Assembly: GCF_900249755.1 (NCBI RefSeq)
Contig: NZ_LT976854.1
Span: 1,526,927 to 1,590,926 of the forward strand
Direction: 5' to 3'
Origin: Cupriavidus taiwanensis
GTDB taxonomy: Bacteria > Pseudomonadota > Gammaproteobacteria > Burkholderiales > Burkholderiaceae
Length of the DNA stretch: 64,000 nt
In this document: piece after piece, positions 1 to 64,000 of the stretch
Layout of the letters: each line of letters starts with the position of its first letter
How positions within the stretch are numbered: the first letter of the stretch is position 1
Made by a program: the position numbers and the translations under genes
The notes under the pieces: model-generated
Database searches by the model: none
Told to the model about the DNA's origin: nothing
Seen by the model: only the letters and a program-made list of their open reading frames with translations

Positions 1-722
1 TTGACCAGTTCCACCGACCGCTTCGCCGAAGCGTCGATGGGCACGATCTGGTCGTCGTCGCCATGCAGGATCAGCGTCGGCACGTCGAACTTCTTCAGGT
101 CCTCGGTGTAGTCCACTTCCGAGAATTCCCTGATGCAGGCGTACTGCCCGACGATGCCGCCGGCCATGCCCTGCGCCCAGAAGGCATCGATGGTGCCTTG
201 CGAGACCTTGGCGCCGGGACGGTTGAAGCCGAAGAACGGCGTCGCCAGGTCCCGGTAGAACTGCGAGCGGTTGTCGGCCACGCCCTTGCGGATGCCGTCG
301 AACACATCGATCGGCAGCCCGCCGGGGTTGGTCGCGGTCTTGAGCATCAGCGGCGGCACCGCGCCGATCAGCACCGCCCTGGCAACACGGCCGGTGCCAT
401 GGCGGCCGATGTAATGCGCCACCTCGCCGCCACCGGTGGAATGCCCCACCAGCGCGGCATCGCGCAGGTCCAGCGCGTCCAGCAGCGCGGCCAGGTCGTC
501 GGCATAGGTATCCATGTCGTTGCCCTGCGCCGGCTGGTCCGAGCGGCCATGGCCGCGGCGGTCATGGGCGATCACCCGGAAGCCCTGCTGCACCAGGAAC
601 AGCAGCTGCGCGTCCCACGCATCCGCATTCAGCGGCCAGCCGTGCGAGAAGACCACGGGCTTGCCGCTGCCCCAGTCCTTGTAGAAGATCTGCGTACCGT
701 CCTGCGTCGTGATGGTGCTCAT
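1..722 (-). CDS. Alpha/beta hydrolase of the non-heme chloroperoxidase/arylesterase type, C-terminus cut by window edge
   Basis: About 240 residues are visible, starting at the ATG complementary to 720-722 ([17 protein letters not shown]). The fold signature is clear: an oxyanion-side HGWP motif near residue 27, a DRRGHGRSD block near residue 54, and the nucleophile elbow GHSTGG with the serine at about residue 95. The acid-loop motif HGDDDQIVP lies close to the left edge. This arrangement is that of cofactor-free haloperoxidases and related esterases of about 275 residues, so the missing part should hold the catalytic histidine. These enzymes are cytoplasmic; their natural substrates are usually unknown, and perhydrolysis is often a side activity. 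The gene lies 72 bp downstream of the isochorismatase-like gene on the same strand and is probably co-transcribed with it. Confidence 0.9.
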
Positions 723-764
723 GATGGGGCTCCTGGCTGCAATCAAGGGATCGGGTTGGCTTGT

Positions 765-788
765 GGCGGGTTCGGTGGCGGGTTCGGT
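765..788. repeat. Perfect 12-bp tandem duplication
   Basis: The unit GGCGGGTTCGGT occurs twice back to back in the short spacer between the two hydrolase genes. It looks like a replication-slippage duplication; no function is evident. Confidence 0.7.
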
Positions 789-794
789 GCCGGC

Positions 795-1481
795 TCAGCG
801 GGCAGGCACGGCGGCAAGTGCCTGATGCGGCGTGGCGGTGCGCTGCGCGGCCTTGTGGACCATGGTGTAGGCGTAGTCCACCCCCATACCGTAGGCGCCC
901 GAGTGCTCCTTGACCAGTTTCATCACGGCGTCATAGGTGTCGCGGTGGGCCCAGTCGCGCTGCCACTCCAGCAGTACCTGCTGCCACGTCACGGGCACCA
1001 CGCCGGCCTGGACCATGCGCTGCATGGCGTAGTCGTGCGCTTCCTTGCTGGTACCGCCCGAGGCATCGGCCACCATGTAGATCTCATAGTCGCCTTCGGC
1101 CATGGCGCAAAGGGCAAAGCTGTTGTTGCAGACCTCGGTCCACAGGCCGGACACCACCACCTTCTTGCGGCCATTGGCCTTGAGCGCATCACGCACCTTC
1201 TGGTCGTCCCACGAGTTCATCGAGGTGCGTTCCAGCAGCTTGTGGTCCGGGAACACATCCAGCAGTTCCGGGTAGGTAAAGCCCGAGAACGACTCCGTTT
1301 CCACCGTGGTGATGGTGGTCGGGATGTTGAAGATCCTGGCCGCCTTGGCCAGGCCGACGGTGTTGTTCTTCAGGGCCTGGCGGTCCATCGACTGCACCCC
1401 GAAGGCCATCTGCGGCTGGTGGTCGATAAAGATCAGCTGGCTGTTTTGCGGGGTCAGGACTTCGAGCTTGGGGTTCGTCAT
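795..1481 (-). CDS. Isochorismatase-family cysteine hydrolase (YcaC-like)
   Basis: The 228-residue protein has the layout of the isochorismatase-like hydrolase family. An Asp (D20, in FIDHQ) closes the first beta strand and a nucleophile Cys (C118) sits in SGLWTEVC. An Arg (R85, in ERTSMNSW) lies where the family often has its Lys. Such enzymes hydrolyse amides or related bonds through the Asp-Lys-Cys triad, usually as cytoplasmic oligomers. The C-terminus extends beyond the core by about 40 residues (WAHRDTYDAVMKLVKEHSG), a stretch typical of the longer YcaC-like branch. The gene is first in a probable two-gene transcript with the alpha/beta hydrolase downstream. Substrate is not predictable from sequence alone. 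Confidence 0.88.
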   Translation of the reverse strand: MTNPKLEVLTPQNSQLIFIDHQPQMAFGVQSMDRQALKNNTVGLAKAARIFNIPTTITTVETESFSGFTYPELLDVFPDHKLLERTSMNSWDDQKVRDALKANGRKKVVVSGLWTEVCNNSFALCAMAEGDYEIYMVADASGGTSKEAHDYAMQRMVQAGVVPVTWQQVLLEWQRDWAHRDTYDAVMKLVKEHSGAYGMGVDYAYTMVHKAAQRTATPHQALAAVPAR

Positions 1482-1814
1482 GATGATCTCCGATCAGGGG
1501 CGCATGGACAGGCTGGCTTGCAAGTTAGTGACGGCTACCGCTGCATTCATTCACCAGTGGTGTTCACTTGGTGTGTGTGCATAGTAGGAAAGGCGCCGTG
1601 CACTGACTACAGTGCGAAGTCCGACGACAGTGTTCGCGGTTTGCGAATAATCGGGAGATGCAGGCGGGCGGCCGCGGCGGGGAATGACGGGCATGCGGGG
1701 CCGCCCAGCGATGCCGGGGCAGGTACTGCCAAGGGGGAATTGGAGGGAGATGCGCCAGACGGGTGCCCGCACCCGCCCGGCAACGGCCGGCATTGCGCCG
1801 GCCGGAACTTCAGG
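1482..1814. promoter_or_regulatory. 333-bp intergenic region: promoter side of the isochorismatase-like gene and 3' end of gdhA
   Basis: No gene is supported here. Two inverted repeats lie upstream of the leftward hydrolase gene: CACCA-G-TGGTG at 1552-1562 and GCACTG-ACTA-CAGTGC at 1600-1615. On the minus strand a TACTAT hexamer (complement of 1581-1588) could be a -10 element, which would put the second dyad over the -35 region, as expected of an operator. At the right end a hairpin follows gdhA (separate entry). Confidence 0.45.
1784..1804 (-). terminator. GC-rich hairpin just beyond gdhA
   Basis: The stem GGCCGGC / GCCGGCC (extendable by one pair) encloses a 5-nt loop and begins about 11 bp past the gdhA stop codon. 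No U-run follows, so it is either a weak intrinsic terminator or an mRNA 3'-end stabiliser. Confidence 0.4.
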
Positions 1815-3158
1815 TCAGATCACGCCCTGCGCCAGCATGGCATCCGCCACCTTGACGAAGCCGGCGATATTCGCGCCTTCCACGTAGTTGATGTAGCCGT
1901 CCGCCTTCTGCCCGTGGTGGATGCAGTTCTGGTGGATGTCCTTCATGATCGCGTGCAGCTTCTCGTCGACCTCGGCATGGTGCCAGGACAGGCGCATCGC
2001 GTTCTGCGACATTTCCAGGCCGGAAGTGGCAACGCCGCCGGCATTGCTGGCCTTGCCCGGGGCGTACAGGATCTTCGCATCGACGAAGCGGTCCACCGCT
2101 TCCAGCGTCGACGGCATGTTGGCGCCTTCGGCCACGCAGATCACGCCGTTGCCGAGCAGGGTCTCGGCGTCGTTGCCGTCCAGTTCGTTCTGGGTGGCGC
2201 ACGGCAGCGCCACGTCGGCGGGCACGTGCCACGGGGTGCGGCCGGCTTCGAAGGTCATGCCGTGGCGGGCGGCAAAGTCCGACAGGCGGCCGCGCTCTTC
2301 ATTCTTGAAGGCCATGACTTCGGCCAGCTGTTCGGTGGTCATGCCCTGCGGGTAGTGCAGCACGCCGCCGGAGTCGGACAGCGTCAGCACTTTGGCGCCC
2401 AGCTCGATCGCCTTCTCGGCCGCGTACTGCGCCACGTTGCCCGAGCCGGAAATCAGCACGCACAGGCCGTCGAAGCCGCGCCCGCGACGGTGCAGCATTT
2501 CCTGCGCAAAGTAGACCGTGCCGTAGCCGGTCGCTTCCGGGCGCATCAGGCTGCCGCCGTAGGCCAGGCCCTTGCCGGTGAAGACGCAGGCCGACTGGTT
2601 CGACAGCTTCTTCATCATGCCGGCCATGAAGCCGACTTCGCGCGCGCCCACGCCGATATCGCCGGCCGGGATGTCGGTATCCGGGCCCAGGTGGCGGTAC
2701 AGCTCGGTCACCAGCGCCTGGCAGAAGCGCATCACTTCACCGTCGGACTTGCCCTTGGGATCGAAGTCCGAGCCGCCCTTGCCGCCGCCCATGGGCAGCG
2801 TGGTCAGCGCGTTCTTGAAGGTCTGCTCGAAGCCCAGGAACTTCAGCACCGACAGGTTCACGGTCGGATGGAAGCGCATGCCGCCCTTGAACGGGCCGAT
2901 GGCGGAGCTGTGCTGCACGCGGAAGGCGCGGTTGACCTGCACGCGGTTCTGGTCGTCGGTCCATGCCACGCGGAACTGGATCACGCGCTCGGGCTCCACC
3001 AGCCGCTCGAGCAGGGCCTGGTCGGCGTAGCGCGGGTTGCGCTCGACGAACGGCCACAGCGTCATCATGACTTCCTTCACGGCCTGGAGGAATTCGGGTT
3101 GATTGGGGTCGCGGCGGGCTACCCCCGCCAGAAACGCTTCAAGGGAAGGAGAATTCAC
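1815..3158 (-). CDS. gdhA: NADP-specific glutamate dehydrogenase
   Basis: The protein is 447 residues, the same length as hexameric bacterial NADP-dependent glutamate dehydrogenases. It catalyses reductive amination of 2-oxoglutarate with ammonia to glutamate in the cytoplasm. The substrate-binding block KGGMRFHP is at about residue 91, the catalytic lysine region MGGGKGGSDFDPKGKSD at K127, and PAGDIGVG supplies the catalytic Asp at about D167. The Rossmann GSGNVA motif is in the second half. The start codon is GTG (complement of 3156-3158), preceded on the minus strand by an AAGAGA-like ribosome site. No in-frame ATG lies near it, and the GTG gives exactly the family length. The gene appears monocistronic, with its own promoter region at 3159-3445. 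Confidence 0.97.
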   Translation of the reverse strand: MNSPSLEAFLAGVARRDPNQPEFLQAVKEVMMTLWPFVERNPRYADQALLERLVEPERVIQFRVAWTDDQNRVQVNRAFRVQHSSAIGPFKGGMRFHPTVNLSVLKFLGFEQTFKNALTTLPMGGGKGGSDFDPKGKSDGEVMRFCQALVTELYRHLGPDTDIPAGDIGVGAREVGFMAGMMKKLSNQSACVFTGKGLAYGGSLMRPEATGYGTVYFAQEMLHRRGRGFDGLCVLISGSGNVAQYAAEKAIELGAKVLTLSDSGGVLHYPQGMTTEQLAEVMAFKNEERGRLSDFAARHGMTFEAGRTPWHVPADVALPCATQNELDGNDAETLLGNGVICVAEGANMPSTLEAVDRFVDAKILYAPGKASNAGGVATSGLEMSQNAMRLSWHHAEVDEKLHAIMKDIHQNCIHHGQKADGYINYVEGANIAGFVKVADAMLAQGVI

Positions 3159-3445
3159 GGATGTCTCTTGCTGTGCTGGAGTGGCTGGACCGGCAGCCTT
3201 TGCCGGCTGGGTGCCGGTCTGCGGTGCCGTGTGGCGTTGCGCCGATGGAAGGTGGGTTGCCTCCGGTTATCGGACGGGCACGGCTGGCCATGCCGGTCCG
3301 ACAACCCAGCACTTTAGCACCGGCGTGGGGCATACGACAGTCAAAACACCTGTGACAGCGGCGTCAAGGCCGCTTTTTGGTGCGTGTCCGGCCGGATTTC
3401 CGTGCGATCAGCGGACAATGCGGCCGCAAGCGCCGAGGCTGGACT

Positions 3446-4201
3446 TCAGGCAATCAGCAACTTGTTGCCCCGTTCCTTCAGCGCCGCGCCCACGTCCGGT
3501 TCCGGCGCCATGTCGGTGATGACCCAGGCCGCCAGCTCGGCGTGCTTGATGGTGACGCCGGTGTTGCGCCCGAACTTGGTGTGGTCGGCGACCACGCAGG
3601 CTACGTCGGCGGCCAGCAGCATGCGGCTGCGCAGCTCCGCCGCGGCGCGCGAGAAATCGCAGATCTCGCCGCGCGGCGTGATGCCGCCGATGCCGATAAA
3701 GGCAAAGTCGGTGTGGTAGCGCGACAGCTGTTCGATGGTGTCCCAGCCGTGCGTGGCGTCTTCGTTGTCCTGCAGCTCGCCGCCCAGCACGATCACGCGG
3801 TTGCCGTTGCGCCGGCCCAGCAGCTGGGCGATGGCAAGGTCGTTGGTGTAGACCAGCAGGTTGTGGTGGCCGTGCAGCGCCTGCGCCACCGCATGCGTGG
3901 TGGTGCCGTAGTCCAGGATCAGCGAGGCGCCGTCGCGCACCAGCTCCGCCGCGCGCACGCCGATGGCGCGCTTGCCTTCGGCATTGACCTGCGCGCGGGT
4001 CTGGGTATCGGGCTCGGTGCGGTCAGGGGCCAGCGCGCCGCCGTGGGTCAGCACCAGCAGCCCGCGCGTGGCCAGCGCGTTGAGATCGCGCCGGATGGTC
4101 TCGCGCGACACGTCGAGTTCGCTCACCAGCTCGCTGATGGCCAGCGCGCCGGTGGCGGAGAGCTGATCGAGGATGTATTTCTGCCGTTGTTCGGCGAGCA
4201 C
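3446..4201 (-). CDS. DeoR-family transcriptional regulator
   Basis: The 251-residue protein begins with the DeoR winged helix: RQKYILDQL at residue 6, then helix-turn-helix ELVSELDVSRETIRRDL near residues 24-41, and GLLVLTHGGA. A sugar-isomerase-like effector domain follows, with the typical DYGTTTHAVAQAL block around residue 95 and FIGIGGI around residue 170. Family members usually repress sugar or sugar-phosphate catabolism and sense a phosphorylated intermediate. No carbohydrate gene adjoins it. It is followed downstream by gdhA and preceded by a REP-like element, so its target cannot be assigned. Control of gdhA or of itself is possible but not shown. Confidence 0.9.
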   Translation of the reverse strand: MLAEQRQKYILDQLSATGALAISELVSELDVSRETIRRDLNALATRGLLVLTHGGALAPDRTEPDTQTRAQVNAEGKRAIGVRAAELVRDGASLILDYGTTTHAVAQALHGHHNLLVYTNDLAIAQLLGRRNGNRVIVLGGELQDNEDATHGWDTIEQLSRYHTDFAFIGIGGITPRGEICDFSRAAAELRSRMLLAADVACVVADHTKFGRNTGVTIKHAELAAWVITDMAPEPDVGAALKERGNKLLIA

Positions 4202-4307
4202 GGTGACTCCGGGAGGGTCGGGGATTGGGGGCTGATTCTAGCGCAGCGGGGATGACTCAGGCGACCTTGCGCCAACCGCGATAGCCCTTCCCATGACCGA
4301 CTGGGTG

Positions 4308-4434
4308 CTCCCTCTCCCGCTTGCGGGAGAGGGTCGGGGTGAGGGAGAGGCTCCACGAAGTGAAGGCCCTCGCGATTGCCAGCGCCGGCCCTCACCCCCG
4401 GCCCCTCTCCCGCACGCGGGAGAGGGGAGCAAAC
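4308..4434. repeat. REP-like bipartite palindromic element (copy A)
   Basis: Two palindromes with core CTCTCCCGC-n-GCGGGAGAG face each other in inverted orientation about 100 bp apart, linked by a GGTGAGGG...CCCTCACC pair and an internal CGAAGTG. It lies immediately 3' of phnY. The same element recurs at 13561, 22194 and 38956. Confidence 0.85.
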
Positions 4435-4457
4435 TCTCAGCGGGTTTCGGCCTCAGC

Positions 4458-5921
4458 TCACCCCCACGGCAACGTAATCGTCTTCAAGTTCGTAAAACTC
4501 TTCGCCGCCTCCTGCACCCCCTCCTTGTACCCCAGCCCCGAATCCTTGATGCCGCCGAACGGCGTCAGTTCGATGCGGTAGCCCGGCACCTCCCACAGGT
4601 TGACCGTGCCAACATGCAGTGAATTGGCGATCTTCGTAAAGGCCTCGATATTGTTGGTGCACACGCCCGACGACAGCCCGAACGCGGTGCCATTGGAAAT
4701 CCGGATGGCATCGTCGACGTCGCGGAAGGTGATGATCGGCGAGACCGGGCCGAAGGTTTCCTCGCGCACCACCGTCATCGACGGATCGACGCGGTCCAGC
4801 ACCGTCGGCGAATAGCTGGCGCCGTTGCGCTGGTTGCCCGCCAGCAGCCGCGCGCCCTGCGCCACGGCCTCGTTGACGCGGGCTTCGAACAGCTGCGCGG
4901 CCTGCTCGTCGATGACGGTGCCCATATCGACGCCGCGGTCCATCGGGTCGCCGTATTTCCACGCGCGGGTCTTCTCCACCACCAGCTCGGTGAAGCGCGC
5001 CGCCACGGCCTGGTGCACCAGCATGCGCTTGACCGCGGTGCAGCGCTGGCCGGAGTTCTTGTACGAGCCCTGCACCGCCAGGTCGGAGGCGCGGTCCAGG
5101 TCGGCGTCGTCCAGCACGATCAGCGGGTCGTTGCCGCCCAGCTCCAGCACCACGCGCTTGTAGCCGGCCTTGCTGGCAATGTACTTGCCGATCGCCACGC
5201 CGCCGGTAAAGGTGACCAGGTCCACCGCGGGGTGGGTGATCAGCTCGTCGGCGATCTCGCGCGGGTCGCCGGTGACCACCTGCAGCATCTGCGGCGGCAG
5301 GCCGGCTTCATACAGCAGGTCGGCCAGGTAGAACGCCGACAGCGGCACCTTTTCCGACGGCTTGAGCACCATGCGGTTGTTGGTGGCGATCGACGGCGCC
5401 ACCTTGTGCGCGACCTGGTTCATCGGGTGGTTGAACGGGGTGATGGCGCAGATCACGCCCATCAGCGGCTCGCGCTGGGTCATCACGCGGCGCTTCTTGC
5501 CGTGCGGTGTCAGGTCGCACGAGAACAGCTGGCCGTCGTCGCGCAGCGCCTCGGTGGCGGCGAAGCCCAGCACGTCGGCGACGCGGCCGATCTCGTACAG
5601 CGAATCCTTCTTCGACAGGCCGGATTCCAGCGTGATTAGGTCCGACGCCTCCTCGGTGCGCTCGCGCAGCAGCGCCGCGGCGCGGTTCAGGATGGCGGCG
5701 CGCTCATAGCGCGTCAGCGTGGCGCGGTAGGCCTGGCCCACCTCGAAGGCGCGGCGCACGTCTTCCAGCGTCGCCTTGGGCACGGTGCCCACCAGCGCGC
5801 CGTCGAACGGGTTGCGCACTTCGATGACGCGCTCGCGCACGATCTTCTGGGCGTCGATGCGCAGCGCCTCGGCGCGGAAATGGGGGCTGACGGCGCCAGC
5901 GGGAAATTGGGGGGCGTTCAT
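4458..5921 (-). CDS. phnY: Phosphonoacetaldehyde dehydrogenase
   Basis: This is an NAD(P)-dependent aldehyde dehydrogenase of 487 residues. The chosen ATG (MNAPQFPAG) is preceded by a strong GGAGGAG site; an in-frame start 14 codons upstream lacks one. Family motifs are present: [11 protein letters not shown] for cofactor binding, [11 protein letters not shown] with the general-base Glu, and GQRC with the nucleophile Cys at about C294. On its own it could be any ALDH. Placement directly downstream of phosphonoacetate hydrolase and opposite AEP transaminase makes PhnY the best call. PhnY oxidises phosphonoacetaldehyde (made by PhnW) to phosphonoacetate, the PhnA substrate. The 42-bp gap to phnA supports one transcript phnR-phnA-phnY. 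Confidence 0.9.
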
Positions 5922-5963
5922 GGGTCTCCTCCGGTCAATACGGTTCGCTACGGCCCGATGCAC

Positions 5964-8032
<2,069 letters not shown>

Positions 8033-8103
8033 GAAGACTCCCGTTTGTGACGGATTCGGCTATATCGAAAATCCTTATTGCCATTAAAGCAAGCGGTTTG
8101 TAT

Positions 8104-8115
8104 ATTGTCAACAAT
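8104..8115. promoter_or_regulatory. Candidate PhnR operator 1
   Basis: ATTGTCAACAAT is an ATTGT-CA-ACAAT dyad in the phnR-phnS2 divergent intergenic region, 72 bp from the phnR start. It closely resembles operators of other FCD-type GntR regulators (ATTGT-n2-ACAAT). Confidence 0.5.
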
Positions 8116-8184
8116 CAAGGCATCGGCGCAGAACCTCGGGTGGCAACGGAACGCGTCAAAAGTCGGGCACATGTCTTGCAAGTG

Positions 8185-8195
8185 TTGTAGCACAA
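8185..8195. promoter_or_regulatory. Candidate PhnR operator 2
   Basis: TTGTAGCACAA fits the FadR-subfamily consensus TNGTNNNACNA at every fixed position. It lies about 100 bp upstream of the phnS2 start and close to a CTTGCAAG palindrome at 8175-8182. Confidence 0.5.
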
Positions 8196-8297
8196 GGGTT
8201 TTACGGTGATTCAATGTTGTGCAGCGCGCCCCACGGCATTGCAACATATTCACCATATTGACACATTTCTCCACCTACAATGCCGGAAGGAGTCCCC

Positions 8298-9332
8298 ATG
8301 CAACCGTCCTTCACCACCACCCTGCGCACCGCCGCTGCCCTGCTTGCGCTAGCCGCCTCCGGCACCGCGCTGGCCCAGAAAACCACGCTGACCGTCTATA
8401 CGGCGTGGGAGACCGAGACTCTCAAGCCCTATGCCGAGGGCTTCGCCAAGGTGGCGCCCGATATCGAACTGAAATACGTGCGCGACTCCACCGGCGTCAT
8501 CACCGCCAAGGCGCTGGCCGAGAAAGCCAACCCGCAGGCCGACGTGATCGCCGGGCTGGCGGCGTCGAGCCTGGAACTGCTCAAGCAGGAAGGGATGCTG
8601 ACGCCGTACACGCCGAAGGGTTTCGAGAAGCTGACGCGCGACTACAGCGACAAGGCCACGCCGCCGTCGTGGGTGGGGCTGGACGTCTGGGGCGCCACCA
8701 TCTGCTTCAACACCGTCGAGGCCAAGAAGCGCAACCTGCCCCGCCCCGAAACCTGGAAGGACCTGGCCAAGCCGGTCTACAAGGGCGCCATCGTGATGCC
8801 CAACCCGGCCTCGTCCGGCACCGGCTTCCTGGACGTGACCGCGTGGCTGCAGCTGTTCGGCGAGCAGGAAGGCTGGAAGTACATGGACGCGCTGCACGAG
8901 AACATCGCGCAATACACGCATTCCGGCTCCAAGCCGTGCAAGCAGGCCGGCTCAGGGGAATTCCCGATCGGCATCTCGTTCGAGCTGCGCGCGCACAAGA
9001 CGCTGGCGTCGGGCGCGCCGATCGAGATGGTCTTCCCCAAGGAGGGCCTGGGCTACGACATCGAGGCCGCCGGCATCGTCAAGGGCACCAAGAAGATGGA
9101 GGCAGCGCAGCGCTATATGGACTGGCTGGCCAGCAAGGAAGCCAACCAGCTGTTCGCCAAGGACTGGGCCATCGTGGCCTACCCGGGCGTGGCGCGGAAG
9201 GTGGAAACCATCCCCGCCAACTACGAGCAGATGCTGGTCAAGAACGACTTCAGCTATATCGCAAAGAACCGCGAACGCGTGCTGACCGAATGGCAGAAGC
9301 GCTACGCCAGCAAGTCGGAAAAGCAGCCCTGA
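8298..9332 (+). CDS. phnS: AEP ABC transporter, periplasmic substrate-binding protein (PhnS2 type)
   Basis: The protein is 344 residues from the ATG at 8298, which follows a GGAAGGAG ribosome site; an in-frame ATG at 8280 lacks such a site. A Sec signal peptide (MQPSFTTTLRTAAALLALAASG, cleaved after ALA) precedes a type-2 periplasmic-binding fold similar to iron(III)/spermidine-type binding proteins. Blocks include TVYTAWETETLKPY, DVIAGLAAS, MPNPASSGTGF and VKGTKKMEAAQRYMDWLAS. In the family seen beside PhnW this protein delivers 2-aminoethylphosphonate to the inner-membrane permease. It is the first gene of the rightward operon phnS2-T2-U2-W. Confidence 0.9.
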   Translation: MQPSFTTTLRTAAALLALAASGTALAQKTTLTVYTAWETETLKPYAEGFAKVAPDIELKYVRDSTGVITAKALAEKANPQADVIAGLAASSLELLKQEGMLTPYTPKGFEKLTRDYSDKATPPSWVGLDVWGATICFNTVEAKKRNLPRPETWKDLAKPVYKGAIVMPNPASSGTGFLDVTAWLQLFGEQEGWKYMDALHENIAQYTHSGSKPCKQAGSGEFPIGISFELRAHKTLASGAPIEMVFPKEGLGYDIEAAGIVKGTKKMEAAQRYMDWLASKEANQLFAKDWAIVAYPGVARKVETIPANYEQMLVKNDFSYIAKNRERVLTEWQKRYASKSEKQP

Positions 9333-9424
9333 GCGCCTGAACGCCGTCCTGTACCGGCGCCGCCGGCCCGCGTTGCGGGCAGGCGGCGGCCGGGCCCCCA
9401 ACAGAACACACCAGGCCCCACGCC

Positions 9425-10537
9425 ATGCAGACCTCCCCATCCACGGCCGAGACCTACCTCAGCCTGAAAGGCATCCACAAGCGCTTCGGCGGCAGCAGCG
9501 GCGCCTTCGTCGCCCTCCACAACATCGACCTGGACGTGCGCCAGGGCGAACTGCTGTGCTTCCTGGGCCCGTCGGGCTGCGGCAAGACCACGCTGCTGCG
9601 CATCATCGCCGGGCTCGAATCGCAGAACGCCGGCACCATCCACCAGGGCGGGCGCGACATCTCCACGCTGCCGCCGATGGAGCGCGACTACGGCATCGTG
9701 TTCCAGTCCTATGCGCTGTTCCCCAACCTGACCGTGGCCGACAACGTCGCCTACGGCCTGGTCAACCGCCGCATGCCGCGCGACCAGCGCCGCGCGCGCG
9801 TGGACGAGCTGCTGACGCTGGTGGGACTGCCCGACCGCGGCAACCAGTACCCCGCGCAGTTGTCCGGCGGCCAGCAGCAGCGCGTGGCGATTGCGCGCGC
9901 GCTGGCCACCTCGCCCGGCCTGCTGCTGCTGGACGAGCCGCTGTCGGCGCTCGACGCGCGCGTGCGGGTGCGGCTGCGCAGCGAGATCCGCGCGCTGCAG
10001 CAGCGGCTGAACATCACCACCATCCTGGTCACGCACGACCAGGAAGAGGCGTTGTCGATGGCGGACCGCATCGTGGTGATGAACCAGGGCGCGATCGAGC
10101 AGGTCGGCACCCCGGCGCAGATCTACCAGCGCCCGGCGACGCCGTTCGCGGCGGACTTCGTCGGCAAGACCAACATGCTGGGCGCGCGCGTCTGCGGCGA
10201 CGGCGAGCTGCACCTGGGCGGCGTGCGCATGCACTGCACCGCGCCCGCCGGCTGCTGTCCCGACGAAGACGTGCAGGTGTTCTTCCGACCCGAAGACGTC
10301 TGCGTGCGCGGCATCGACCAGCACGGCCCCAATGTGCTGGAGGCCACCGTCGACAAGATCGAGTTCCTCGGCGCGTTCTCGCGGCTGACGCTGCGCCTGC
10401 CTGACGCAGCCTCCGGCGCGCTGTACGCCGACCTCTCGCTCAATGACCTGCACGAGCTGCGCCCGCACACCGGCGACCGGCTGCGCCTGGCCATTCCCGC
10501 TGACCGTATCCGAATCTTCCGCCACGCATGCGCATGA
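9425..10537 (+). CDS. phnT: AEP ABC transporter, ATP-binding protein (PhnT2 type)
   Basis: This is a 370-residue ABC ATPase with all core motifs: Walker A GPSGCGKTT near residue 58, Q-loop VFQSYALFPN, signature LSGGQQQR near 148, Walker B LLLLDEP followed by LSALDARV, and the switch VTHDQEEA. The C-terminal 130 residues form a TOBE-like regulatory domain (VFFRPEDVCVRG). It powers the fused permease encoded next. Its stop overlaps the start region of phnU2, indicating translational coupling. The 92-bp gap after phnS2 contains no terminator. Confidence 0.95.
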   Translation: MQTSPSTAETYLSLKGIHKRFGGSSGAFVALHNIDLDVRQGELLCFLGPSGCGKTTLLRIIAGLESQNAGTIHQGGRDISTLPPMERDYGIVFQSYALFPNLTVADNVAYGLVNRRMPRDQRRARVDELLTLVGLPDRGNQYPAQLSGGQQQRVAIARALATSPGLLLLDEPLSALDARVRVRLRSEIRALQQRLNITTILVTHDQEEALSMADRIVVMNQGAIEQVGTPAQIYQRPATPFAADFVGKTNMLGARVCGDGELHLGGVRMHCTAPAGCCPDEDVQVFFRPEDVCVRGIDQHGPNVLEATVDKIEFLGAFSRLTLRLPDAASGALYADLSLNDLHELRPHTGDRLRLAIPADRIRIFRHACA

Positions 10538-12354
10538 GCCTCACTGCGGCGCCGGCCGCTACGTCTGCCACCCTGCCGGCTACCGATACCCTCTCTCCCA
10601 CCCCGGCCAGCGCGCCGGCGGGACCCTCGCAGCCCACGCAGCCCACCCAGCCTGCGCCGCCGGCGCTGGTCGCCACCTCGGTGCGCGCGCACTGGACCGA
10701 CCGCCTTGCCCACGTGCTGCTGGCGCTGGCCGCGCTGGCGCTGGCCTGCTTCGTGCTGGCGCCGATCGTGATGATCCTGGCCCAGAGCGTGCAGAACCGC
10801 GATGGCTCCCTGGCCGGCATCGCACATTTCCGCGCCTACTTCGAGTCGCCCGCGCTGCTGCGCTCGGTATGGAACAGCCTGTGGGTCTCGGCGCTGGCCA
10901 CCTGCATCACGGTGCCGCTGGCATTCGGCTTTGCGTATGCGCTGACGCGCAGCCGCATCGGCTGCAAGGGCCTGCTGCGCAACCTGGCGCTGATCCCGCT
11001 GCTGGCGCCCTCGCTGCTGGCGGCGATCTCGTTCATCTTCTGGTTCGGCAACCAGGGGCTGTTCAAGCCGTGGATGGGCAGCACCCAGATCTACGGGCCG
11101 CTGGGCATCGTCGCCTCGCTGGTGTTCGCCACCTTCCCGCATGCGCTGATGATCCTGATCACCGCGCTGTCGCTGACCGACGCGCGGCTGTATGAAGCCG
11201 CCGACGCGCTCGGCACCTCGACCGTGCGCAAGTTCTTCACCATCACCTTGCCGGGCGCGCGCTACGGCGTGGTCAGCGCGGCGATGGTGGTGTTCACCTA
11301 TGCGATCTCGGATTTCGGCATTCCCAAGGTGATCGGCGGCAATTTCCATATGCTGGCGACCGACATCTACAAGCTGGTGATCGGCATGCAGGACTTCTCG
11401 CAGGGCGCGGTGGTGTCGCTGATGCTGCTGGTGCCGGTGGCCGTGACCTACTGTGTCGACGCCCGCGTCCAGCGCCGCCAGATGGCGCTGATGTCGGCGC
11501 GCTCGGTGCCCTACGTGCCGCGCCGCAGCCCGCGCTTCGACCTGGCCATGGCGGTGTTCTGCTGGGTGATGGCGGCGCTGATGCTGGCGGTGATGGGCAT
11601 GGCGGTGTACGCGTCCTTCGTCAAGCTGTGGCCGTACAACTTCTCGCTGTCGCTGAACCACTACCGGGTCGGGCTGGTCGAGGGCGGCGTGGTCGATTCC
11701 TACCTGAACAGCCTGCGCATGGCGGGGCTGGCCGCGGTGATCGGGCCGGTGTTTATCTTCGCCACCGCCTACCTGCTGGAGAAGACGCGCGGCATGGACT
11801 GGCTGCGCAGCTTCGTGCGGCTGATGGCGGTACTGCCGATGGGCGTGCCGGGGCTGGTGCTGGGCCTGGGCTATATCTTCTTCTTCGTGCCGCAGGCCAA
11901 CCCGCTGCACGGGCTGTACCAGACGCTGGGCATCCTGGTGCTGGTGACCATCGTCCACTACTACGCGTCGTGCCACCTGACCGCCGTAACCGCGCTCAAG
12001 CAGCTCGACGCCGAGTTCGAGGCCGTGTCCGCGTCGCTCAAGGTGCCGTTCTACAAGACCTTCTTCAGGGTCACGGTGCCGGCGTGCCTGCCCGCCATCC
12101 TGGAGATCTCGCGCTACCTGTTCATCAATGCGATGACCACGGTCTCGGCGGTGGTGTTCCTGTACGGCGCCGACACCAAGCTGGCCTCGGTCGAGATCGT
12201 CAACCTGGACGAGTCCGGCGACATCGGCCCGGCCGCGGCGATGGCCACGCTGGTGGTGCTGACCTCGGCCTTCGCCTGCCTGCTCTATTACCTGCTGCAA
12301 CGCGTGCTCGATTGCAAGACCCAGGCCTGGCGCCAGGGCCAGGGCAACGACTGA
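10528..12354 (+). CDS. phnU: AEP ABC transporter, fused permease with two binding-protein-dependent transport domains (PhnU2 type)
   Basis: The 608-residue protein carries two tandem ABC permease domains in one chain. The first is at about residues 75-320, with its EAA loop around [17 protein letters not shown]. The second is at about 340-600, with its loop around [16 protein letters not shown]. About 12 membrane segments are expected, such as [19 protein letters not shown]. One polypeptide therefore supplies both halves of the channel, as in iron(III)-type FbpB permeases. An N-terminal cytoplasmic tail of about 55 residues is Pro/Ala/Thr-rich. The start may be 10528 or the ATG at 10534, which forms an ATGA overlap with phnT2. 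Confidence 0.92.
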
Positions 12355-12391
12355 ATTCCCTCTTTCACTCCTTCCCAATCAGGAGCTCACC

Positions 12392-13525
12392 ATGATCCGC
12401 GGCAACGACCCGATCCTTCTGACCCCCGGCCCCCTGACCACCTCGCTCGCCACCAAGCAGGCCATGCTGCGCGACTGGGGCTCGTGGGACGCCGCCTTCA
12501 ACACCATCACGCGCAGCCTGTGCGACGACCTGGTGCGCATCGTCCACGGCGAAGGCACCCATGTGTGCGTGCCGATGCAGGGCAGCGGCACCTTCTCGGT
12601 GGAAGCGGCAATCGCCAACGTGGTGCCGCGCGACGGCAAGGTGCTGGTGCCGCAGAACGGCGCCTACTGCCAGCGCATCCTGAAGATCTGCAAGGTGCTC
12701 GGCCGCGCCAGCGTGGAACTGCCGATCCCGGAAGACCAGCCCGCCAGCGCCGCGCTGATCGAAGACGCGCTGCGGCGCGACCCGTCGATCACGCACGTGG
12801 CGCAGGTGCATTGCGAGACCGGCGCGGGCGTACTGAACCCGCTGCAGGAGATCGCGCTGCTGTGCCAGCGGCTGGGCAAGGGCCTGATCGTCGATGCCAT
12901 GAGCTCGTTCGGCGCGCTCGAGATCGACGCCCGCACCATGCCGTTCGACGCGCTGGTGGCTGCCACCGGCAAGTGCATCGAGGGCGTGCCGGGCATGGGT
13001 TTCGTGCTGGTCAGGAAGGACGTGCTGGAGGCCAGCCAGGGCAACAGCCACTCGCTGGCGCTGGACCTGTACGACCAGTACGTCTACATGCAGAAGACCA
13101 CGCAGTGGCGCTTCACGCCGCCCACGCACGTGGTGGCGGCCTTCCGCGCCGCGCTCGACCAGTTCCTGGAGGAAGGCGGCCAGCCGGTGCGCGGCGCACG
13201 CTATCAGCGCAACTGCGACGCGCTGGTGCAGGGCATGGCGGCGCTGGGCTTCCGCGCCTTCCTGCCGGCGGCGGTGCAGGCGCCGATCATCGTCACCTTC
13301 CATGCGCCGGCGGATGCGCGCTATGACTTCAAGACCTTCTACGCCAAGGTGCGCGAGCGCGGCTACATCCTGTATCCGGGCAAGCTGACCCAGGTGGAGA
13401 CCTTCCGGGTCGGCTGCATTGGTGCGATCGATGACAACGAGATGCGCAACGTGGTGACGGCGATCGGCGAGGTGCTGCGGGAGATGGGGATCGAGATGCA
13501 GGCGCAGTTGGCGGAGGCGGCGTAA
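12392..13525 (+). CDS. phnW: 2-aminoethylphosphonate--pyruvate transaminase
   Basis: The 377-residue protein is a class-V PLP aminotransferase. It begins with [10 protein letters not shown], the phosphonate-binding start of PhnW. It shows the [12 protein letters not shown] cofactor loop near residue 67, the Asp of [15 protein letters not shown] near 168, and the PLP lysine in ATGKCIEG (K194). It transfers the amino group of AEP to pyruvate, giving phosphonoacetaldehyde and alanine. A good AGGAG site precedes the ATG. It follows the transporter genes within 37 bp, so uptake and the first catabolic step are co-expressed, while phnY-phnA for the later steps are on the opposite arm. Confidence 0.96.
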
Positions 13526-13560
13526 GTCAAGTGCCGCGGGCCTTTCGAATCCCGCTTGGG

Positions 13561-13688
13561 TACTCCCTCTCCCGCTTGCGGGAGAGGGTTGGAGTGAGGG
13601 CCACCACGAAGTGCAAACGCTTCGTGCTTGCCACACGCCTGCCCTCACCCCCGGCCCCTCTCCCGCAAGCGGGAGAGGGGAGCAAACA
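13561..13688. repeat. REP-like bipartite palindromic element (copy B)
   Basis: It has the same architecture as copy A: CTCTCCCGC-TT-GCGGGAGAG near 13567, an internal CACGAAGTG, and the opposing CTCTCCCGC-AA-GCGGGAGAG near 13659. It begins about 35 bp past the phnW stop and separates phnW from the downstream exporter-like gene. Confidence 0.85.
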
Positions 13689-13735
13689 AGCGGGCGTACG
13701 AATGCACCAGCAGATCAAAGACCAACACCCCCCTC

Positions 13736-14587
13736 ATGTCCCTCCCCCCCGATTTCCACGGCCTTGCCTTTGCCGCCGTGATGCTGTCGGCGCTGATGCA
13801 TGCGTCGTGGAACGCCATCGTCAAGATCGGCGGCGACCGGCTTTCGTCGATGGCGCTGATCGATACCTTCTGCCTGCTGGTCGCCCTGCCCTTCCTGTTC
13901 CTGGTGCCCGTGCCGGCGCCGCAGGTGTGGCCATTCCTGCTGGCCACGGTGGCGCTGGAGGTGGTCTACAAGCTGTCGCTGGTCGCCGCGTATAACCGCG
14001 GCGACTTCAGCCAGGCCTATCCGCTGATGCGCGGCTCGGCGCCGATGATGGTGGCGATGCTGCTGTTGCTGAGCGGCGGCGAGCGGCTTGGCCCGGGCGG
14101 TTATGCCGGCATCGCGCTGATCTGCTGCGGGCTGGTCAGCCTGGTGCACTGGCGCCGGCAGGCGCCCGACCTGCTCGGCTTTGCGCTGCTGGCCGGAGCC
14201 TGCCTGGCGGGCGGCACCGTGATCGACGGCACCGCGGTCAAGCGCCATGGCGAGGTGCTGACCTACATCGTCTGGCTGCAGGCGCTGTCGCATGTGTTCA
14301 TGCCCGGCTATGCCTTCAGCCGCCGCGGCACGGCGCTGCTGGCGCTGCTGCGCACGGAATGGAAGCGCGCCGGCATCGGCGGCATCAACCGCGTGGGCTC
14401 GTACGCGCTGATGCTGTGGGCGATGACCATGGCGCCGGTGGCCAAGCTGGCGGCGCTGCGCGAATCCAGCGTGATTTTCGCCGCGCTGCTGGGGCATTTC
14501 CTGCTGCGCGAGGCCTTTGACCGCCGCCGCGTGGTGGCGACTGCGCTGGTGCTGCTGGGCATCGTGACACTGCAACTGGCACGCTGA
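13736..14587 (+). CDS. EamA/DMT-superfamily membrane transporter
   Basis: The 283-residue protein contains about ten hydrophobic segments arranged as two EamA repeats. The first begins with AAVMLSALMHASWNAIVKIGGD and the second with LGFALLAGACLAGGTVIDGTAVKR. The C-terminal repeat has KLAALRESSVIFAALLGHFLL, characteristic of drug/metabolite transporters that export amino acids or other small metabolites. It lies between phnW and the flavoprotein gene, on the same strand. An AEP-related amine or an overflow product could be its cargo, but no sequence feature shows this. The ATG at 13736 is chosen because hydrophobicity begins directly after it; no convincing ribosome site is visible. Confidence 0.85.
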   Translation: MSLPPDFHGLAFAAVMLSALMHASWNAIVKIGGDRLSSMALIDTFCLLVALPFLFLVPVPAPQVWPFLLATVALEVVYKLSLVAAYNRGDFSQAYPLMRGSAPMMVAMLLLLSGGERLGPGGYAGIALICCGLVSLVHWRRQAPDLLGFALLAGACLAGGTVIDGTAVKRHGEVLTYIVWLQALSHVFMPGYAFSRRGTALLALLRTEWKRAGIGGINRVGSYALMLWAMTMAPVAKLAALRESSVIFAALLGHFLLREAFDRRRVVATALVLLGIVTLQLAR

Positions 14588-14677
14588 CGATTTGTTGCAT
14601 TTTGCGTTGTTTATTGGCATTTTGTGGCATACCATGGCAATCATCCTCCACCGCTTTCGCCCCGCGCGTTGAATCCC

Positions 14678-17164
14678 ATGTCCCCTGCCATCCCCTCCCA
14701 GGCCCGCGTCGTCGTCATCGGCGGCGGCATCATCGGCTGCAGCGTTGCCTATCACCTGACCAAGCTCGGCTGGACCGACGTGGTGCTGCTCGAGCAGGGC
14801 CAGCTGTCGTGCGGCACCACCTGGCACGCCGCCGGCCTGGTCGGCCAGCTGCGCTCGCAGGAAAGCATGACCAAGCTGATCCGCTACTCCACGCAGTTGT
14901 ACAGCGAACTGGAAGCGGAAACCGGCCTCGGCACCGGCTGGAAGCAATGCGGCTCGCTGTCGGTCGCGCGCACCGCCGAGCGCATGACGCAGCTGCGCCG
15001 CACCGCGGCGGTGGCGCGTGCCTATGGCGTGGACTGCGAGGTGATCTCGCCCGCGCAGGCCGGCGAACTGTGGCCGGCGATGCGCACCGACGACCTGCTC
15101 GGCGCGGTCTGGCTGCCGGGCGACGGCAAGGCCAACCCGACCGACCTGACCCAGGCGCTGGCGCGCGGCGCGCGCAGCCGCGGCGCCCGGATTGCGCAAG
15201 ACACGAAGATCACCGCGATCCATACCCGCGACGGCCGCGCCACCGGCGTCAGCTGGCGCAACAAGGCCGGCGACGAAGGCCGCATCGAGGCCGAGATCGT
15301 GGTCAACTGCGCCGGCCAGTGGGCGCGCCAGGTGGGCCAGATGTGCGGCGTTACCGTGCCGCTGCACTCGGCCGAGCACTACTACATCGTCACCGAGCGC
15401 ATTGCCGGCGTACACCCTGACCTGCCGGTGATGCGCGACCCCGATGGCTTTATCTACTTCAAGGAGGAAGTCGGCGGACTGGTGATGGGCGGCTTCGAGC
15501 CGGACGCCAAGCCGTGGGGCATGCAGGGCATTCCCGAGCCGTTCGAGTTCCAGCTGCTGCCCGATGACTGGGACCAGTTCCAGATCCTGATGGAAAACGC
15601 GCTGGTGCGCGTGCCGGCGCTGGAAACGGCGCAGGTCAAGCAGTTCTACAACGGGCCGGAATCCTTCACGCCGGACAACAACTTCATCCTGGGCGAGGCG
15701 CCCGAGCTGCGCAATTTCTACGTCGGCGCGGGCTTCAACTCGATGGGCATCGCCTCGGCCGGCGGCGCCGGCATGGCGCTGGCCGAGTGGATCGTGGCGG
15801 GCGAGCCCACCATGGACCTGTGGCCGGTCGATATCCGCCGCTTCGCCGGTTTCAACGGCAACCAGAGCTGGCTGCACGACCGCATCAAGGAAACGCTGGG
15901 CCTGCACTACGCGATGCCCTGGCCCAACCGGGAACTGGATACGGCGCGGCCGTTCCGCCGCTCGCCGCTTTATGCCCATCTGCACGCCGCCGGCGCTAAT
16001 TTCGGCAGCAAGATGGGGTGGGAGCGGCCAAACTTCTTCGCGCCTGCCGGACAATCGCCCGAGATCCGCTATTCGTTCGGCCAGCAGAACTGGCTGCCAT
16101 GGAGCGGCGCCGAGCACCGCGCCTGCCGCGAGGGCGTGGCGCTGTTCGACATGAGCTCGTTCTCCAAGTACCTGGTCAAGGGCGCCGATGCCGAAACGGT
16201 GCTGCAGTACGTGATGAGCAACGACGTAGCGGTGCCGCCGGGGCAGACCGTCTATACCGCGATGCTCAACGATCGCGGCACCTATGAATCCGACCTGACC
16301 GTGACCCGGCTGGCGCATGACCAGTACCTGGTGGTGACCGGCTCGGCGCAGACCACGCGCGACTTCAGCTATATCGAGCGGCTGATCCCGGCCGACAGGC
16401 GCTGCGTGATCGTCGATGTCACCGGGCAATACGCGGTGCTGGCGGTGATGGGGCCGCGCTCGCGCGAGCTGCTGCAGCAGGTGTCGCGCGCGGATTTCTC
16501 CAATGACGGCTTCCCCTTCGGCAGTTCGCGCGAGATCGACCTCGGCTACGCCACCGTGCGCGCGACGCGGCTGACCTATGTGGGCGAGCTGGGCTGGGAA
16601 CTGTACGTGCCGGTGGAATTCGCGGTGGGCGTGTACGAGACCCTGCACGAGGCGGGCCGCGCGTACGGGCTGGTCAATGCCGGCTACTACGCGATCGAAT
16701 CGCTGCGGCTGGAAAAGGGCTACCGCGCATGGGGCCGCGAGCTGTCGCCGTCGGTCGACCCGTTCGAGGCGGGACTGTCGTTCGCCTGCAAGCTGGCCAG
16801 CGGCATCGACTTCCGCGGGCGCGAGGCGCTGCTGCGGTTGAAGCAGGCGGGCGCGCCTGCGCGGCGCATGGTGGTTGTGACGGTGGACGGCGCCAGCGAT
16901 GCCATGCTGTGGGGCGGCGAAGCCGTGCTGCGCACCGGCCCCGACGGCAGCGTACGCGCGGTGGGCGCGCTCAGTTCCGCCGCCTTCGGCCATACGCTGG
17001 GCTGCCCGGTCGGCATGGCCCTGCTGGCGCGCGAGGACGGGCCGGCCGATGCGGCGTGGCTGGAATCCGGCACCTACCATGTCGACCTGGCCGGCGCACT
17101 GCTGCCCGCACGCGTGCACCTGCGCGCGCCCTACGATCCGGCCTCGGCGCGGCCGAAGGCCTGA
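14678..17164 (+). CDS. FAD-dependent oxidoreductase with C-terminal GcvT domains (dimethylglycine/sarcosine dehydrogenase type)
   Basis: The protein is 828 residues from the ATG at 14678. Residues 1-400 form a DAO flavoprotein domain: the dinucleotide motif VIGGGIIGCS, then GTTWHAAGL, whose His carries covalent FAD in this family. An FAO_M linker (NRELDTARPFRRSPLY) follows, then GCV_T (CREGVALFDMSSFSKY, about residue 490) and GCV_T_C domains. Characterised relatives oxidise N-methylated glycines and pass the one-carbon unit to tetrahydrofolate. At the end of an AEP operon, N-methylated AEP or another secondary amine is an attractive substrate, but that is inference from position. No signal peptide is present, so it is cytoplasmic. 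Confidence 0.88.
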   Translation: MSPAIPSQARVVVIGGGIIGCSVAYHLTKLGWTDVVLLEQGQLSCGTTWHAAGLVGQLRSQESMTKLIRYSTQLYSELEAETGLGTGWKQCGSLSVARTAERMTQLRRTAAVARAYGVDCEVISPAQAGELWPAMRTDDLLGAVWLPGDGKANPTDLTQALARGARSRGARIAQDTKITAIHTRDGRATGVSWRNKAGDEGRIEAEIVVNCAGQWARQVGQMCGVTVPLHSAEHYYIVTERIAGVHPDLPVMRDPDGFIYFKEEVGGLVMGGFEPDAKPWGMQGIPEPFEFQLLPDDWDQFQILMENALVRVPALETAQVKQFYNGPESFTPDNNFILGEAPELRNFYVGAGFNSMGIASAGGAGMALAEWIVAGEPTMDLWPVDIRRFAGFNGNQSWLHDRIKETLGLHYAMPWPNRELDTARPFRRSPLYAHLHAAGANFGSKMGWERPNFFAPAGQSPEIRYSFGQQNWLPWSGAEHRACREGVALFDMSSFSKYLVKGADAETVLQYVMSNDVAVPPGQTVYTAMLNDRGTYESDLTVTRLAHDQYLVVTGSAQTTRDFSYIERLIPADRRCVIVDVTGQYAVLAVMGPRSRELLQQVSRADFSNDGFPFGSSREIDLGYATVRATRLTYVGELGWELYVPVEFAVGVYETLHEAGRAYGLVNAGYYAIESLRLEKGYRAWGRELSPSVDPFEAGLSFACKLASGIDFRGREALLRLKQAGAPARRMVVVTVDGASDAMLWGGEAVLRTGPDGSVRAVGALSSAAFGHTLGCPVGMALLAREDGPADAAWLESGTYHVDLAGALLPARVHLRAPYDPASARPKA

Positions 17165-17477
17165 ACCAAAAGCCGGCGGGGAATATTCGCGCCGGCTGAT
17201 AACCACTATTCAACGCCCCGCCTTGAGGTAAACCCTAGGCCGCGGCGACAATCGCGGGGTCAGCGCAGCCGTTCAGCGCCAGGACCATGACAACCATGCC
17301 CCGCCCCGACTCACCCGCGCCGCAGCCGTAGTGACTGGCGGCACGCCATGCCCTGCAGCGGCCGCACCATCGCGGCCGCGCTCCCTGAACATCTGAACCG
17401 TATCCGCGCCAGCCTCCGGGCTGGCCCGCGGATGGCTGCCCTTGCCGCGCAATCTTGCGCCATCCCCAAGGAAACCC
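17165..17477. other. 313-bp intergenic region between the flavoprotein and the molybdenum oxidoreductase operon
   Basis: A hairpin AGCCGGC / GCCGGCT (17171-17197, 13-nt loop) follows the flavoprotein stop and may end the phosphonate transcript, though no T-run follows. Further right, TTGAGG (17223) and GACAAT (about 17247) with an 18-bp spacer form a plausible but unproven sigma-70 promoter for the next operon. No gene is supported. Confidence 0.35.
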
Positions 17478-20321
17478 ATGCCCAGCTTCAACCCTTCACG
17501 GCGCACCTTCCTCAAAGCCAGCGTCGTGGCCGGGGTGTCGGTCTATATCGCACCCATCGGCGGCAAGGCCTTCGCGGCCTTGTTCGAAGACAAGATCCTG
17601 ACCCCCGTGCAGTGGGACGCCAAGGCCGGCGCCCCCCGGTTCCGGATCGACGGCATCGCCAAGGTCAGCGGCGCCAAGGTGTTCGCGCGCGATATCCGCG
17701 CGCGCGACATGCCGCACTGGCCGCAGCAGCAGTCGCACGCCTTCATCCTGCGCGCCACGCAGGCCGACCGCACCTATGAAGGCTTCGACCTCGCGGCGCT
17801 CGGCGACGAGTTGAAGCCTGACCGCGTGGTCACCGCGGCGGACCTGGCCCGCGACGGCGTCGCCTTCCCCGCGTTCTACGGCGACGACATGCTGCTGCCC
17901 GCCGGCAAGACGCCTGCCTACCTGGGCCACGCGGTGGCGATCCTGATCTACCACGACTTCGCGCGCTTCCGCTTTGCCAAGGACAAGCTCAAGTTCCGCG
18001 ACGACGTGATCCGCTACGGCGCAAAGACCGGCGCGCTGGAACGCGATCCGTGGGGCACCTTCCGCTTCGTGCGCGTGGGCGGCGCCACGCCCTACGCGGA
18101 CGATGTGTTCTCCAGCCTGAAAAACGCGCCGGTGTTCCCCAGCATGATGCGCAAGCACCAGCCGGTATGGCCGGACGGCAAGGACCACGGCCAGCTCGGC
18201 GAACAGGGCATGTACCACGCCGCGCAGATCCGCGCGCAACTCGCAAAGCCGTCCGACGACTGGCTGGTGCTGGAGCGCGAGTACAACTCGCAGTCCGTCG
18301 ATACCGCCGCGCTGGAGCCCGACAACGCCAACTGCTGGTACGACGCCGCCGCGCAGGCGCTGCACATGGTGGTGCCGACGCAAGGGCCGAACGAGGTCGC
18401 CGAAAGCGTGGCCGAGATGCTGGCGAAGGCCAGGGGCGCGTTCCCCGTGAAGCAGGTGTTCCTGCACCCGTGCTACACCGTCGGCTACGGCTCCAAGGAC
18501 CACTACAATTTCCCGTTCTACGGCCTGGTCACGGCGCTGTACGCCGAAGGCAAGCCGGTGCGGCTGGCCAACGACCGCTACGAGCAGTTCCAGACCTCGA
18601 TCAAGCGCCACGCCTTCAAGATGCGCTACCGCATCGCGGTGGACCGCAAGACCGGGCTGTTCCAGGCGTTCCAGGGCGACCTGGAGGCCAATGGCGGCGG
18701 GCGCTCCAACTTCTCGCCGTCGGTGGCAATGGTGGGCGCCACCGCGGCGCAATCGATCTACTACTTCCCGAAGAACGACCTGACCGCCGTGGCGATCGCC
18801 TCGCGCGCCGTCGACGCGGGCTCGGCGCGCGGCTACGGCACGCTGCAGAGCATGGCCGCGACCGAGATGATGGTCGACGAATTCGCCGAACAGCTCAAGC
18901 TCGACCCGATCGAGTTCCGGCTGAAGAACGCGCTGCGCTCGGGCATGAAGAACACGCAGGGCGCGATCCCCGCCGGTGCGATCCGCGTCGACGAGGTGCT
19001 GGAAGCGGCCAGGGCCTATCCGTTGTGGACCCACCGCGCCAGCAGGAAGGCGGAGTATGAAGCCGCCAACCCCGGCCGCCGCTATGGCGTGGGCTTTGCC
19101 TGCGTGCAGAAGGACTTCGGCACGGGCGCGGAAGCGTCATTCGCCAAGGTCGAGCTGAAGGCCGACGGCAGCATCGCGCTGCATCATTCCGGCGCCGAGA
19201 TCGGCACCGGCATGTCGACTTCGCAGGCCGCCGCGGTGGCGCGCTGGCTGGGCAAGCCGGCGGGCGAGGTGCGCACCTCCGTCACCGACTGGTCCGACCT
19301 GCCGGTGACCACCTCGGGCGATCCTTACCTGATGAGCCAGGCCGAGCAGGACAAGCTGTCGGCCAACCCGCGCTGGTCGCCGGCCTATGCATCGCCGGCC
19401 AGCGCGACCAACTCGGCGTACTACTTCACGCACAGCACGCGCGAGGCCGCGCGCGTGGTGTTCCTGCACGGCCTGTGGCCGGCGGCGATGGCGATCTGGA
19501 GCCAGGGCATCGGCGGCGGCCAGGCGGCCTCGCTGGTGGTGCGCGTGGAAGACGCGCGCTGGGTCGACGGCAAGCTCAGCGCCGGCGGCCTGCAGGCGCT
19601 GCCGCTGGCGCAGCTCGCGGCCAAGGCGCATGAACTGGGGCTGGTCACCGGCGCCACCGTGCACGCCTTCAACCGCTGGCAATGGAGCGAGGCCGATTTC
19701 GACATCAACGGGCAAGCCGCGCGGCTGCCGGTCGATGGCCTGTCGGTGCGCTACGGCGACGGTGCCGATGGCGTCGATCTCGCGCGCAAGGCGCGCATGC
19801 GCAGCCCCGGCGGCTGGCATGTGCTCGACCGCAGCAAGGTCTATATCGCGCCCACGCAGCGCAACAACGCCGCGGTGACCTACTACAGCGCGGTCGGCAC
19901 CTTCGTCGAGCTGTCGGTGCACGAAGCCAGCGGCAAGGTCGAGATCCTGTCGCACCATTCGATCATGGAATGCGGCACGCAGCTGTCGCCGCAGCTGGTG
20001 TCAGGCCAGCTGCAGGGCGGCATCGCCATGGGCATCGGCCACGCGCTGCATGAATACCTGCCGCTCTACGAGGACGGGCCCGGCAACGGCACCTGGAACT
20101 TCAACCGCTACCACCTGCCGCGCGCCAGCGACGTGGCGGTGTGGAGCCAGACCGGCACGGTGCTGCCGCCGGTCTCGGAAACCGACCCGCCCAAGGGCAT
20201 CGCCGAAGTGGTGATGATTCCCGTGGTGGGCGCCATCGTCAACGGCATCGCGCATGCCATCGGCCACCGCTTCACCGACCTGCCGGTATCGGCGGCCAAG
20301 ATCCAGGAGGTACTGGCATGA
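17478..20321 (+). CDS. Molybdopterin-binding large subunit of a periplasmic aldehyde oxidoreductase (xanthine dehydrogenase family)
   Basis: The 947-residue protein opens with a Tat signal (SRRTFLKASVVAGVSVY), so it folds with its cofactor and is exported. The body is the xanthine-dehydrogenase-type molybdenum domain: AxAH-like KVSGAKVFARDI, AEIGTGMSTSQAAAVA for cofactor contact, and GQLQGGIAMGIGHALHE. The catalytic Glu is E910, in PPKGIAE near the C-terminus. Together with the 2Fe-2S and triheme cytochrome genes that overlap it downstream, it matches membrane-anchored aldehyde dehydrogenases and isoquinoline-oxidoreductase-like enzymes that pass electrons to the respiratory chain. The ATG at 17478 has an AAGGAA site and starts directly at the Tat signal. 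The substrate is probably an aldehyde; an N-heterocycle is possible. Confidence 0.9.
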   Translation: MPSFNPSRRTFLKASVVAGVSVYIAPIGGKAFAALFEDKILTPVQWDAKAGAPRFRIDGIAKVSGAKVFARDIRARDMPHWPQQQSHAFILRATQADRTYEGFDLAALGDELKPDRVVTAADLARDGVAFPAFYGDDMLLPAGKTPAYLGHAVAILIYHDFARFRFAKDKLKFRDDVIRYGAKTGALERDPWGTFRFVRVGGATPYADDVFSSLKNAPVFPSMMRKHQPVWPDGKDHGQLGEQGMYHAAQIRAQLAKPSDDWLVLEREYNSQSVDTAALEPDNANCWYDAAAQALHMVVPTQGPNEVAESVAEMLAKARGAFPVKQVFLHPCYTVGYGSKDHYNFPFYGLVTALYAEGKPVRLANDRYEQFQTSIKRHAFKMRYRIAVDRKTGLFQAFQGDLEANGGGRSNFSPSVAMVGATAAQSIYYFPKNDLTAVAIASRAVDAGSARGYGTLQSMAATEMMVDEFAEQLKLDPIEFRLKNALRSGMKNTQGAIPAGAIRVDEVLEAARAYPLWTHRASRKAEYEAANPGRRYGVGFACVQKDFGTGAEASFAKVELKADGSIALHHSGAEIGTGMSTSQAAAVARWLGKPAGEVRTSVTDWSDLPVTTSGDPYLMSQAEQDKLSANPRWSPAYASPASATNSAYYFTHSTREAARVVFLHGLWPAAMAIWSQGIGGGQAASLVVRVEDARWVDGKLSAGGLQALPLAQLAAKAHELGLVTGATVHAFNRWQWSEADFDINGQAARLPVDGLSVRYGDGADGVDLARKARMRSPGGWHVLDRSKVYIAPTQRNNAAVTYYSAVGTFVELSVHEASGKVEILSHHSIMECGTQLSPQLVSGQLQGGIAMGIGHALHEYLPLYEDGPGNGTWNFNRYHLPRASDVAVWSQTGTVLPPVSETDPPKGIAEVVMIPVVGAIVNGIAHAIGHRFTDLPVSAAKIQEVLA

Positions 20322-20878
20322 GCATCGCCACCCAACCCATCACGCTCAACATCAACGGCAAGGACGTCGGCCCGGTCGACGTGCCCGAAGGCCTGATGAT
20401 GATCGATTTCCTGCATGAATACCTGGACCTGACCGGCTCGCGCCTGGGCTGCGGCCAGGGCATCTGCCACGCCTGCGTGGTGATCCACGACAAGCCCGAC
20501 GGCACCAGCGAGGAAGTGCGCAGCTGCATCACCGGCGCGCACTGGTTCCACGGCCGCAAGGTGCGCACGGTGGAAGGCCACGGCAAGCGCAACGAGCAGG
20601 GCGAGGTGGTCGAGCTGACGCCGGTGCAGCAGAAGTTCCTGGAGCATTTCAGCTTCCAGTGCGGCTACTGCACGCCGGGCTTCGTCAACGGCGCCACCAT
20701 CCTGGTGGAACAGCTCAGGCGCAAGCCGGTGCCGAAGGACCAGGTCGAGGCCACCATCACCAGGGCGCTGGACGGCCACATCTGCCGCTGCACCGGCTAC
20801 GTGCGCTACTACGAGGCGGTCAAGGACGTGATCACCAGCACGCCGGGGCTGGTGCAGGACAGCGGGAGCGACAAGTGA
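20318..20878 (+). CDS. 2Fe-2S small subunit of the aldehyde oxidoreductase
   Basis: The 186-residue protein has the two-cluster layout of xanthine-dehydrogenase-family iron-sulfur subunits. A plant-type ferredoxin site GCGQGICHAC lies near residue 47, with a further Cys in RSCITGAHW. A helical [2Fe-2S] site follows, with QCGYCTPGF near 113 and HICRCTGYVRYYEAV near 150. It relays electrons from the molybdenum centre to the cytochrome. It lacks its own signal peptide and is presumably co-exported with the Tat-bearing large subunit. Its ATG overlaps the large-subunit stop (ATGA). About 20 residues between the two cluster domains (GRKVRTVEGHGKRNEQGEV) are longer than in the simplest members. Confidence 0.93.
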   Translation: MSIATQPITLNINGKDVGPVDVPEGLMMIDFLHEYLDLTGSRLGCGQGICHACVVIHDKPDGTSEEVRSCITGAHWFHGRKVRTVEGHGKRNEQGEVVELTPVQQKFLEHFSFQCGYCTPGFVNGATILVEQLRRKPVPKDQVEATITRALDGHICRCTGYVRYYEAVKDVITSTPGLVQDSGSDK

Positions 20879-22161
20879 TGCAGCGCACGCCCCTGATGAT
20901 CGCCACGCGCGCCGCGCTGGCAGCCATCGCCGCTGCCGCGGCCATGGCGGGCTGCGGCAGCCGCACCGAAGCCATTGCCCCCGCCGCGGACCTGGCGCCC
21001 AAGGCGCAGCTGTCGCCTGCCGAGCAGATCGCGCGCGGCCGCTACCTGGTGCGCGCCGCCGACTGCGCCGCCTGCCATACCGCGCCGCAAGGCGCGCCGT
21101 TCGCCGGCGGCGTGGAACTGGCGTCTCCGTTCGGCAAGTTCTACGGCACCAACATCACGCCGGACAAGACCCACGGCATCGGCAACTGGAGCGCGGACGA
21201 CTTCTACAAGGCGCTGCATGACGGCAAGGCGCCGGGCAAACCGCTCTATCCGGCGATGCCGTACACGTCGTACCGCGGCCTGTCGCGCGCGGATTCGGAC
21301 GCCATGTACGCCTACCTGATGCAGGTGAGGCCGGCCGCCGTGGCCAACCGCCCGCACGACCTGCAGTTCCCGTACAACCTGCGCTTCGCGCTGGCGGGCT
21401 GGAACCTGCTGTTCCTCGAGGACAAGCTGCCGGACGCATCCAAGGGCAATTCGGAGTCGTGGCAGCGCGGCCGCTACCTGTCCAACGCGCTGGGGCACTG
21501 CGCCGAATGCCACACGCCGCGCGCCGCCTTCGGCCGGCTGGATGCGTCGAAGCCGCTGGCCGGCTCGGCGCTGGCACGCGTCGGCGCGCCCGACATCACG
21601 CCAGCCGGCCTGGCCGCGCGCGGCTGGACCGCGGCCGACCTGCAGCAGTTCTTTGCGATCGGCATCGCGCCGCAAGGCTCGGCCTTCGGCGAGATGTACC
21701 CGGTGGTGCATCTGAGCAGCCAGTACCTGAACCAAAGCGACCTGGCCGCGATGACCACCTACCTGCTGGGCGACCAGCCGCCCGCGCCGCAGCCGGTGAA
21801 GGCGGTGAATGCCGACGCCGCGCAACTGGCACCGGGCCGCCGCCACTATGTGGCCGTCTGCGCCGGCTGCCATGGGCGCGAGGGCGAAGGCAAGCCGCAC
21901 GTCGCGGTATCGATGGCCGGCAATTCGACGGTGCGCAACGCCGACGCGCGCAACCTGATCGTGTCGATGCTCGATGGCATCGAGGCGCAGCGCTTCCCGG
22001 GTGTGGAGGCGATGCAGGAGATGCCGGGTTTTGCCGAGCGCATGAGCGACGAGGAGCTGGCGCAGCTGGCGAACTATCTGCGTGCTACGTGGGGTGGGCA
22101 GGCAGCTGATGTGAAGCCGGGTGATGTGAAGGCGCTGCGCGCGGCCGGGCCAGGGCATTAA
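20878..22161 (+). CDS. Triheme cytochrome c subunit of the aldehyde oxidoreductase
   Basis: The 427-residue protein has an N-terminal export signal (ATRAALAAIAAAAAMAGCGS) that ends in a lipobox-like AGC, so it may be a lipoprotein. Three CxxCH heme sites follow: CAACH near residue 62, CAECH near 207 and CAGCH near 327. This is the arrangement of the cytochrome subunit of membrane-bound alcohol and aldehyde dehydrogenases, which transfers electrons to ubiquinone or a terminal oxidase at the periplasmic face. The ATG overlaps the stop of the 2Fe-2S gene (TGATG), completing a tightly coupled three-gene operon. A REP-like element follows. Confidence 0.93.
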   Translation: MQRTPLMIATRAALAAIAAAAAMAGCGSRTEAIAPAADLAPKAQLSPAEQIARGRYLVRAADCAACHTAPQGAPFAGGVELASPFGKFYGTNITPDKTHGIGNWSADDFYKALHDGKAPGKPLYPAMPYTSYRGLSRADSDAMYAYLMQVRPAAVANRPHDLQFPYNLRFALAGWNLLFLEDKLPDASKGNSESWQRGRYLSNALGHCAECHTPRAAFGRLDASKPLAGSALARVGAPDITPAGLAARGWTAADLQQFFAIGIAPQGSAFGEMYPVVHLSSQYLNQSDLAAMTTYLLGDQPPAPQPVKAVNADAAQLAPGRRHYVAVCAGCHGREGEGKPHVAVSMAGNSTVRNADARNLIVSMLDGIEAQRFPGVEAMQEMPGFAERMSDEELAQLANYLRATWGGQAADVKPGDVKALRAAGPGH

Positions 22162-22193
22162 GGCCTGCGCCACCGACGCTAACCATCCCGCCG

Positions 22194-22323
22194 GTTTGCT
22201 CCCCTCTCCCGCTTGCGGGAGAGGGGCCGGGGGTGAGGGCAGGCGCTGGCATACCGACGCGCTTCACTTCGTTGACGCTCCGGCCCTCACCCCCACCCCT
22301 CTCCCGCGCGCGGGAGAGGGGTG
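22194..22323. repeat. REP-like bipartite palindromic element (copy C)
   Basis: A TTTGCTCCCCTCTCCCGC-TT-GCGGGAGAGG arm is followed by GGTGAGGG, a CTTCACTTCG spacer and an opposing CTCTCCCGCGCGCGGGAGAG arm. It begins about 33 bp past the cytochrome stop and is followed by the sigma-54 promoter region. Confidence 0.85.
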
Positions 22324-22381
22324 CGTATGCGAGGGGTGGTGGCAAGCCCAAACGCTGTCGCATGGCAGCGCGATCCGCCAT

Positions 22382-22419
22382 GTGTCCCAGTCTGGGACAC
22401 TCACTGTCACACGCTGACA
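22382..22419. promoter_or_regulatory. Two upstream activator dyads for the sigma-54 promoter
   Basis: GTGTCCCAG-T-CTGGGACAC (22382-22400) is a perfect 9-1-9 palindrome. TGTCA-CACGC-TGACA (22405-22419) is a second dyad. Both share outer TGTC...GACA arms and lie about 65-100 bp upstream of the -24 element, as expected of binding sites for an AcoR-like enhancer-binding protein. Confidence 0.65.
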
Positions 22420-22482
22420 CACCTGGCCCGAGGCCGCGGCCAGATCTTCGATTCCTCCCCCGCTTTTCCGCCCTCCCGCCCC

Positions 22483-22498
22483 CGGCACACCTCTTGCG
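22483..22498 (+). promoter_or_regulatory. Sigma-54 (-24/-12) promoter of the aldehyde dehydrogenase operon
   Basis: CGGCACACCTCTTGCG matches the consensus TGGCAC-n5-TTGC, with GG and GC dinucleotides exactly 10 nt apart. Transcription would start near 22509, giving a leader of about 55 nt before the ATG at 22565. Confidence 0.75.
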
Positions 22499-22564
22499 AT
22501 CTGTTCCCCCGCGCACGGCCCACGCCGTGACGGCACCACACAGATCATTCGAACGGAGCGAGAC

Positions 22565-24085
<1,521 letters not shown>

Positions 24086-24199
24086 CGGTGCTCAAGGCAT
24101 GGCGCAATGGCCCCCTTCAGGGGCCGTGCGCATGCGATGATCCGCTTGTGCCCCGCGGGCGCGGGGCCATCCGGACAAGGAGTCACTCAAGGAGTCGAG

Positions 24200-25228
24200 A
24201 TGCCAGCAACGATGAAAGCCGCGGTAGTGCGTGAATTCGGCGCGCCGCTCGTGATCGACGAAGTTCCTGTTCCTCAACCCGGCCCCGGCCAGATCCAGGT
24301 AAAGATCGCGGCCTCGGGCGTCTGCCATACCGACCTGCACGCCGCCGATGGCGACTGGCCGGTCAAACCCACCCTGCCCTTTATCCCCGGCCACGAAGGC
24401 GTGGGCTACGTTTGCGCCGTGGGCAGCGGCGTGACCCGCGTGAAAGAAGGCGACCGCGTCGGCGTGCCCTGGCTGTACAGCGCGTGCGGCTATTGCGAGC
24501 ACTGCCTGCAAGGCTGGGAGACGCTGTGCGAGAAGCAGCAGAACACCGGCTATTCCGTCAACGGCGGCTATGGCGAATATGTCGTCGCCGATCCCGATTA
24601 CGTCGGCCTGCTGCCCGACAAGGTGGGCTTTGTCGAGATTGCGCCGATCCTGTGCGCGGGCGTGACGGTCTACAAGGGGCTCAAGGTCACCGATACGCGG
24701 CCCGGCCAGTGGGTGGTGATCTCCGGCATCGGCGGCCTTGGGCACGTGGCGGTGCAGTATGCGCGAGCCATGGGGCTGCGCGTGGCCGCGGTCGACATCG
24801 ATGACGGCAAGCTCGCGCTGGCGCGCCAGCTCGGCGCCGAAGCCACCGTCAACGCGCGCACCACCGATCCCGCCGCGTGGCTGCAGAAGGAAATCGGCGG
24901 CGCGCACGGCGTGCTGGTCACCGCGGTATCGCCGATCGCCTTCTCCCAGGCAATCGGCATGGTGCGCCGCGGCGGCACCGTCGCGCTCAACGGCTTGCCG
25001 CCGGGCGAGTTCGGCACGCCGATCTTCGACGTGGTGCTCAAGGGCATCACCATCCGCGGCTCGATCGTCGGCACGCGCAGCGACCTGCAGGAATCGCTGG
25101 ACTTTGCCGCGCACGGCGACGTGAAGGCGACCGTGTCCACCGCGAAGCTCGACGACATCAACCAGGTGTTCGGGCGCCTGCGCGACGGCAAGGTCGAAGG
25201 CCGGGTCGTGCTGGACTTCAACGCCTGA
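24200..25228 (+). CDS. Zinc-dependent alcohol dehydrogenase (AdhP/propanol-preferring type)
   Basis: The 342-residue medium-chain dehydrogenase/reductase has catalytic-zinc ligands in [13 protein letters not shown] (Cys, near residue 38) and PGHEGVG (His-Glu, near 62). The structural-zinc cysteines are in [21 protein letters not shown]. The nucleotide-binding motif [13 protein letters not shown] is at about 175, with [11 protein letters not shown] after it. It interconverts primary alcohols such as ethanol with aldehydes using NAD. A GGAG site precedes the ATG at 24200, 114 bp downstream of acoD, so the pair can carry ethanol to acetate. Confidence 0.93.
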
Positions 25229-25242
25229 CGAGGACCCCATCC

Positions 25243-25638
25243 ATGCCGATTTCCGCATCCGCTGCCCCGTCCGTGGCCCGCGTGGTGGCCACGCCGGCGG
25301 CGCTCGCGCTGATCGCCGAGCTGGCCGCGCGGCACGGCCCGCTGATGTTCCACCAGTCCGGCGGCTGCTGCGACGGCAGCGCGCCGATGTGCTATCCCGC
25401 CGGCGAGCTGCTGGTGGGACCGGCCGATGTCTGCCTGGGCCAGATCGGCGGCGCCGCGTTCTACATGACGCGCGCGCAGTTCGAGTACTGGCGCCACACG
25501 CGGCTGGTGATCGACGTGGTGCCGGGCGCGGGCGGCATGTTCTCGCTGGAGGGACGCACGGGCCGGCGCTTCCTGACGCGCTCGGAGCTGTTCAGCGACG
25601 CCGAGGCCGCGTGGCTGGCGCAACAGCCGGAGCCGTGA
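25243..25638 (+). CDS. DUF779-family protein
   Basis: This is a 131-residue protein of the small family regularly encoded beside ExaC-type aldehyde dehydrogenases. A short signature HQSGGCCDGSAPMC (three cysteines around residues 41-51) is its most conserved part, followed by LLVGPADVCLG and a C-terminal FSLEGRTGRRFLTRSE. The biochemical role is not established. The cysteine cluster suggests metal or thiol chemistry connected with aldehyde oxidation (inference). It begins 14 bp after the alcohol dehydrogenase stop, so it is the third gene of the sigma-54 operon. Confidence 0.9.
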   Translation: MPISASAAPSVARVVATPAALALIAELAARHGPLMFHQSGGCCDGSAPMCYPAGELLVGPADVCLGQIGGAAFYMTRAQFEYWRHTRLVIDVVPGAGGMFSLEGRTGRRFLTRSELFSDAEAAWLAQQPEP

Positions 25639-25720
25639 TCCCCTGGCAGGCGATGGCGTGCGGGGCAACTGGTGCCCGCACGCCATGCCCCGGTTCAGCG
25701 CCGCGGTTCAGCGCCGCGGC

Positions 25721-25963
25721 TCAGCGTTTCTCGTCGAGCAGGTCGTTCAGGATTTCGTCGAAGGTGGCCTGGGCGTCCTCCAGCGCCTGCAGCGCCGCGT
25801 CGAAGGTCTGCAGCGCCAGTTTCGACGGCTTGCCGCTGCCCTGCGGCGGATAGTGAGCCTGCAGCGCCGTGAAGGCGACCTGCACCTGCCGCGTGGCGGC
25901 GACCACGCGTTCCATGGCCTGCGCCTCTTCGGCGCGGTATTGCTCGTGCTTCTGTTCGTTCAT
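25721..25963 (-). CDS. Small conserved hypothetical protein, mostly helical
   Basis: The 80-residue charged protein is MNEQKHEQYRAEEAQAMERV at its start and ends in ILNDLLDEKR. Its composition (Ala, Gln, Glu) and lack of Gly/Pro in the second half suggest two amphipathic helices, possibly a coiled coil. A GGGAG ribosome site precedes the ATG. No family was recognised. It is transcribed divergently from the alpha/beta hydrolase gene at 26154 and convergently with the DUF779 operon. Confidence 0.7.
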   Translation of the reverse strand: MNEQKHEQYRAEEAQAMERVVAATRQVQVAFTALQAHYPPQGSGKPSKLALQTFDAALQALEDAQATFDEILNDLLDEKR

Positions 25964-26153
25964 GCCGGTCGGCTCCCTGAAGGCGCGTCGTCTCGGTGGG
26001 GTGCGCGCGCCCGTATGAGGCATATCGTACAAGAACTGCGCCGGCCGGCTTGCGCCGCGGCCACGCCCCCGGCAAAAATAGGGTAGGCTGCGCGGCTGGG
26101 CGGCAAGGCCGGCGCGCTTGCGCCACGCCTGGCCGCGGCCACCGAAGAATGCC

Positions 26154-27086
26154 ATGCCATTGACCACCCGCCGCGCGCTGGCAGCCGCGCTGATGACCGC
26201 CAGCGGCTTCGCCTGCTACTGGACCTACCTGACCGTGAACCAGGACCGGCTGCTGTTCGACGCGCGCCGGCGCCCGCCGCGCGACCTGCCCGACGGCATC
26301 ATCGGCTATTCGCACCTGATCCCCGGCGGCGTGGTGCGCGGCTACATCTACCACGCCCCCGGCGACAGCGTGCACGACCTGCTGTTCTACCTGCCGGGCC
26401 GCGGCGAGGATGTGCTGGAAACGCTGCAATACGCACGCTGGCTGCCCGCCGGCATGGCCTTCGCCACCTACGATTACCGCGGCCTGGGCCACTCCGACGG
26501 GCGCCCGTCCGAGGGCGCCGCGGTGGCCGACGCCAGCCAGTTCCTGCTGCACGTGCGGCGCGTGTTCCCCGAGACCCGCGTGCACGTGGTGGGGCGCAGC
26601 CTGGGCACCGGCGTGGCGATCCAGCTGGCGGACCTGCAGGATTTCGAGAGCCTGCAGCTGATCACCCCCTACGACTCGCTGCTGGAACTGGTGCGCAAGC
26701 GCTTTCCGCTGGTGCCCCTGCGCCAACTGATGCGCCACCACTTCGATTCGATCTCGCATTGCAAGAAGGTCGTGCAGAGCACCAAGGTGCTGCTGGCGGC
26801 TACAGACGAAGTGGTGCCGCACGCCTGCTCGGAACGGCTCATGGCGGCCTGGCCCGGCCCGGTGGCGCTGCAGACCGTGCCGGACACCGATCACTTCACC
26901 ATCATCGAGCGCGAGCAGACCTGGCTGTCGCTGTGCGAATTCGCGCGCCAGCACAGCCAGGCGCGCTTGCGCGTGGCGGCGGTGCAGTCCGCGCCGCCGC
27001 AGCCAGCGCCGGCGAGCCCTCCCGCACCGCAGCCGGTCGACCATGACGAGCTGGGCAATCCCCTGCCGCTGGCGGCAAACCGCTGA
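26154..27086 (+). CDS. Alpha/beta hydrolase with N-terminal membrane anchor
   Basis: The 310-residue protein starts with a short hydrophobic segment (LAAALMTASGFACYWTYLTV) that probably anchors it in the inner membrane. Its hydrolase domain has TYDYRGLGHSDG near residue 107, the nucleophile elbow VGRSLGTG (Ser near 145), a late Asp in AATDEVVPH, and the catalytic His in DTDHFTI. The C-terminal 45 residues are Ala/Pro-rich and likely disordered. This is the BEM46-like or lysophospholipase-like hydrolase group; the substrate is unknown. It is followed after 57 bp by the penicillin-binding protein gene. Confidence 0.85.
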   Translation: MPLTTRRALAAALMTASGFACYWTYLTVNQDRLLFDARRRPPRDLPDGIIGYSHLIPGGVVRGYIYHAPGDSVHDLLFYLPGRGEDVLETLQYARWLPAGMAFATYDYRGLGHSDGRPSEGAAVADASQFLLHVRRVFPETRVHVVGRSLGTGVAIQLADLQDFESLQLITPYDSLLELVRKRFPLVPLRQLMRHHFDSISHCKKVVQSTKVLLAATDEVVPHACSERLMAAWPGPVALQTVPDTDHFTIIEREQTWLSLCEFARQHSQARLRVAAVQSAPPQPAPASPPAPQPVDHDELGNPLPLAANR

Positions 27087-27143
27087 GCCGGCCGCCGGGT
27101 CGGTGAAGCCGGGCCGTCAGGTGCAGCGGGTAAAATGCGGCCC

Positions 27144-29267
27144 ATGAAAAAATTCGCAGTCAAGGCAGGCGGCGCCGCGCTGGCGCTGGCTGCCGCCGGC
27201 GCCTTGTTGGCCGGCTTTGCCGCCGTGGTCAGCCTGCGCCAGCTTCCCCCCGTCGAAGCGCTGCGCGACTACCGGCCCGATGTGCCGCTGCGCATCTACA
27301 CCAGCGACCACGTCCAGATCGGCGAGTTCGGCAGCGAGCACCGCGAGTTCATCCCCTTCGAGCAGATCCCGCGGCGCATGGTCCAGGCGCTGCTCGCCGC
27401 CGAGGACGACCAGTTCTACGAACACCAGGGCATCGACATCCCCGGCGTGTTCCGCGCCGCGCTGGCCAACCTCGGCCAGCGCTACGCACAGGGCGCTTCG
27501 ACCATCACCATGCAGGTGGCGCGCAACTTCTACCTGACGCGCGAGAAGACGCTGGCGCGCAAGTGGTATGAAATGCTGCTGGCCTGGCGCATCGACCACG
27601 CGCTGCCCAAGGACCGCATCCTCGAGCTGTACATGAACCAGGTCTACCTGGGCGAGCATGCCTATGGCTTCGGCAGCGCCGCGCACGCGTACTTCGGCAA
27701 GCCGCTGGCGTCGCTGTCGCTGGCCGAGAGCGCGATGCTGGCGGGCCTGCCGAAAGCACCTTCGGCCGTGAACCCGGTGGTCAATTTCGCGCGTGCCAAG
27801 CGGCGCCAGGAATATGTGCTGGGTCGGATGCTGGCGCTGGGCATGATCAGCCAGGACGACTACCGCGAAGCCCGCGCCACGCGCCTGGTGATCACCGACG
27901 ACAGCCCCGGCAGCTTTGCCGGCCATGCCGAACACGTGGCCGAACTGGCGCGCCAGCTGGCGCGCGAGCGCTTCGGCGACGAGGCCTACACGCGCGGCCT
28001 GAACGTCTACACCACGGTGTCTTCCGTGCGCCAGACCCTGGCCTACGATGCCGTGCATGGCGGGCTGGAGGGCTACGCGCGCCGCCACCGCCAGTTCGTC
28101 AGGGACCTGTCGCAAGGCCCGCAGGCCGCGCTGGTGTCGCTCGACGCCGGCAGCGGCGCGATCGAGGCCATGGTCGGCGGCGCCGACTTTGGCGCCAGCC
28201 GCTTCAACCACGCCACCCAGGCGCAGCGCCAGCCCGGCTCGACCTTCAAGCCCTTCATCTATGCCGCGGCGCTGGAGCGCGGCGTGTCGCCCGGCACGCT
28301 GATCAACGACGCGCCGCTGCCCAATGGCTCCCGCTGGCAGCCGTCCAACGACGACGGGCGCTTTGTCGGCCCCATCACCGTGCGCCAGGCGCTGGCCGAA
28401 TCGCGCAACCTGCCGGCGATCCGCACGCTGCAGGCGATCGGCATCCCCTATGCGGTGGAATTCGCCAGCCGCTTCGGCTTCTCGCCCAGGCGGCTGCCGC
28501 GCTACCTGCCGCTGGCGCTGGGCACCGGCACCACCTCGCCGCTGCGCCTGGCGGCGGCCTACGGCGTGTTCGCCAACGGCGGCCACCGCATCGAGCCCTA
28601 CCTGATCGAGCGCATCACCGACAGCGAAGGCAACGTGCTGTTCAGTGCCAACCAGGACACCGACGAGCGCCCGGCGCCGCCGCCCGTGATCAGCGCGCGC
28701 AATGCCTTCGTCATGGACAGCCTGCTGCGCAGCGTGGTCGATGCCGGCACCGGCGCCGGCGTGCGCCGCTACCTGCGCCGCGACGACGTGGCCGGCAAGA
28801 CCGGCACCACCAACGACTCGGTCGACGGCTGGTTCGCCGGCTATGCCGGCGGCGTGGTCACGGTGGCGTGGATGGGCTATGACGACAACCGCAGCCTGGG
28901 CGAGCGTGAGTTCGGCGCGACCACCGCGCTGCCGGTGTGGGCCGCCTACATGGAGGGCCGCCTGGCCGGCGTGCCGGAGGCCGACGCGCAGGCGCCCGCC
29001 GGCGTGGTGCAAACCGGCGGCGAGTGGATCTACGCCGAGAACGCCGACGGCAGCCACGGCATCGCCTCGATCGGCTTCCCGCCGCCAGCGCCGGCTGCGA
29101 CGCCGGCCAGCCCGCCGCTGACGGACCCGTTCGCCAGCAACGGCCCGGCGCAGGCCGCACCCGGTGCGCCAGCCGCGCCAGGCGCACCCTCCGCGGCCGC
29201 GCCCACCCCCGTGACCAGCGAGGCGCCAGCCGCCGCGCCGGCCGCACCCGCCGACAACCCGCTGTAG
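27144..29267 (+). CDS. Class A penicillin-binding protein (transglycosylase/transpeptidase, PBP1 family)
   Basis: The protein is about 707 residues. After a single N-terminal transmembrane helix (AALALAAAGALLAGFAAVV) comes a GT51 glycosyltransferase domain at about 55-225, with EDDQFYEHQGID and GASTITMQVARNFYL. The penicillin-binding transpeptidase domain follows at about 300-590: PGSTFKPF is the SxxK active-site motif, ESRNLPA the SxN motif and GKTGTTND the KTG motif. It polymerises and cross-links peptidoglycan in the periplasm. The last 70 residues are Pro/Ala-rich low complexity. TAAAAT-like bases just upstream (27131-27136) would leave almost no leader if they form the -10 box. An alternative start is 27135. 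Confidence 0.92.
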   Translation: MKKFAVKAGGAALALAAAGALLAGFAAVVSLRQLPPVEALRDYRPDVPLRIYTSDHVQIGEFGSEHREFIPFEQIPRRMVQALLAAEDDQFYEHQGIDIPGVFRAALANLGQRYAQGASTITMQVARNFYLTREKTLARKWYEMLLAWRIDHALPKDRILELYMNQVYLGEHAYGFGSAAHAYFGKPLASLSLAESAMLAGLPKAPSAVNPVVNFARAKRRQEYVLGRMLALGMISQDDYREARATRLVITDDSPGSFAGHAEHVAELARQLARERFGDEAYTRGLNVYTTVSSVRQTLAYDAVHGGLEGYARRHRQFVRDLSQGPQAALVSLDAGSGAIEAMVGGADFGASRFNHATQAQRQPGSTFKPFIYAAALERGVSPGTLINDAPLPNGSRWQPSNDDGRFVGPITVRQALAESRNLPAIRTLQAIGIPYAVEFASRFGFSPRRLPRYLPLALGTGTTSPLRLAAAYGVFANGGHRIEPYLIERITDSEGNVLFSANQDTDERPAPPPVISARNAFVMDSLLRSVVDAGTGAGVRRYLRRDDVAGKTGTTNDSVDGWFAGYAGGVVTVAWMGYDDNRSLGEREFGATTALPVWAAYMEGRLAGVPEADAQAPAGVVQTGGEWIYAENADGSHGIASIGFPPPAPAATPASPPLTDPFASNGPAQAAPGAPAAPGAPSAAAPTPVTSEAPAAAPAAPADNPL

Positions 29268-29301
29268 ACTTGCCGCTTCCACGCTTTCCGTCCCGAACCC
29301 G

Positions 29302-30555
29302 ATGTCCAGCCACAGCCCGCTGCTGATCTGGTCGGTCGCCGCGCTGACCACCGCTGGCGTCCTGTTCCGTCCCTTCCGCCTGCCCGAAGCCTTCTGGGCC
29401 GCCGGCGGCGCGCTGCTGCTGTGCGCCACCGGCCTGATGGCGCCGCCCGAGGCGTTGGCCGCGGTGCTGCGCGGCCATGACGTGTACCTGTTCCTGGCCG
29501 GCATGATGCTGATTGCGGAACTGGCCCGCAAGACCGGCCTGTTCGACCACGTTGCCGCGCTCGCCGTGCGCCAGGCGCGCGGCTCGGCGCCGCGGCTGTT
29601 CCTGCTGGTGTATGGCTTCGGCACGCTGGTGACGGCGTTCATGTCCAACGACGCCACCGCGGTGGTGCTCACGCCCGCGGTGCTGGCCGCCACCCGCGCC
29701 GCGCGCGTGCGCCAGCCGCTGCCCTACCTGTACGCCTGCGCCTTTATCGCCAACGCCGCCAGCTTCGTGCTGCCGATTTCCAACCCGGCCAACCTGGTGA
29801 TTTTCGGCGAGCGCATGCCGCCGCTGGCGGGGTGGCTGGCCAGCTTCGCGCTGCCCTCGCTGGCCGCGGTCCTGGCGACGCTGGCGGCGCTGTGGTGGAC
29901 CCAGCGCGCGGCGCTGGCCGAGCCCATCGCGCAGGACGTGCCGGTGCCGCCGCTGTCCCGCCAGGCGTGGCTGAGCGCGCTGGGCATCGTGCTGACCGGG
30001 CTGGTGCTGCTGGTGGCCTCGCTGCGCGGCAGCGCGCTGGGCTGGCCCACCTGCGCCGCCGGCGTGGCCACGCTGCTGCTGGTCTGCGCCACCCGGCGCG
30101 AACTAATGTGGCCGACGCTGCGCGGGGTGTCATGGGGCGTGCTGCCGATGGTGGCGGGGCTGTTCGTGCTGGTGGCGGCGCTGGAGCAGACTGCTGTGAT
30201 CCGCCACCTTGCCGACGCCGTTGCCGCGGCCTCGCGCGATGGCGGCGCGCTGGCGCTGCTGGGCGTGGGCGCGGTGGTGGCGCTGGCGGGCAATCTCGCC
30301 AACAACCTGCCGGCGGGGCTGATTGCCGCGTCGGCGCTGGATGCCGGGCAGGCCTCGCATGCGGTCAGCGGCGCGGTGCTGGTCGGCATCGACCTGGGCC
30401 CCAACCTGTCCGTCACCGGCTCGCTCGCCACGCTGCTGTGGCTGACGGCGCTGCGGCGCGACGGGCTGCAGGTCAGCGCCGGGCAGTTCCTGCGCGTGGG
30501 CGCGGTGGTCATGCCGGCGGCCATGCTGCCGGCGCTGGCGCTGCTGCTGCTTTAG
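29302..30555 (+). CDS. ArsB/NhaD-superfamily ion permease
   Basis: The 417-residue, highly hydrophobic protein has about 11-12 membrane spans. It carries the ion-transporter signatures FLAGMMLIAELARKTGLF near residue 65, FMSNDATAVVLTP near 112 and a second half repeat GNLANNLPAGLIA near 330, with NLSVTG later. The paired short re-entrant motifs (SND and NN-P) are typical of arsenical pump and NhaD/CitM-like carriers. No arsR or arsC lies nearby, so arsenite export is only one option; a sodium- or anion-coupled carrier is equally possible. It starts 34 bp after the PBP gene on the same strand. Confidence 0.85.
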   Translation: MSSHSPLLIWSVAALTTAGVLFRPFRLPEAFWAAGGALLLCATGLMAPPEALAAVLRGHDVYLFLAGMMLIAELARKTGLFDHVAALAVRQARGSAPRLFLLVYGFGTLVTAFMSNDATAVVLTPAVLAATRAARVRQPLPYLYACAFIANAASFVLPISNPANLVIFGERMPPLAGWLASFALPSLAAVLATLAALWWTQRAALAEPIAQDVPVPPLSRQAWLSALGIVLTGLVLLVASLRGSALGWPTCAAGVATLLLVCATRRELMWPTLRGVSWGVLPMVAGLFVLVAALEQTAVIRHLADAVAAASRDGGALALLGVGAVVALAGNLANNLPAGLIAASALDAGQASHAVSGAVLVGIDLGPNLSVTGSLATLLWLTALRRDGLQVSAGQFLRVGAVVMPAAMLPALALLLL

Positions 30556-30564
30556 ACCGCAGCT

Positions 30565-30756
30565 TCAGCCGCTGGCGGGGACTTCCGCGGCCGGGCTGCG
30601 CGGCGCCGGCGACAGCGGCCGGCGCAGTCCGCCCGCGCCCTGGCGCACGGCGCGGGCATGGTGTTCCGCCACACCGGTTTCCACCGGCGTGGCAGGTACC
30701 GGCACTGTCACCACATGGAGCAACATCAGGCTGCTGCACGGAAAGGCGATCGGCAT
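30565..30756 (-). CDS. Doubtful small hypothetical protein
   Basis: The 63-residue frame starts MPIAFPCSSLMLLHVVTVPV and has a high share of G/C at third positions, like neighbouring genes. The ribosome site is weak and no family was recognised. It faces the permease gene, ending 10 bp past that gene's stop. It may be spurious. Confidence 0.3.
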   Translation of the reverse strand: MPIAFPCSSLMLLHVVTVPVPATPVETGVAEHHARAVRQGAGGLRRPLSPAPRSPAAEVPASG

Positions 30757-30970
30757 GATGAGGTGGATCCCGACAAAGCGTCAGGCCGCGCATGGCCGCG
30801 GCCGGGGGCCGGCGGCCTGCGACGGGCCGCCTGGTGTTGTGCAGACATTATGTGGGCTTGTCGGCGCCGTGCGGGGCGGGCTTGAGCGATGTCACGAACT
30901 CTTCATCGAGCGCGCATCGGTTGTGGCGTATCCGGCCCACCGCAACGTCCTTTGCCGGCCACCGCGCGGG

Positions 30971-30999
30971 TTGTGAGGCCACGGCATCTGCCATATAGT
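30971..30999 (+). promoter_or_regulatory. Sigma-70-type promoter of folE
   Basis: TTGTGA and TATAGT are separated by exactly 17 bp, giving a predicted start near 31006 and a leader of about 47 nt before the folE ATG. It is one of the best -35/-10 matches in this GC-rich window. Confidence 0.6.
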
Positions 31000-31052
31000 G
31001 AATCCGGCACACCCCCGCTGCGCCGCCAATCACGCCATCACCACACCGATCC

Positions 31053-31799
31053 ATGACCAGCAAGGACGCCGCGCACCGCGCACAGGACAGCAACGCCGGC
31101 GAAGGTGCCAGCCATCCCGCCGGCAGCGTCTCGGCCCGCATCCGCGCGCGGCTGGAGGCCGCGCAGGAGCGCTTCCACGCCAACGACAATATCGCCCGCT
31201 ATATTGAGCCGGGCGAGATGGAACAGCTGCAGGCCGAAGTCCAGGCGCGCCTGCAGGACGTGCTGCGGGCGCTGGTGATCGACGTCGACAACGACCACAA
31301 CACGCAGGAAACCGCGCGCCGCGTCGCCAAGATGTACCTGAAGGAGATCTTTGCCGGCCGCTATGCCAAGGCCCCGCCGGTGACGGAATTCCCCAACGTC
31401 GGCCAGCTCAACGAACTGATGATCGTGGGGCCGCTGCGCGTGCGCAGCGCCTGCTCGCACCACCTGTGTCCCATCATCGGCAAGCTGTGGATCGGCGTGA
31501 TGCCGAACCAGCATTCCAACCTGATCGGGCTGTCCAAGTACGCGCGGCTGGCCGAATGGATCATGTGCCGCCCGCAGATCCAGGAAGAGGCGGTGGCGCA
31601 GGTGGCCGACCTGCTGCAGGAAAAGATGAGTCCCGACGGGCTGGCCATCGTGATGGAGGCCGAGCACTTCTGCATGCACTGGCGCGGCGTGCGCGACACC
31701 GACGCCAAGATGACCAACAGCGTGATGCGCGGCTCTTTTCTGAAGGACGACAGCCTGCGCCGCGAATTCCTCACGCTGCTGAACCATAACCGCGGCTAG
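31053..31799 (+). CDS. folE: GTP cyclohydrolase I
   Basis: The 248-residue protein converts GTP to dihydroneopterin triphosphate, the first step of tetrahydrofolate and pterin synthesis. After a variable N-terminal extension of about 45 residues, the core runs from NHNTQETARRVAKMYLKEIF (read NDHNTQETARR) through the zinc site SACSHHLCPI (Cys and two His, near residue 137). It continues with HSNLIGLSKYARL and ends with EAEHFCMHWRGVRD. All are class I (FolE) rather than FolE2 features. The N-terminus is longer than in the 222-residue E. coli enzyme. A BLUF photoreceptor gene follows 38 bp downstream on the same strand, suggesting co-transcription; the gene may be a specialised folE paralogue. 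Confidence 0.94.
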   Translation: MTSKDAAHRAQDSNAGEGASHPAGSVSARIRARLEAAQERFHANDNIARYIEPGEMEQLQAEVQARLQDVLRALVIDVDNDHNTQETARRVAKMYLKEIFAGRYAKAPPVTEFPNVGQLNELMIVGPLRVRSACSHHLCPIIGKLWIGVMPNQHSNLIGLSKYARLAEWIMCRPQIQEEAVAQVADLLQEKMSPDGLAIVMEAEHFCMHWRGVRDTDAKMTNSVMRGSFLKDDSLRREFLTLLNHNRG

Positions 31800-31837
31800 C
31801 GGCCTGCCCGCGGCCGCCACCACCGAGCGCCACGACC

Positions 31838-32281
31838 ATGCTAGTCCGCCTGCTCTATGCCAGCCGTGCCCGCCAGGCCATCGATGCCGCCCTGCTCGAT
31901 GCCATCCTGGCCACCAGCCTGGAGCGCAACCCGCGCCACGGCATCACCGGGGTGCTGTGCCATGGCAACGGCATCTTCCTGCAGGCGCTGGAAGGCGACC
32001 GGCAGGAGGTGTCGCAGCTGTTCCAGTCGATCGCGCGCGATCCGCGCCACCACGACGTGACCCTGCTGCATTTCGAGGAAACCTGCACGCGCGACTTTGC
32101 CGGCTGGGCCATGGGGCAGGTCAATGCGGCGCGGCTCAATGCGGCCACCCTGCTCAAGTTCTCGGCGCGCGCCGAGCTCGATCCCTACCGCACCGGCGGC
32201 GCGGCCTCGCTGGCGCTGCTCAAGGAACTGATCGCCGGCGCGTCGGTGGTGTCGCGCACCGGCGAGCGCGCACGGCACTGA
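31838..32281 (+). CDS. BLUF-domain blue-light photoreceptor
   Basis: The 147-residue protein is a short BLUF protein that binds FAD noncovalently. The photoactive residues are all present: Tyr7 in RLLYASRA, Asn31 in ERNPRHGITG and Gln49 in FLQALEGD. The late Trp/Met motif GWAMG is at about residue 90. Blue light rearranges the hydrogen bonds of the Tyr-Gln-flavin triad and changes the C-terminal helices (AALALLKELIAG here). There is no fused output domain, so it must signal through a partner protein, which is not evident in the neighbourhood. It probably shares a transcript with folE. Confidence 0.93.
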   Translation: MLVRLLYASRARQAIDAALLDAILATSLERNPRHGITGVLCHGNGIFLQALEGDRQEVSQLFQSIARDPRHHDVTLLHFEETCTRDFAGWAMGQVNAARLNAATLLKFSARAELDPYRTGGAASLALLKELIAGASVVSRTGERARH

Positions 32282-32294
32282 GCCGCGCCGGCGG

Positions 32295-32327
32295 CGCCGC
32301 TAGACCGCCGCTAGACCGCCGCTAGAC
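32295..32327. repeat. Three perfect 11-bp tandem repeats carrying stop codons in every frame
   Basis: CGCCGCTAGAC is repeated three times between the convergent BLUF gene and the small gene at 32322. Because 11 is not a multiple of 3, the TAG in each copy falls in a different frame, and CTA does the same on the other strand. The last copy supplies the stop codon of the leftward small gene. Confidence 0.85.
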
Positions 32328-32576
32328 CGTGACTGGCCCGTACAGGCCGCACTCCAGGTCGCTCTCGAACTCTTCCATCCACGCCGTGCCGGCGCCGGCC
32401 TCGTAGACGCTGGTCTTGTCGGTGCCGACGCGGCGCACGCTGACGCGCCGCGCGCCGTCGCCGTCGCGCTCGTCGGTAATGTCGAACATCTCCGCCGCCA
32501 GCCCGACATGCCGGCATGCGTCCAGGACCTGCTGCTGCTCGTCGGCGGGAAATTCGGTGAACGGTCTCGTTGCCAT
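32322..32576 (-). CDS. Small conserved hypothetical protein
   Basis: The protein is 84 residues from the ATG (MATRPFTEFPADEQQQ), which follows a GGAGG site at ideal spacing; an in-frame ATG five codons upstream has none. It has an acidic second half (DITDERDGDGARR, WMEEFESDLECG). A single compact alpha/beta domain is likely. No family was recognised. It converges on the BLUF gene, and its stop codon lies in the last unit of a tandem repeat. Confidence 0.7.
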   Translation of the reverse strand: MATRPFTEFPADEQQQVLDACRHVGLAAEMFDITDERDGDGARRVSVRRVGTDKTSVYEAGAGTAWMEEFESDLECGLYGPVTV

Positions 32577-32720
32577 GGCATCCTCCGTCAAGGTTGAGAT
32601 CGCCGCTTGCGCGCAGCGCGAACGCGCGTGGCACCGCGGGCGCCACGCATGAAGCAGGACGCGCGCCGGCAGCCGGCCGGCGGCGCGTCCGCACCCTCCT
32701 GCAAGGTTATTGTTCGAAAC

Positions 32721-32885
32721 TCAGCTCTTGCGCTGGGTCACCGCCACGAACGGCGCCGGTGCGTGCTGCACGGACTGGCTGCCGCAATTCGGGCACGGTG
32801 GATGGGCAGAGGCATGTTCCGCGAGATGCTCGGTTTTCTCGAACATATGGCCGCACTTCTCGCAGCGGTATTGATAGACGGGCAT
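32721..32885 (-). CDS. FmdB-type zinc-ribbon protein
   Basis: This 54-residue protein starts MPVYQYRCEKCGHMFEKTEHL, the FmdB/YfcF-like zinc-ribbon opening. It has two CxxC knuckles, CEKC near residue 8 and CPNC near residue 34, followed by GSQSVQHAP. Such proteins bind one zinc and are proposed regulators or accessory factors; their role is not established. The ATG at 32885 is chosen because the family begins exactly there. An upstream in-frame ATG at 32909 would add eight unrelated residues. Confidence 0.85.
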   Translation of the reverse strand: MPVYQYRCEKCGHMFEKTEHLAEHASAHPPCPNCGSQSVQHAPAPFVAVTQRKS

Positions 32886-33305
32886 GGCATTCCCCCACGC
32901 GGTGCACACGCCGCGGGGCGCGTGTCAGCTTCATTCTAGGACAGCGGTCCGCGCCGCCAAGCGGCAAAAATTCCGGCCCGCCGGAAGTCCGCCGGAAGTC
33001 CGCCGGCAATGTCGCCGCCGCCGCACTTTGCCGTGCATTGATCTCCCGCAATGGGTGTAGCGCAAGACAAAGGCAGGGTTCCTGCGCAAACCCGGGCCAA
33101 GCCGGCGCGGCATAGCACCGATCATGCAGGCATGTCATTGCATTGGCCGGATCCGGTCCGCTGCGCATCCCCGCCGGGGCGCCATGAACTAGCGGAATTC
33201 CGATTCAGCGGGGCGTGGAATCTGGCCAGAATGCGAGTCTTGTGATGACGCCACCGCCCCGCGCTGCCGGCAGCAACCGGTTGCCGCCTCACCCGGAGAT
33301 TGCCG
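32886..33305. other. 420-bp region upstream of the response regulator
   Basis: No convincing gene was found. An 11-bp unit CCGCCGGAAGT is repeated about 2.6 times at 32978-33006. The rest holds the divergent upstream regions of the zinc-ribbon and response-regulator genes, without a clear promoter match. Confidence 0.4.
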
Positions 33306-33953
33306 ATGAACGAACGAGTCCTGCGCGTTGCCCTGGCCGACGACCACCCGCTGGTGGTGGCTGCGCTGCGCGACTGCCTGCAGCGCAGCGCGCGCGTCCA
33401 GATCAGCGGCGAATGCCGCAACGGCACCGAGCTGCTGGGCTCGCTGGCGCGGCATCCCGCCGATATCGCCATCACCGATTTCTGCATGGGCCACGGCGAC
33501 GCCTCGCTGGACGGCTTCAACCTGCTCAGCCGCCTGGCGCGGCGCCATCCCGCGACGCGGGTGGTGGTGATCAGCGCCCGCTCCAACGCCGCCATCGTCC
33601 GCCGCGCCATGAAGCTGGGCGTGCGCGGCTTCGTCAGCAAGGAAGATCCGCTCGATGAAGTGGTGCGCGCCTGCGCCCACGCCGCGTTCGGCCGGGGCTG
33701 CTTCTGCTCGCCCGCGGTGCAGCGCGTGCTGCAGCGCGCGGCGCTGGCCGGCTCGCCCGCGCGGGAGCCGACCCAGCGCGAGCTCGAGGTGATCCGGCTC
33801 TATGCGCAGGGCGCGCAGCTGACCGAGATCGCCGCCAAGCTGGGCCGCTCGGTCAGCACCATCTCCAGCCAGAAGACCGTGGCCATGCGCAAGCTGGGGG
33901 TGCAGACCAATACCGGGCTGATCCGCTATGCCTATGAAAGCGGGTTGATCTGA
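33306..33953 (+). CDS. NarL/LuxR-family response regulator (RcsB-like)
   Basis: The 215-residue protein has an N-terminal receiver domain. The acidic pocket is LADDHPLV near residue 10, the phospho-acceptor is Asp58 in ITDFCMG, and the switch Lys is in FVSKEDPL. A linker leads to a C-terminal LuxR-type helix-turn-helix (TQRELEVIRLYAQGAQLTEIA...TISSQKTVAMRKLG, about residues 150-200). It begins at the ATG after CGGAGA; a TTG two codons upstream is less likely. The adjacent hybrid kinase gene (35-bp gap) ends in an Hpt domain that would phosphorylate Asp58, making a complete phosphorelay. The linked target genes are unknown. Confidence 0.93.
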   Translation: MNERVLRVALADDHPLVVAALRDCLQRSARVQISGECRNGTELLGSLARHPADIAITDFCMGHGDASLDGFNLLSRLARRHPATRVVVISARSNAAIVRRAMKLGVRGFVSKEDPLDEVVRACAHAAFGRGCFCSPAVQRVLQRAALAGSPAREPTQRELEVIRLYAQGAQLTEIAAKLGRSVSTISSQKTVAMRKLGVQTNTGLIRYAYESGLI

Positions 33954-33988
33954 CCGGGCTTCGACCCGGCCCGCAGCCCTCCACGACC

Positions 33989-36900
33989 ATGCAGCAAGAC
34001 CCCGACCGCACCCGCGACAGCCTGACCAGCACCTTCGACGCGCTTGCCGGCCACGCGCGCCGCCAGCAACGCCTGTATTCGGTGACCGTCGCGACGCTGA
34101 TCGCCATCGTGCTGTGCGCCGGCACGCTGCTGGCCGGGCTGGCGGCGGACCAGCACCTGGACTATCGCCGCAGCCAGGTCGCGCACTATGTCGGCACGGT
34201 GTCGCAGCGGTTGCATAACGAAGCGTCGTTCGTGCGCCGGACCGCGCTGAGCATCCGCTACCATCTTGGCACCGCCGCGCCGGACCCGTCGCGCGACCCC
34301 GGCCTCGATGCCTTGCGCCGCACCGGCGCGGCCGCGGCCCATGTCGAGGCCGTGCGCAAGGACTACCATCTGCTCGCCGCCGACGCCACGCGCCAGGCAT
34401 GGGGCGCCAGCCTGCCCATGCAATTCGCGCGGCTGCGCCAAATCGCGCTGGCCACGGTGGCCACGCAGCAGGCCTTCGATCTCGGTCATGGCGCCTATGC
34501 AGTCTCGCTGGACGAAGACAGCGCGGTCGTGATCCGCCAGCCGCAAGCCGGCGCGGGCGCGCCGCGGGCGCTGGATCCGGCGCTGATCCCGCTCTTGCGC
34601 ACGCAGCTGACGCGCGCGCTGCTGGACCGCACCGGCCACGCCGTGCCCGCGCGCGACCAGCCGGTGTGGCTGGGGCCGCTGCGCGATCCCGTCGACGACA
34701 CCCCCGTCATGGTATTGGCCGGCGCCGCCTATGCCGGCGATCGCGCCACCATGCTGGTGGCGACCTGCGTGCCGGTGCAGGCGTTCCTGGCTGGCCTGCC
34801 GCCGCCACCGGACCACGCCGGCCTGGCGCTGCTCAACGACACGGATCAACTGATCGACGTGTGGCCGCATGCCGCCGCCCTCAGCCTGGCCAGCGCCCGC
34901 GGCATCGCCGCGCGCGGCCGCGGCCTGCCGCACAACGCGATGCGCCTGACGCGCGCGGGCGTCGTGCTGGTGCAGCCATTGCAGGGCGGCTTCGGCCTGC
35001 TGGTCTACCAGCTGCCGTACCGGCTGCTGGCCAACGCGCTGGCCGCCGAACTGGCGGTGATCGGCGGCGCCATGCTGCTGCTGACCGGCGCCATCGTGCT
35101 CGCGGCGCGCTACTGGAGCCGGCAGCTGCTGCGGCGCTCGCATGCCGAAGCGCGGCGCGCGCTGGAAAGCGAGTTGATGAACCAGGTGCTGGTCACCGCC
35201 ACGCCGGTCGGCCTGTGCATCGTGCGCCAGCACGACCACGCCGTGCTGGCGTGCAATCCGCTGGCGGCGTCGCTGCTGCCGGCGCGGCCGCACCAGCCCC
35301 TGCCCGCCGCGGTGGCTGACGCGCTGGACCGGCAGCCGTGCGGCGCCGGCGGTGGCCCCGCCTCCGTCTCCACCATCACCGTCGCGGCCCCTGAGCCGCC
35401 CGGCCCTGCCGACGCGGCGCCGCGCTTCCTGCAGATCACCTATGCGCCAGCGCGCTACCGCGATGAAGCCGTGCTGTTCTGCGCGGTGCAGGACTGCACC
35501 GCGCAACAGGCGCTGCAACAGCAGCTGCGCTCCGCCCAGCAGGCCACCGAAGCCATGCTGCGGGTGCGCTCGAACTTCTTCGCCGCGATGAGCCACGAGA
35601 TCCGCACGCCGCTGAATGCGCTGCTGGGCAACCTGGAACTGCTGGCGCGCAGCGGCGGGCTGGAGCCGCATGCGGCGCGGCTGCGCGCGCTGGAAACCGC
35701 CGCCGGGTCGCTGCGCCGCATCGTCAACGACGTGCTGGACTTCTCCAAGATCGATGCGGGCCAGCTGGCGCTGGTCGATGCTCCATTTCGTCCCGTCGAG
35801 GCGCTGGAGAGCCTGGCACTGGCCTATGCGCCCATGGCGGCGGACCGCCCGGTCCGCTTGTGCCTGCAGCTATCGCCCACGCTGGACACCGAAGTCATGG
35901 GCGATCGCACGCGGCTGATGCAGGTCTTCGGCAACCTGCTGAACAACGCCTTCAAGTTCACCGCCAGCGGCCGCATCACGCTGAGCGGCGAACTGCAGGC
36001 CGATCTGCCGGGAAAGCCGGGCATGCAGCGGCTGGTCTGCCGCGTCAGCGATTCCGGCATCGGCATGGCGCCGGCGCTGGCGGCACGCGTGTTCCAGCCG
36101 TTCGTGCAGGGCGATGCCGGCGCCGCCAGCCGCTATGGCGGCACCGGGCTGGGGCTGTCGATCTGCGCCAGGCTGTGCGAGCTGATGGGCGGCAGCATCG
36201 TCGTGGACAGCGTGCCGGGGGTGGGCAGCGCGTTCACGGTATCGTTGCCGCTGCAGCCGGCCGATAAAGACCGGCAGGAACCCGCGGCGGCCAGCGTGGC
36301 GCACCGTGGCCATGTGCTGGTGCTGTCCCAGGACGAACGCAGCGGCGCCTCGATCGAAGCGTGGCTCAGGACCGCGGGCTGGCGCACCGAGGGCGTCGCG
36401 TCTTTGGCGGCGGCGCAGGAACGCGTGCAGCGCCACGCGCCTGCAGCCGTGGTCGCGACCGACGAGTTCGCCGCGGCGGCGCTGGCCACGCTGCGCCGCG
36501 CCGCGCCGGTGGCGCTGGTGTGGCTGTCGGCCGACGGCCCGCATCGTCCGCGGCAGCGCGGGCCCGGCATGCTGGAGGCGTCGGCGTTCAGCCATCGCGC
36601 GCTGCTCGACGCCGTGGCGGCAGCCTGCGGCGAGACGCAAACGGCGACGACCGCCGGGCCCGCGCCCGCGTTGCCGGCGCTGCCCGCGCCCTCAGCCGCG
36701 CCGCTGACCATCCTTGTCGCCGAGGACAACCCGCTGAACCAGTCGCTGATCGCCGAGCAACTGCAGGCGCTCGGCTGCCACCCTATCGTCACCGGCAACG
36801 GCAAGCAGGCGCTGGCGGTGCTGGAGCACGCGCGCGTCGACGCGCTGCTGACCGACCTGCATATGCCTGGCATGGACGGCCACGCATTGCTGCACGCGGT

Positions 36901-37399
36901 ACAAGCCCGGCATCCGGGCCTGCCCGTGCTGGCCTTCAGCGCGCTGGCGTGCAGCGATCCCGCGCAGGACTGGCACCTGCAAGGCTTCTCCGGCTACCTC
37001 GCCAAGCCCGCCTCGCTGCAGGACCTCGAAGCCTGCCTGCGCAGCCTGCCAGTACCCGCCGGCCACGCCGGCCCGACCGCGCCACAAGGCGAGCCGGCCG
37101 CGCCGGTGCAGGCCCCGCGCCGCCGCTACGAAGACATGCTGCGCCGGCAGCTGCGGCAAGACCTGCCGGCGCTGTCGCGCATCGTCGCGCAGCAGGACCT
37201 GGCCGGCCTGCGGCACTGGGTGCATGCCGCGGCAGGCGCCTTCATGATCGTGCGGCGGCAGTCCATCGTCAGGGAATGCCGGGCGGTCGAAGCACTGTGC
37301 GAAGCAGCCCCGGCCTGGGCCCCGGCCATGACGGAAGCCGCCAGCGCCCTGTACCAGCGGCTGCAGCGCTACGCGCTCGGCGCCGCGGCCGCGCCCTAG
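33989..37399 (+). CDS. Hybrid sensor histidine kinase with receiver and Hpt domains (BvgS/RcsC-like)
   Basis: The 1136-residue inner-membrane protein has a transmembrane helix at about 36-56 and another at about 350-375, flanking a periplasmic sensor domain of about 290 residues. Then come a PAS-like segment, dimerisation/phosphoacceptor helix FAAMSHEIRTPLN (His536), and ATPase domain (NLLNNAFKF N-box, DSGIGM, GGTGLGLSI). A degenerate receiver-like segment at about 770-880 follows. A complete receiver has VAEDNPLN and Asp956 in LTDLHMPGMDG, and the C-terminal Hpt domain has His1079 in WVHAAAGAF. Phosphate would pass His536-Asp956-His1079 to Asp58 of the response regulator encoded just upstream. 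The ligand is unknown. Confidence 0.93.
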   Translation: MQQDPDRTRDSLTSTFDALAGHARRQQRLYSVTVATLIAIVLCAGTLLAGLAADQHLDYRRSQVAHYVGTVSQRLHNEASFVRRTALSIRYHLGTAAPDPSRDPGLDALRRTGAAAAHVEAVRKDYHLLAADATRQAWGASLPMQFARLRQIALATVATQQAFDLGHGAYAVSLDEDSAVVIRQPQAGAGAPRALDPALIPLLRTQLTRALLDRTGHAVPARDQPVWLGPLRDPVDDTPVMVLAGAAYAGDRATMLVATCVPVQAFLAGLPPPPDHAGLALLNDTDQLIDVWPHAAALSLASARGIAARGRGLPHNAMRLTRAGVVLVQPLQGGFGLLVYQLPYRLLANALAAELAVIGGAMLLLTGAIVLAARYWSRQLLRRSHAEARRALESELMNQVLVTATPVGLCIVRQHDHAVLACNPLAASLLPARPHQPLPAAVADALDRQPCGAGGGPASVSTITVAAPEPPGPADAAPRFLQITYAPARYRDEAVLFCAVQDCTAQQALQQQLRSAQQATEAMLRVRSNFFAAMSHEIRTPLNALLGNLELLARSGGLEPHAARLRALETAAGSLRRIVNDVLDFSKIDAGQLALVDAPFRPVEALESLALAYAPMAADRPVRLCLQLSPTLDTEVMGDRTRLMQVFGNLLNNAFKFTASGRITLSGELQADLPGKPGMQRLVCRVSDSGIGMAPALAARVFQPFVQGDAGAASRYGGTGLGLSICARLCELMGGSIVVDSVPGVGSAFTVSLPLQPADKDRQEPAAASVAHRGHVLVLSQDERSGASIEAWLRTAGWRTEGVASLAAAQERVQRHAPAAVVATDEFAAAALATLRRAAPVALVWLSADGPHRPRQRGPGMLEASAFSHRALLDAVAAACGETQTATTAGPAPALPALPAPSAAPLTILVAEDNPLNQSLIAEQLQALGCHPIVTGNGKQALAVLEHARVDALLTDLHMPGMDGHALLHAVQARHPGLPVLAFSALACSDPAQDWHLQGFSGYLAKPASLQDLEACLRSLPVPAGHAGPTAPQGEPAAPVQAPRRRYEDMLRRQLRQDLPALSRIVAQQDLAGLRHWVHAAAGAFMIVRRQSIVRECRAVEALCEAAPAWAPAMTEAASALYQRLQRYALGAAAAP

Positions 37400-37529
37400 C
37401 AGCCTCGAATTACCACAATTGGCGGATTTGCGAGCAGCCCCACGCGCGACCATAATGGCAACGCCGCGCCGTGGCCGCCTGGCCAGGCTTATCCGATCCG
37501 GGCGCGGCATTGTCTCCAATGTCTCCCTC

Positions 37530-38921
37530 ATGCAGCCAGAACAAGGCCTTCCCCAACCCCAGCGCACCTGGGCGATCCTCACCGTTTTCTTCGGCCTGAT
37601 CATGGCCGTGCTCGACGGCTCGATCGCCAATATCGCGCTGCCCTCGATCTCGCGCGAACTGCAGGCCGATCCCGCCAGCACCATCTGGGTCGTCAACGCC
37701 TACCAGCTCACGGTCACCGTGTGCCTGCTGCCGCTGTCGTCGCTGGGCGATATCCTTGGCTACAAGCGGGTCTACCGGGCGGGGCTTGCCACCTTCCTGG
37801 TGGGGTCGCTGCTGTGCGCGCTGGCGGTCAACCTGCCGATGCTGGTGGCCGCGCGCGTGCTGCAGGGCATCGGCGGCGCCGGCATCATGAGCGTCAACAC
37901 CGCGCTGGTGCGCTTTATCTATCCGCCCACGCGCCTGGGCCGCGGCATCGGCCTCAATGCCCTGGTGGTGGGCGTGACCATCGCCGTGGGGCCGTCGCTG
38001 GGCGCGCTGATTTTGGCGGTGGCCAGCTGGCCATGGCTGTTCGCGGTCAATGTGCCGGTCGCCATCGCCGCGCTGGCGCTGAGCCGCACCGCGCTGCCGG
38101 CCACGCCGCCGCAGCCGCGCGCTTTCGACTACCCCAGCGCGCTGCTGTCGGCGCTGGTGTTCGGCATGTTTATCCTGAGCGTCGACGGCCTGGGCCACCC
38201 CGGCTGGCGCCTGGCCGGCAGCGCGGGCGTGGCGCTCGCGGTGGTGCTGGGCTGGCTGCTGATGCGGCGCCAGCGCGGGCGCGCCGCGCCGCTGGTGCCG
38301 GTGGACCTGTTCGCCAGCCGGGCCTTTACGCTGGCGGTGGGCACCTCGTTCTGCTCGTTCATGACGCAGATGTTGTCGTTCGTGGCGCTGCCGTTCTATC
38401 TGGAGTACCAGCTCGGCCGCTCGCTGCAGGAGACCGGCCTGCTGATTACGCCGTGGCCCTTGATGGTGGCGGTGATGGCGGCAGTCTCGGGCCGGTTGTC
38501 CGACCGCTATCCGGCCAGCATCCTCGCCGGCATCGGCCTGGCCATGCTGGGCGGCGGCCTGGTCGGGCTGGCGACGCTGGGGCCCGACGCCGGCAGCTTC
38601 GACATCGCCTGGCGCATGGCCATGTGCGGCACCGGCTTCGGCTTCTTCCAGTCCCCCAACAACCGCGCCATGATCGGCGCCACCCCTCCGGAACGCAGCG
38701 GCGGCGCCAGCGGCGCGCAGGCGACGACGCGGCTGCTGGGGCAGACCACCGGCACGGCATTGGTGGCGCTGCTGTTCAGCCTGTCGCCGGCCGGCGCGGC
38801 GCGCATGGCGTTGTATGTGGCGGCGGCGGTGGCGGCAGTGGGGGCGATGATCAGCCTGAGCCGGTTGCGTGGTACCAGCGGCGAGACGATGGGGCGGGAG
38901 TCGGTGGAGCCGGATGCGTAG
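37530..38921 (+). CDS. MFS drug-efflux transporter, DHA2/EmrB-QacA type
   Basis: The 463-residue protein has about 14 hydrophobic segments. Family motifs include LDGSIANIALPSISREL in helix 1, WVVNAYQLTVTVCLLPLSSLGDILGYKR (read in two halves) spanning motif A, and ARVLQGIGGAGIM. The antiporter motif C-like stretch is GVTIAVGPSLGALIL. It is expected to exchange protons for drugs or metabolites. The ATG at 37530 directly precedes the first helix; upstream in-frame codons encode an Arg-rich stretch unlike the family. No membrane-fusion partner (EmrA) gene adjoins it. Confidence 0.9.
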   Translation: MQPEQGLPQPQRTWAILTVFFGLIMAVLDGSIANIALPSISRELQADPASTIWVVNAYQLTVTVCLLPLSSLGDILGYKRVYRAGLATFLVGSLLCALAVNLPMLVAARVLQGIGGAGIMSVNTALVRFIYPPTRLGRGIGLNALVVGVTIAVGPSLGALILAVASWPWLFAVNVPVAIAALALSRTALPATPPQPRAFDYPSALLSALVFGMFILSVDGLGHPGWRLAGSAGVALAVVLGWLLMRRQRGRAAPLVPVDLFASRAFTLAVGTSFCSFMTQMLSFVALPFYLEYQLGRSLQETGLLITPWPLMVAVMAAVSGRLSDRYPASILAGIGLAMLGGGLVGLATLGPDAGSFDIAWRMAMCGTGFGFFQSPNNRAMIGATPPERSGGASGAQATTRLLGQTTGTALVALLFSLSPAGAARMALYVAAAVAAVGAMISLSRLRGTSGETMGRESVEPDA

Positions 38922-38955
38922 AGGGAAGTGCGCTACGAACGCATCCGTTCCTGCC

Positions 38956-39077
38956 GGTTTGCTCTCCTCTCCCGCTTGCGGGAGAGGGAGTACACAAGCG
39001 GGAATTGGAAAGTTCGAGGCAATGATTCCGCTGCTGGTTTGCTCCCCTCTCCCGCTTGCGGGAGAGGGAGTACACAA
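38956..39077. repeat. REP-like palindromic element, two copies in direct orientation (copy D)
   Basis: Two nearly identical 42-bp units lie 80 bp apart, starting at 38956 and 39036. Each contains CCTCTCCCGC-TT-GCGGGAGAGG followed by GAGTACACAA. They fill the gap between the convergent MFS and Bug genes and could serve as a bidirectional 3'-end structure. Unlike copies A-C the arms are not inverted. Confidence 0.85.
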
Positions 39078-39125
39078 TCGGTAGATAAATGCTCCGCACC
39101 AGCGCTGCACGCACCAGCGCTGCAA

Positions 39126-40103
39126 CTACTCCGCCTTCGCCCCGGACTCCTTCACCACCCGCGCCCACTTCGCAATTTCCTGCCGCTGGTACGCCGCCAG
39201 TTTTTCCGGCGTGCCCAGCACCGGGTCCAGCCCCAGCGTCTTCAGCTTCGCCTGCACGTCAGGCAGCGTGAAAATGCGGTTGAGCTCGGCATTCAGTTTG
39301 ACAACGACCTCCTTCGGCGTATTCGCCGGCGCGAACACCGCGAACCACGAATCCGCCTCGAAGCCCGGCAAGCCCTGCTCCGCCAGCGTCGGGATATCCG
39401 GCGCCGAAGCCGAGCGCTTTGCGCTGGTAATGCCCAGCGCGCGCAGCTTGCCCTCGCGCACCACCGGAAGCGCCGACGGCAGGTTGTCGAACATCATGGT
39501 GATATGGCCGCCAAGCAAATCCGGGATGGCCATGGCGCGGCCCTTGTATGGGACGTGCGTGATCTTGACGCCCGCCATCGCATTGAACATCTCCCCCGCC
39601 ACATGCGGCGAGGTGCCGATGCCCGGCGTGCCGAAGGTCAGGCCGCCCGGCTTGGCCTTGGCCAGCGCGATCAGCTCCGCCACGTTCTTCGCCGGCACGC
39701 CGGGATTGACCACCAGCACGTTGGGCGTCGAGGCGATCAGGACCACCGGCGTGAAGTCCTTGACCATGTCGTACGGCATCTTGCTGTAAAGCGCGCCGTT
39801 GATCGAATGCGTGCCGACGGTGCCGAGCGCCAGGGTATGGCCGTCGGCCGGCGCGTGGGCCACGGCCTCGGCGCCGATATTGCCGCCCGCGCCCGGCTTG
39901 TTGTCGACCACCACGGGCTGGCCCCAGGCGGGCGAGATCTTCTCCGAGACGATGCGCGCCAGCGTGTCGGGCGCGCCGCCAGTGGGAAAGCCCACCACGA
40001 TGCGGATGGGCTTGGCGGGATAGCCCTGTGCCTGCGCGGCGGCGGGGCTGATCACGGTGGATGCGGCAAGCACTGCCGCCGCGGCAACGGTACCGAAACG
40101 CAT
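39126..40103 (-). CDS. Bug-family periplasmic solute-binding protein (TctC-like), orphan
   Basis: The 325-residue protein starts with a Sec signal peptide (MRFGTVAAAAVLAASTVISP, cleavage near AQAQG). It then shows the Bug fold signature YPAKPIRIVVGFPTGGAPDT, the loop VVVDNKPGAGGNIG, and HVPYKGRAMAIPD in the second lobe. Bug proteins bind carboxylates and feed tripartite tricarboxylate transporters, but no tctA or tctB membrane genes lie nearby. A GGAGGAG site precedes the ATG. It is the last gene of an IclR-SDR-Bug leftward cluster, suggesting a carboxylated substrate processed by the SDR. Confidence 0.9.
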   Translation of the reverse strand: MRFGTVAAAAVLAASTVISPAAAQAQGYPAKPIRIVVGFPTGGAPDTLARIVSEKISPAWGQPVVVDNKPGAGGNIGAEAVAHAPADGHTLALGTVGTHSINGALYSKMPYDMVKDFTPVVLIASTPNVLVVNPGVPAKNVAELIALAKAKPGGLTFGTPGIGTSPHVAGEMFNAMAGVKITHVPYKGRAMAIPDLLGGHITMMFDNLPSALPVVREGKLRALGITSAKRSASAPDIPTLAEQGLPGFEADSWFAVFAPANTPKEVVVKLNAELNRIFTLPDVQAKLKTLGLDPVLGTPEKLAAYQRQEIAKWARVVKESGAKAE

Positions 40104-40198
40104 GGGATGCTCCTCCGGTTGCGCGCGGCTGCGTGGCGGCGCGCATTGTGAAAGCGGCGGCAAAGCCGCCGCCGAAACCTGCCAGTCTGCCGTTCCCT

Positions 40199-41011
40199 TC
40201 AGACCGCGATGCCGCCGAACTCCTGCATCACCTTGTCATGCAGGCGGCGCATGCCGCGCAGCCAGCGGTCATAGTCCTGGCCCTTGCGGCGATAGTACTC
40301 AAGCACTTCGGGGTGCGGCAAGATCAGGAAGCGCTCGTCGGCCACGCCTTCCAGCGTCACCGCGGCGACATGCTCGGCGGTGACCGAGCCTTCCTGCAGG
40401 AAGCCCTTGCGCTCGCCGTTCTCGCCGAACAGCATATTGGTCTGCACGCCCTGCGGGCAGATGCAGCTGACCTTGATGCCGCGCTCGCCATAGGTAATCG
40501 ACAGCCACTCGGCAAAGCCGATGGCCGCGTGCTTGGTCACCGCATAAGGCGCCGAGCCGATCTGCGACAGCAAGCCCGCCGCCGACACCGTGTTGACGAA
40601 GTAGCCGTCGCCGCGCTCCAGCATCTGCGGCAGCACCGCGCGCGCCGCGTGGATATGCGCCATCACGTTGATTTCCCAGATGCGCTGCCACTCGTCGGCG
40701 CTGGCGTCCAGTCCCTTGCGCAGGATGATGCCGGCGTTGGAGCAGAAGATATCGACCTGGCCGAAGCGCTGCGTCGCCAGGTCGGCCAGCCCCTGCACCG
40801 CGGCCGCGTCGGCCACGTCGACCGGCTGCGCAAACACCTGGCAGGCGGGCGCGGCGGCCTGGACCTCGGCGGCCACCGCGGCGGCGCCGGCCGCGTTCAG
40901 GTCAGCCACGGCCACGCCGCGCGCGCCCGCCTGCGCAAAGGCCAGTGCCAGCGCGCGGCCGATGCCGGTGGCCGCGCCGGTCACCACGACGGTCTTGTTG
41001 CGAACTTCCAT
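40199..41011 (-). CDS. Short-chain dehydrogenase/reductase
   Basis: The 270-residue SDR has the nucleotide motif VVTGAATGIGRALALAFA near residue 10 and SNAGIIL near 93. It has a Ser-Tyr-Lys catalytic set with YAVTKHAAIGF near residue 160. An Asp at the end of beta-2 (VAVADLNAAG) favours NAD over NADP. The substrate is unknown. It is transcribed downstream of an IclR regulator (49-bp gap) and upstream of a Bug binding protein, so it likely oxidises a hydroxy acid or related compound taken up by that system (inference). Confidence 0.9.
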   Translation of the reverse strand: MEVRNKTVVVTGAATGIGRALALAFAQAGARGVAVADLNAAGAAAVAAEVQAAAPACQVFAQPVDVADAAAVQGLADLATQRFGQVDIFCSNAGIILRKGLDASADEWQRIWEINVMAHIHAARAVLPQMLERGDGYFVNTVSAAGLLSQIGSAPYAVTKHAAIGFAEWLSITYGERGIKVSCICPQGVQTNMLFGENGERKGFLQEGSVTAEHVAAVTLEGVADERFLILPHPEVLEYYRRKGQDYDRWLRGMRRLHDKVMQEFGGIAV

Positions 41012-41060
41012 GGGTTGTCTCCTCGTTGAATTCGATTGCCGGCGTCAGCGGCCAAACGTA

Positions 41061-41984
41061 TTACGCCGCGTTCGCCGGACCCGGGTCAGGTTCAGGCTGC
41101 GCGGAGGCAAAGCGTGCCGTCGCACGCGCGCCGCCAGGCTGCCACAGCCGCGCCTGCAGGGTCTGCGCCAGCTCGCGCACGCGCGGACCCAGGTTGGCTT
41201 CCAGGATTTCCGGCGACAGCCGCGCCGCGGCGCCGCCGATATTCAGCGCCAGCACCTCGCTGCTGCCCGCCAGCCGCAGCGGCGCGGCGGCGCCGCTGAC
41301 GGTGCGGTCCCATTCCGCATGCGCCACGCAGAAGCCGCGCCGGGCATGGTCGCGCAGCGCACGGTCCACGCCAGCGCGCACCGCCGGCCAGCGCGCGCCG
41401 TAGTGGCGCGCCAGCTCCGCCAGCGCGGCCTCGCGGTGATCGGCATCGAGTCCCGCCAGCCACGCCCGCCCGATCGCCGAGGTCGCCATCGGCAGCCGCG
41501 CCCCGGGCGCCAGCCGGATCACCAGCGCACCGCGCGGCTGGCAGCTTTCCAGGTAGACCATGGCATGGCGGTCCGGCATCGCCAGCGCCACCGTGCAGTC
41601 CGTCGCGAACGCCAGCGACTGCATCAGCGGCTGCGCGATCTCGCGGATGCCGGCGCCGCCGACATAGCGGTGCCCCAGCACCATCGCGCCCTGCCCCAGC
41701 CGGTACTTCTCGGTCGCCTCGATATAGGTCAGGTAGCCCAGCGTGGCCAGCGTATAGGTCAGCCGCGACACCGTGGGCCGCGGAATGCCCGTGCGCCGCG
41801 ACAGCTCGGCATTGCCCAGGTAATCGTCCTGGGGCCCGAACGCGCGCAACAGCTCCATGCCGCGCGCCAGTGCCGTGACGAAATTGCGGTCATCGGCACT
41901 TCCATTGCCCGCGGGCACGTCGGCCGGCACCAGGATATGTGCGGCATCGGGCGGCGGCGTGGGAATGGTGGTGGTGCGTTTCAT
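41061..41984 (-). CDS. IclR-family transcriptional regulator
   Basis: The 307-residue protein has an N-terminal extension of about 30 residues. A winged helix-turn-helix follows (ALARGMELLRAFG at about 35, ELSRRTGIPRPTVSRLTYTLATLGYL to about 85). The IclR effector domain has YLESCQPRGALVIRL, LPMATSAIGRAWLAG and the C-terminal NIGGAAARLSPEILE. IclR proteins bind aromatic or short-chain acids as tetramers. It is first in line with the SDR and Bug genes and probably controls them and itself. Confidence 0.92.
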   Translation of the reverse strand: MKRTTTIPTPPPDAAHILVPADVPAGNGSADDRNFVTALARGMELLRAFGPQDDYLGNAELSRRTGIPRPTVSRLTYTLATLGYLTYIEATEKYRLGQGAMVLGHRYVGGAGIREIAQPLMQSLAFATDCTVALAMPDRHAMVYLESCQPRGALVIRLAPGARLPMATSAIGRAWLAGLDADHREAALAELARHYGARWPAVRAGVDRALRDHARRGFCVAHAEWDRTVSGAAAPLRLAGSSEVLALNIGGAAARLSPEILEANLGPRVRELAQTLQARLWQPGGARATARFASAQPEPDPGPANAA

Positions 41985-42223
41985 GGGCGGCGGCTTGGGG
42001 CGAGCCTATTAGATTGCAGGAAACGCGGCTGCGCGGGGGCGCTATGTAGGGAAAGCATGTGCCCTAGAAACGGTGTTCATGGGGCCGATCCGGGACGATG
42101 CGGCCTGTTTGTGGCACCAGAGCAGATTTCCGGCGGGCTGGCCGGTGTGTGCAAATGCGCGGGCGGGGAGCACAGTATTGCGCTGTACTCCCCCGCGGCT
42201 GCGGCGCCGCCCCGGCAAGCGTT

Positions 42224-43033
42224 CTATTTCGCCCCGGAGGAACGGGCCAGATGCCGTGCCAGGGCCTCGCCTGCCCTGCGCGCGCTGTCGGCATCCACGC
42301 GTTCGGCCAGTACCCGGGCAAGCTGCCGCAGCTGGCCGGCCGTGAGTCCGACGTTCAGGCTGATACGCATATGCGCCTGCAATTGCGACTCGGCTCCAGG
42401 GAGTGCCGACAGCATGCCGACCGTGGCCAGCTCACGGCTTTGCCAGTCCAGGTTGTCGCGCTCGAAGATATCGCCGAACAAGTGGGTCTTCAGGTATTCA
42501 TCGATGGCCGGCGCGAAATCAAACAGCGCGCCAGTCACCGGCGCGCCGGACAAGCGGGTCTGGTTGGCCGTCCCCGCCGCCAGCAGCGCGTCGCCCTTCG
42601 GCGCGGCACGGCTGGGCAACGCGCCTGCAGCGTCGTCGATGCCACGCTGCCCGCGCGCCTCCACCACCTTCATCAATTCGGCCAGCGCATTGAGGCTGCG
42701 CGGAAATCCCGCATAAGCGTAGAGCTGCACCAGGATTTCCTTGGCTTCATTGACCGTCAGGCCGGCATCCAGCCCCTGGTTCAAGGCGCCGTTCAATCTG
42801 GCGATATCGCCTGCGGCACCAAGCGCGCCAATCGGTGCGATGGCCTGCTGGCGCGCGGTCAGGGTTTCAGCGGGGCTGGGTGCGGCGGCTGGTGTGCTGG
42901 TCATGTTCCGGGATTCCTGCGCTGTGGGGGCGGCATGGCTGATGGCGGTCGCAAGCACGCAGCCGACGGCCAGCATGATTACGCCGGCCCCGCGACGCCG
43001 GTTGCACAGCCTAGCGGGCGTTGTATTGCGCAT
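42224..43033 (-). CDS. Exported carboxymuconolactone decarboxylase-family protein with two CMD domains
   Basis: The protein is 269 residues from the ATG at 43033, chosen because it opens a signal peptide (CNRRRGAGVIMLAVGCVLATAISHA). Two CMD repeats follow: NQGLDAGLTVNEAKEILVQLYAYAGFP near residue 95, and SRELATVGMLSALPG with AHMRISLNVGLTAGQLRQL near 210. The redox CxxC of AhpD-like members is absent, so a lyase/decarboxylase-like or purely binding role is more likely than peroxidase activity. The start overlaps the end of the upstream cupin gene by 23 bp, indicating coupled translation. Confidence 0.85.
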   Translation of the reverse strand: MRNTTPARLCNRRRGAGVIMLAVGCVLATAISHAAPTAQESRNMTSTPAAAPSPAETLTARQQAIAPIGALGAAGDIARLNGALNQGLDAGLTVNEAKEILVQLYAYAGFPRSLNALAELMKVVEARGQRGIDDAAGALPSRAAPKGDALLAAGTANQTRLSGAPVTGALFDFAPAIDEYLKTHLFGDIFERDNLDWQSRELATVGMLSALPGAESQLQAHMRISLNVGLTAGQLRQLARVLAERVDADSARRAGEALARHLARSSGAK

Positions 43034-43511
43034 CGGTGACCTTCTCCATCCAGGTGACGTTCGTCCCCTCCACGGTGCCGGTGACGGCAAGGTGAGTCAT
43101 CGCGGTCGTGGGCGCCGCGCCGTGCCAGTGTTTGACGCCGGGGGGACACCAGACCACATCGCCGGGGCGGATTTCCTGCACGGGCTTGCCCCATTCCTGC
43201 GTGAGCCCCACGCCCGATATCACTACCAGCCGCTGCCCGGCCGGGTGTGTGTGCCAGGCCGAGCGCGCGCCGGGCTCGAACGTCACCAACCCGCCGGAGG
43301 CGTTGATATGCGGGTCGGCCGGCCACACCGGATCGATCCGGGCCCGGCCGGTAAAGTAGTCGGCAGGGCCGGCTATCGAGGGCTGGCTGCCGGCGCGTGC
43401 GATCTGCTGGGTGGGTGCGGCCGTCGCCGAACCCGCCTGCCCACCTGCCGCGCAGGCGATCGCGCACGGCATGACTGTGGCGCACAAGGCGATTGTCTTG
43501 AGAGCGTGCAT
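43011..43511 (-). CDS. Exported single-domain cupin protein
   Basis: The 166-residue protein has a signal peptide (MHALKTIALCATVMPCAIACA) with a lipobox-like ACA ending. A cupin barrel follows with metal-binding motif 1 WHTHPAGQRLVVISG near residue 88 and motif 2 RPGDVVWCPPGVKHWHG near 118. It resembles the small cupins regularly linked with CMD proteins, for which dioxygenase or isomerase activity is often suggested but not shown. An AAGGAG site precedes the ATG. It sits between the cyclophilin-like gene (17-bp gap) and the CMD gene (overlap). Confidence 0.88.
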   Translation of the reverse strand: MHALKTIALCATVMPCAIACAAGGQAGSATAAPTQQIARAGSQPSIAGPADYFTGRARIDPVWPADPHINASGGLVTFEPGARSAWHTHPAGQRLVVISGVGLTQEWGKPVQEIRPGDVVWCPPGVKHWHGAAPTTAMTHLAVTGTVEGTNVTWMEKVTDAQYNAR

Positions 43512-43528
43512 GAGGCTCCTTGATGAAA

Positions 43529-44026
43529 TCAGGGTTCGACCCGCTCGATCCGCACCTGGTACGGGCCCGCTTGCGCCAGCAAGGGCAGGCCTTCGTCGAC
43601 CTTGCCGAGCGGCAGCAGGCCGCGCGCATAGGACCGGCCCTTGATGAAAAGCGCCAGGTTGCCCCACGGCGCGTAATGCGTCAGTTCGCCGGCCACGGGT
43701 GCCATGCCATCCGGTGCACCCTGCGTGGACAGCTTGCGCGGCAAGCTGGACACGCGCTCGATGGCGGCGTAGTCCTCCATCGTCAGCGATAGCGGCAGCA
43801 GTGCGGCGAAATCGCGCGCGGTGGCGTTGTCGTACAGCGTTGCCGTGGCGCTTTGGCCGTTGACGGTCAGCCGAATCTGCATGCGGGCCTTGTTGGAACC
43901 GGGCGCCCGCAGCTGGGCCACGGAATGGGTCGGGAAGCACGCTGCCGGTGCAAGCAGAGAACTGGCAAGCAACAGCAGCATGCCGCGGCGCAACGGGTTC
44001 CGTGGACGAGAGAGGCGCGTTGTCAT
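43529..44026 (-). CDS. Exported cyclophilin-like-fold protein
   Basis: The protein is about 165 residues with an N-terminal signal (RRGMLLLLASSLLAPAACFP). The mature part shows the cyclophilin-like (DUF369-type) pattern: MQIRLTVNGQSATATLYDN, then DFAALLPLSLTMEDYAAIER, LTHYAPWGNLALFIKG and a closing LLPLGKVDEGL. It is not a prolyl isomerase by residue content; relatives are small proteins of unknown function. It is the first gene of the leftward trio with cupin and CMD. The start may also be three codons earlier (44035). Confidence 0.82.
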   Translation of the reverse strand: MTTRLSRPRNPLRRGMLLLLASSLLAPAACFPTHSVAQLRAPGSNKARMQIRLTVNGQSATATLYDNATARDFAALLPLSLTMEDYAAIERVSSLPRKLSTQGAPDGMAPVAGELTHYAPWGNLALFIKGRSYARGLLPLGKVDEGLPLLAQAGPYQVRIERVEP

Positions 44027-44172
44027 CCGCTGCATCTTCGCGGATTCACGCCGGCCTGAGTAGCAAATGGGTGCTTAAAGGCCTTATAAGCCAGGCTAAT
44101 CAATGGTCGCCGCGCCGGCCATCAGATGACTCCCACCAGCCAGCCACCGCGGCACCGGTTCCGCCCTGACCC

Positions 44173-45210
44173 TCACTCCATCTTGAGTCCCACCGTCCTG
44201 GTCATGGCCTGGTAGGTTGGCCAGGTGCGCCCGATGAACCGCTGCAGCGCTTCGCCGGTCAGGGGCGTGTCCTGGCTGCCAAGCTGTTCGCGCACGTTCC
44301 TGACGGCCTCCGACTCGGTGACCGACTGCCGTACCAGCGTGGCGAGGCCGGCGACGATGCCGGCCGGCAGGCCGGCGGGGCCCAGCAGCATGTTGCACTC
44401 GGCAAGGTTGCTGAAGACCGGATCGGAAATGCCCTCGTCGGTCCAGGTCGGCACGCCCGGCAGCTTGGCGGAGCGCGGCCCCGAGATCACCAGCAGCGGC
44501 TTGAGGCCGCCGGACGCCAGTCCGCCTGACATGCCGAGCAGCGAGCCGGCGCCGATATCGATATGCCCGGCCAGCAGGTCGCCGATCATCGCACCGGTGC
44601 CCTTGTAGTTGATGATGTCGAGCTGGGCCCCGGTCAGCTTCTTCAGCTGGGCCACCATCAGTTGCCAGCCCGAGCCGATGCCGTAGTTGCCGACGCTGAC
44701 GGGCCGCTTCTGTGCCAGCGCGAGCAGCTCCTTGAACGTGCTGGCCGGCAGACCCTTGTTGGCCACCATCACGCCGACGCCGGTGCTGATCGACGCCACC
44801 GGCGTGAGGTCGCGCGACGGATCGATGGGCGGCTTCTTCAGCAACACCGGCGCCTGCGCCAGCTGGCTGTGCAAGGTACAGAGCAGCGTGTATCCGTCGG
44901 GCCTGGCGCGGGCCACCGCCTCGGCGGCGATCATGCCGATGCCGCCGGGCTTGTTCTCGACCAACACCGGCACCTTCAGCCTGGCGGAAAAGAACTCCGC
45001 AAACGCCCGCGCGGTGCTGTCGTTGGACGAACCCGGCGCCTGCGCGGCAATGATGCGGATGGGGCGTGACGGCCAGTCGCTGGCCAGCGCATGGCGTGGC
45101 AGCAGCCACGGCAACGCGGCGGCCCCGGCCGCCGCACCCAGCATCTGGCGCCGCCGCAGGTCGACGGCATCCGCGGGCAAGTCCTTGCCCGAACCAGCAA
45201 TGGAACGCAT
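44173..45210 (-). CDS. Bug-family periplasmic solute-binding protein with Tat-like leader
   Basis: The protein is 345 residues from the ATG after GGGAGAAG. Its leader contains RRRQMLGAAAGAAALPWLL, twin-arginine-like rather than the usual Sec signal of Bug proteins. The mature protein has WPSRPIRIIAAQAPGSSND, VLVENKPGGIGM and NYKGTGAMIGDLLAGHID. It binds an extracellular carboxylate, with transport through TctAB-type permeases encoded elsewhere. It is last in a leftward operon of CoA-thioester enzymes (99 bp after the CitE-like gene), so the ligand is likely the operon's dicarboxylic acid substrate. Confidence 0.88.
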   Translation of the reverse strand: MRSIAGSGKDLPADAVDLRRRQMLGAAAGAAALPWLLPRHALASDWPSRPIRIIAAQAPGSSNDSTARAFAEFFSARLKVPVLVENKPGGIGMIAAEAVARARPDGYTLLCTLHSQLAQAPVLLKKPPIDPSRDLTPVASISTGVGVMVANKGLPASTFKELLALAQKRPVSVGNYGIGSGWQLMVAQLKKLTGAQLDIINYKGTGAMIGDLLAGHIDIGAGSLLGMSGGLASGGLKPLLVISGPRSAKLPGVPTWTDEGISDPVFSNLAECNMLLGPAGLPAGIVAGLATLVRQSVTESEAVRNVREQLGSQDTPLTGEALQRFIGRTWPTYQAMTRTVGLKME

Positions 45211-45309
45211 GAATCTTCTCCCGAAAGCTTCAAGCCTGTGCCCGCGATGGCACGCGGGCACGCCGGTTGGCCGCGGCGCCTTGCCACGGCCGGCACGCAG
45301 GGCGTGCTG

Positions 45310-46221
45310 CTACATGCCGATCAGGTCGGCGCGCTGCACCAGGTTCCTGACGATGCGGACCGAGGCAATGTCGATCATCTTGCCCTCGTACTGGACCGCG
45401 CCCAGCCCCTGCGATAGGGCTTCGTCGTAGGCGCGGATCATGTCGCGCGCCCGCGCCACGTCGGCGGCGGCCGGCGAGAAGACATCCTGCGCGAGTTCCA
45501 CTTGCGACGGGTGGATGGCCCACTTGCCGACCATGCCGAGGATCATGGCGCGGCGTGCTTCCTCGCGGAACGCATCAGGGCTGCGGAAGTCGGCGAACGG
45601 GCCGTCGACCGCGTCGAGCCGGTGGGCACGCGCGGCGATCGTCAGCCGCTGGCGCTGGTAGTGCCAGATATCGCCCGGATAGCCGCCGCCCCCGCCGATG
45701 TCGCGCATCGATACGCCCTGGCTGGCCGAATAGTCACCCATGCCGAAGATCAGGCATTCCAGCCGCGGCGTCGATGCGGCGATGGCCTCGACGTTCATCA
45801 TCGCCTCCACTTCTTCGATCAGCACGTCGATGCCGATGCGGTGCTGCAGGCCGAGCTTCTTCTCCATCATCGACAGCAGCTTGTCGACAAACTGCACGTC
45901 CGCGGCCGACATCGCCTTGGGCAGCATGATGACATCGAGGTTGCGGCCGGCGCCTTCCACCACTTCGATGATGTCCTCGTAGGCGTATTCGGTAGTCAGG
46001 TCGTTGATGCGCACGCAGCGCGTGGTGCGGCCCCAGTCCAGCCCGTTGAGGGCCTCGACGATCTTGCGCCGTGCCGGGCGCTTTTCGCTGGGCGCGACCG
46101 CGTCCTCCAGGTCAAGGAAGACGAAGTCCACGCCCATGCCCGCGGCCTTGGCCATCATCTTCTCGCTCGATCCCGGCACGGACAGCTGGCAGCGGCGCAG
46201 CCGCCTGGTTCGTTCCTGCAT
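45310..46221 (-). CDS. CitE-like CoA-ester lyase (malyl-CoA/beta-methylmalyl-CoA lyase type)
   Basis: The 303-residue HpcH/HpaI-aldolase-superfamily protein has an N-terminal strand RCQLSVPGSSEKMM. The Mg-site block FLDLEDAVAPSEK is near residue 35, with DVLIEEVEAMMN near 130 and GMGDYSASQGV near 155. The later sequence WHYQRQRLTIAARAHRLDAVDGPFADF follows the pattern of malyl-CoA/methylmalyl-CoA lyases more closely than citrate-lyase CitE. It would cleave a 3-hydroxyacyl-CoA into glyoxylate or pyruvate plus an acyl-CoA. It is followed by the Bug gene and preceded by a class III CoA-transferase (52-bp gap), with a GGAGA ribosome site. Confidence 0.88.
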   Translation of the reverse strand: MQERTRRLRRCQLSVPGSSEKMMAKAAGMGVDFVFLDLEDAVAPSEKRPARRKIVEALNGLDWGRTTRCVRINDLTTEYAYEDIIEVVEGAGRNLDVIMLPKAMSAADVQFVDKLLSMMEKKLGLQHRIGIDVLIEEVEAMMNVEAIAASTPRLECLIFGMGDYSASQGVSMRDIGGGGGYPGDIWHYQRQRLTIAARAHRLDAVDGPFADFRSPDAFREEARRAMILGMVGKWAIHPSQVELAQDVFSPAAADVARARDMIRAYDEALSQGLGAVQYEGKMIDIASVRIVRNLVQRADLIGM

Positions 46222-46273
46222 GATGTTGTCTCCTGTCTGTTATAGGGATGTTGTTCTTTGCGGTGGCGTGGTC

Positions 46274-47527
46274 CTACTGCACCACGCCGTCCGCGCGCAG
46301 CGCGGCAATCTCGCGCGCATCGAAGCCGAGGCCGGCCAGGGTCCGGTCGGTGTGTTCACCGGTCATCGGCGCCCGGCGCCGTACACCGCCAGGGGTGGCG
46401 CTCATCCGCACCGGACTGCCGGCAATGGTCAGGGGCTTGTGCGCACCGGGCTGCTCGGTGTCGACCAGCATCGCGCGGATGCGGAAATGCGGATCGTCGA
46501 AAATGTCGGCGGCGTCGAACACGGGGCCGAACGGCACCTCGCCGCCCAGCATCTCGGCCAGCGCGCGCTTGGTGTGGCGTGCGGTCCAGGCGCCGACTGC
46601 TTGCTCCACCTCGGCGCGGTGCCGCACGCGCAGTTCGTTGGTGGCAAAGCGCGGGTCGTCGGCCCATTGCGGATGGCCCATGCGCTCCACCAGCAAGCGC
46701 CAGAAGCGGTCGTTCGGCACCCCCAGGCTGATAAAGCCATCGCTGGCGGGGAACAGGCCGAACGGGCACAGCAGCGGATGGCCATTGCCCTCGGGTCCGG
46801 GTGCCTGCGCCGAGGCGCTGTACTGGAACACCATGCGCTCGCATACGGCCAGCACGGCGTCGACCATGGCCACGTCGACGAACTGCCCGCGGCCGGTGCG
46901 TTCGGCATGCCAGCAAGCCGCCGCGATGCCGTAGGCCAGGAACATGGCCGGCACGATATCGCCGACGCCGGGACCGATCTTGGTCGGCGCGCCGCCGCGC
47001 TGCGGACCGGTGATGCCCATGATGCCGCCCATGGCCTGCGCGACCGGATCGTAGGCGGGCCAACCGGCGTAGGGGCTTTCGCCGCTGCGCGGGTCGCCGA
47101 AGCCGCGCAGCGCCGCGTAGACCAGCCGGGGGTTTTCCTCGGCGAGCCGTTCGTAGCCCAGCCCGAAGCGCTCCATCACGCCGGCGCGGTAGTTTTCGAC
47201 CAGCACGTCGGCGCCGCGCACCAGCCGCAGCAGGGTCTCGCGCCCGGCGGGCTGCTTCAGGTCCAGCACCAGCGATTCCTTGTTGCGGTTGATCGAGCCG
47301 AAGTAGCCGCCAAAGCCGCCGGATTCGATCCGCAAGGCCCCGTCGAGATGCGGGCCGTTGCGCCGCGTCTGGTCGCCGCCGGGCGGCTCGATCTTGATCA
47401 CGCGCGCGCCCTGGTCGGCGAGCATCATCGAGCAATAAGGGCCGGCAAGCATCTGGGTCAGGTCGAGCACTACCATGCCATGCAAAGCACCGCTTGTGCG
47501 CCCCTCAGCGCTACCATCCGCGCTCAT
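46274..47527 (-). CDS. Class III (CaiB/BaiF) CoA-transferase
   Basis: The protein is 417 residues from the ATG that overlaps the upstream MaoC stop (ATGA). It starts with GMVVLDLTQMLAGPYCSMMLADQGARVIKIE, the family's CoA-binding entry (quoted here in two adjoining motifs, LDLTQMLAGPY and MLADQGARVIKIE). It continues with SINRNKESLVLDL, ADVLVENYRAGVMERFGL, and YDPVAQAMGGIMGITG. Such enzymes move CoA between carboxylic acids. In this operon it would activate the incoming dicarboxylate, or shift CoA within a branched dicarboxyl-CoA, before hydration and cleavage. Confidence 0.93.
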   Translation of the reverse strand: MSADGSAEGRTSGALHGMVVLDLTQMLAGPYCSMMLADQGARVIKIEPPGGDQTRRNGPHLDGALRIESGGFGGYFGSINRNKESLVLDLKQPAGRETLLRLVRGADVLVENYRAGVMERFGLGYERLAEENPRLVYAALRGFGDPRSGESPYAGWPAYDPVAQAMGGIMGITGPQRGGAPTKIGPGVGDIVPAMFLAYGIAAACWHAERTGRGQFVDVAMVDAVLAVCERMVFQYSASAQAPGPEGNGHPLLCPFGLFPASDGFISLGVPNDRFWRLLVERMGHPQWADDPRFATNELRVRHRAEVEQAVGAWTARHTKRALAEMLGGEVPFGPVFDAADIFDDPHFRIRAMLVDTEQPGAHKPLTIAGSPVRMSATPGGVRRRAPMTGEHTDRTLAGLGFDAREIAALRADGVVQ

Positions 47528-48012
47528 CGCCCGCCCCAGTGGCTCTTGCGCTGGATCAGAACGGTACGCTCCGCCTGCACGCACAGCTTGTCGTCCTGGT
47601 TCACGCCGTAGTGGCGGAAACGCACGATGCCGGCATCTTCGCGGTCGCCGTCTTCCTTGCCCAGCACTTCGGTATAGGCATAGAGCGTGTCGCCGTGGAA
47701 GACCGGATGCGACAGCCGGATCTTGTCGAGCCCCAGCTCCTGCAGGCAGTGCTCGGCGGTGTCCTGCGCCGCGAGCCCGAGCACCATCGACAGGTTGATG
47801 CCACCGAAGACCACGCGCTGCGCGAAGATGCCGCCGGCGGCACGCCGCATGGCATCTTCGTTGAAGTGCCCTTCGGCCGTGTTCATGACCATGTTGGTCA
47901 GCATGACGTTGTCCATCTCGGTGACGGTCTTGCCGCGCGCATGGCGGATCAGCATGCCGGGCTCGAAGTGCTCGAAGTATCCATCCGGGCTGGTCAGTTC
48001 GCAGAGCTTCAT
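47524..48012 (-). CDS. MaoC-like hot-dog hydratase, single domain (first of a pair)
   Basis: The 162-residue protein has one hot-dog fold with GYFEHFEPGMLIRHARGKTV near residue 11 and DNVMLTNMVMNTAEGHFNED in place of the classical hydratase motif (Asp and His retained). HPVFHGDTLYAYTEVLGKE is near residue 105. Two such domains are normally needed for an enoyl-CoA hydratase site. A second single-domain MaoC gene (49250) sits two genes upstream, so the two may form one heteromeric enzyme. ATGA overlaps join it to both neighbours, the acyl-CoA dehydrogenase and the CoA-transferase. Confidence 0.87.
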   Translation of the reverse strand: MKLCELTSPDGYFEHFEPGMLIRHARGKTVTEMDNVMLTNMVMNTAEGHFNEDAMRRAAGGIFAQRVVFGGINLSMVLGLAAQDTAEHCLQELGLDKIRLSHPVFHGDTLYAYTEVLGKEDGDREDAGIVRFRHYGVNQDDKLCVQAERTVLIQRKSHWGGR

Positions 48013-49247
48013 GCTGCCTCCTTCGACTGCCGGACCTGGCCGCCGAAGGCGCGGCTGGCGATCATGCCCTCGACTTCGGACTTGCCGAGCAGGCTGTTGG
48101 CGATGATGCGTTGCTGGATCTCGGAAGTGCCCTCGAAGATCTTGGTGAGGCGCGCATCGCGCCAGTAGCGCTCCACCGCGAACAGCTTGGTATAGCCCGC
48201 CCCGCCGAAAATCTGCAGCGCCGACGAGGTCACGCGCTCGGCCATCTCCGAGGCGAAGTACTTCACCATCGACGCCTCCTTGTCGCAGCGGCGCCCGCTG
48301 TCGATCTCGTTGCAGACGAAGTAGAGCAGCTGGCGCGCGGCCTCGATCTCGGTCGCCATGGTGGCGATCTTGAAGCGGATCGCCTGGTACTCGGCGATCG
48401 GCATGCCGAACTGGCGCCGCTCCAGCGCGTAGGCCGTCGCGTCTTCCAGCGCGCCCTGCGCCAGGCCGATCGCCCGCGCCGCGGTATGCGCGCGGGCGCC
48501 CTCCAGCCCCTTGGCCATCAGCAGGAAGGCCTTGCCTTCCGGCCCCATCAGGTTGCGCTTGGGCACGCGCACGCCGTCGAGCGCAAGCTCGAAGGTCTTC
48601 CAGCCGAAGTACCCGATCTTCGGGATCGGCGAGCCGGTCATGCCGGGCGGGAAGGCGCCGCGCTGTTTCTCGATCATGAAGCAGGAAATGCCTTCCCAGC
48701 GCTTGTCGGGCGACGGCGGCGCCGAGGTCCGCGCGAACACGATCAGGTAGTCGGCGCCGTCGGCAAAGGTGCACCAGTACTTGTTGCCGGTCAGCACCCA
48801 CTCGTCGCCCTCCAGCACCGCGCGGCACGAGATCGACGCCAGGTCGGAACCGGTATCCGGCTCGGACAGCGCGCTGGCGTTGAGGAAGTCGCCACGCACC
48901 ACGCGCGGCAGGTATTCGCGCCGCATGTCTTCCGGCATCGACTTCATGATCCAGCCGCCCTGCGCGCGCGCCACGATCGACGCCACCGACATCCAGCCGC
49001 GCGACAGCTGCTCGCAGATCAGGCAGTACTCGAAGATGCCAAGGCCCAGGCCGCCATATTCCTCCGGGATGGTGATGCCGAAGTAGCCCATCTCGGCCAT
49101 CTTGTCGCGCAGCGACATCGGGATCTCCGCATCCGGGCCGTCCAGCGCGTTGGCCACCGGCAGCACCTCCTTCATCGTGAACTCGCGCGCCGCATCGCGG
49201 ATCATGCAACGCGCTTCCGTCATGTACCCCAGACCGTCTCCTGACAT
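48009..49247 (-). CDS. Acyl-CoA dehydrogenase
   Basis: The protein is 412 residues. FAD- and substrate-binding motifs are LSEPDTGSDLASIS near residue 130, YWCTFADGADY near 165 and RRQFGMPIAEYQAIRFKIA near 275. The catalytic base is the Glu of IFEGTSEIQQRIIAN near the C-terminus, the canonical position. It desaturates an acyl-CoA at the alpha-beta bond, passing electrons to ETF. A GAGGGG ribosome site precedes the ATG at 49247. It lies between two MaoC hydratase genes in a compact operon, so its product is probably their substrate. Confidence 0.93.
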   Translation of the reverse strand: MSGDGLGYMTEARCMIRDAAREFTMKEVLPVANALDGPDAEIPMSLRDKMAEMGYFGITIPEEYGGLGLGIFEYCLICEQLSRGWMSVASIVARAQGGWIMKSMPEDMRREYLPRVVRGDFLNASALSEPDTGSDLASISCRAVLEGDEWVLTGNKYWCTFADGADYLIVFARTSAPPSPDKRWEGISCFMIEKQRGAFPPGMTGSPIPKIGYFGWKTFELALDGVRVPKRNLMGPEGKAFLLMAKGLEGARAHTAARAIGLAQGALEDATAYALERRQFGMPIAEYQAIRFKIATMATEIEAARQLLYFVCNEIDSGRRCDKEASMVKYFASEMAERVTSSALQIFGGAGYTKLFAVERYWRDARLTKIFEGTSEIQQRIIANSLLGKSEVEGMIASRAFGGQVRQSKEAA

Positions 49248-49249
49248 GC

Positions 49250-49786
49250 TTATCCCCTCATCCTGACCAGATTGGTACGCTTGAATTCGATCACGGCATC
49301 GCCCTGCTGGTTGGCGCCACGCGTGTGCCACGTCACGATGCCGTAGCCGGGCCGGTTGCTGGCCGGCCTGCGCGACACCACGACGGAGCTGGCATAGAGC
49401 GTCTCGCCGGGATACACCGGCCGCAGATAGGCCAGCTCGTCGACGCCCAGAAACGGACCACCGCCCTCGGACAGGTCTTCGACCGACAGGCCGAACACGG
49501 TGTTGAACAACAGCAGCGGATTGACCGGCACGCCGGGGTGGCCGTTGGCCCGGGCCGCGTCGGCATTGGTGTATTGCGGGTTGTAGTGCAGCGTCAGCAC
49601 CGAGAACATGGTGTTGTCCGCTGCGGTAACGGTGCGGCCCCAGTGATGGGCGAAGCGCCGGCCGGGCTCGAAATCCTCATAACGGTTGCCGCGGCTGCGC
49701 AGCGTGGCCTCGGCTTTCAGGCGGGCGACCACGGGGTCGGCAGGGACCGCGGGTGCGCCTGCGATGGCGGGGTCGATGGTTGTCAT
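49250..49786 (-). CDS. MaoC-like hot-dog hydratase, single domain (second of a pair)
   Basis: The 178-residue protein begins with about 35 residues of Ala/Pro-rich leader and then has NRYEDFEPGRRFAHHWGRTV. It continues with ADNTMFSVLTLHYNPQYTNAD and VNPLLLFNTVFGLSVEDLS, then YLRPVYPGETLYASSVVVSR. The HYNPQYTNADAA block resembles the hydratase motif NPxHxD with Tyr in place of His. With the partner at 47524 the summed length (340) equals that of two-hot-dog mesaconyl-CoA hydratases, suggesting a split version. Its start overlaps the MmgE/PrpD stop (ATGA). Confidence 0.87.
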   Translation of the reverse strand: MTTIDPAIAGAPAVPADPVVARLKAEATLRSRGNRYEDFEPGRRFAHHWGRTVTAADNTMFSVLTLHYNPQYTNADAARANGHPGVPVNPLLLFNTVFGLSVEDLSEGGGPFLGVDELAYLRPVYPGETLYASSVVVSRRPASNRPGYGIVTWHTRGANQQGDAVIEFKRTNLVRMRG

Positions 49787-51153
49787 TGCATGGCCTCAAA
49801 CAAGGGTTCGACGGAAGGAAGCCGGTCCAGCGTGTCGACCACCGACACCAGCTTCGCGAACTTGGCCGCACCAATGCGCGGCACGACGATGGCCTGCGCC
49901 TTGTCGACCAGGCGCCGCCATTGCATGGCAAGGTCGGCCGCCGGCACCGCCACGTTGGCCTGCGCGCGCAGCGTGCGGCCGTCGCGCGTCAGGATCTCCA
50001 CGGTGGCGGCGTTGCGGTCCGGACCGGGCACGACCTGCAGCGCGATGCGCTGGCGCGCCCTGACATAGCGCGGCGCCAGCGCGGTCTCTGGCGAATAGAG
50101 GGCAAGCGATGCGGTAGGCGCGCCGTCCATCGCCAGCGCCGCAAGATGCTGGATCGCGAACTTGATCTCCAGGCCGGTCTGCGGGTTGGCGATATCGCAC
50201 ACGCCGCGATGCGGCCCCGAGACCAGGATCGTCATCGATTCCAGCATGTCCAGGTCGATGCGGTGCTCGCGGCAGGCCTGGCGCACGGCTTCGATGGTGG
50301 AGTGCGTGAGGTAGCAGGACGCGTGGAACTTGAACAGCGTGCGTTCGATCGCCATGCCGGCGCGGCGCTCGAACGTGGCCGGGAACGCTGGCGCGGCGGC
50401 CGCCTGGGTGCGGCCGAAACCTTGCTCGCACTCGATGCCGTTGGCGTTGGCGGTGAACCCGCGCGCGGCCAGGCGCGCCGCGATCACGCCGTTCATGGCC
50501 GCCTTGCCCGCGTGCAGCGGCTTGGCCATGGTGCCGAACATGCATTTGAGCCCGGCCGCCTGCGTCGCGGCGAGACCCAGTGCATTGGCCGTGGCGGCGG
50601 GATCGAGCCCACCCAGCCGCGCACAGGCGGCCGCCGCGCCGAGCGTGCCGGTGGTGCCGGTCGGGTGCAGCCCGAGCCGATACTGCTCGTCCCCCACCAC
50701 TTCGCCGATGCGGCTTTCGACTTCATGGCCCAGGATCAGCGCGCGCAGCAGGTCCTTGCCGCTCGCGCCGGCCACCTGGGCCACCGCCAGCGCCGCGGGT
50801 GCCACCGGCACGGTCGGGTGGCCGCGCATGGCCGAGGCAACGTCGTCGAAGTCGAGGGCATGGCCCGCGGCGCCGTTGATCAGCGCGGCCTGCGCGGGTT
50901 CGGCGCGCAGCGGGCTGCCCACCAGCGCGCATGGCAGGTCGCGCAAGCCGGCATATTCGGCAACGAGCATTTCGACCAGCGGCTCGCGGGCGGCGGCAAG
51001 GGTCACCGCGATCCAGTCGAGCATGGCATGGCGTGCCCAGGTGAAAGCCGGCGCGCCAAGCTCGGCATCGTCGACCGTGCTGATCCAGCCGGCCAGCGCG
51101 CGGGTAAAGCCGGCGCCGTCCGCTGTCTTGTCGTTGGTAGGGTCAGGTTCCAC
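49783..51153 (-). CDS. MmgE/PrpD-family protein (2-methylcitrate dehydratase-like)
   Basis: The 456-residue protein has the family's helical core: DAELGAPAFTWARHAMLDWIAVTLA, then INGAAGHALDFDDV near residue 95 (Asp pair of the active site), and RGHPTVPVAPAALA. The segment GLHPTGTTGTLGAAAACARL is near 185, and KFHASCYLTHSTIEAV starts the lid region. Known members dehydrate 2-methylcitrate or decarboxylate cis-aconitate to itaconate, which fits an operon for branched C4/C5 dicarboxylates. It is the first gene of the seven-gene leftward operon, and operator-like palindromes lie upstream. Confidence 0.92.
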   Translation of the reverse strand: MEPDPTNDKTADGAGFTRALAGWISTVDDAELGAPAFTWARHAMLDWIAVTLAAAREPLVEMLVAEYAGLRDLPCALVGSPLRAEPAQAALINGAAGHALDFDDVASAMRGHPTVPVAPAALAVAQVAGASGKDLLRALILGHEVESRIGEVVGDEQYRLGLHPTGTTGTLGAAAACARLGGLDPAATANALGLAATQAAGLKCMFGTMAKPLHAGKAAMNGVIAARLAARGFTANANGIECEQGFGRTQAAAAPAFPATFERRAGMAIERTLFKFHASCYLTHSTIEAVRQACREHRIDLDMLESMTILVSGPHRGVCDIANPQTGLEIKFAIQHLAALAMDGAPTASLALYSPETALAPRYVRARQRIALQVVPGPDRNAATVEILTRDGRTLRAQANVAVPAADLAMQWRRLVDKAQAIVVPRIGAAKFAKLVSVVDTLDRLPSVEPLFEAMQ

Positions 51154-51229
51154 TCGGAAGCATCGCCGCGTTGGTCGGCGCCGTGTTGTTGTCGATGAAC
51201 CGAGTATTGGCGAACGCCGGCAGGCACGG

Positions 51230-51280
51230 CATCACATATGTGATGAATGCCGGCTGCCGGCATCCATCACGTATGTGATG
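51230..51280. promoter_or_regulatory. Triple palindrome, likely operator of the divergent dicarboxylate operons
   Basis: CATCACATATGTGATG (51230-51245) is a perfect 16-bp palindrome. CATCACGTATGTGATG (51265-51280) is a copy with one change. Between them lies a third perfect palindrome, ATGCCGGC-T-GCCGGCAT (51247-51263). The two outer sites are 35 bp apart centre to centre. The block sits 77 bp upstream of the MmgE/PrpD start and 126 bp upstream of the divergent CitE-like gene. Confidence 0.75.
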
Positions 51281-51405
51281 GCGGCGGGAGCGCGCGGCAG
51301 CCAGACTTTCGACTGCAGCCAGGCGCGCCGCATCGTGTCGCGCCACGGCCGCACATCCCGTTCAATCCTTGATACCCCGCGTCGCCAGCGACGACGCTAT
51401 TGCCC

Positions 51406-52314
51406 ATGACCAACAACGCGAACCTGACCACGCCCCGCCGCTCCGTGCTGTATGTGCCCGCAACCAATACCCGCGCCATCGAGAAGGCCCGCAACCTGCC
51501 CTGCGACGCCATCGTGTTCGACCTGGAAGACGCCGTGGCGCCGGCGATGAAAGCCCAGGCCAGGGACAGCCTGGCCAGCGCGTTTGCCGCGCAGCCGTTC
51601 GCGGCGCATGAAACGGTGATCCGCATCAATGCGCTGGGTACCGCGGAGTTCGATGCCGACCTGCGCGCTGCCGCCGCCTGCGGGGCCGATGCCATCCTGC
51701 TGCCGAAGGTGGACACCGGTGCGGACCTGGAGCGCTATGCCGCGGCCATCGGCGCCTTCGGCAAGGGCCCGGTGCCGAAGCTGTGGGCCATGATCGAAAC
51801 GGCTGCCGCGGTCCATCACATCGACGGCATCCTGCAAGCCGGCCGGCGCCGGCAGGTGCAGCTTGACTGCCTGGTGGTGGGCACCAATGACCTGGCCAAG
51901 GAAACCGGCGTCTATCCGGGCGACCAGCGCGTCTATCTTCTGCCCTGGCTGATGTCGGTGGTGCTGGCGGCCAGGCGCTACGGCACCGACGTGCTCGACG
52001 GCGTGTGGAATGACTTCGGCGATCGCGCGGGCTTCGCCCAGGAAGTGCTGCAGTCAGTCAGGATGGGCTTTGACGGCAAGACGCTGATCCACCCGACGCA
52101 GGTCGATCCGGCCAATGCGGCGTTCACCCCGTCGGACGCAGCCACCGCCGAGGCGCAGGCCATCGTCGCGGCCTTCGCCCGGCCCGAGCATGCCGCGGCG
52201 GGGGTCATCAACCTGGACGGGCGCATGGTCGAGCGCCTGCACCTGGAACAGGCCACGCGCCTGCTGGCGCGGATGGATGCCATCCGGGCGCGCCGGCAAC
52301 GGCCCGGCTGCTGA
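51406..52314 (+). CDS. CitE-like CoA-ester lyase (HpcH/HpaI aldolase superfamily), second copy
   Basis: The 302-residue protein has RRSVLYVPATNTRAIEKA at the N-terminus, VFDLEDAVAPAMKAQARD near residue 37, ILLPKVDTG near 104, WAMIETAAAVHHIDGIL near 127 and GTNDLAKE near 160. It closes with GKTLIHPTQVDPAN. It belongs to the same superfamily as the lyase at 45310 but to a different branch, closer to CitE/citramalyl-CoA-lyase-like proteins. The ATG at 51406 is preferred over a TTG two codons earlier. It is transcribed away from the MmgE/PrpD operon and shares its operator region, so both respond to the same signal. Confidence 0.9.
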   Translation: MTNNANLTTPRRSVLYVPATNTRAIEKARNLPCDAIVFDLEDAVAPAMKAQARDSLASAFAAQPFAAHETVIRINALGTAEFDADLRAAAACGADAILLPKVDTGADLERYAAAIGAFGKGPVPKLWAMIETAAAVHHIDGILQAGRRRQVQLDCLVVGTNDLAKETGVYPGDQRVYLLPWLMSVVLAARRYGTDVLDGVWNDFGDRAGFAQEVLQSVRMGFDGKTLIHPTQVDPANAAFTPSDAATAEAQAIVAAFARPEHAAAGVINLDGRMVERLHLEQATRLLARMDAIRARRQRPGC

Positions 52315-52330
52315 ACGCACGCGGCGGCGT

Positions 52331-53068
52331 TCAGCAGTCCTGCGCCACGGCCAGCACCGCGGCCAGCAGTTTTTTCCGGCGCGCGTGCAGTCGCGCGACC
52401 GGGCCGCCGGTGCCGATACCCAGCCACTGCCCGCGGATCGGGGTCGCCACCAGCGTGGCGATCACGCCGGCCCCCGGCGACGCCAGGCTGGCCGACTCGT
52501 AGTAGCCCTGGCGGCGCGCCACCTCGACTTCGCGCAGGACCTCGCCCGGCCGGGCCAGCGACTCGCCGGGCGCTGCCTCGGCGTTATAGCGGCGCAGCAG
52601 GCGCCCGATCTGTTCGTCTTCCATCCGGCTCATCAGCATGATGCCGATCGCGGTCCGATGCATGGGCCGAATCGTGCCCGACGAGACCGACAGGCGCAAA
52701 GCATGGCTGGATTCGATCACGGACAGGTATTGCAGCATGTTGCCGCTCTGGCGGCCAAGCAGTACGGTCTCGCCGGTCTCGCTCGACAGCCGGCGCATGG
52801 CGTCGTGCACGGACGCGCCCGCTCCCGGCTTGCGCGTGGTCCATCCGCACAGGAACGCCACCCGCACCGAGGGGCAATAGGTGCGCAGCTGCGCGTCAAA
52901 CTCCAGGTAGCCGCGCGCCACCATGGTCCGCAGCAGCATCGAGACACTGGACTGGGGGATGCCTAACCGCTCGCCAATCTCGCCGACGCGCAGCGGCCGG
53001 CGCACCCGCTCGAACAGTTCGAGCAGGTCAAACACGCGATTTGCGGATTTGACCGTTCCGCTGTCCAT
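52331..53068 (-). CDS. IclR-family transcriptional regulator
   Basis: The 245-residue protein has a winged helix-turn-helix (RVFDLLELFERVRRPLRVGEI, then LGIPQSSVSMLLRTMVARGYL to about residue 58). The IclR ligand domain follows, with LLGRQSGNMLQYLSV near 105, MHRTAIGIMLMSRM near 135 and SLASPGAGVIATLVATP near 200. It is convergent with the second CitE-like gene (16 bp between stops). It is the nearest candidate to bind the palindromes at 51230-51280 and to control the dicarboxylate operons. Confidence 0.92.
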   Translation of the reverse strand: MDSGTVKSANRVFDLLELFERVRRPLRVGEIGERLGIPQSSVSMLLRTMVARGYLEFDAQLRTYCPSVRVAFLCGWTTRKPGAGASVHDAMRRLSSETGETVLLGRQSGNMLQYLSVIESSHALRLSVSSGTIRPMHRTAIGIMLMSRMEDEQIGRLLRRYNAEAAPGESLARPGEVLREVEVARRQGYYESASLASPGAGVIATLVATPIRGQWLGIGTGGPVARLHARRKKLLAAVLAVAQDC

Positions 53069-53185
53069 AGCAGTCCCTCCCTGGCCCGCGCCGCTGCGGC
53101 GCTGCCTTTGCCATGCTTCGGGGCGGCCGAGCCCGGGTGCTTGCCCTGCACCCCACCCTTGGCCATCGCCATGGCGATGGTTCTT

Positions 53186-53794
53186 CTACAGCAACCACTC
53201 CCCGATCATCCGCAGGATTTCCGCCTTTACTGCAGCCGGATCCATGGAGGCCCGGTTCAGGCGATGCACGGAGATACCGCGCAGCAGGCTCATCAGGATA
53301 AAGGCTGCGGATTTTGCATCGACGTCCGCCCGGATCTGCCCGAGGGCCTTGGCCTCGTTGAGCTTGTACTCGACGTAGGCCATGTTCTTTTCATTGTAGT
53401 CGTGGACAAAGCCGTGCAGCGGAGAGTCGGCCACGGACGAATCGAGCACGATGAAGAACATCGCCCGGATATTGTTGACCGCGCTTTCCGGGCGCTGGGT
53501 GTAGGCATCCACCAACGAATAGATGCCGCGAATGCCGCTGGTATCGCTGCCATCCTTCTTGCGCTGGGCATTGAATTCACGCGACAACTGTTCCAGGCAC
53601 TCCGCCAGCAGCTTTTCCTTGGAGCCGAAGTGCGTATGCGCCAGGCCGCGGCTATAGCCGGCCTTGGTTCCGACTTCATTCATGGTCAGCCCCGCCAGAC
53701 CTTTCTCGGAAATCAGCTCGATAGCGGCCTGCACCATGCGGCCGACGGACTCTTCGCGCCGTTGCTCCTGGGTGCGATTGGATCGCTGCTTCAT
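53186..53794 (-). CDS. TetR-family transcriptional regulator
   Basis: The protein is 202 residues. The N-terminal helix-turn-helix domain spans about residues 15-65: GRMVQAAIELISEKGLAGLT and VGTKAGYSRGLAHTHFGSKEKLLAECL, given here as separate motifs. A helical ligand domain with VNNIRAMFFIVLDSSVAD follows, then a C-terminal MSLLRGISVHRL. An ATG at 53794 (MKQRSNRTQ) begins the usual TetR opening. It is co-directional with, and 211 bp downstream of, the Bug gene of the acyl-CoA dehydrogenase cluster, and is the probable regulator of that cluster. A matching dyad is found at 58095. Confidence 0.92.
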   Translation of the reverse strand: MKQRSNRTQEQRREESVGRMVQAAIELISEKGLAGLTMNEVGTKAGYSRGLAHTHFGSKEKLLAECLEQLSREFNAQRKKDGSDTSGIRGIYSLVDAYTQRPESAVNNIRAMFFIVLDSSVADSPLHGFVHDYNEKNMAYVEYKLNEAKALGQIRADVDAKSAAFILMSLLRGISVHRLNRASMDPAAVKAEILRMIGEWLL

Positions 53795-54005
53795 AGGTGG
53801 TGAATGTGATGCGCGCCTGCGGATGATCGGTAGTGTCGCCGTGCCTCGCGTTGACCAAGGGTCCGGCTGGTTCAACGCGAAGTTGTGCCGCAGCCAGATT
53901 GTACCGAAGGGAAAAGGTCGCTTTCCAGGCAGCGCCGGCCTGCCACGCAGGCAACGCCGGCCGCCGAGTTCGCAAATCGCCGGCGCAACCGCGGTGCCCG
54001 GCGGT

Positions 54006-54968
54006 TCAGCCCGCCTGGATATTGGCCTTTTCCGCCACACGCTTGAAGCGCAGATATTCCGCGCGCTGGAATTCGCCCAGCTCGCCAAGCGACTTGTTGA
54101 GGAAGGTGCCGGCGCGCTTGCCTTGGTAAGCCTTTGCCTCCTGGGTCTTCTGCGCGGCGGAGATGGCTGCGGCAAGCTCGCTGAGCTTGTCCTGCGGGGT
54201 GCCGGCCTTCATCGAGAAGGACGCCCACACGTAGGACTCGAAGTCTGTGTAGCCCAGTTCCTTCATGGTCGGGGCATTGGGCAACAGCTTGTCGCGCTCT
54301 GCGCCGGTGATGGCGAGCACGCGCAGCTTCCTGGCCTTTTCCATGGGCGCGATGCCGGTGATATCGTTCAGGCCGATGTCGAGCCGGTTGCCGATCACGT
54401 CCGTCACCATCGGCGCGCCGCCCTTGTAGGGCACGGGCGTGGTCTTGATGCCCGTCGCCTGCGCCAGCCACTCGCCCACCAGTCGGTAGCCTTCGGAATA
54501 GTTACCCACCGAGATCGGCTTGCCGGTGGCCTTGTAGCGGGCCACTACGTCGGCAATGGTGTGGTACGGCGAATCGTTGCTGGCGACGAAGGCCGCGGCA
54601 GAGATGCCCAGGCCGTGCAGCGGCACCAGGTCCTTGAACGGATCGTAGCCCAGGTTTTGCACCATCACCGGGTTCACCGCGATCAGGGAGTTGCTGGCCA
54701 GCAGAATGGTGTTGCCGTCAGCCGGCTCCGCCAGCACGGTGCGCACGGCGATGAGGCCGCTGGCGCCCGGCTTGTTCTCGACCACGATGGCGCGGCCCAG
54801 GGCCTTGCCGATCTGCTCTGCGTAAAAGCGCGCGCCCTCGTCCGAGCCGCTACCCGCCGTGAAGGGCACGATCACGCGAATCGCCTTGCCCTGCGCCCGG
54901 GCGATGCCGGGAAATGCCAGCGTTGCCGCGCCCGCCATCAGGGTGGCGCCGAATTGTCTGCGTTGCAT
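54006..54968 (-). CDS. Bug-family periplasmic solute-binding protein, orphan
   Basis: The 320-residue protein has a signal peptide (MQRRQFGATLMAGAATLAFPG, Tat-like RRQF) cleaved near ARAQG. Bug signatures are GKAIRVIVPFTAGSGSDEGA, VVENKPGASGLIAV and PVPYKGGAPMVTDVIG, each close to expected spacing. It likely binds the carboxylic acid degraded by the upstream-encoded acyl-CoA enzymes. It follows the enoyl-CoA hydratase gene by 45 bp. No TctA/TctB genes are in the window. Confidence 0.9.
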   Translation of the reverse strand: MQRRQFGATLMAGAATLAFPGIARAQGKAIRVIVPFTAGSGSDEGARFYAEQIGKALGRAIVVENKPGASGLIAVRTVLAEPADGNTILLASNSLIAVNPVMVQNLGYDPFKDLVPLHGLGISAAAFVASNDSPYHTIADVVARYKATGKPISVGNYSEGYRLVGEWLAQATGIKTTPVPYKGGAPMVTDVIGNRLDIGLNDITGIAPMEKARKLRVLAITGAERDKLLPNAPTMKELGYTDFESYVWASFSMKAGTPQDKLSELAAAISAAQKTQEAKAYQGKRAGTFLNKSLGELGEFQRAEYLRFKRVAEKANIQAG

Positions 54969-55013
54969 GTCTTTGTCTCCTTTTTATCATCGTCCGCGCC
55001 TGTCCTGCAGGCT

Positions 55014-55796
55014 TCAGTCTTCAAAGACCGGGGGGCGCCTTTCAGCCATGGCCTTCACCCCCTCGGCAAGGTCCGGCCCGGCAAACTGGACCGCCTGCTC
55101 CGCGCTCTCGCGCGAGATGGCATTGCGGATATGGCTGAGGGAGTCGGCCTTCAAGGTCTGGCGGGTGGACTGCAGTGCCCGTGGCGACGAAGCGGCCAGT
55201 TCCCGCGCCAGTGCCAGCGCGGCGCCGCGCACCTCTGCCTTGGGCACGATGAAGTCCACCAGCCCCATCTCCCGGGCGCGTGCTCCATCGACGCGGGTGC
55301 CGGTGTAGAGCATCCACGCCGCCATCTGCTTGCCGATCAGCGCGGGCAGCGTGTACGAGAGGGCAAACCCGGGATGGAAACCGAGACGGTTGAAGTTGGC
55401 GGAAAAGCGCGCCTGCGCGCACGACACACGAAAATCCGCCGCCAGGGCCAAGCCCAGGCCGCCACCGATTGCCGCCCCCTCGATCGCCGCCACGATCGGC
55501 TTGGAGAAGCTGAAGATGCGCAAGGCCTCGAGATAAATGGGATTGATGCGCGAGGCGCTGCGCGGTGCCGCGGCGCCGTCGCGCCGCGAAAAATCCGCAC
55601 CCGCGCAGAATGCGCTGCCGCCCGCTTGCAGCAGCACCGCGCGGCAGGTCTTGTCGCCCTGCAGCAGGTCCAGCTCGTCGGCGATCCAGGCGATCATGTC
55701 CACATCGAAAAAATTGTGCGGCGGGCGGTTCAGCTCGAGGATGGCGACATGGCCATCGCGTCGGCTCAGCACGAGGGGTTCCTTCGTGTCAGGCAT
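55014..55796 (-). CDS. Enoyl-CoA hydratase/isomerase family protein
   Basis: The 260-residue crotonase-fold protein has oxyanion-hole residues in FCAGADFSRR near 65 and AIEGAAIGGGLGLALAADFRV near 110. It closes with FIVPKAEVRGAALALARELA. The Glu normally at the end of the second motif region is replaced by small residues around GFHPGFAL, so isomerase or other crotonase chemistry cannot be excluded. Its start overlaps the stop of the acyl-CoA dehydrogenase gene by 8 bp. In the operon it would hydrate the product of the two dehydrogenases. Confidence 0.9.
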   Translation of the reverse strand: MPDTKEPLVLSRRDGHVAILELNRPPHNFFDVDMIAWIADELDLLQGDKTCRAVLLQAGGSAFCAGADFSRRDGAAAPRSASRINPIYLEALRIFSFSKPIVAAIEGAAIGGGLGLALAADFRVSCAQARFSANFNRLGFHPGFALSYTLPALIGKQMAAWMLYTGTRVDGARAREMGLVDFIVPKAEVRGAALALARELAASSPRALQSTRQTLKADSLSHIRNAISRESAEQAVQFAGPDLAEGVKAMAERRPPVFED

Positions 55797-56946
55797 GGTT
55801 CGCGTTCCTTTCTACTTGCATCGATTCGGCTTGCCTGGCAGCCGGGCTGGCCGCGTCCTCTGCGGATGGCAGGGTGCGCGCCGTCAGGTTCGGCCAGAAC
55901 TGCCCGGAGCCGGCCTGGATAAAGGCCTGGCCCAGGCGCTCGGCCCATTCGGTGCTGGTGCCGGCCTCGGCGCGCCAGGCCCACAGGCGCCGGGTGGCGA
56001 AGTTCAGCGGGTATTCGTAGGTGAAGCCAATGGCGCCATGGACCTGGTGCGCGATCGAGGCCCCGGTGCGCACCGCGTCGCTGGTCGTCACCTTGGCGAC
56101 CGCGGCGCTGAATTCCGCCTGCGGCGCACTGTGCTGGTGGATCGCTGGCAGGTCGCGCAGCGCCGTCGTGGCCGCCGCATAACTGCAGGCCACTTCGCCG
56201 GCCAGCACCGCCAGTTGCTGCTGGATCGCCTGGTTCTTGCCGATGGGCTTGCCGAACTGCACGCGGTCCTTCGCATACTGCACCGCCAGGTCTAGCGCGT
56301 AGTCCAGTGCGCCGGTCAGCTGCGCCGCGGTAGTGGCGGCGTAGCACACTTCCAGCGGCCGGCTCAGGCCCGCAATGTCGGCAGCCAACGCATGAGAAAC
56401 CGCAGCCTGATCCAGCACCACCGTATCGGCCGGAAGCGATGCGGCATCGGCCTTGGGCTCTATCCGCACGCCGGGCCCCTTGGCATCCACCAGCGCAAGG
56501 TAGCCAGCCGCCTCGACCAGCAGCCAGTGGGCATGGCGCGCCCACTTCACGGCGGAGATCTTGCCGGACAGGGTGGCCGGCTTGCTGGCTTCATGGCTGG
56601 TCAATACCAATGACCGGGTCTGCGCCCCCGCAGCAAGCGCGAACACGCTCTCGGCGGCCAGGTCGAGCCCGCAGCGCGATGCCAGGTACTGGCCCACCAC
56701 GGCCTGCGCCAGCGGTACCGGCGCCTGCGTGTAGCCCACCTGGTAGAACAGCGGCAACGCCTCGGGCCAGGTCGCCTCGATTCCGCCGTGCGCCTCGCGG
56801 CACAGGATCTTGGTCATGCCGCCGTCGGCGATGGCTTGCCACAGCTGGCCGGCGAATGCGCCGGCCTCGACCGCCGTCAGCAGTTCGCGGCTCACCTCGT
56901 TGGCCAGCAGTCGCCTGACCGTTTCTTCAATCATGTTGTCGCTCAT
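55789..56946 (-). CDS. Acyl-CoA dehydrogenase-like subunit lacking the canonical catalytic Glu
   Basis: The 385-residue protein has the acyl-CoA dehydrogenase fold with DRVQFGKPIGKNQAIQQQLA near residue 240 and HQVHGAIGFTYEYPLNF near 325. The mid-region FAD/substrate motif is degenerate. The C-terminus carries no EGT-type catalytic Glu. It overlaps the next dehydrogenase gene upstream by 4 bp. Paired unequal dehydrogenases of this kind form alpha2-beta2 enzymes in which one subunit contributes structure and half of the FAD site (known from mycobacterial side-chain dehydrogenases; inferred here). Confidence 0.88.
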   Translation of the reverse strand: MSDNMIEETVRRLLANEVSRELLTAVEAGAFAGQLWQAIADGGMTKILCREAHGGIEATWPEALPLFYQVGYTQAPVPLAQAVVGQYLASRCGLDLAAESVFALAAGAQTRSLVLTSHEASKPATLSGKISAVKWARHAHWLLVEAAGYLALVDAKGPGVRIEPKADAASLPADTVVLDQAAVSHALAADIAGLSRPLEVCYAATTAAQLTGALDYALDLAVQYAKDRVQFGKPIGKNQAIQQQLAVLAGEVACSYAAATTALRDLPAIHQHSAPQAEFSAAVAKVTTSDAVRTGASIAHQVHGAIGFTYEYPLNFATRRLWAWRAEAGTSTEWAERLGQAFIQAGSGQFWPNLTARTLPSAEDAASPAARQAESMQVERNANHA

Positions 56947-58082
56947 CGCAGTCCCAGTCCTTTCGCGATAATCCCGCGCAAAATCTCTCTCGTGCCCCCG
57001 CGCAGCGAGAACGACGGCGCCGCGAGCGTTACCAGGTTCAACACCTGGTCAAACTCGCTGCCGTCGCCAAGCCGGTCAGGGAATACCTCATAGGCAATGT
57101 CGGGCAGCGACTGTTCCAGTAGCGCGCCCTGGTCCTTGACGATGGAGGCGGCTAACGACGGATCCTGACCCTCGGCCAGCATCAGCGCGATGCCCTGCGA
57201 CATTTGCCGCAAGGTGGCATAGCGCGCGATCACCTTGCCAAGCGCCACCGCCTGCTGACGGTTGCCGGCATCGGCGGCATCGAGCATCTCCAGCAACAAC
57301 TGCGTGCTGCTCAGGAAGCGCTCCGCGCCGGAGCGCTCGTACTTCAGCTCGTTGATGACCTGGCTCCAGCCCTTGCCCTCTTCGCCGACGAGGTGGTCGT
57401 CGGGAACAATGACATCGTCGAGGATCACCTCGTTGAAGATGCGCGTGCCCAGTTGCGACACGATCGGGCGCACGGTCACGCCAGGCCGGTCCATCTCGAT
57501 GAAGATCTGGCTCATGCCGGCGTGGCGGTCATCGCCGCGCTCGCTGGTGCGCACCAGTGCCACCATGTAGTGCGCATGGTGGGCACCCGAGGTCCATACC
57601 TTGCGGCCGTTGATCTTCCAGCCGCCTTCCACCCGGGTGCCGCGGGTGCGGATGGAAGCCAGGTCGGAACCCGAGTCCGGCTCGCTCATGCCGATGCAGA
57701 TAAAGGCCTCGCCGCGGCGGATCTGCGGAATGATCTTCGGGGCAAGCTTGTCGCGGCTGTAGCGGATCAGCAGGGGCCCCATCTGCCGGTCCGCGGCCCA
57801 GTGCGCGCCCATCGGCGCGCCCACTGCGAGCAGTTCCTCGAGCATCACATAGCGCTCCAGCATGCTCTTGCCGCCGCCGCCGACCTCGGTCGGCCAAGTC
57901 ATGCCGAGCCAACCCTTCTCCCCCATCTTCTTCGAGAATGCGGGGTCCCGCCCGGCCCAGTTGTGCGCGCGCTCGACGCGGGAATACTTGGTCATGTGCT
58001 CTTTGGCAAACGCCCTGGCTTCCTCGCGCAGCGCTTCGCATTCCGGCGGCAGGTCGCCTACCGAGATGTGCAACGTATCCAT
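56943..58082 (-). CDS. Acyl-CoA dehydrogenase, partner subunit
   Basis: The 379-residue protein has intact substrate and FAD motifs: GMSEPDSGSDLASIR near residue 120, WKINGRKVWTSGAHHAHY near 140 and YERSGAERFLSS near 230. The C-terminal motif is FSLRGGTREILRGIIA, where Gly replaces the usual Glu of EGT, as in heteromeric FadE26/27-like enzymes that use a Glu elsewhere. The start is the ATG at 58082; longer upstream frames extend into the divergent gene and are artefacts. It is the first gene of the leftward operon and sits opposite the CoA-transferase gene, with a dyad operator between. Confidence 0.9.
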   Translation of the reverse strand: MDTLHISVGDLPPECEALREEARAFAKEHMTKYSRVERAHNWAGRDPAFSKKMGEKGWLGMTWPTEVGGGGKSMLERYVMLEELLAVGAPMGAHWAADRQMGPLLIRYSRDKLAPKIIPQIRRGEAFICIGMSEPDSGSDLASIRTRGTRVEGGWKINGRKVWTSGAHHAHYMVALVRTSERGDDRHAGMSQIFIEMDRPGVTVRPIVSQLGTRIFNEVILDDVIVPDDHLVGEEGKGWSQVINELKYERSGAERFLSSTQLLLEMLDAADAGNRQQAVALGKVIARYATLRQMSQGIALMLAEGQDPSLAASIVKDQGALLEQSLPDIAYEVFPDRLGDGSEFDQVLNLVTLAAPSFSLRGGTREILRGIIAKGLGLR

Positions 58083-58094
58083 GTTTATCCTTAC

Positions 58095-58123
58095 TTGCTT
58101 GCGAACAAGCAAAACTTTATAGT
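58095..58123 (+). promoter_or_regulatory. Promoter of the CoA-transferase gene with overlapping dyad operator
   Basis: TTGCTT (58095-58100) and TATAGT (58118-58123) are 17 bp apart. The inverted repeat TTGCTTG-CGAA-CAAGCAA (58095-58112) covers the -35 box and spacer, a typical repressor site. The cluster's TetR regulator is the likely ligand. It lies 13 bp from the divergent dehydrogenase start. Confidence 0.65.
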
Positions 58124-58172
58124 CAATGCATCGAGTCCGCTCTAGGTAATTACGAGGAGAAGCCAGTCCATC

Positions 58173-59360
58173 ATGAAAGCAAGCGACACGACCGACCCGA
58201 CGCAACCTCACGCCACGGTTCCCCGCGGCCCCCTCGCCGGTATCCGCGTGCTGGACCTGACCGCCGTGGTGCTCGGTCCGGTCGCCACGCAGGTGCTGGC
58301 GGACTACGGGGCCGAAGTGATCAAGGTGGAGCCGCCCGAGGGCGACCTGATGCGTGCCAACGGCGTAAGCCGCACGCCCGGCATGAGCTCGACCTTCATG
58401 AATATCAACCGCAACAAGAGCTCGGTCTGCATCGACCTGAAGACGGAGCAAGGCAAGGCGCAGCTGCGCCGGCTGATTGCGCGGTGCGACGTGCTGGTGC
58501 ATAACATCCGCGTCAAGGCGATCCAGCGGCTGTGCTTTGACTACGATGCGGTGGCACAGATCAACCCGGGCATCGTCTACTGCGCCGCCACCGGTTTTGG
58601 CGAGAGCGGCGCCTTTGCCGGCCAGCCTGCGTTCGACGACATCATTCAGGGGGCCTGCGGCCTGGCCCATCTGGTGGGCCACGAGAGCGGCGTACCCGAC
58701 TATCCGCCCACGCTATTGGCCGACAAGATTGCCGGCCTGGCCACGGCCAACGCCATTCTCGGCGCACTGGTGCACAAGGCCCGCACCGGCGAAGGCCAGT
58801 ACGTGGAAGTGCCGATGTTCGAGACTATGGTTGCCTTTACCATGACGGAACACCTGGGCGGCCGTGGTTTCCATCCGCCCATCGGCGATGCCGGCTATGC
58901 GCGCCTGCTCAAGGGCGGGCGCAAGCCCTCGCCGACACGGGATGGCTATATCGCCGTGCTGCCCTACACGGAGCAGCACTGGAAGGCCTTCTTCCACCGC
59001 TTCGGGCGCGGCGAGTTCATCGAACAGTTCAATATCAGCAGCCGCATCGAGCGCAACAAGAACATCCAGGCAATCTACGCGGAGTTGCGAAATATCACCG
59101 CGCAATACACCACCCAGGAAATGATCGACGTTTGCCGGGAGATGGACATCCCGGTCGCGCAGATGTACTCGATCGACACTATCCAGAACCATCCCCAGGT
59201 GCAGAGCATCGGCTTGTTCCAGACCATGACGCACCCCACCGAAGGCGAAGTGGTGACGACCCGGCCGACTGCGCTTTTTTCGAGAACGCCTGCATCCATC
59301 TATAAGGCCGCTCCCAATCTGGGCGAGGATACCGAACGTATCCTGAATCCCGCGCTGTGA
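58173..59360 (+). CDS. Class III (CaiB/BaiF) CoA-transferase
   Basis: The 395-residue protein has the entry motif IRVLDLTAVVLGPVATQVLADYGAEVIKVE (LDLTAVVLGP and LADYGAEVIKVE), then FMNINRNKSSVCIDL, CDVLVHNIRVKAIQRL and YDPP-type SGVPDYPPTLLADKIAGLA. The Asp of LLADK probably corresponds to the family's catalytic Asp (tentative). It would activate the acid imported by the cluster's Bug system by CoA transfer, feeding the dehydrogenases encoded divergently. It is 41% of the way between the operator and a GAF gene, alone on its strand, and no acyl-CoA ligase is present to substitute for it. Confidence 0.93.
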   Translation: MKASDTTDPTQPHATVPRGPLAGIRVLDLTAVVLGPVATQVLADYGAEVIKVEPPEGDLMRANGVSRTPGMSSTFMNINRNKSSVCIDLKTEQGKAQLRRLIARCDVLVHNIRVKAIQRLCFDYDAVAQINPGIVYCAATGFGESGAFAGQPAFDDIIQGACGLAHLVGHESGVPDYPPTLLADKIAGLATANAILGALVHKARTGEGQYVEVPMFETMVAFTMTEHLGGRGFHPPIGDAGYARLLKGGRKPSPTRDGYIAVLPYTEQHWKAFFHRFGRGEFIEQFNISSRIERNKNIQAIYAELRNITAQYTTQEMIDVCREMDIPVAQMYSIDTIQNHPQVQSIGLFQTMTHPTEGEVVTTRPTALFSRTPASIYKAAPNLGEDTERILNPAL

Positions 59361-59446
59361 CGCGACGGGCGTATCCAACAACACTCCCACACAGGGCAAT
59401 GCAAGCCTGTCATGCCAGCGCCGGGCAGCGGTACCAGGCGCTGCCG

Positions 59447-59959
59447 TCAGCCTTGCGCCGCCAGCCAGTCGCGCACGGCGGCCGCGGCCAGCGCGGCCAG
59501 CACACGCAACGCCGCTAGCTCCGCCGGCGACCATGCGGAGCGATCCGCCAGATAGTTGAAGGTGCCTGTCACGCGCGACTGGTAGCACAGCGGCACATTG
59601 ACCACCGCCGTGCAGCCCAGCTCGCGAATAACCTGCACGTCATCGAACACCGCCGCCAGCGCGGCGTCGCCCTCGCCAACAAAAAGCTCACCGCGTTCCA
59701 GCAGCTGGCGCCGCCAGGGGCTGTCGCCCTTCGACTTGCGTCCGCCGACCGGGTACGCGGATGGGTGAGAAGACCACAGGCGTTCGATCTGGGCCGGCCC
59801 GGCGTGCCAGGCGTTGATGGTCAGCAGGCCCGGCCCGAGCGCCTGCAGGGTGGCGGCGCCGATCGCGTCGAACGCGGCGCCGGGATCGCTGGCCTGCTGC
59901 AGCTGGTCGCACAGCATGTTGGCCGCGGCCACCAGCGAGGCGGTGCGCAGCAGGCTCAT
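59447..59959 (-). CDS. GAF-domain protein
   Basis: The 170-residue protein consists of one GAF domain with an N-terminal helix (LLRTASLVAAANMLCDQLQQA). GAF features are ATLQALGPGLLTINAWHAG and the conserved VIRELGCTAVVNVPLCYQSRVTGTFNYL. No output domain is attached, so it may bind a small ligand and act by protein contact or as an enzyme. It is translated directly after the Bug gene (stop and start separated by one base) in the gamma-glutamyltransferase operon, an unusual companion that suggests sensing or handling of the same substrate. Confidence 0.85.
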   Translation of the reverse strand: MSLLRTASLVAAANMLCDQLQQASDPGAAFDAIGAATLQALGPGLLTINAWHAGPAQIERLWSSHPSAYPVGGRKSKGDSPWRRQLLERGELFVGEGDAALAAVFDDVQVIRELGCTAVVNVPLCYQSRVTGTFNYLADRSAWSPAELAALRVLAALAAAAVRDWLAAQG

Positions 59960-59960
59960 G

Positions 59961-60938
59961 TCATTCCCCCTTGATGCCGAGTTCGCGGATCAGCTTGCCG
60001 TAGCGGTCGGCATCGCGCTGCAGGATGGCGCCGAATTGCTGCGGCGTGGAGGTCGCGGTCTCGACGCCGATGGCGTTCATCTTGGACCTGACCTCGGGCA
60101 GCGACATCACCGCGTTGATCTCGCGGTTCAGGCGCGCGGCCAGTTCGGCCGGCATCCCCTTCGGACCGAAGGCACCGTACCAGACCGCCAGTTCATAGCC
60201 TGGCACCGTTTCGGCGACGGTCGGCACATTGGGCAGCAATGGCGAGCGCTTGCCCTCGGTGACGGCCAGCAGGCGCAGCTTGCCGCCCTTCACGTGCGGC
60301 AGCGTCTGGGTACCCGCGGAGAACAGCAGCTGGGTCTGGCCCGCCACGGTATCGACCACTGCGGGTGCGCCGCCCTTGTACGGCACGTGCAGCATCTGCA
60401 CGCCGGCCATCTTCTCGAACAGCACCGCGCTCAGGTGATTGGTCGAGCCGGGGCCGGCGCTGGCGTAGGCCAGCTTGCCGGGATTGGCCCTGGCGTAGGC
60501 GATCAGTTCCTTGACGTTCTGCGCCGGCACCGACGGGTGCACCACCAGCGTGTTGGTCACGTAGGCCAGCAGGCCCAGCGGCGTGAAGTCTTCCACGCCG
60601 CGGAACGGCATGTTGGGCATCAGCGCCGGGTTCATGGCGTGGGTACTCATCGAACCGACCAGCAGCGTGTAGCCGTCGGGCCGCGCGCGCGCCACCATGG
60701 CCGAGCCGATATTGCCCGAGGCCCCGGGCTTGTTGTCGACGATCACCGGCTGGCCGAGCGAGCGCGTCAGATGCTCGGACAGCACGCGCGCCAGGATATC
60801 GGTCGAGCCGCCGGCGGCCCACGGCACGATCAGCGTGATCGGCTTCTGCGGCCAGCTGTCGGCCGCGCGCGCGGCGCCGCTCAGGCACATCGCCAGCGCG
60901 GCCATGCCGCCCAGCAGGGTCTTGGTCATCCATCGCAT
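59961..60938 (-). CDS. Bug-family periplasmic solute-binding protein, orphan
   Basis: The 325-residue protein has a Sec signal peptide (KTLLGGMAALAMCLSGAARA, cleaved before ADSWP). Bug motifs are WPQKPITLIVPWAAGGSTDI, VIVDNKPGASGNIG, MLHVPYKGGAPAVVDTVAG and VPTVAETVPGYE. A GAGGAA site precedes the ATG at 60938; longer upstream frames lie inside the gamma-glutamyltransferase gene and are shadows. The gene order of hydrolase, Bug, GAF suggests uptake of a gamma-glutamyl or related amide compound or its product (inference). Confidence 0.92.
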   Translation of the reverse strand: MRWMTKTLLGGMAALAMCLSGAARAADSWPQKPITLIVPWAAGGSTDILARVLSEHLTRSLGQPVIVDNKPGASGNIGSAMVARARPDGYTLLVGSMSTHAMNPALMPNMPFRGVEDFTPLGLLAYVTNTLVVHPSVPAQNVKELIAYARANPGKLAYASAGPGSTNHLSAVLFEKMAGVQMLHVPYKGGAPAVVDTVAGQTQLLFSAGTQTLPHVKGGKLRLLAVTEGKRSPLLPNVPTVAETVPGYELAVWYGAFGPKGMPAELAARLNREINAVMSLPEVRSKMNAIGVETATSTPQQFGAILQRDADRYGKLIRELGIKGE

Positions 60939-60996
60939 GGTGTGATTCCTCCGTCTTCGTGTCTGTCTATCTTTTTTGGGGTGACCTGGTAACGCA

Positions 60997-62826
60997 TCAG
61001 CGCCCGGCGGCATAGCCCTGCATGCCGCGCGGATTGGCGCCGGCGCGCAGCACCAGCCGGCCCCGGGCGTCGAACTGGCGCGAGCACGCCGACATGCGGC
61101 CCTCGGACCACGGCTCGCCCACGCGCACGTCGTGGCCGCGCGCGCGCAGCGCCGCGAGCGTGCTTTCCGGGAAGCGCGATTCGATGCTGATGCGGTTGAG
61201 CACGGTCTGGCGCGGCCAGAACGAAGCCGGGAAGTGGTCGACATGCCAGGCCGGCGCGTCGATCGCCTCCTGCAGGTTCATGCCATGCACGGCATGGCGC
61301 AGGAAGAACGCCAGCGACCACTGGTCCTGCTGGTCGCCGCCGGGCGTGCCGAACACCATGTAGGGTTCGCCGTCGCGCAGTGCCAGCGACGGCGACAACG
61401 TGGTGCAAGGCCGCTTGCCGGGCGCCAGGGTATTGGGCAGGCCCGGCTCAAGCCACGTCATCTGCAGGCGGGTGTTCAGCGCAAAGCCGAGCGCCGGGAT
61501 GGTCGGGCTCGACGACAGCCATCCGCCCGACGGCGTAGCGGCGACCATGTTGCCGTGGCGGTCGATCACGTCGATATGGCAGGTATCGCCGACAAAGAGC
61601 TCCTGTTCGGCCCATTCGGCGACCGGCGGCAGTTCGGCAAACGTCGGCTCGCCCACGCCGAAGCGCACGTCGGCGCGCTGCAGCGTGCGCGTGGCCGCGG
61701 CCAGGTCTGGCAGGCGCGGCGCAACGCCGTTGACCGTACCCGGCTCGATCGATTGCGCCGCCTGCGCGCCGATGCACTGCGCGCGCGCGGCCAGGTAGCC
61801 GTCGTCCAGCAAACCCGCCAGCGGGCTGGCGGCGAAATGCGGATCGCCGTACCACGCCAGCCGGTCGGCCATGGCCAGCTTGGCGGCCTCGGCAATGCGG
61901 TGCACGAACTCCGGCGATTCCGGCGCATATTGCTCGAGGCCGGCATGGCGCAGCATGCCAAGTTGCTGCAGGAACACCGGCCCCTGGCTCCAGATGCCGC
62001 ACTTGGCAACGGTATAGCGGCCGAAATCCAGGGTCACCGGGGTTTCGGTCTCGGCCGTCCAGCCGGCCATGTCTTCGAAGCGCAGCAGGCCGGCGTGCTT
62101 GTCGCCGGTGGTGTCGCGCACCGGCGTATCGCGGCAGTACGCATCGATCTCCTGCGCGACGAAGCCGCGGTACCAGCAGTCCAGCGCCGCGTCGATCTGC
62201 CCGGTGCGGGTATCGCTGCGGCGCTGCGCCTCTTCGACGATGCGCGTATAGGTAGCGGCCAGCACCGGCAGCGTATGCAGGCTGCCGGGGCGCGGCACCT
62301 TGCCGTCGGGCAGCCAGGTCTGGGCAGAGCTGTGCCATTCATCGCGGAACAGCGCCTGCACTGCCAGGATCGCGCGCACGATGCGCGGCACTAGTGGAAA
62401 GCCGTCGCGCGCATAGCCGATGGCGGGCGCCAGCACATCGGCGAGCGACCAGGTGCCATGCTCGCGCAGCATGGTCAGCCATGCGCCGAAGGCGCCGGGC
62501 ACGGCGGCCGGTATCAGGCCGATGCCGGGCACCAGGTCCAGGCCCATGGCGCGCAGCGCGGCGGGATCGGCCAGCGCCGGCGCCGGGCCCTGCCCGCATA
62601 CCGAGCGCATGGCGCGCTCGCGCTCGCTCCAGTACAGGATCGGCACTTCGCCGCCGGGGCCGTTCAGGTGCGGCTCGACCACCTGCAGCACAAAGCCCGC
62701 GGCGACTGCGGCGTCGAAGGCGTTGCCGCCGCGCTCCAGCACGCCCATGGCGGTCTGCGTGGCCAGCCAGTGCGTGGAAGCCGCAACGCCAAAGGTGCCA
62801 ACAATCTCGGGACGGGTGGTGAACAT
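60997..62826 (-). CDS. Gamma-glutamyltransferase family hydrolase (Ntn-type)
   Basis: The 609-residue protein contains the large-subunit start ASTHWLATQTAMGVLERGGNAFDAAVAAGFVLQV (ASTHWLATQ... AFDAAVAAGF) and the small-subunit autocleavage site GDTCHIDVIDRHGNMVAATPSGG, whose Thr (DTCH) would be the nucleophile. Downstream TLSPSLALRDGEPYMVFGTPGGDQQDQW is the binding loop in GGT-like acylases. No signal peptide is visible, so it is probably cytoplasmic, unlike classical periplasmic GGT. Cephalosporin/glutaryl-acylase-like relatives have similar architecture. An AGGAG site precedes the ATG. It is transcribed divergently from a LysR regulator. Confidence 0.9.
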   Translation of the reverse strand: MFTTRPEIVGTFGVAASTHWLATQTAMGVLERGGNAFDAAVAAGFVLQVVEPHLNGPGGEVPILYWSERERAMRSVCGQGPAPALADPAALRAMGLDLVPGIGLIPAAVPGAFGAWLTMLREHGTWSLADVLAPAIGYARDGFPLVPRIVRAILAVQALFRDEWHSSAQTWLPDGKVPRPGSLHTLPVLAATYTRIVEEAQRRSDTRTGQIDAALDCWYRGFVAQEIDAYCRDTPVRDTTGDKHAGLLRFEDMAGWTAETETPVTLDFGRYTVAKCGIWSQGPVFLQQLGMLRHAGLEQYAPESPEFVHRIAEAAKLAMADRLAWYGDPHFAASPLAGLLDDGYLAARAQCIGAQAAQSIEPGTVNGVAPRLPDLAAATRTLQRADVRFGVGEPTFAELPPVAEWAEQELFVGDTCHIDVIDRHGNMVAATPSGGWLSSSPTIPALGFALNTRLQMTWLEPGLPNTLAPGKRPCTTLSPSLALRDGEPYMVFGTPGGDQQDQWSLAFFLRHAVHGMNLQEAIDAPAWHVDHFPASFWPRQTVLNRISIESRFPESTLAALRARGHDVRVGEPWSEGRMSACSRQFDARGRLVLRAGANPRGMQGYAAGR

Positions 62827-62865
62827 GGGGATGCTCCTGTGATGCCGGCCAGTATAGGTTTGCCG

Positions 62866-62893
62866 AATAACCAGATGCGCCTGTTTGGTTATT
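62866..62893. promoter_or_regulatory. Candidate LysR-type operator 1
   Basis: AATAACCA-12 bp-TGGTTATT is a perfect 8-bp inverted repeat in the gap between the divergent gamma-glutamyltransferase and LysR genes. It is 40 bp upstream of the hydrolase start. Confidence 0.55.
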
Positions 62894-62897
62894 GTGG

Positions 62898-62915
62898 TAT
62901 TACCATCCGGTAATA
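62898..62915. promoter_or_regulatory. Candidate LysR-type operator 2
   Basis: TATTACC-ATCC-GGTAATA is a perfect 7-4-7 palindrome immediately next to operator 1 and 44 bp from the LysR start. The AT-rich block stands out in this GC-rich sequence. Confidence 0.55.
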
Positions 62916-62958
62916 ATTTCACCGCGCCCCGCTAGCGCGCCCGTCGTCGCAAGCCCCC

Positions 62959-63909
62959 ATGTCCGTCGCCCCCGACAAGCTGGTCCACAACCTGGTATCG
63001 CGCCTGCGCCTGCGGCACCTGCCGCTGCTGCTCGCGCTGGCGCGGCAGCGCTCGGTGTCGCGCGTGGCGGCCGAGCTCAACCTGTCGCAACCGGCCGTCA
63101 CCAAGACCCTGCGCGAGATCGAAGACATCTTCATGGTGCCGCTGTTCACCCGCACCCGGCGCGGACTGGAGCCCACGCCCACCGGCCACGCGGTGCTGGC
63201 GCATGCCAGGCTGACCCTGGCCGACGCTGATGCGCTCGGGCGCGAACTGGCGGCGATCGAAGCGGGGCTGTCGGGCCGGCTGCGCCTCGGCGTGATTCCC
63301 TACATCAGCCGCAGCGTGCTCGACACGGCCTGCACCTTCGGGCTGGCGCAGACCCCGCGGGTATCGGTGCTGGTGCGCGAAGGCACCACCGACGAGCTGG
63401 TCAGCGCGCTGCGCGAGCATGAGCTGGACTGCGTCATCGCGCGCACCTTCTTTGCGCCGGGCGCGGACATCGTGCAGCAAGCGCTGTATCGCGAAGAGCC
63501 GGCACTGGTCGTGCCCACCGCGGCCGCCACGCGGCTGTCGCGCGGCGCGCTCGACTGGCACCAGCTGGCCGAACGCGACTGGATCCTGCCGCCACCCAAC
63601 ACGCCGATCCGGCGCACCATCAATACCATCTTCGCGGTGGCGGGCGTGGCGCAGCCCACGCCGATCGTCGAGACCTATTCGATCAAGACCATGGCCACGC
63701 TGATGCGCAAGCATCCGGCGGCGACAACCATCGTACCCAGGGCGGTCGCTGGCGAACTGGCCGAGGCCAGGGGGGCGGTGGCGCTGCCGCATGCGCTGAG
63801 CTGGGATTTGCCGCCGGTAGGCGTGATGTGGCGGCGCCAGCCGGTGGAGGACGATGTGGTGGCAGCGCTGGTGGCCTGCCTGCGCGCGCTGCCGGCAGAC
63901 CTCGCCTAG
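62959..63909 (+). CDS. LysR-family transcriptional regulator
   Basis: The 316-residue protein has the LysR helix-turn-helix in RHLPLLLALARQRSVSRVAAELNLSQPAVTKTLREIE (about residues 20-55, motifs ALARQRSVSRVAAELNLSQ and PAVTKTLRE). The wing is PLFTRTRRGLEPT, and two periplasmic-binding-like lobes start at LRLGVIPYISRSV near residue 110. It resembles the PcaQ/GbpR-like branch with a long N-terminus. Divergent from the gamma-glutamyltransferase operon and bordered by two palindromes, it most likely activates that operon in response to a small carboxylate or amide. Confidence 0.93.
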   Translation: MSVAPDKLVHNLVSRLRLRHLPLLLALARQRSVSRVAAELNLSQPAVTKTLREIEDIFMVPLFTRTRRGLEPTPTGHAVLAHARLTLADADALGRELAAIEAGLSGRLRLGVIPYISRSVLDTACTFGLAQTPRVSVLVREGTTDELVSALREHELDCVIARTFFAPGADIVQQALYREEPALVVPTAAATRLSRGALDWHQLAERDWILPPPNTPIRRTINTIFAVAGVAQPTPIVETYSIKTMATLMRKHPAATTIVPRAVAGELAEARGAVALPHALSWDLPPVGVMWRRQPVEDDVVAALVACLRALPADLA

Positions 63910-63957
63910 CCCGCGGCTCGCGCCCGGACCACGCCTGCGCCCGCTGAGCGCTACTGA

Positions 63958-64000
63958 CTAATTCCGCGTCAACACCCGCACCGGCCCCCGCCGCTCCAGC
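63958..64000 (-). CDS. C-terminal end of a leftward gene cut by the window edge (tentative)
   Basis: The last 43 bases can be read on the minus strand as LERRGPVRVLTRN followed by TAG. Codon third positions fit coding use. With only 13 residues visible no family can be assigned. Confidence 0.3.
   Translation of the reverse strand, partial: LERRGPVRVLTRN

Follow-up and report, generated by a model that had tools for sequence, protein, structure and literature searches.

Organization of the acoD control region

Which activator serves the acoD promoter of Cupriavidus taiwanensis, and from where does it act, when no activator gene is found in its expected place beside the operon? The window, that is, the whole stretch of DNA that was analysed, is 64,000 nucleotides long and lies in a genome of 5.95 Mb. 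The following features, given in window coordinates, are involved.

22383 to 22399, no strand: predicted upstream activator site 1, TGTCCCAGTCTGGGACA, a perfect 17-bp dyad (19 bp with the flanking G/C)
22405 to 22421, no strand: predicted upstream activator site 2, TGTCACACGCTGACACA, in the conserved 17-bp register; it starts 22 bp after site 1
22484 to 22497, plus strand: sigma-54 -24/-12 element, GGCACACCTCTTGC (GG-n10-GC)
22565 to 24085, plus strand: acoD/exaC, NAD-dependent acetaldehyde dehydrogenase, 506 aa (NCBIfam AcaldDHExaC NF050026, 942.5 bits, cut-off 900)
24200 to 25228, plus strand: adh, AdhP-type zinc alcohol dehydrogenase (NF006940 AdhP, 356.4, cut-off 344)
25243 to 25638, plus strand: DUF779 protein (PF05610, 1e-45)
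25639 to 25720, no strand: expected place of the acoD-linked activator gene, occupied in 16 relatives between DUF779 and the next small gene, which are adjacent here

We take the AcoD protein of Alcaligenes eutrophus to be of the same length as the one encoded here. A sequence-only reading had described a palindrome, a second dyad, and a -24/-12 element upstream of acoD, and all three were found where it had placed them. The 19-bp palindrome, GTGTCCCAG-T-CTGGGACAC, occupies 22382–22400, and the TGTCA-n5-TGACA dyad occupies 22405–22419. The GG-N10-GC sequence at 22484–22497 has the -24/-12 form and the nearness to a gene start that define a sigma-54 promoter. Its last base is 67 bases short of the acoD ATG (22565), and transcription is expected to start at about 22509. 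The palindrome by itself is unremarkable and not rare, as the window contains four perfect palindromes with arms of at least 9, compared with 0–6 in 20 Markov simulations. It is conservation, not rarity, that argues for a real palindrome.

The flanking sequences showed several other features. Judged from translations only, the genes at 17442–22161, upstream on the same strand, appear to encode a molybdenum-type periplasmic aldehyde oxidase (large and 2Fe-2S subunits) and a multi-haem cytochrome c. Two strong hairpins with perfect arms of 12 and 15 bp are found between the cytochrome gene and the promoter (22182–22340), and they themselves belong to a larger inverted repeat. A part of this stretch, CCGGTTTGCTCCCCTCTCC, is also present upstream of acoD in four other genomes (G044, G008, G046, and G055), and the hairpins are possibly a REP-like element. 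No terminator-like site was found at 22150–22600. The adh gene lies between acoD and DUF779 in this genome; in the nine closest aligned relatives, the 7.7 kb that was fetched showed no adh.

Conservation of the promoter and its paired sites

Sixty Cupriavidus genomes were searched, an AcoD match was present in 45, and the loci of 40, including that of this genome, were compared. AcoD identity within this group reaches 99%. G048 (short contig), G019 (83%), and G030, G006, and G012 (66–67%) were left out, as were the second copies of lower similarity in G002 and G032. Sites were scored with a model made from 22 distinct sites of genomes that encode an activator beside acoD, with the clade of this genome left out of training.

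The sequence GGCA-N6-TTGC was found in all 40 Cupriavidus acoD promoters, 71–119 bases ahead of the start. Paired sites (both scoring at least 10), 19–23 bp apart, were present in 34 of 40. The sequence-only reading had held that absence of the dyads from orthologous promoters would speak against it; this was checked and is not so, as 39 of the 40 keep a strong 17-bp TGT-N11-ACA site (score of at least 14). In the clade of this genome, both sites were found in all ten aligned members, with scores of at least 10.1 and a distance of 21–22 bp. Among the left-out genomes, G048 has both sites and the promoter, while a single strong site (20.8, 26.8, and 21.0, respectively) and a -24/-12 element of the TGGCCC type are present in G030, G006, and G012. 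The promoter of G019 is present and its site is weak (8.6), and no site was found by the model in the acoD promoter of G057. As is typical of enhancer-type sites, these are dyads with a fixed half-site spacing that are conserved 80–200 bp upstream. Comparison among relatives supports a sigma-54 promoter with two upstream sites.

The comparison also changed the description of both sites. The commonest form of site 1 is TGTTCC-N5-GGAACA; close relatives mostly have TGTTCCAATCTGGAACA or nearly this sequence at site 1 and TGTCACGCGCTGGCACA or nearly this sequence at site 2. Site 1 of this genome has C and G at two symmetric positions compared with TGTTCC/GGAACA, and the dyad is still perfect. The TGTC...GACA ends, earlier taken as the defining feature, are a symmetric variant of this genome and were ruled out as the defining sequence. 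The second dyad is present, but its 15-bp TGTCA-n5-TGACA register was given up, because the aligned relatives conserve a register of 17 bp.

The half-site spacing was counted as TGT-Nk-ACA between -280 and -100. For k=11, the 40 Cupriavidus loci gave 62 occurrences and 40 other-genus loci gave 36, compared with 0–5 for every other k between 4 and 19. The acoD coding sequence, a control with six times as much sequence, gave a count of 2 for k=11 and of 18 for k=9, the latter being a reminder that shared descent repeats counts. The other-genus set consisted of 40 loci from 39 genomes of the same family, hand-picked from the 72 non-Cupriavidus genomes that had a match (160 searched). Half-sites vary in these loci (TGTTCA, TGTTCT, and TGTCGC), and in 22 of the 40 no TGT-N11-ACA dyad with at least five matched pairs is found in 380 upstream bases. 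In two of them (L077 and L095, Achromobacter and Advenella), the acoD-linked activators have HRST in place of SRNT in the recognition helix, and repeats of the CTGTCG/CGACA type were seen by eye in the upstream regions. This pairing is a possible helix-to-site code; the other-genus loci are too few and uneven to tie a half-site to a helix.

The form found at site 1 of this genome, TGTCCC-N5-GGGACA, also occurs as arrays in other Cupriavidus. Ten of the 60 genomes contain 4–11 copies; the majority are of the type TGTCCCRASTYGGGACA, and almost all are gathered in a single stretch of about 2 kb (L256 in G046, L264 in G054, L257 in G016, L339 in G018, and others). The stretches L256, L264, and L257 contain no open reading frame of at least 120 codons with high third-position GC, and the arrays could be binding arrays of a centromere or replication type. 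An arrayed repeat as the origin of the acoD sequence was rejected, as this genome has a single copy, the acoD site.

Absence of the acoD-linked activator

Of the 40 Cupriavidus genomes, 22 encode an AcoR-type enhancer-binding protein near acoD. In 21 of these, the gene is on the opposite strand and falls inside the 7.7 kb that was fetched; in G020, it is 16 kb away and intact (646 codons). It is located between DUF779 and the small gene in 16 of the 22, and in 15 of these the small gene is followed by an alpha/beta hydrolase gene within the fetched stretch. In this genome, the order is DUF779, small gene, hydrolase, with no activator in between, and no remnant was found in the window at 22000–30000 by tblastn with the linked activator of G003 as query (E 1e-6). 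The absence of a linked activator supports the earlier suggestion that the activator acts in trans. The same arrangement without an activator was found in six members of the clade (G054, G051, G059, G037, G046, and G045) and also in G055, G016, and G043. For G044, G008, and G014, the fetched stretch showed no copy of the small gene. G058 has kept an activator fragment matching residues 398–604. Because of this relic and the linked activators present elsewhere in the order, the acoD-linked activator was probably lost here and not gained elsewhere.

AcoR-like proteins and the sites they share

With 35 of 35 candidates scored, only two AcoR-like proteins of this genome align with the AcoR query from the sensor domain onward. 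One is AcoR, whose gene lies near acoX-acoA. The other is encoded at C2:508137-510059 on the minus strand, on the same contig and about 1 Mb from acoD, where it is clustered with the gene of a PQQ alcohol dehydrogenase (exaA) and with pqqB, pqqC, and pqqE. This pqq-linked protein has about 51% identity to the acoD-linked activators and about 34–35% to AcoR. The recognition helix SRNT[IV]YR is common to the pqq-linked and acoD-linked proteins, whereas that of AcoR is SRMTLYR. In the activator tree (FastTree, topology alone), the acoD-linked and pqq-linked proteins stand together and AcoR stands apart. The acoD-linked activator of Polaromonas falls in the pqq-linked branch, and its promoter has TGTTCCACAAAGGAACA.

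The pqq-linked activator is present in 17 of 18 genomes without a linked activator and in 14 of 22 with one (Fisher two-sided 0.027, ignoring phylogeny), where six of the eight absences among the linked genomes rest on a partly scored search and G052 was counted as a presence with its protein in two pieces. In G002 and G020, no pqq-linked protein was found with complete scoring. The distance between acoD and the gene of the pqq-linked activator is no more than about 16 kb in G031, G033, and G057.

The acoD site model was used to find which promoters share the site, with a background of 80749 17-mers drawn solely from the window and a single further region. It gave 21.6 for site 1 and 15.4 for site 2 at the acoD promoter of this genome (0 of 80749 as high for each). 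Two promoters of the pqq cluster share the site: the score was 17.7 in the region that separates the pqq-linked activator from the divergently transcribed cytochrome gene (0 of 80749 background) and 11.6 at exaA (2 of 80749 background windows), and the pqqA region has no strong site (best 1.9). Outside training, 17 of the 18 genomes that lack a linked activator had a strong site; 12 of these 17 share a 17-mer with the training set, whereas the two sites of this genome do not. Site 2 of most other clade members equals a training sequence. A genus-wide search for pairs of a site and a sigma-54 element gave the acoD promoters and many other places, real and chance ones unsorted; C1:755255 is a further such place looked at in this genome.

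The sites of the pqq cluster were also seen in relatives. A strict TGTNNC-N5-GNNACA lies beside the sigma-54 promoter of the pqq-linked activator in 14 of the 20 relatives fetched, weaker versions were seen by eye in five more, and in G059 no such sigma-54 promoter was found. The site is only 4 bp from the activator's own -24 and therefore may be a negative site or belong to the divergent promoter of the cytochrome gene. At exaA, a site of at least 11.1 was present in 19 of 21 promoters, the other two being cut short by the choice of region; these sites are weaker than the acoD sites. G059 encodes the pqq-linked activator, but exaA gave no match there at E 1e-100 (12 of 12 candidates scored), and thus the two are not always together.

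G014 has neither the linked nor the pqq-linked activator (38 of 38 candidates scored), and both acoD sites are kept. It also has exaA with the same promoter sites (L317), while pqqB, pqqC, pqqE, the cytochrome c gene, and the activator are absent from the 19 kb fetched around exaA. Both promoters may plausibly have been orphaned by a recent deletion. The exaA product of G014 is perhaps an orphaned quinoprotein dehydrogenase.

Proposed mechanism and alternative explanations

In the proposed mechanism, RNA polymerase with sigma-54 would bind the -24/-12 element. An AcoR-type enhancer-binding protein, composed of a GAF sensor, an AAA+ domain, and a Fis-type HTH, would bind the two 17-bp TGT-N11-ACA sites, which lie two helical turns apart with their centres about 95–120 bp ahead of the expected start. 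The activator would then drive open-complex formation in response to an alcohol or aldehyde signal. In many Cupriavidus, this protein would be the one encoded just downstream of the operon, the gene that is missing in the clade of this genome. Here, the pqq-cluster paralogue would most likely serve the acoD sites in trans, and exaA, the cytochrome c gene next to it, and the paralogue's own gene appear to be under its control as well. The computation shows the promoter element, the sites and their conservation, the missing gene, the paralogy, and the similar sites at exaA and at the promoter of the pqq activator; that the paralogue binds and activates acoD, and with which inducer, is inferred from these. 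Taken as a whole, a sigma-54 control region for acoD-adh-DUF779 whose sites are served in trans by the pqq-cluster paralogue is the best explanation, and we consider it likely.

The gene name implies a different regulator, namely AcoR, encoded near acoX and acoA and activating acoD in trans. An AcoR-like activator had been proposed in the sequence-only reading; the comparison agrees with a member of the AcoR family, and AcoR itself did not hold up as the first choice. A model of the acoX box was made from four distinct sites of eight relatives; the acoX comparison comprised nine promoters, including that of this genome, as 12 of 20 fetched regions had missed the promoter. The box is 15 bp long (TGT-N9-ACA) and different from the acoD site. 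Its model gave 18.7 at the acoX promoter of this genome and 0.8, which is chance, at acoD, and the acoD model gave a best score of -3.5 at acoX, which is also chance. By these reciprocal models, the acoD promoter does not share the acoX site and falls outside the AcoR regulon proper. The difference in recognition helix also stands against AcoR. In its favour, AcoR is present in this genome and in G014, where both other activators are missing and the sites are kept, and by eye site 1 of this genome is somewhat nearer to the acoX box (TGTCCAGTCTGTACA in relatives) than are the acoD sites of relatives. Activation by AcoR is unlikely on this evidence, and the activator is most likely its family paralogue from the pqq/exaA cluster, which appears the better candidate.

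It is still less probable, though not negligibly so, that the promoter is orphaned, with no activator recognising its sites well and their persistence reflecting recent loss or low expression. G014 indicates that sites can outlive both activators. Against this, the departure of site 1 from TGTTCC/GGAACA is symmetric and leaves the dyad perfect, and every aligned clade member keeps both sites at a nearly constant distance. The palindromes might also have nothing to do with sigma-54 control and be, for instance, a repeat element or a hairpin that terminates the upstream gene, given that perfect arms of 9 are not uncommon among palindromes of the window and large hairpins lie just upstream. The lack of a terminator-like site and the conservation of position and half-sites in most of the genus, and of spacing in many loci of the family, appear to have largely refuted this explanation, which we regard as very improbable.

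The promoter is therefore of a known kind, with its local activator probably lost and its operator probably taken over by the pqq-cluster paralogue. In a fuller form, which we favour slightly, the linked activator would have been lost in several lineages (this clade, G055, G016/G043, and G058 with its 207-residue relic), and the operator would have been kept under selection because the pqq paralogue reads the same 17-bp site and already could, or came to, control acoD. The evidence against the pqq paralogue includes G014, which keeps the sites with neither activator, as a caveat; G057, which has the pqq-linked activator and no acoD site; and the weak site of G019.

The mechanism would be ordinary sigma-54 activation. 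The less ordinary part is that the dedicated activator is missing and that the best candidate for the operator is a paralogue from the PQQ-alcohol cluster. If the takeover is true, acetaldehyde oxidation has been folded into the PQQ-alcohol regulon, and the acoD regulator suggested here is other than the gene name implies. Relatives with both activators, with only one or the other, and in one case with neither have closely similar operators and provide a natural experiment, in which the sharing or division of binding sites among sigma-54 activators of the same family becomes directly testable.

Comparison with known systems

A literature search that covered titles and the beginnings of abstracts, with subscription papers mostly outside it, gave no account of this site, of the missing linked activator, or of control of acoD by the pqq cluster; this is weak evidence of novelty. 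The acoD gene of A. eutrophus (Cupriavidus necator; Priefert et al. 1992) is the same gene as the one described here. The acoD paper on A. eutrophus is cited among the references for sigma-54-transcribed genes in the introduction of one article (PMC11704786). Ralstonia solanacearum requires rpoN1 to grow on ethanol, and its exaC is predicted to be regulated by an AcoR homologue encoded next to it (RSc3128/RSc3129; PMC4676750). As described there, that system resembles the present one in its enzyme, its AcoR-type activator, and its predicted sigma-54 control, but its activator gene adjoins exaC, whereas the gene is missing here.

TGT-N10-12-ACA is the usual site type for several enhancer-binding proteins, including NifA, FhlA, and 15 clostridial groups, and clostridial AcoR has a distinct motif (PMC6615313). 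Compared with the sites described there, the acoD sites have the same TGT/ACA half-sites and a spacer of 11 that falls within N10-12, whereas the inner half-site TCC/GGA and the regulated genes differ. AdhR of Clostridium beijerinckii is described in PMC7017808 as a GAF-containing activator that uses several upstream sites at sigma-54 promoters of alcohol genes. On that description, the acoD system is similar in all three respects, namely a GAF activator, several upstream sites, and sigma-54 promoters of alcohol genes, and AdhR differs in its lineage and genes, in an extra PAS domain, and in having three sites, compared with two here.
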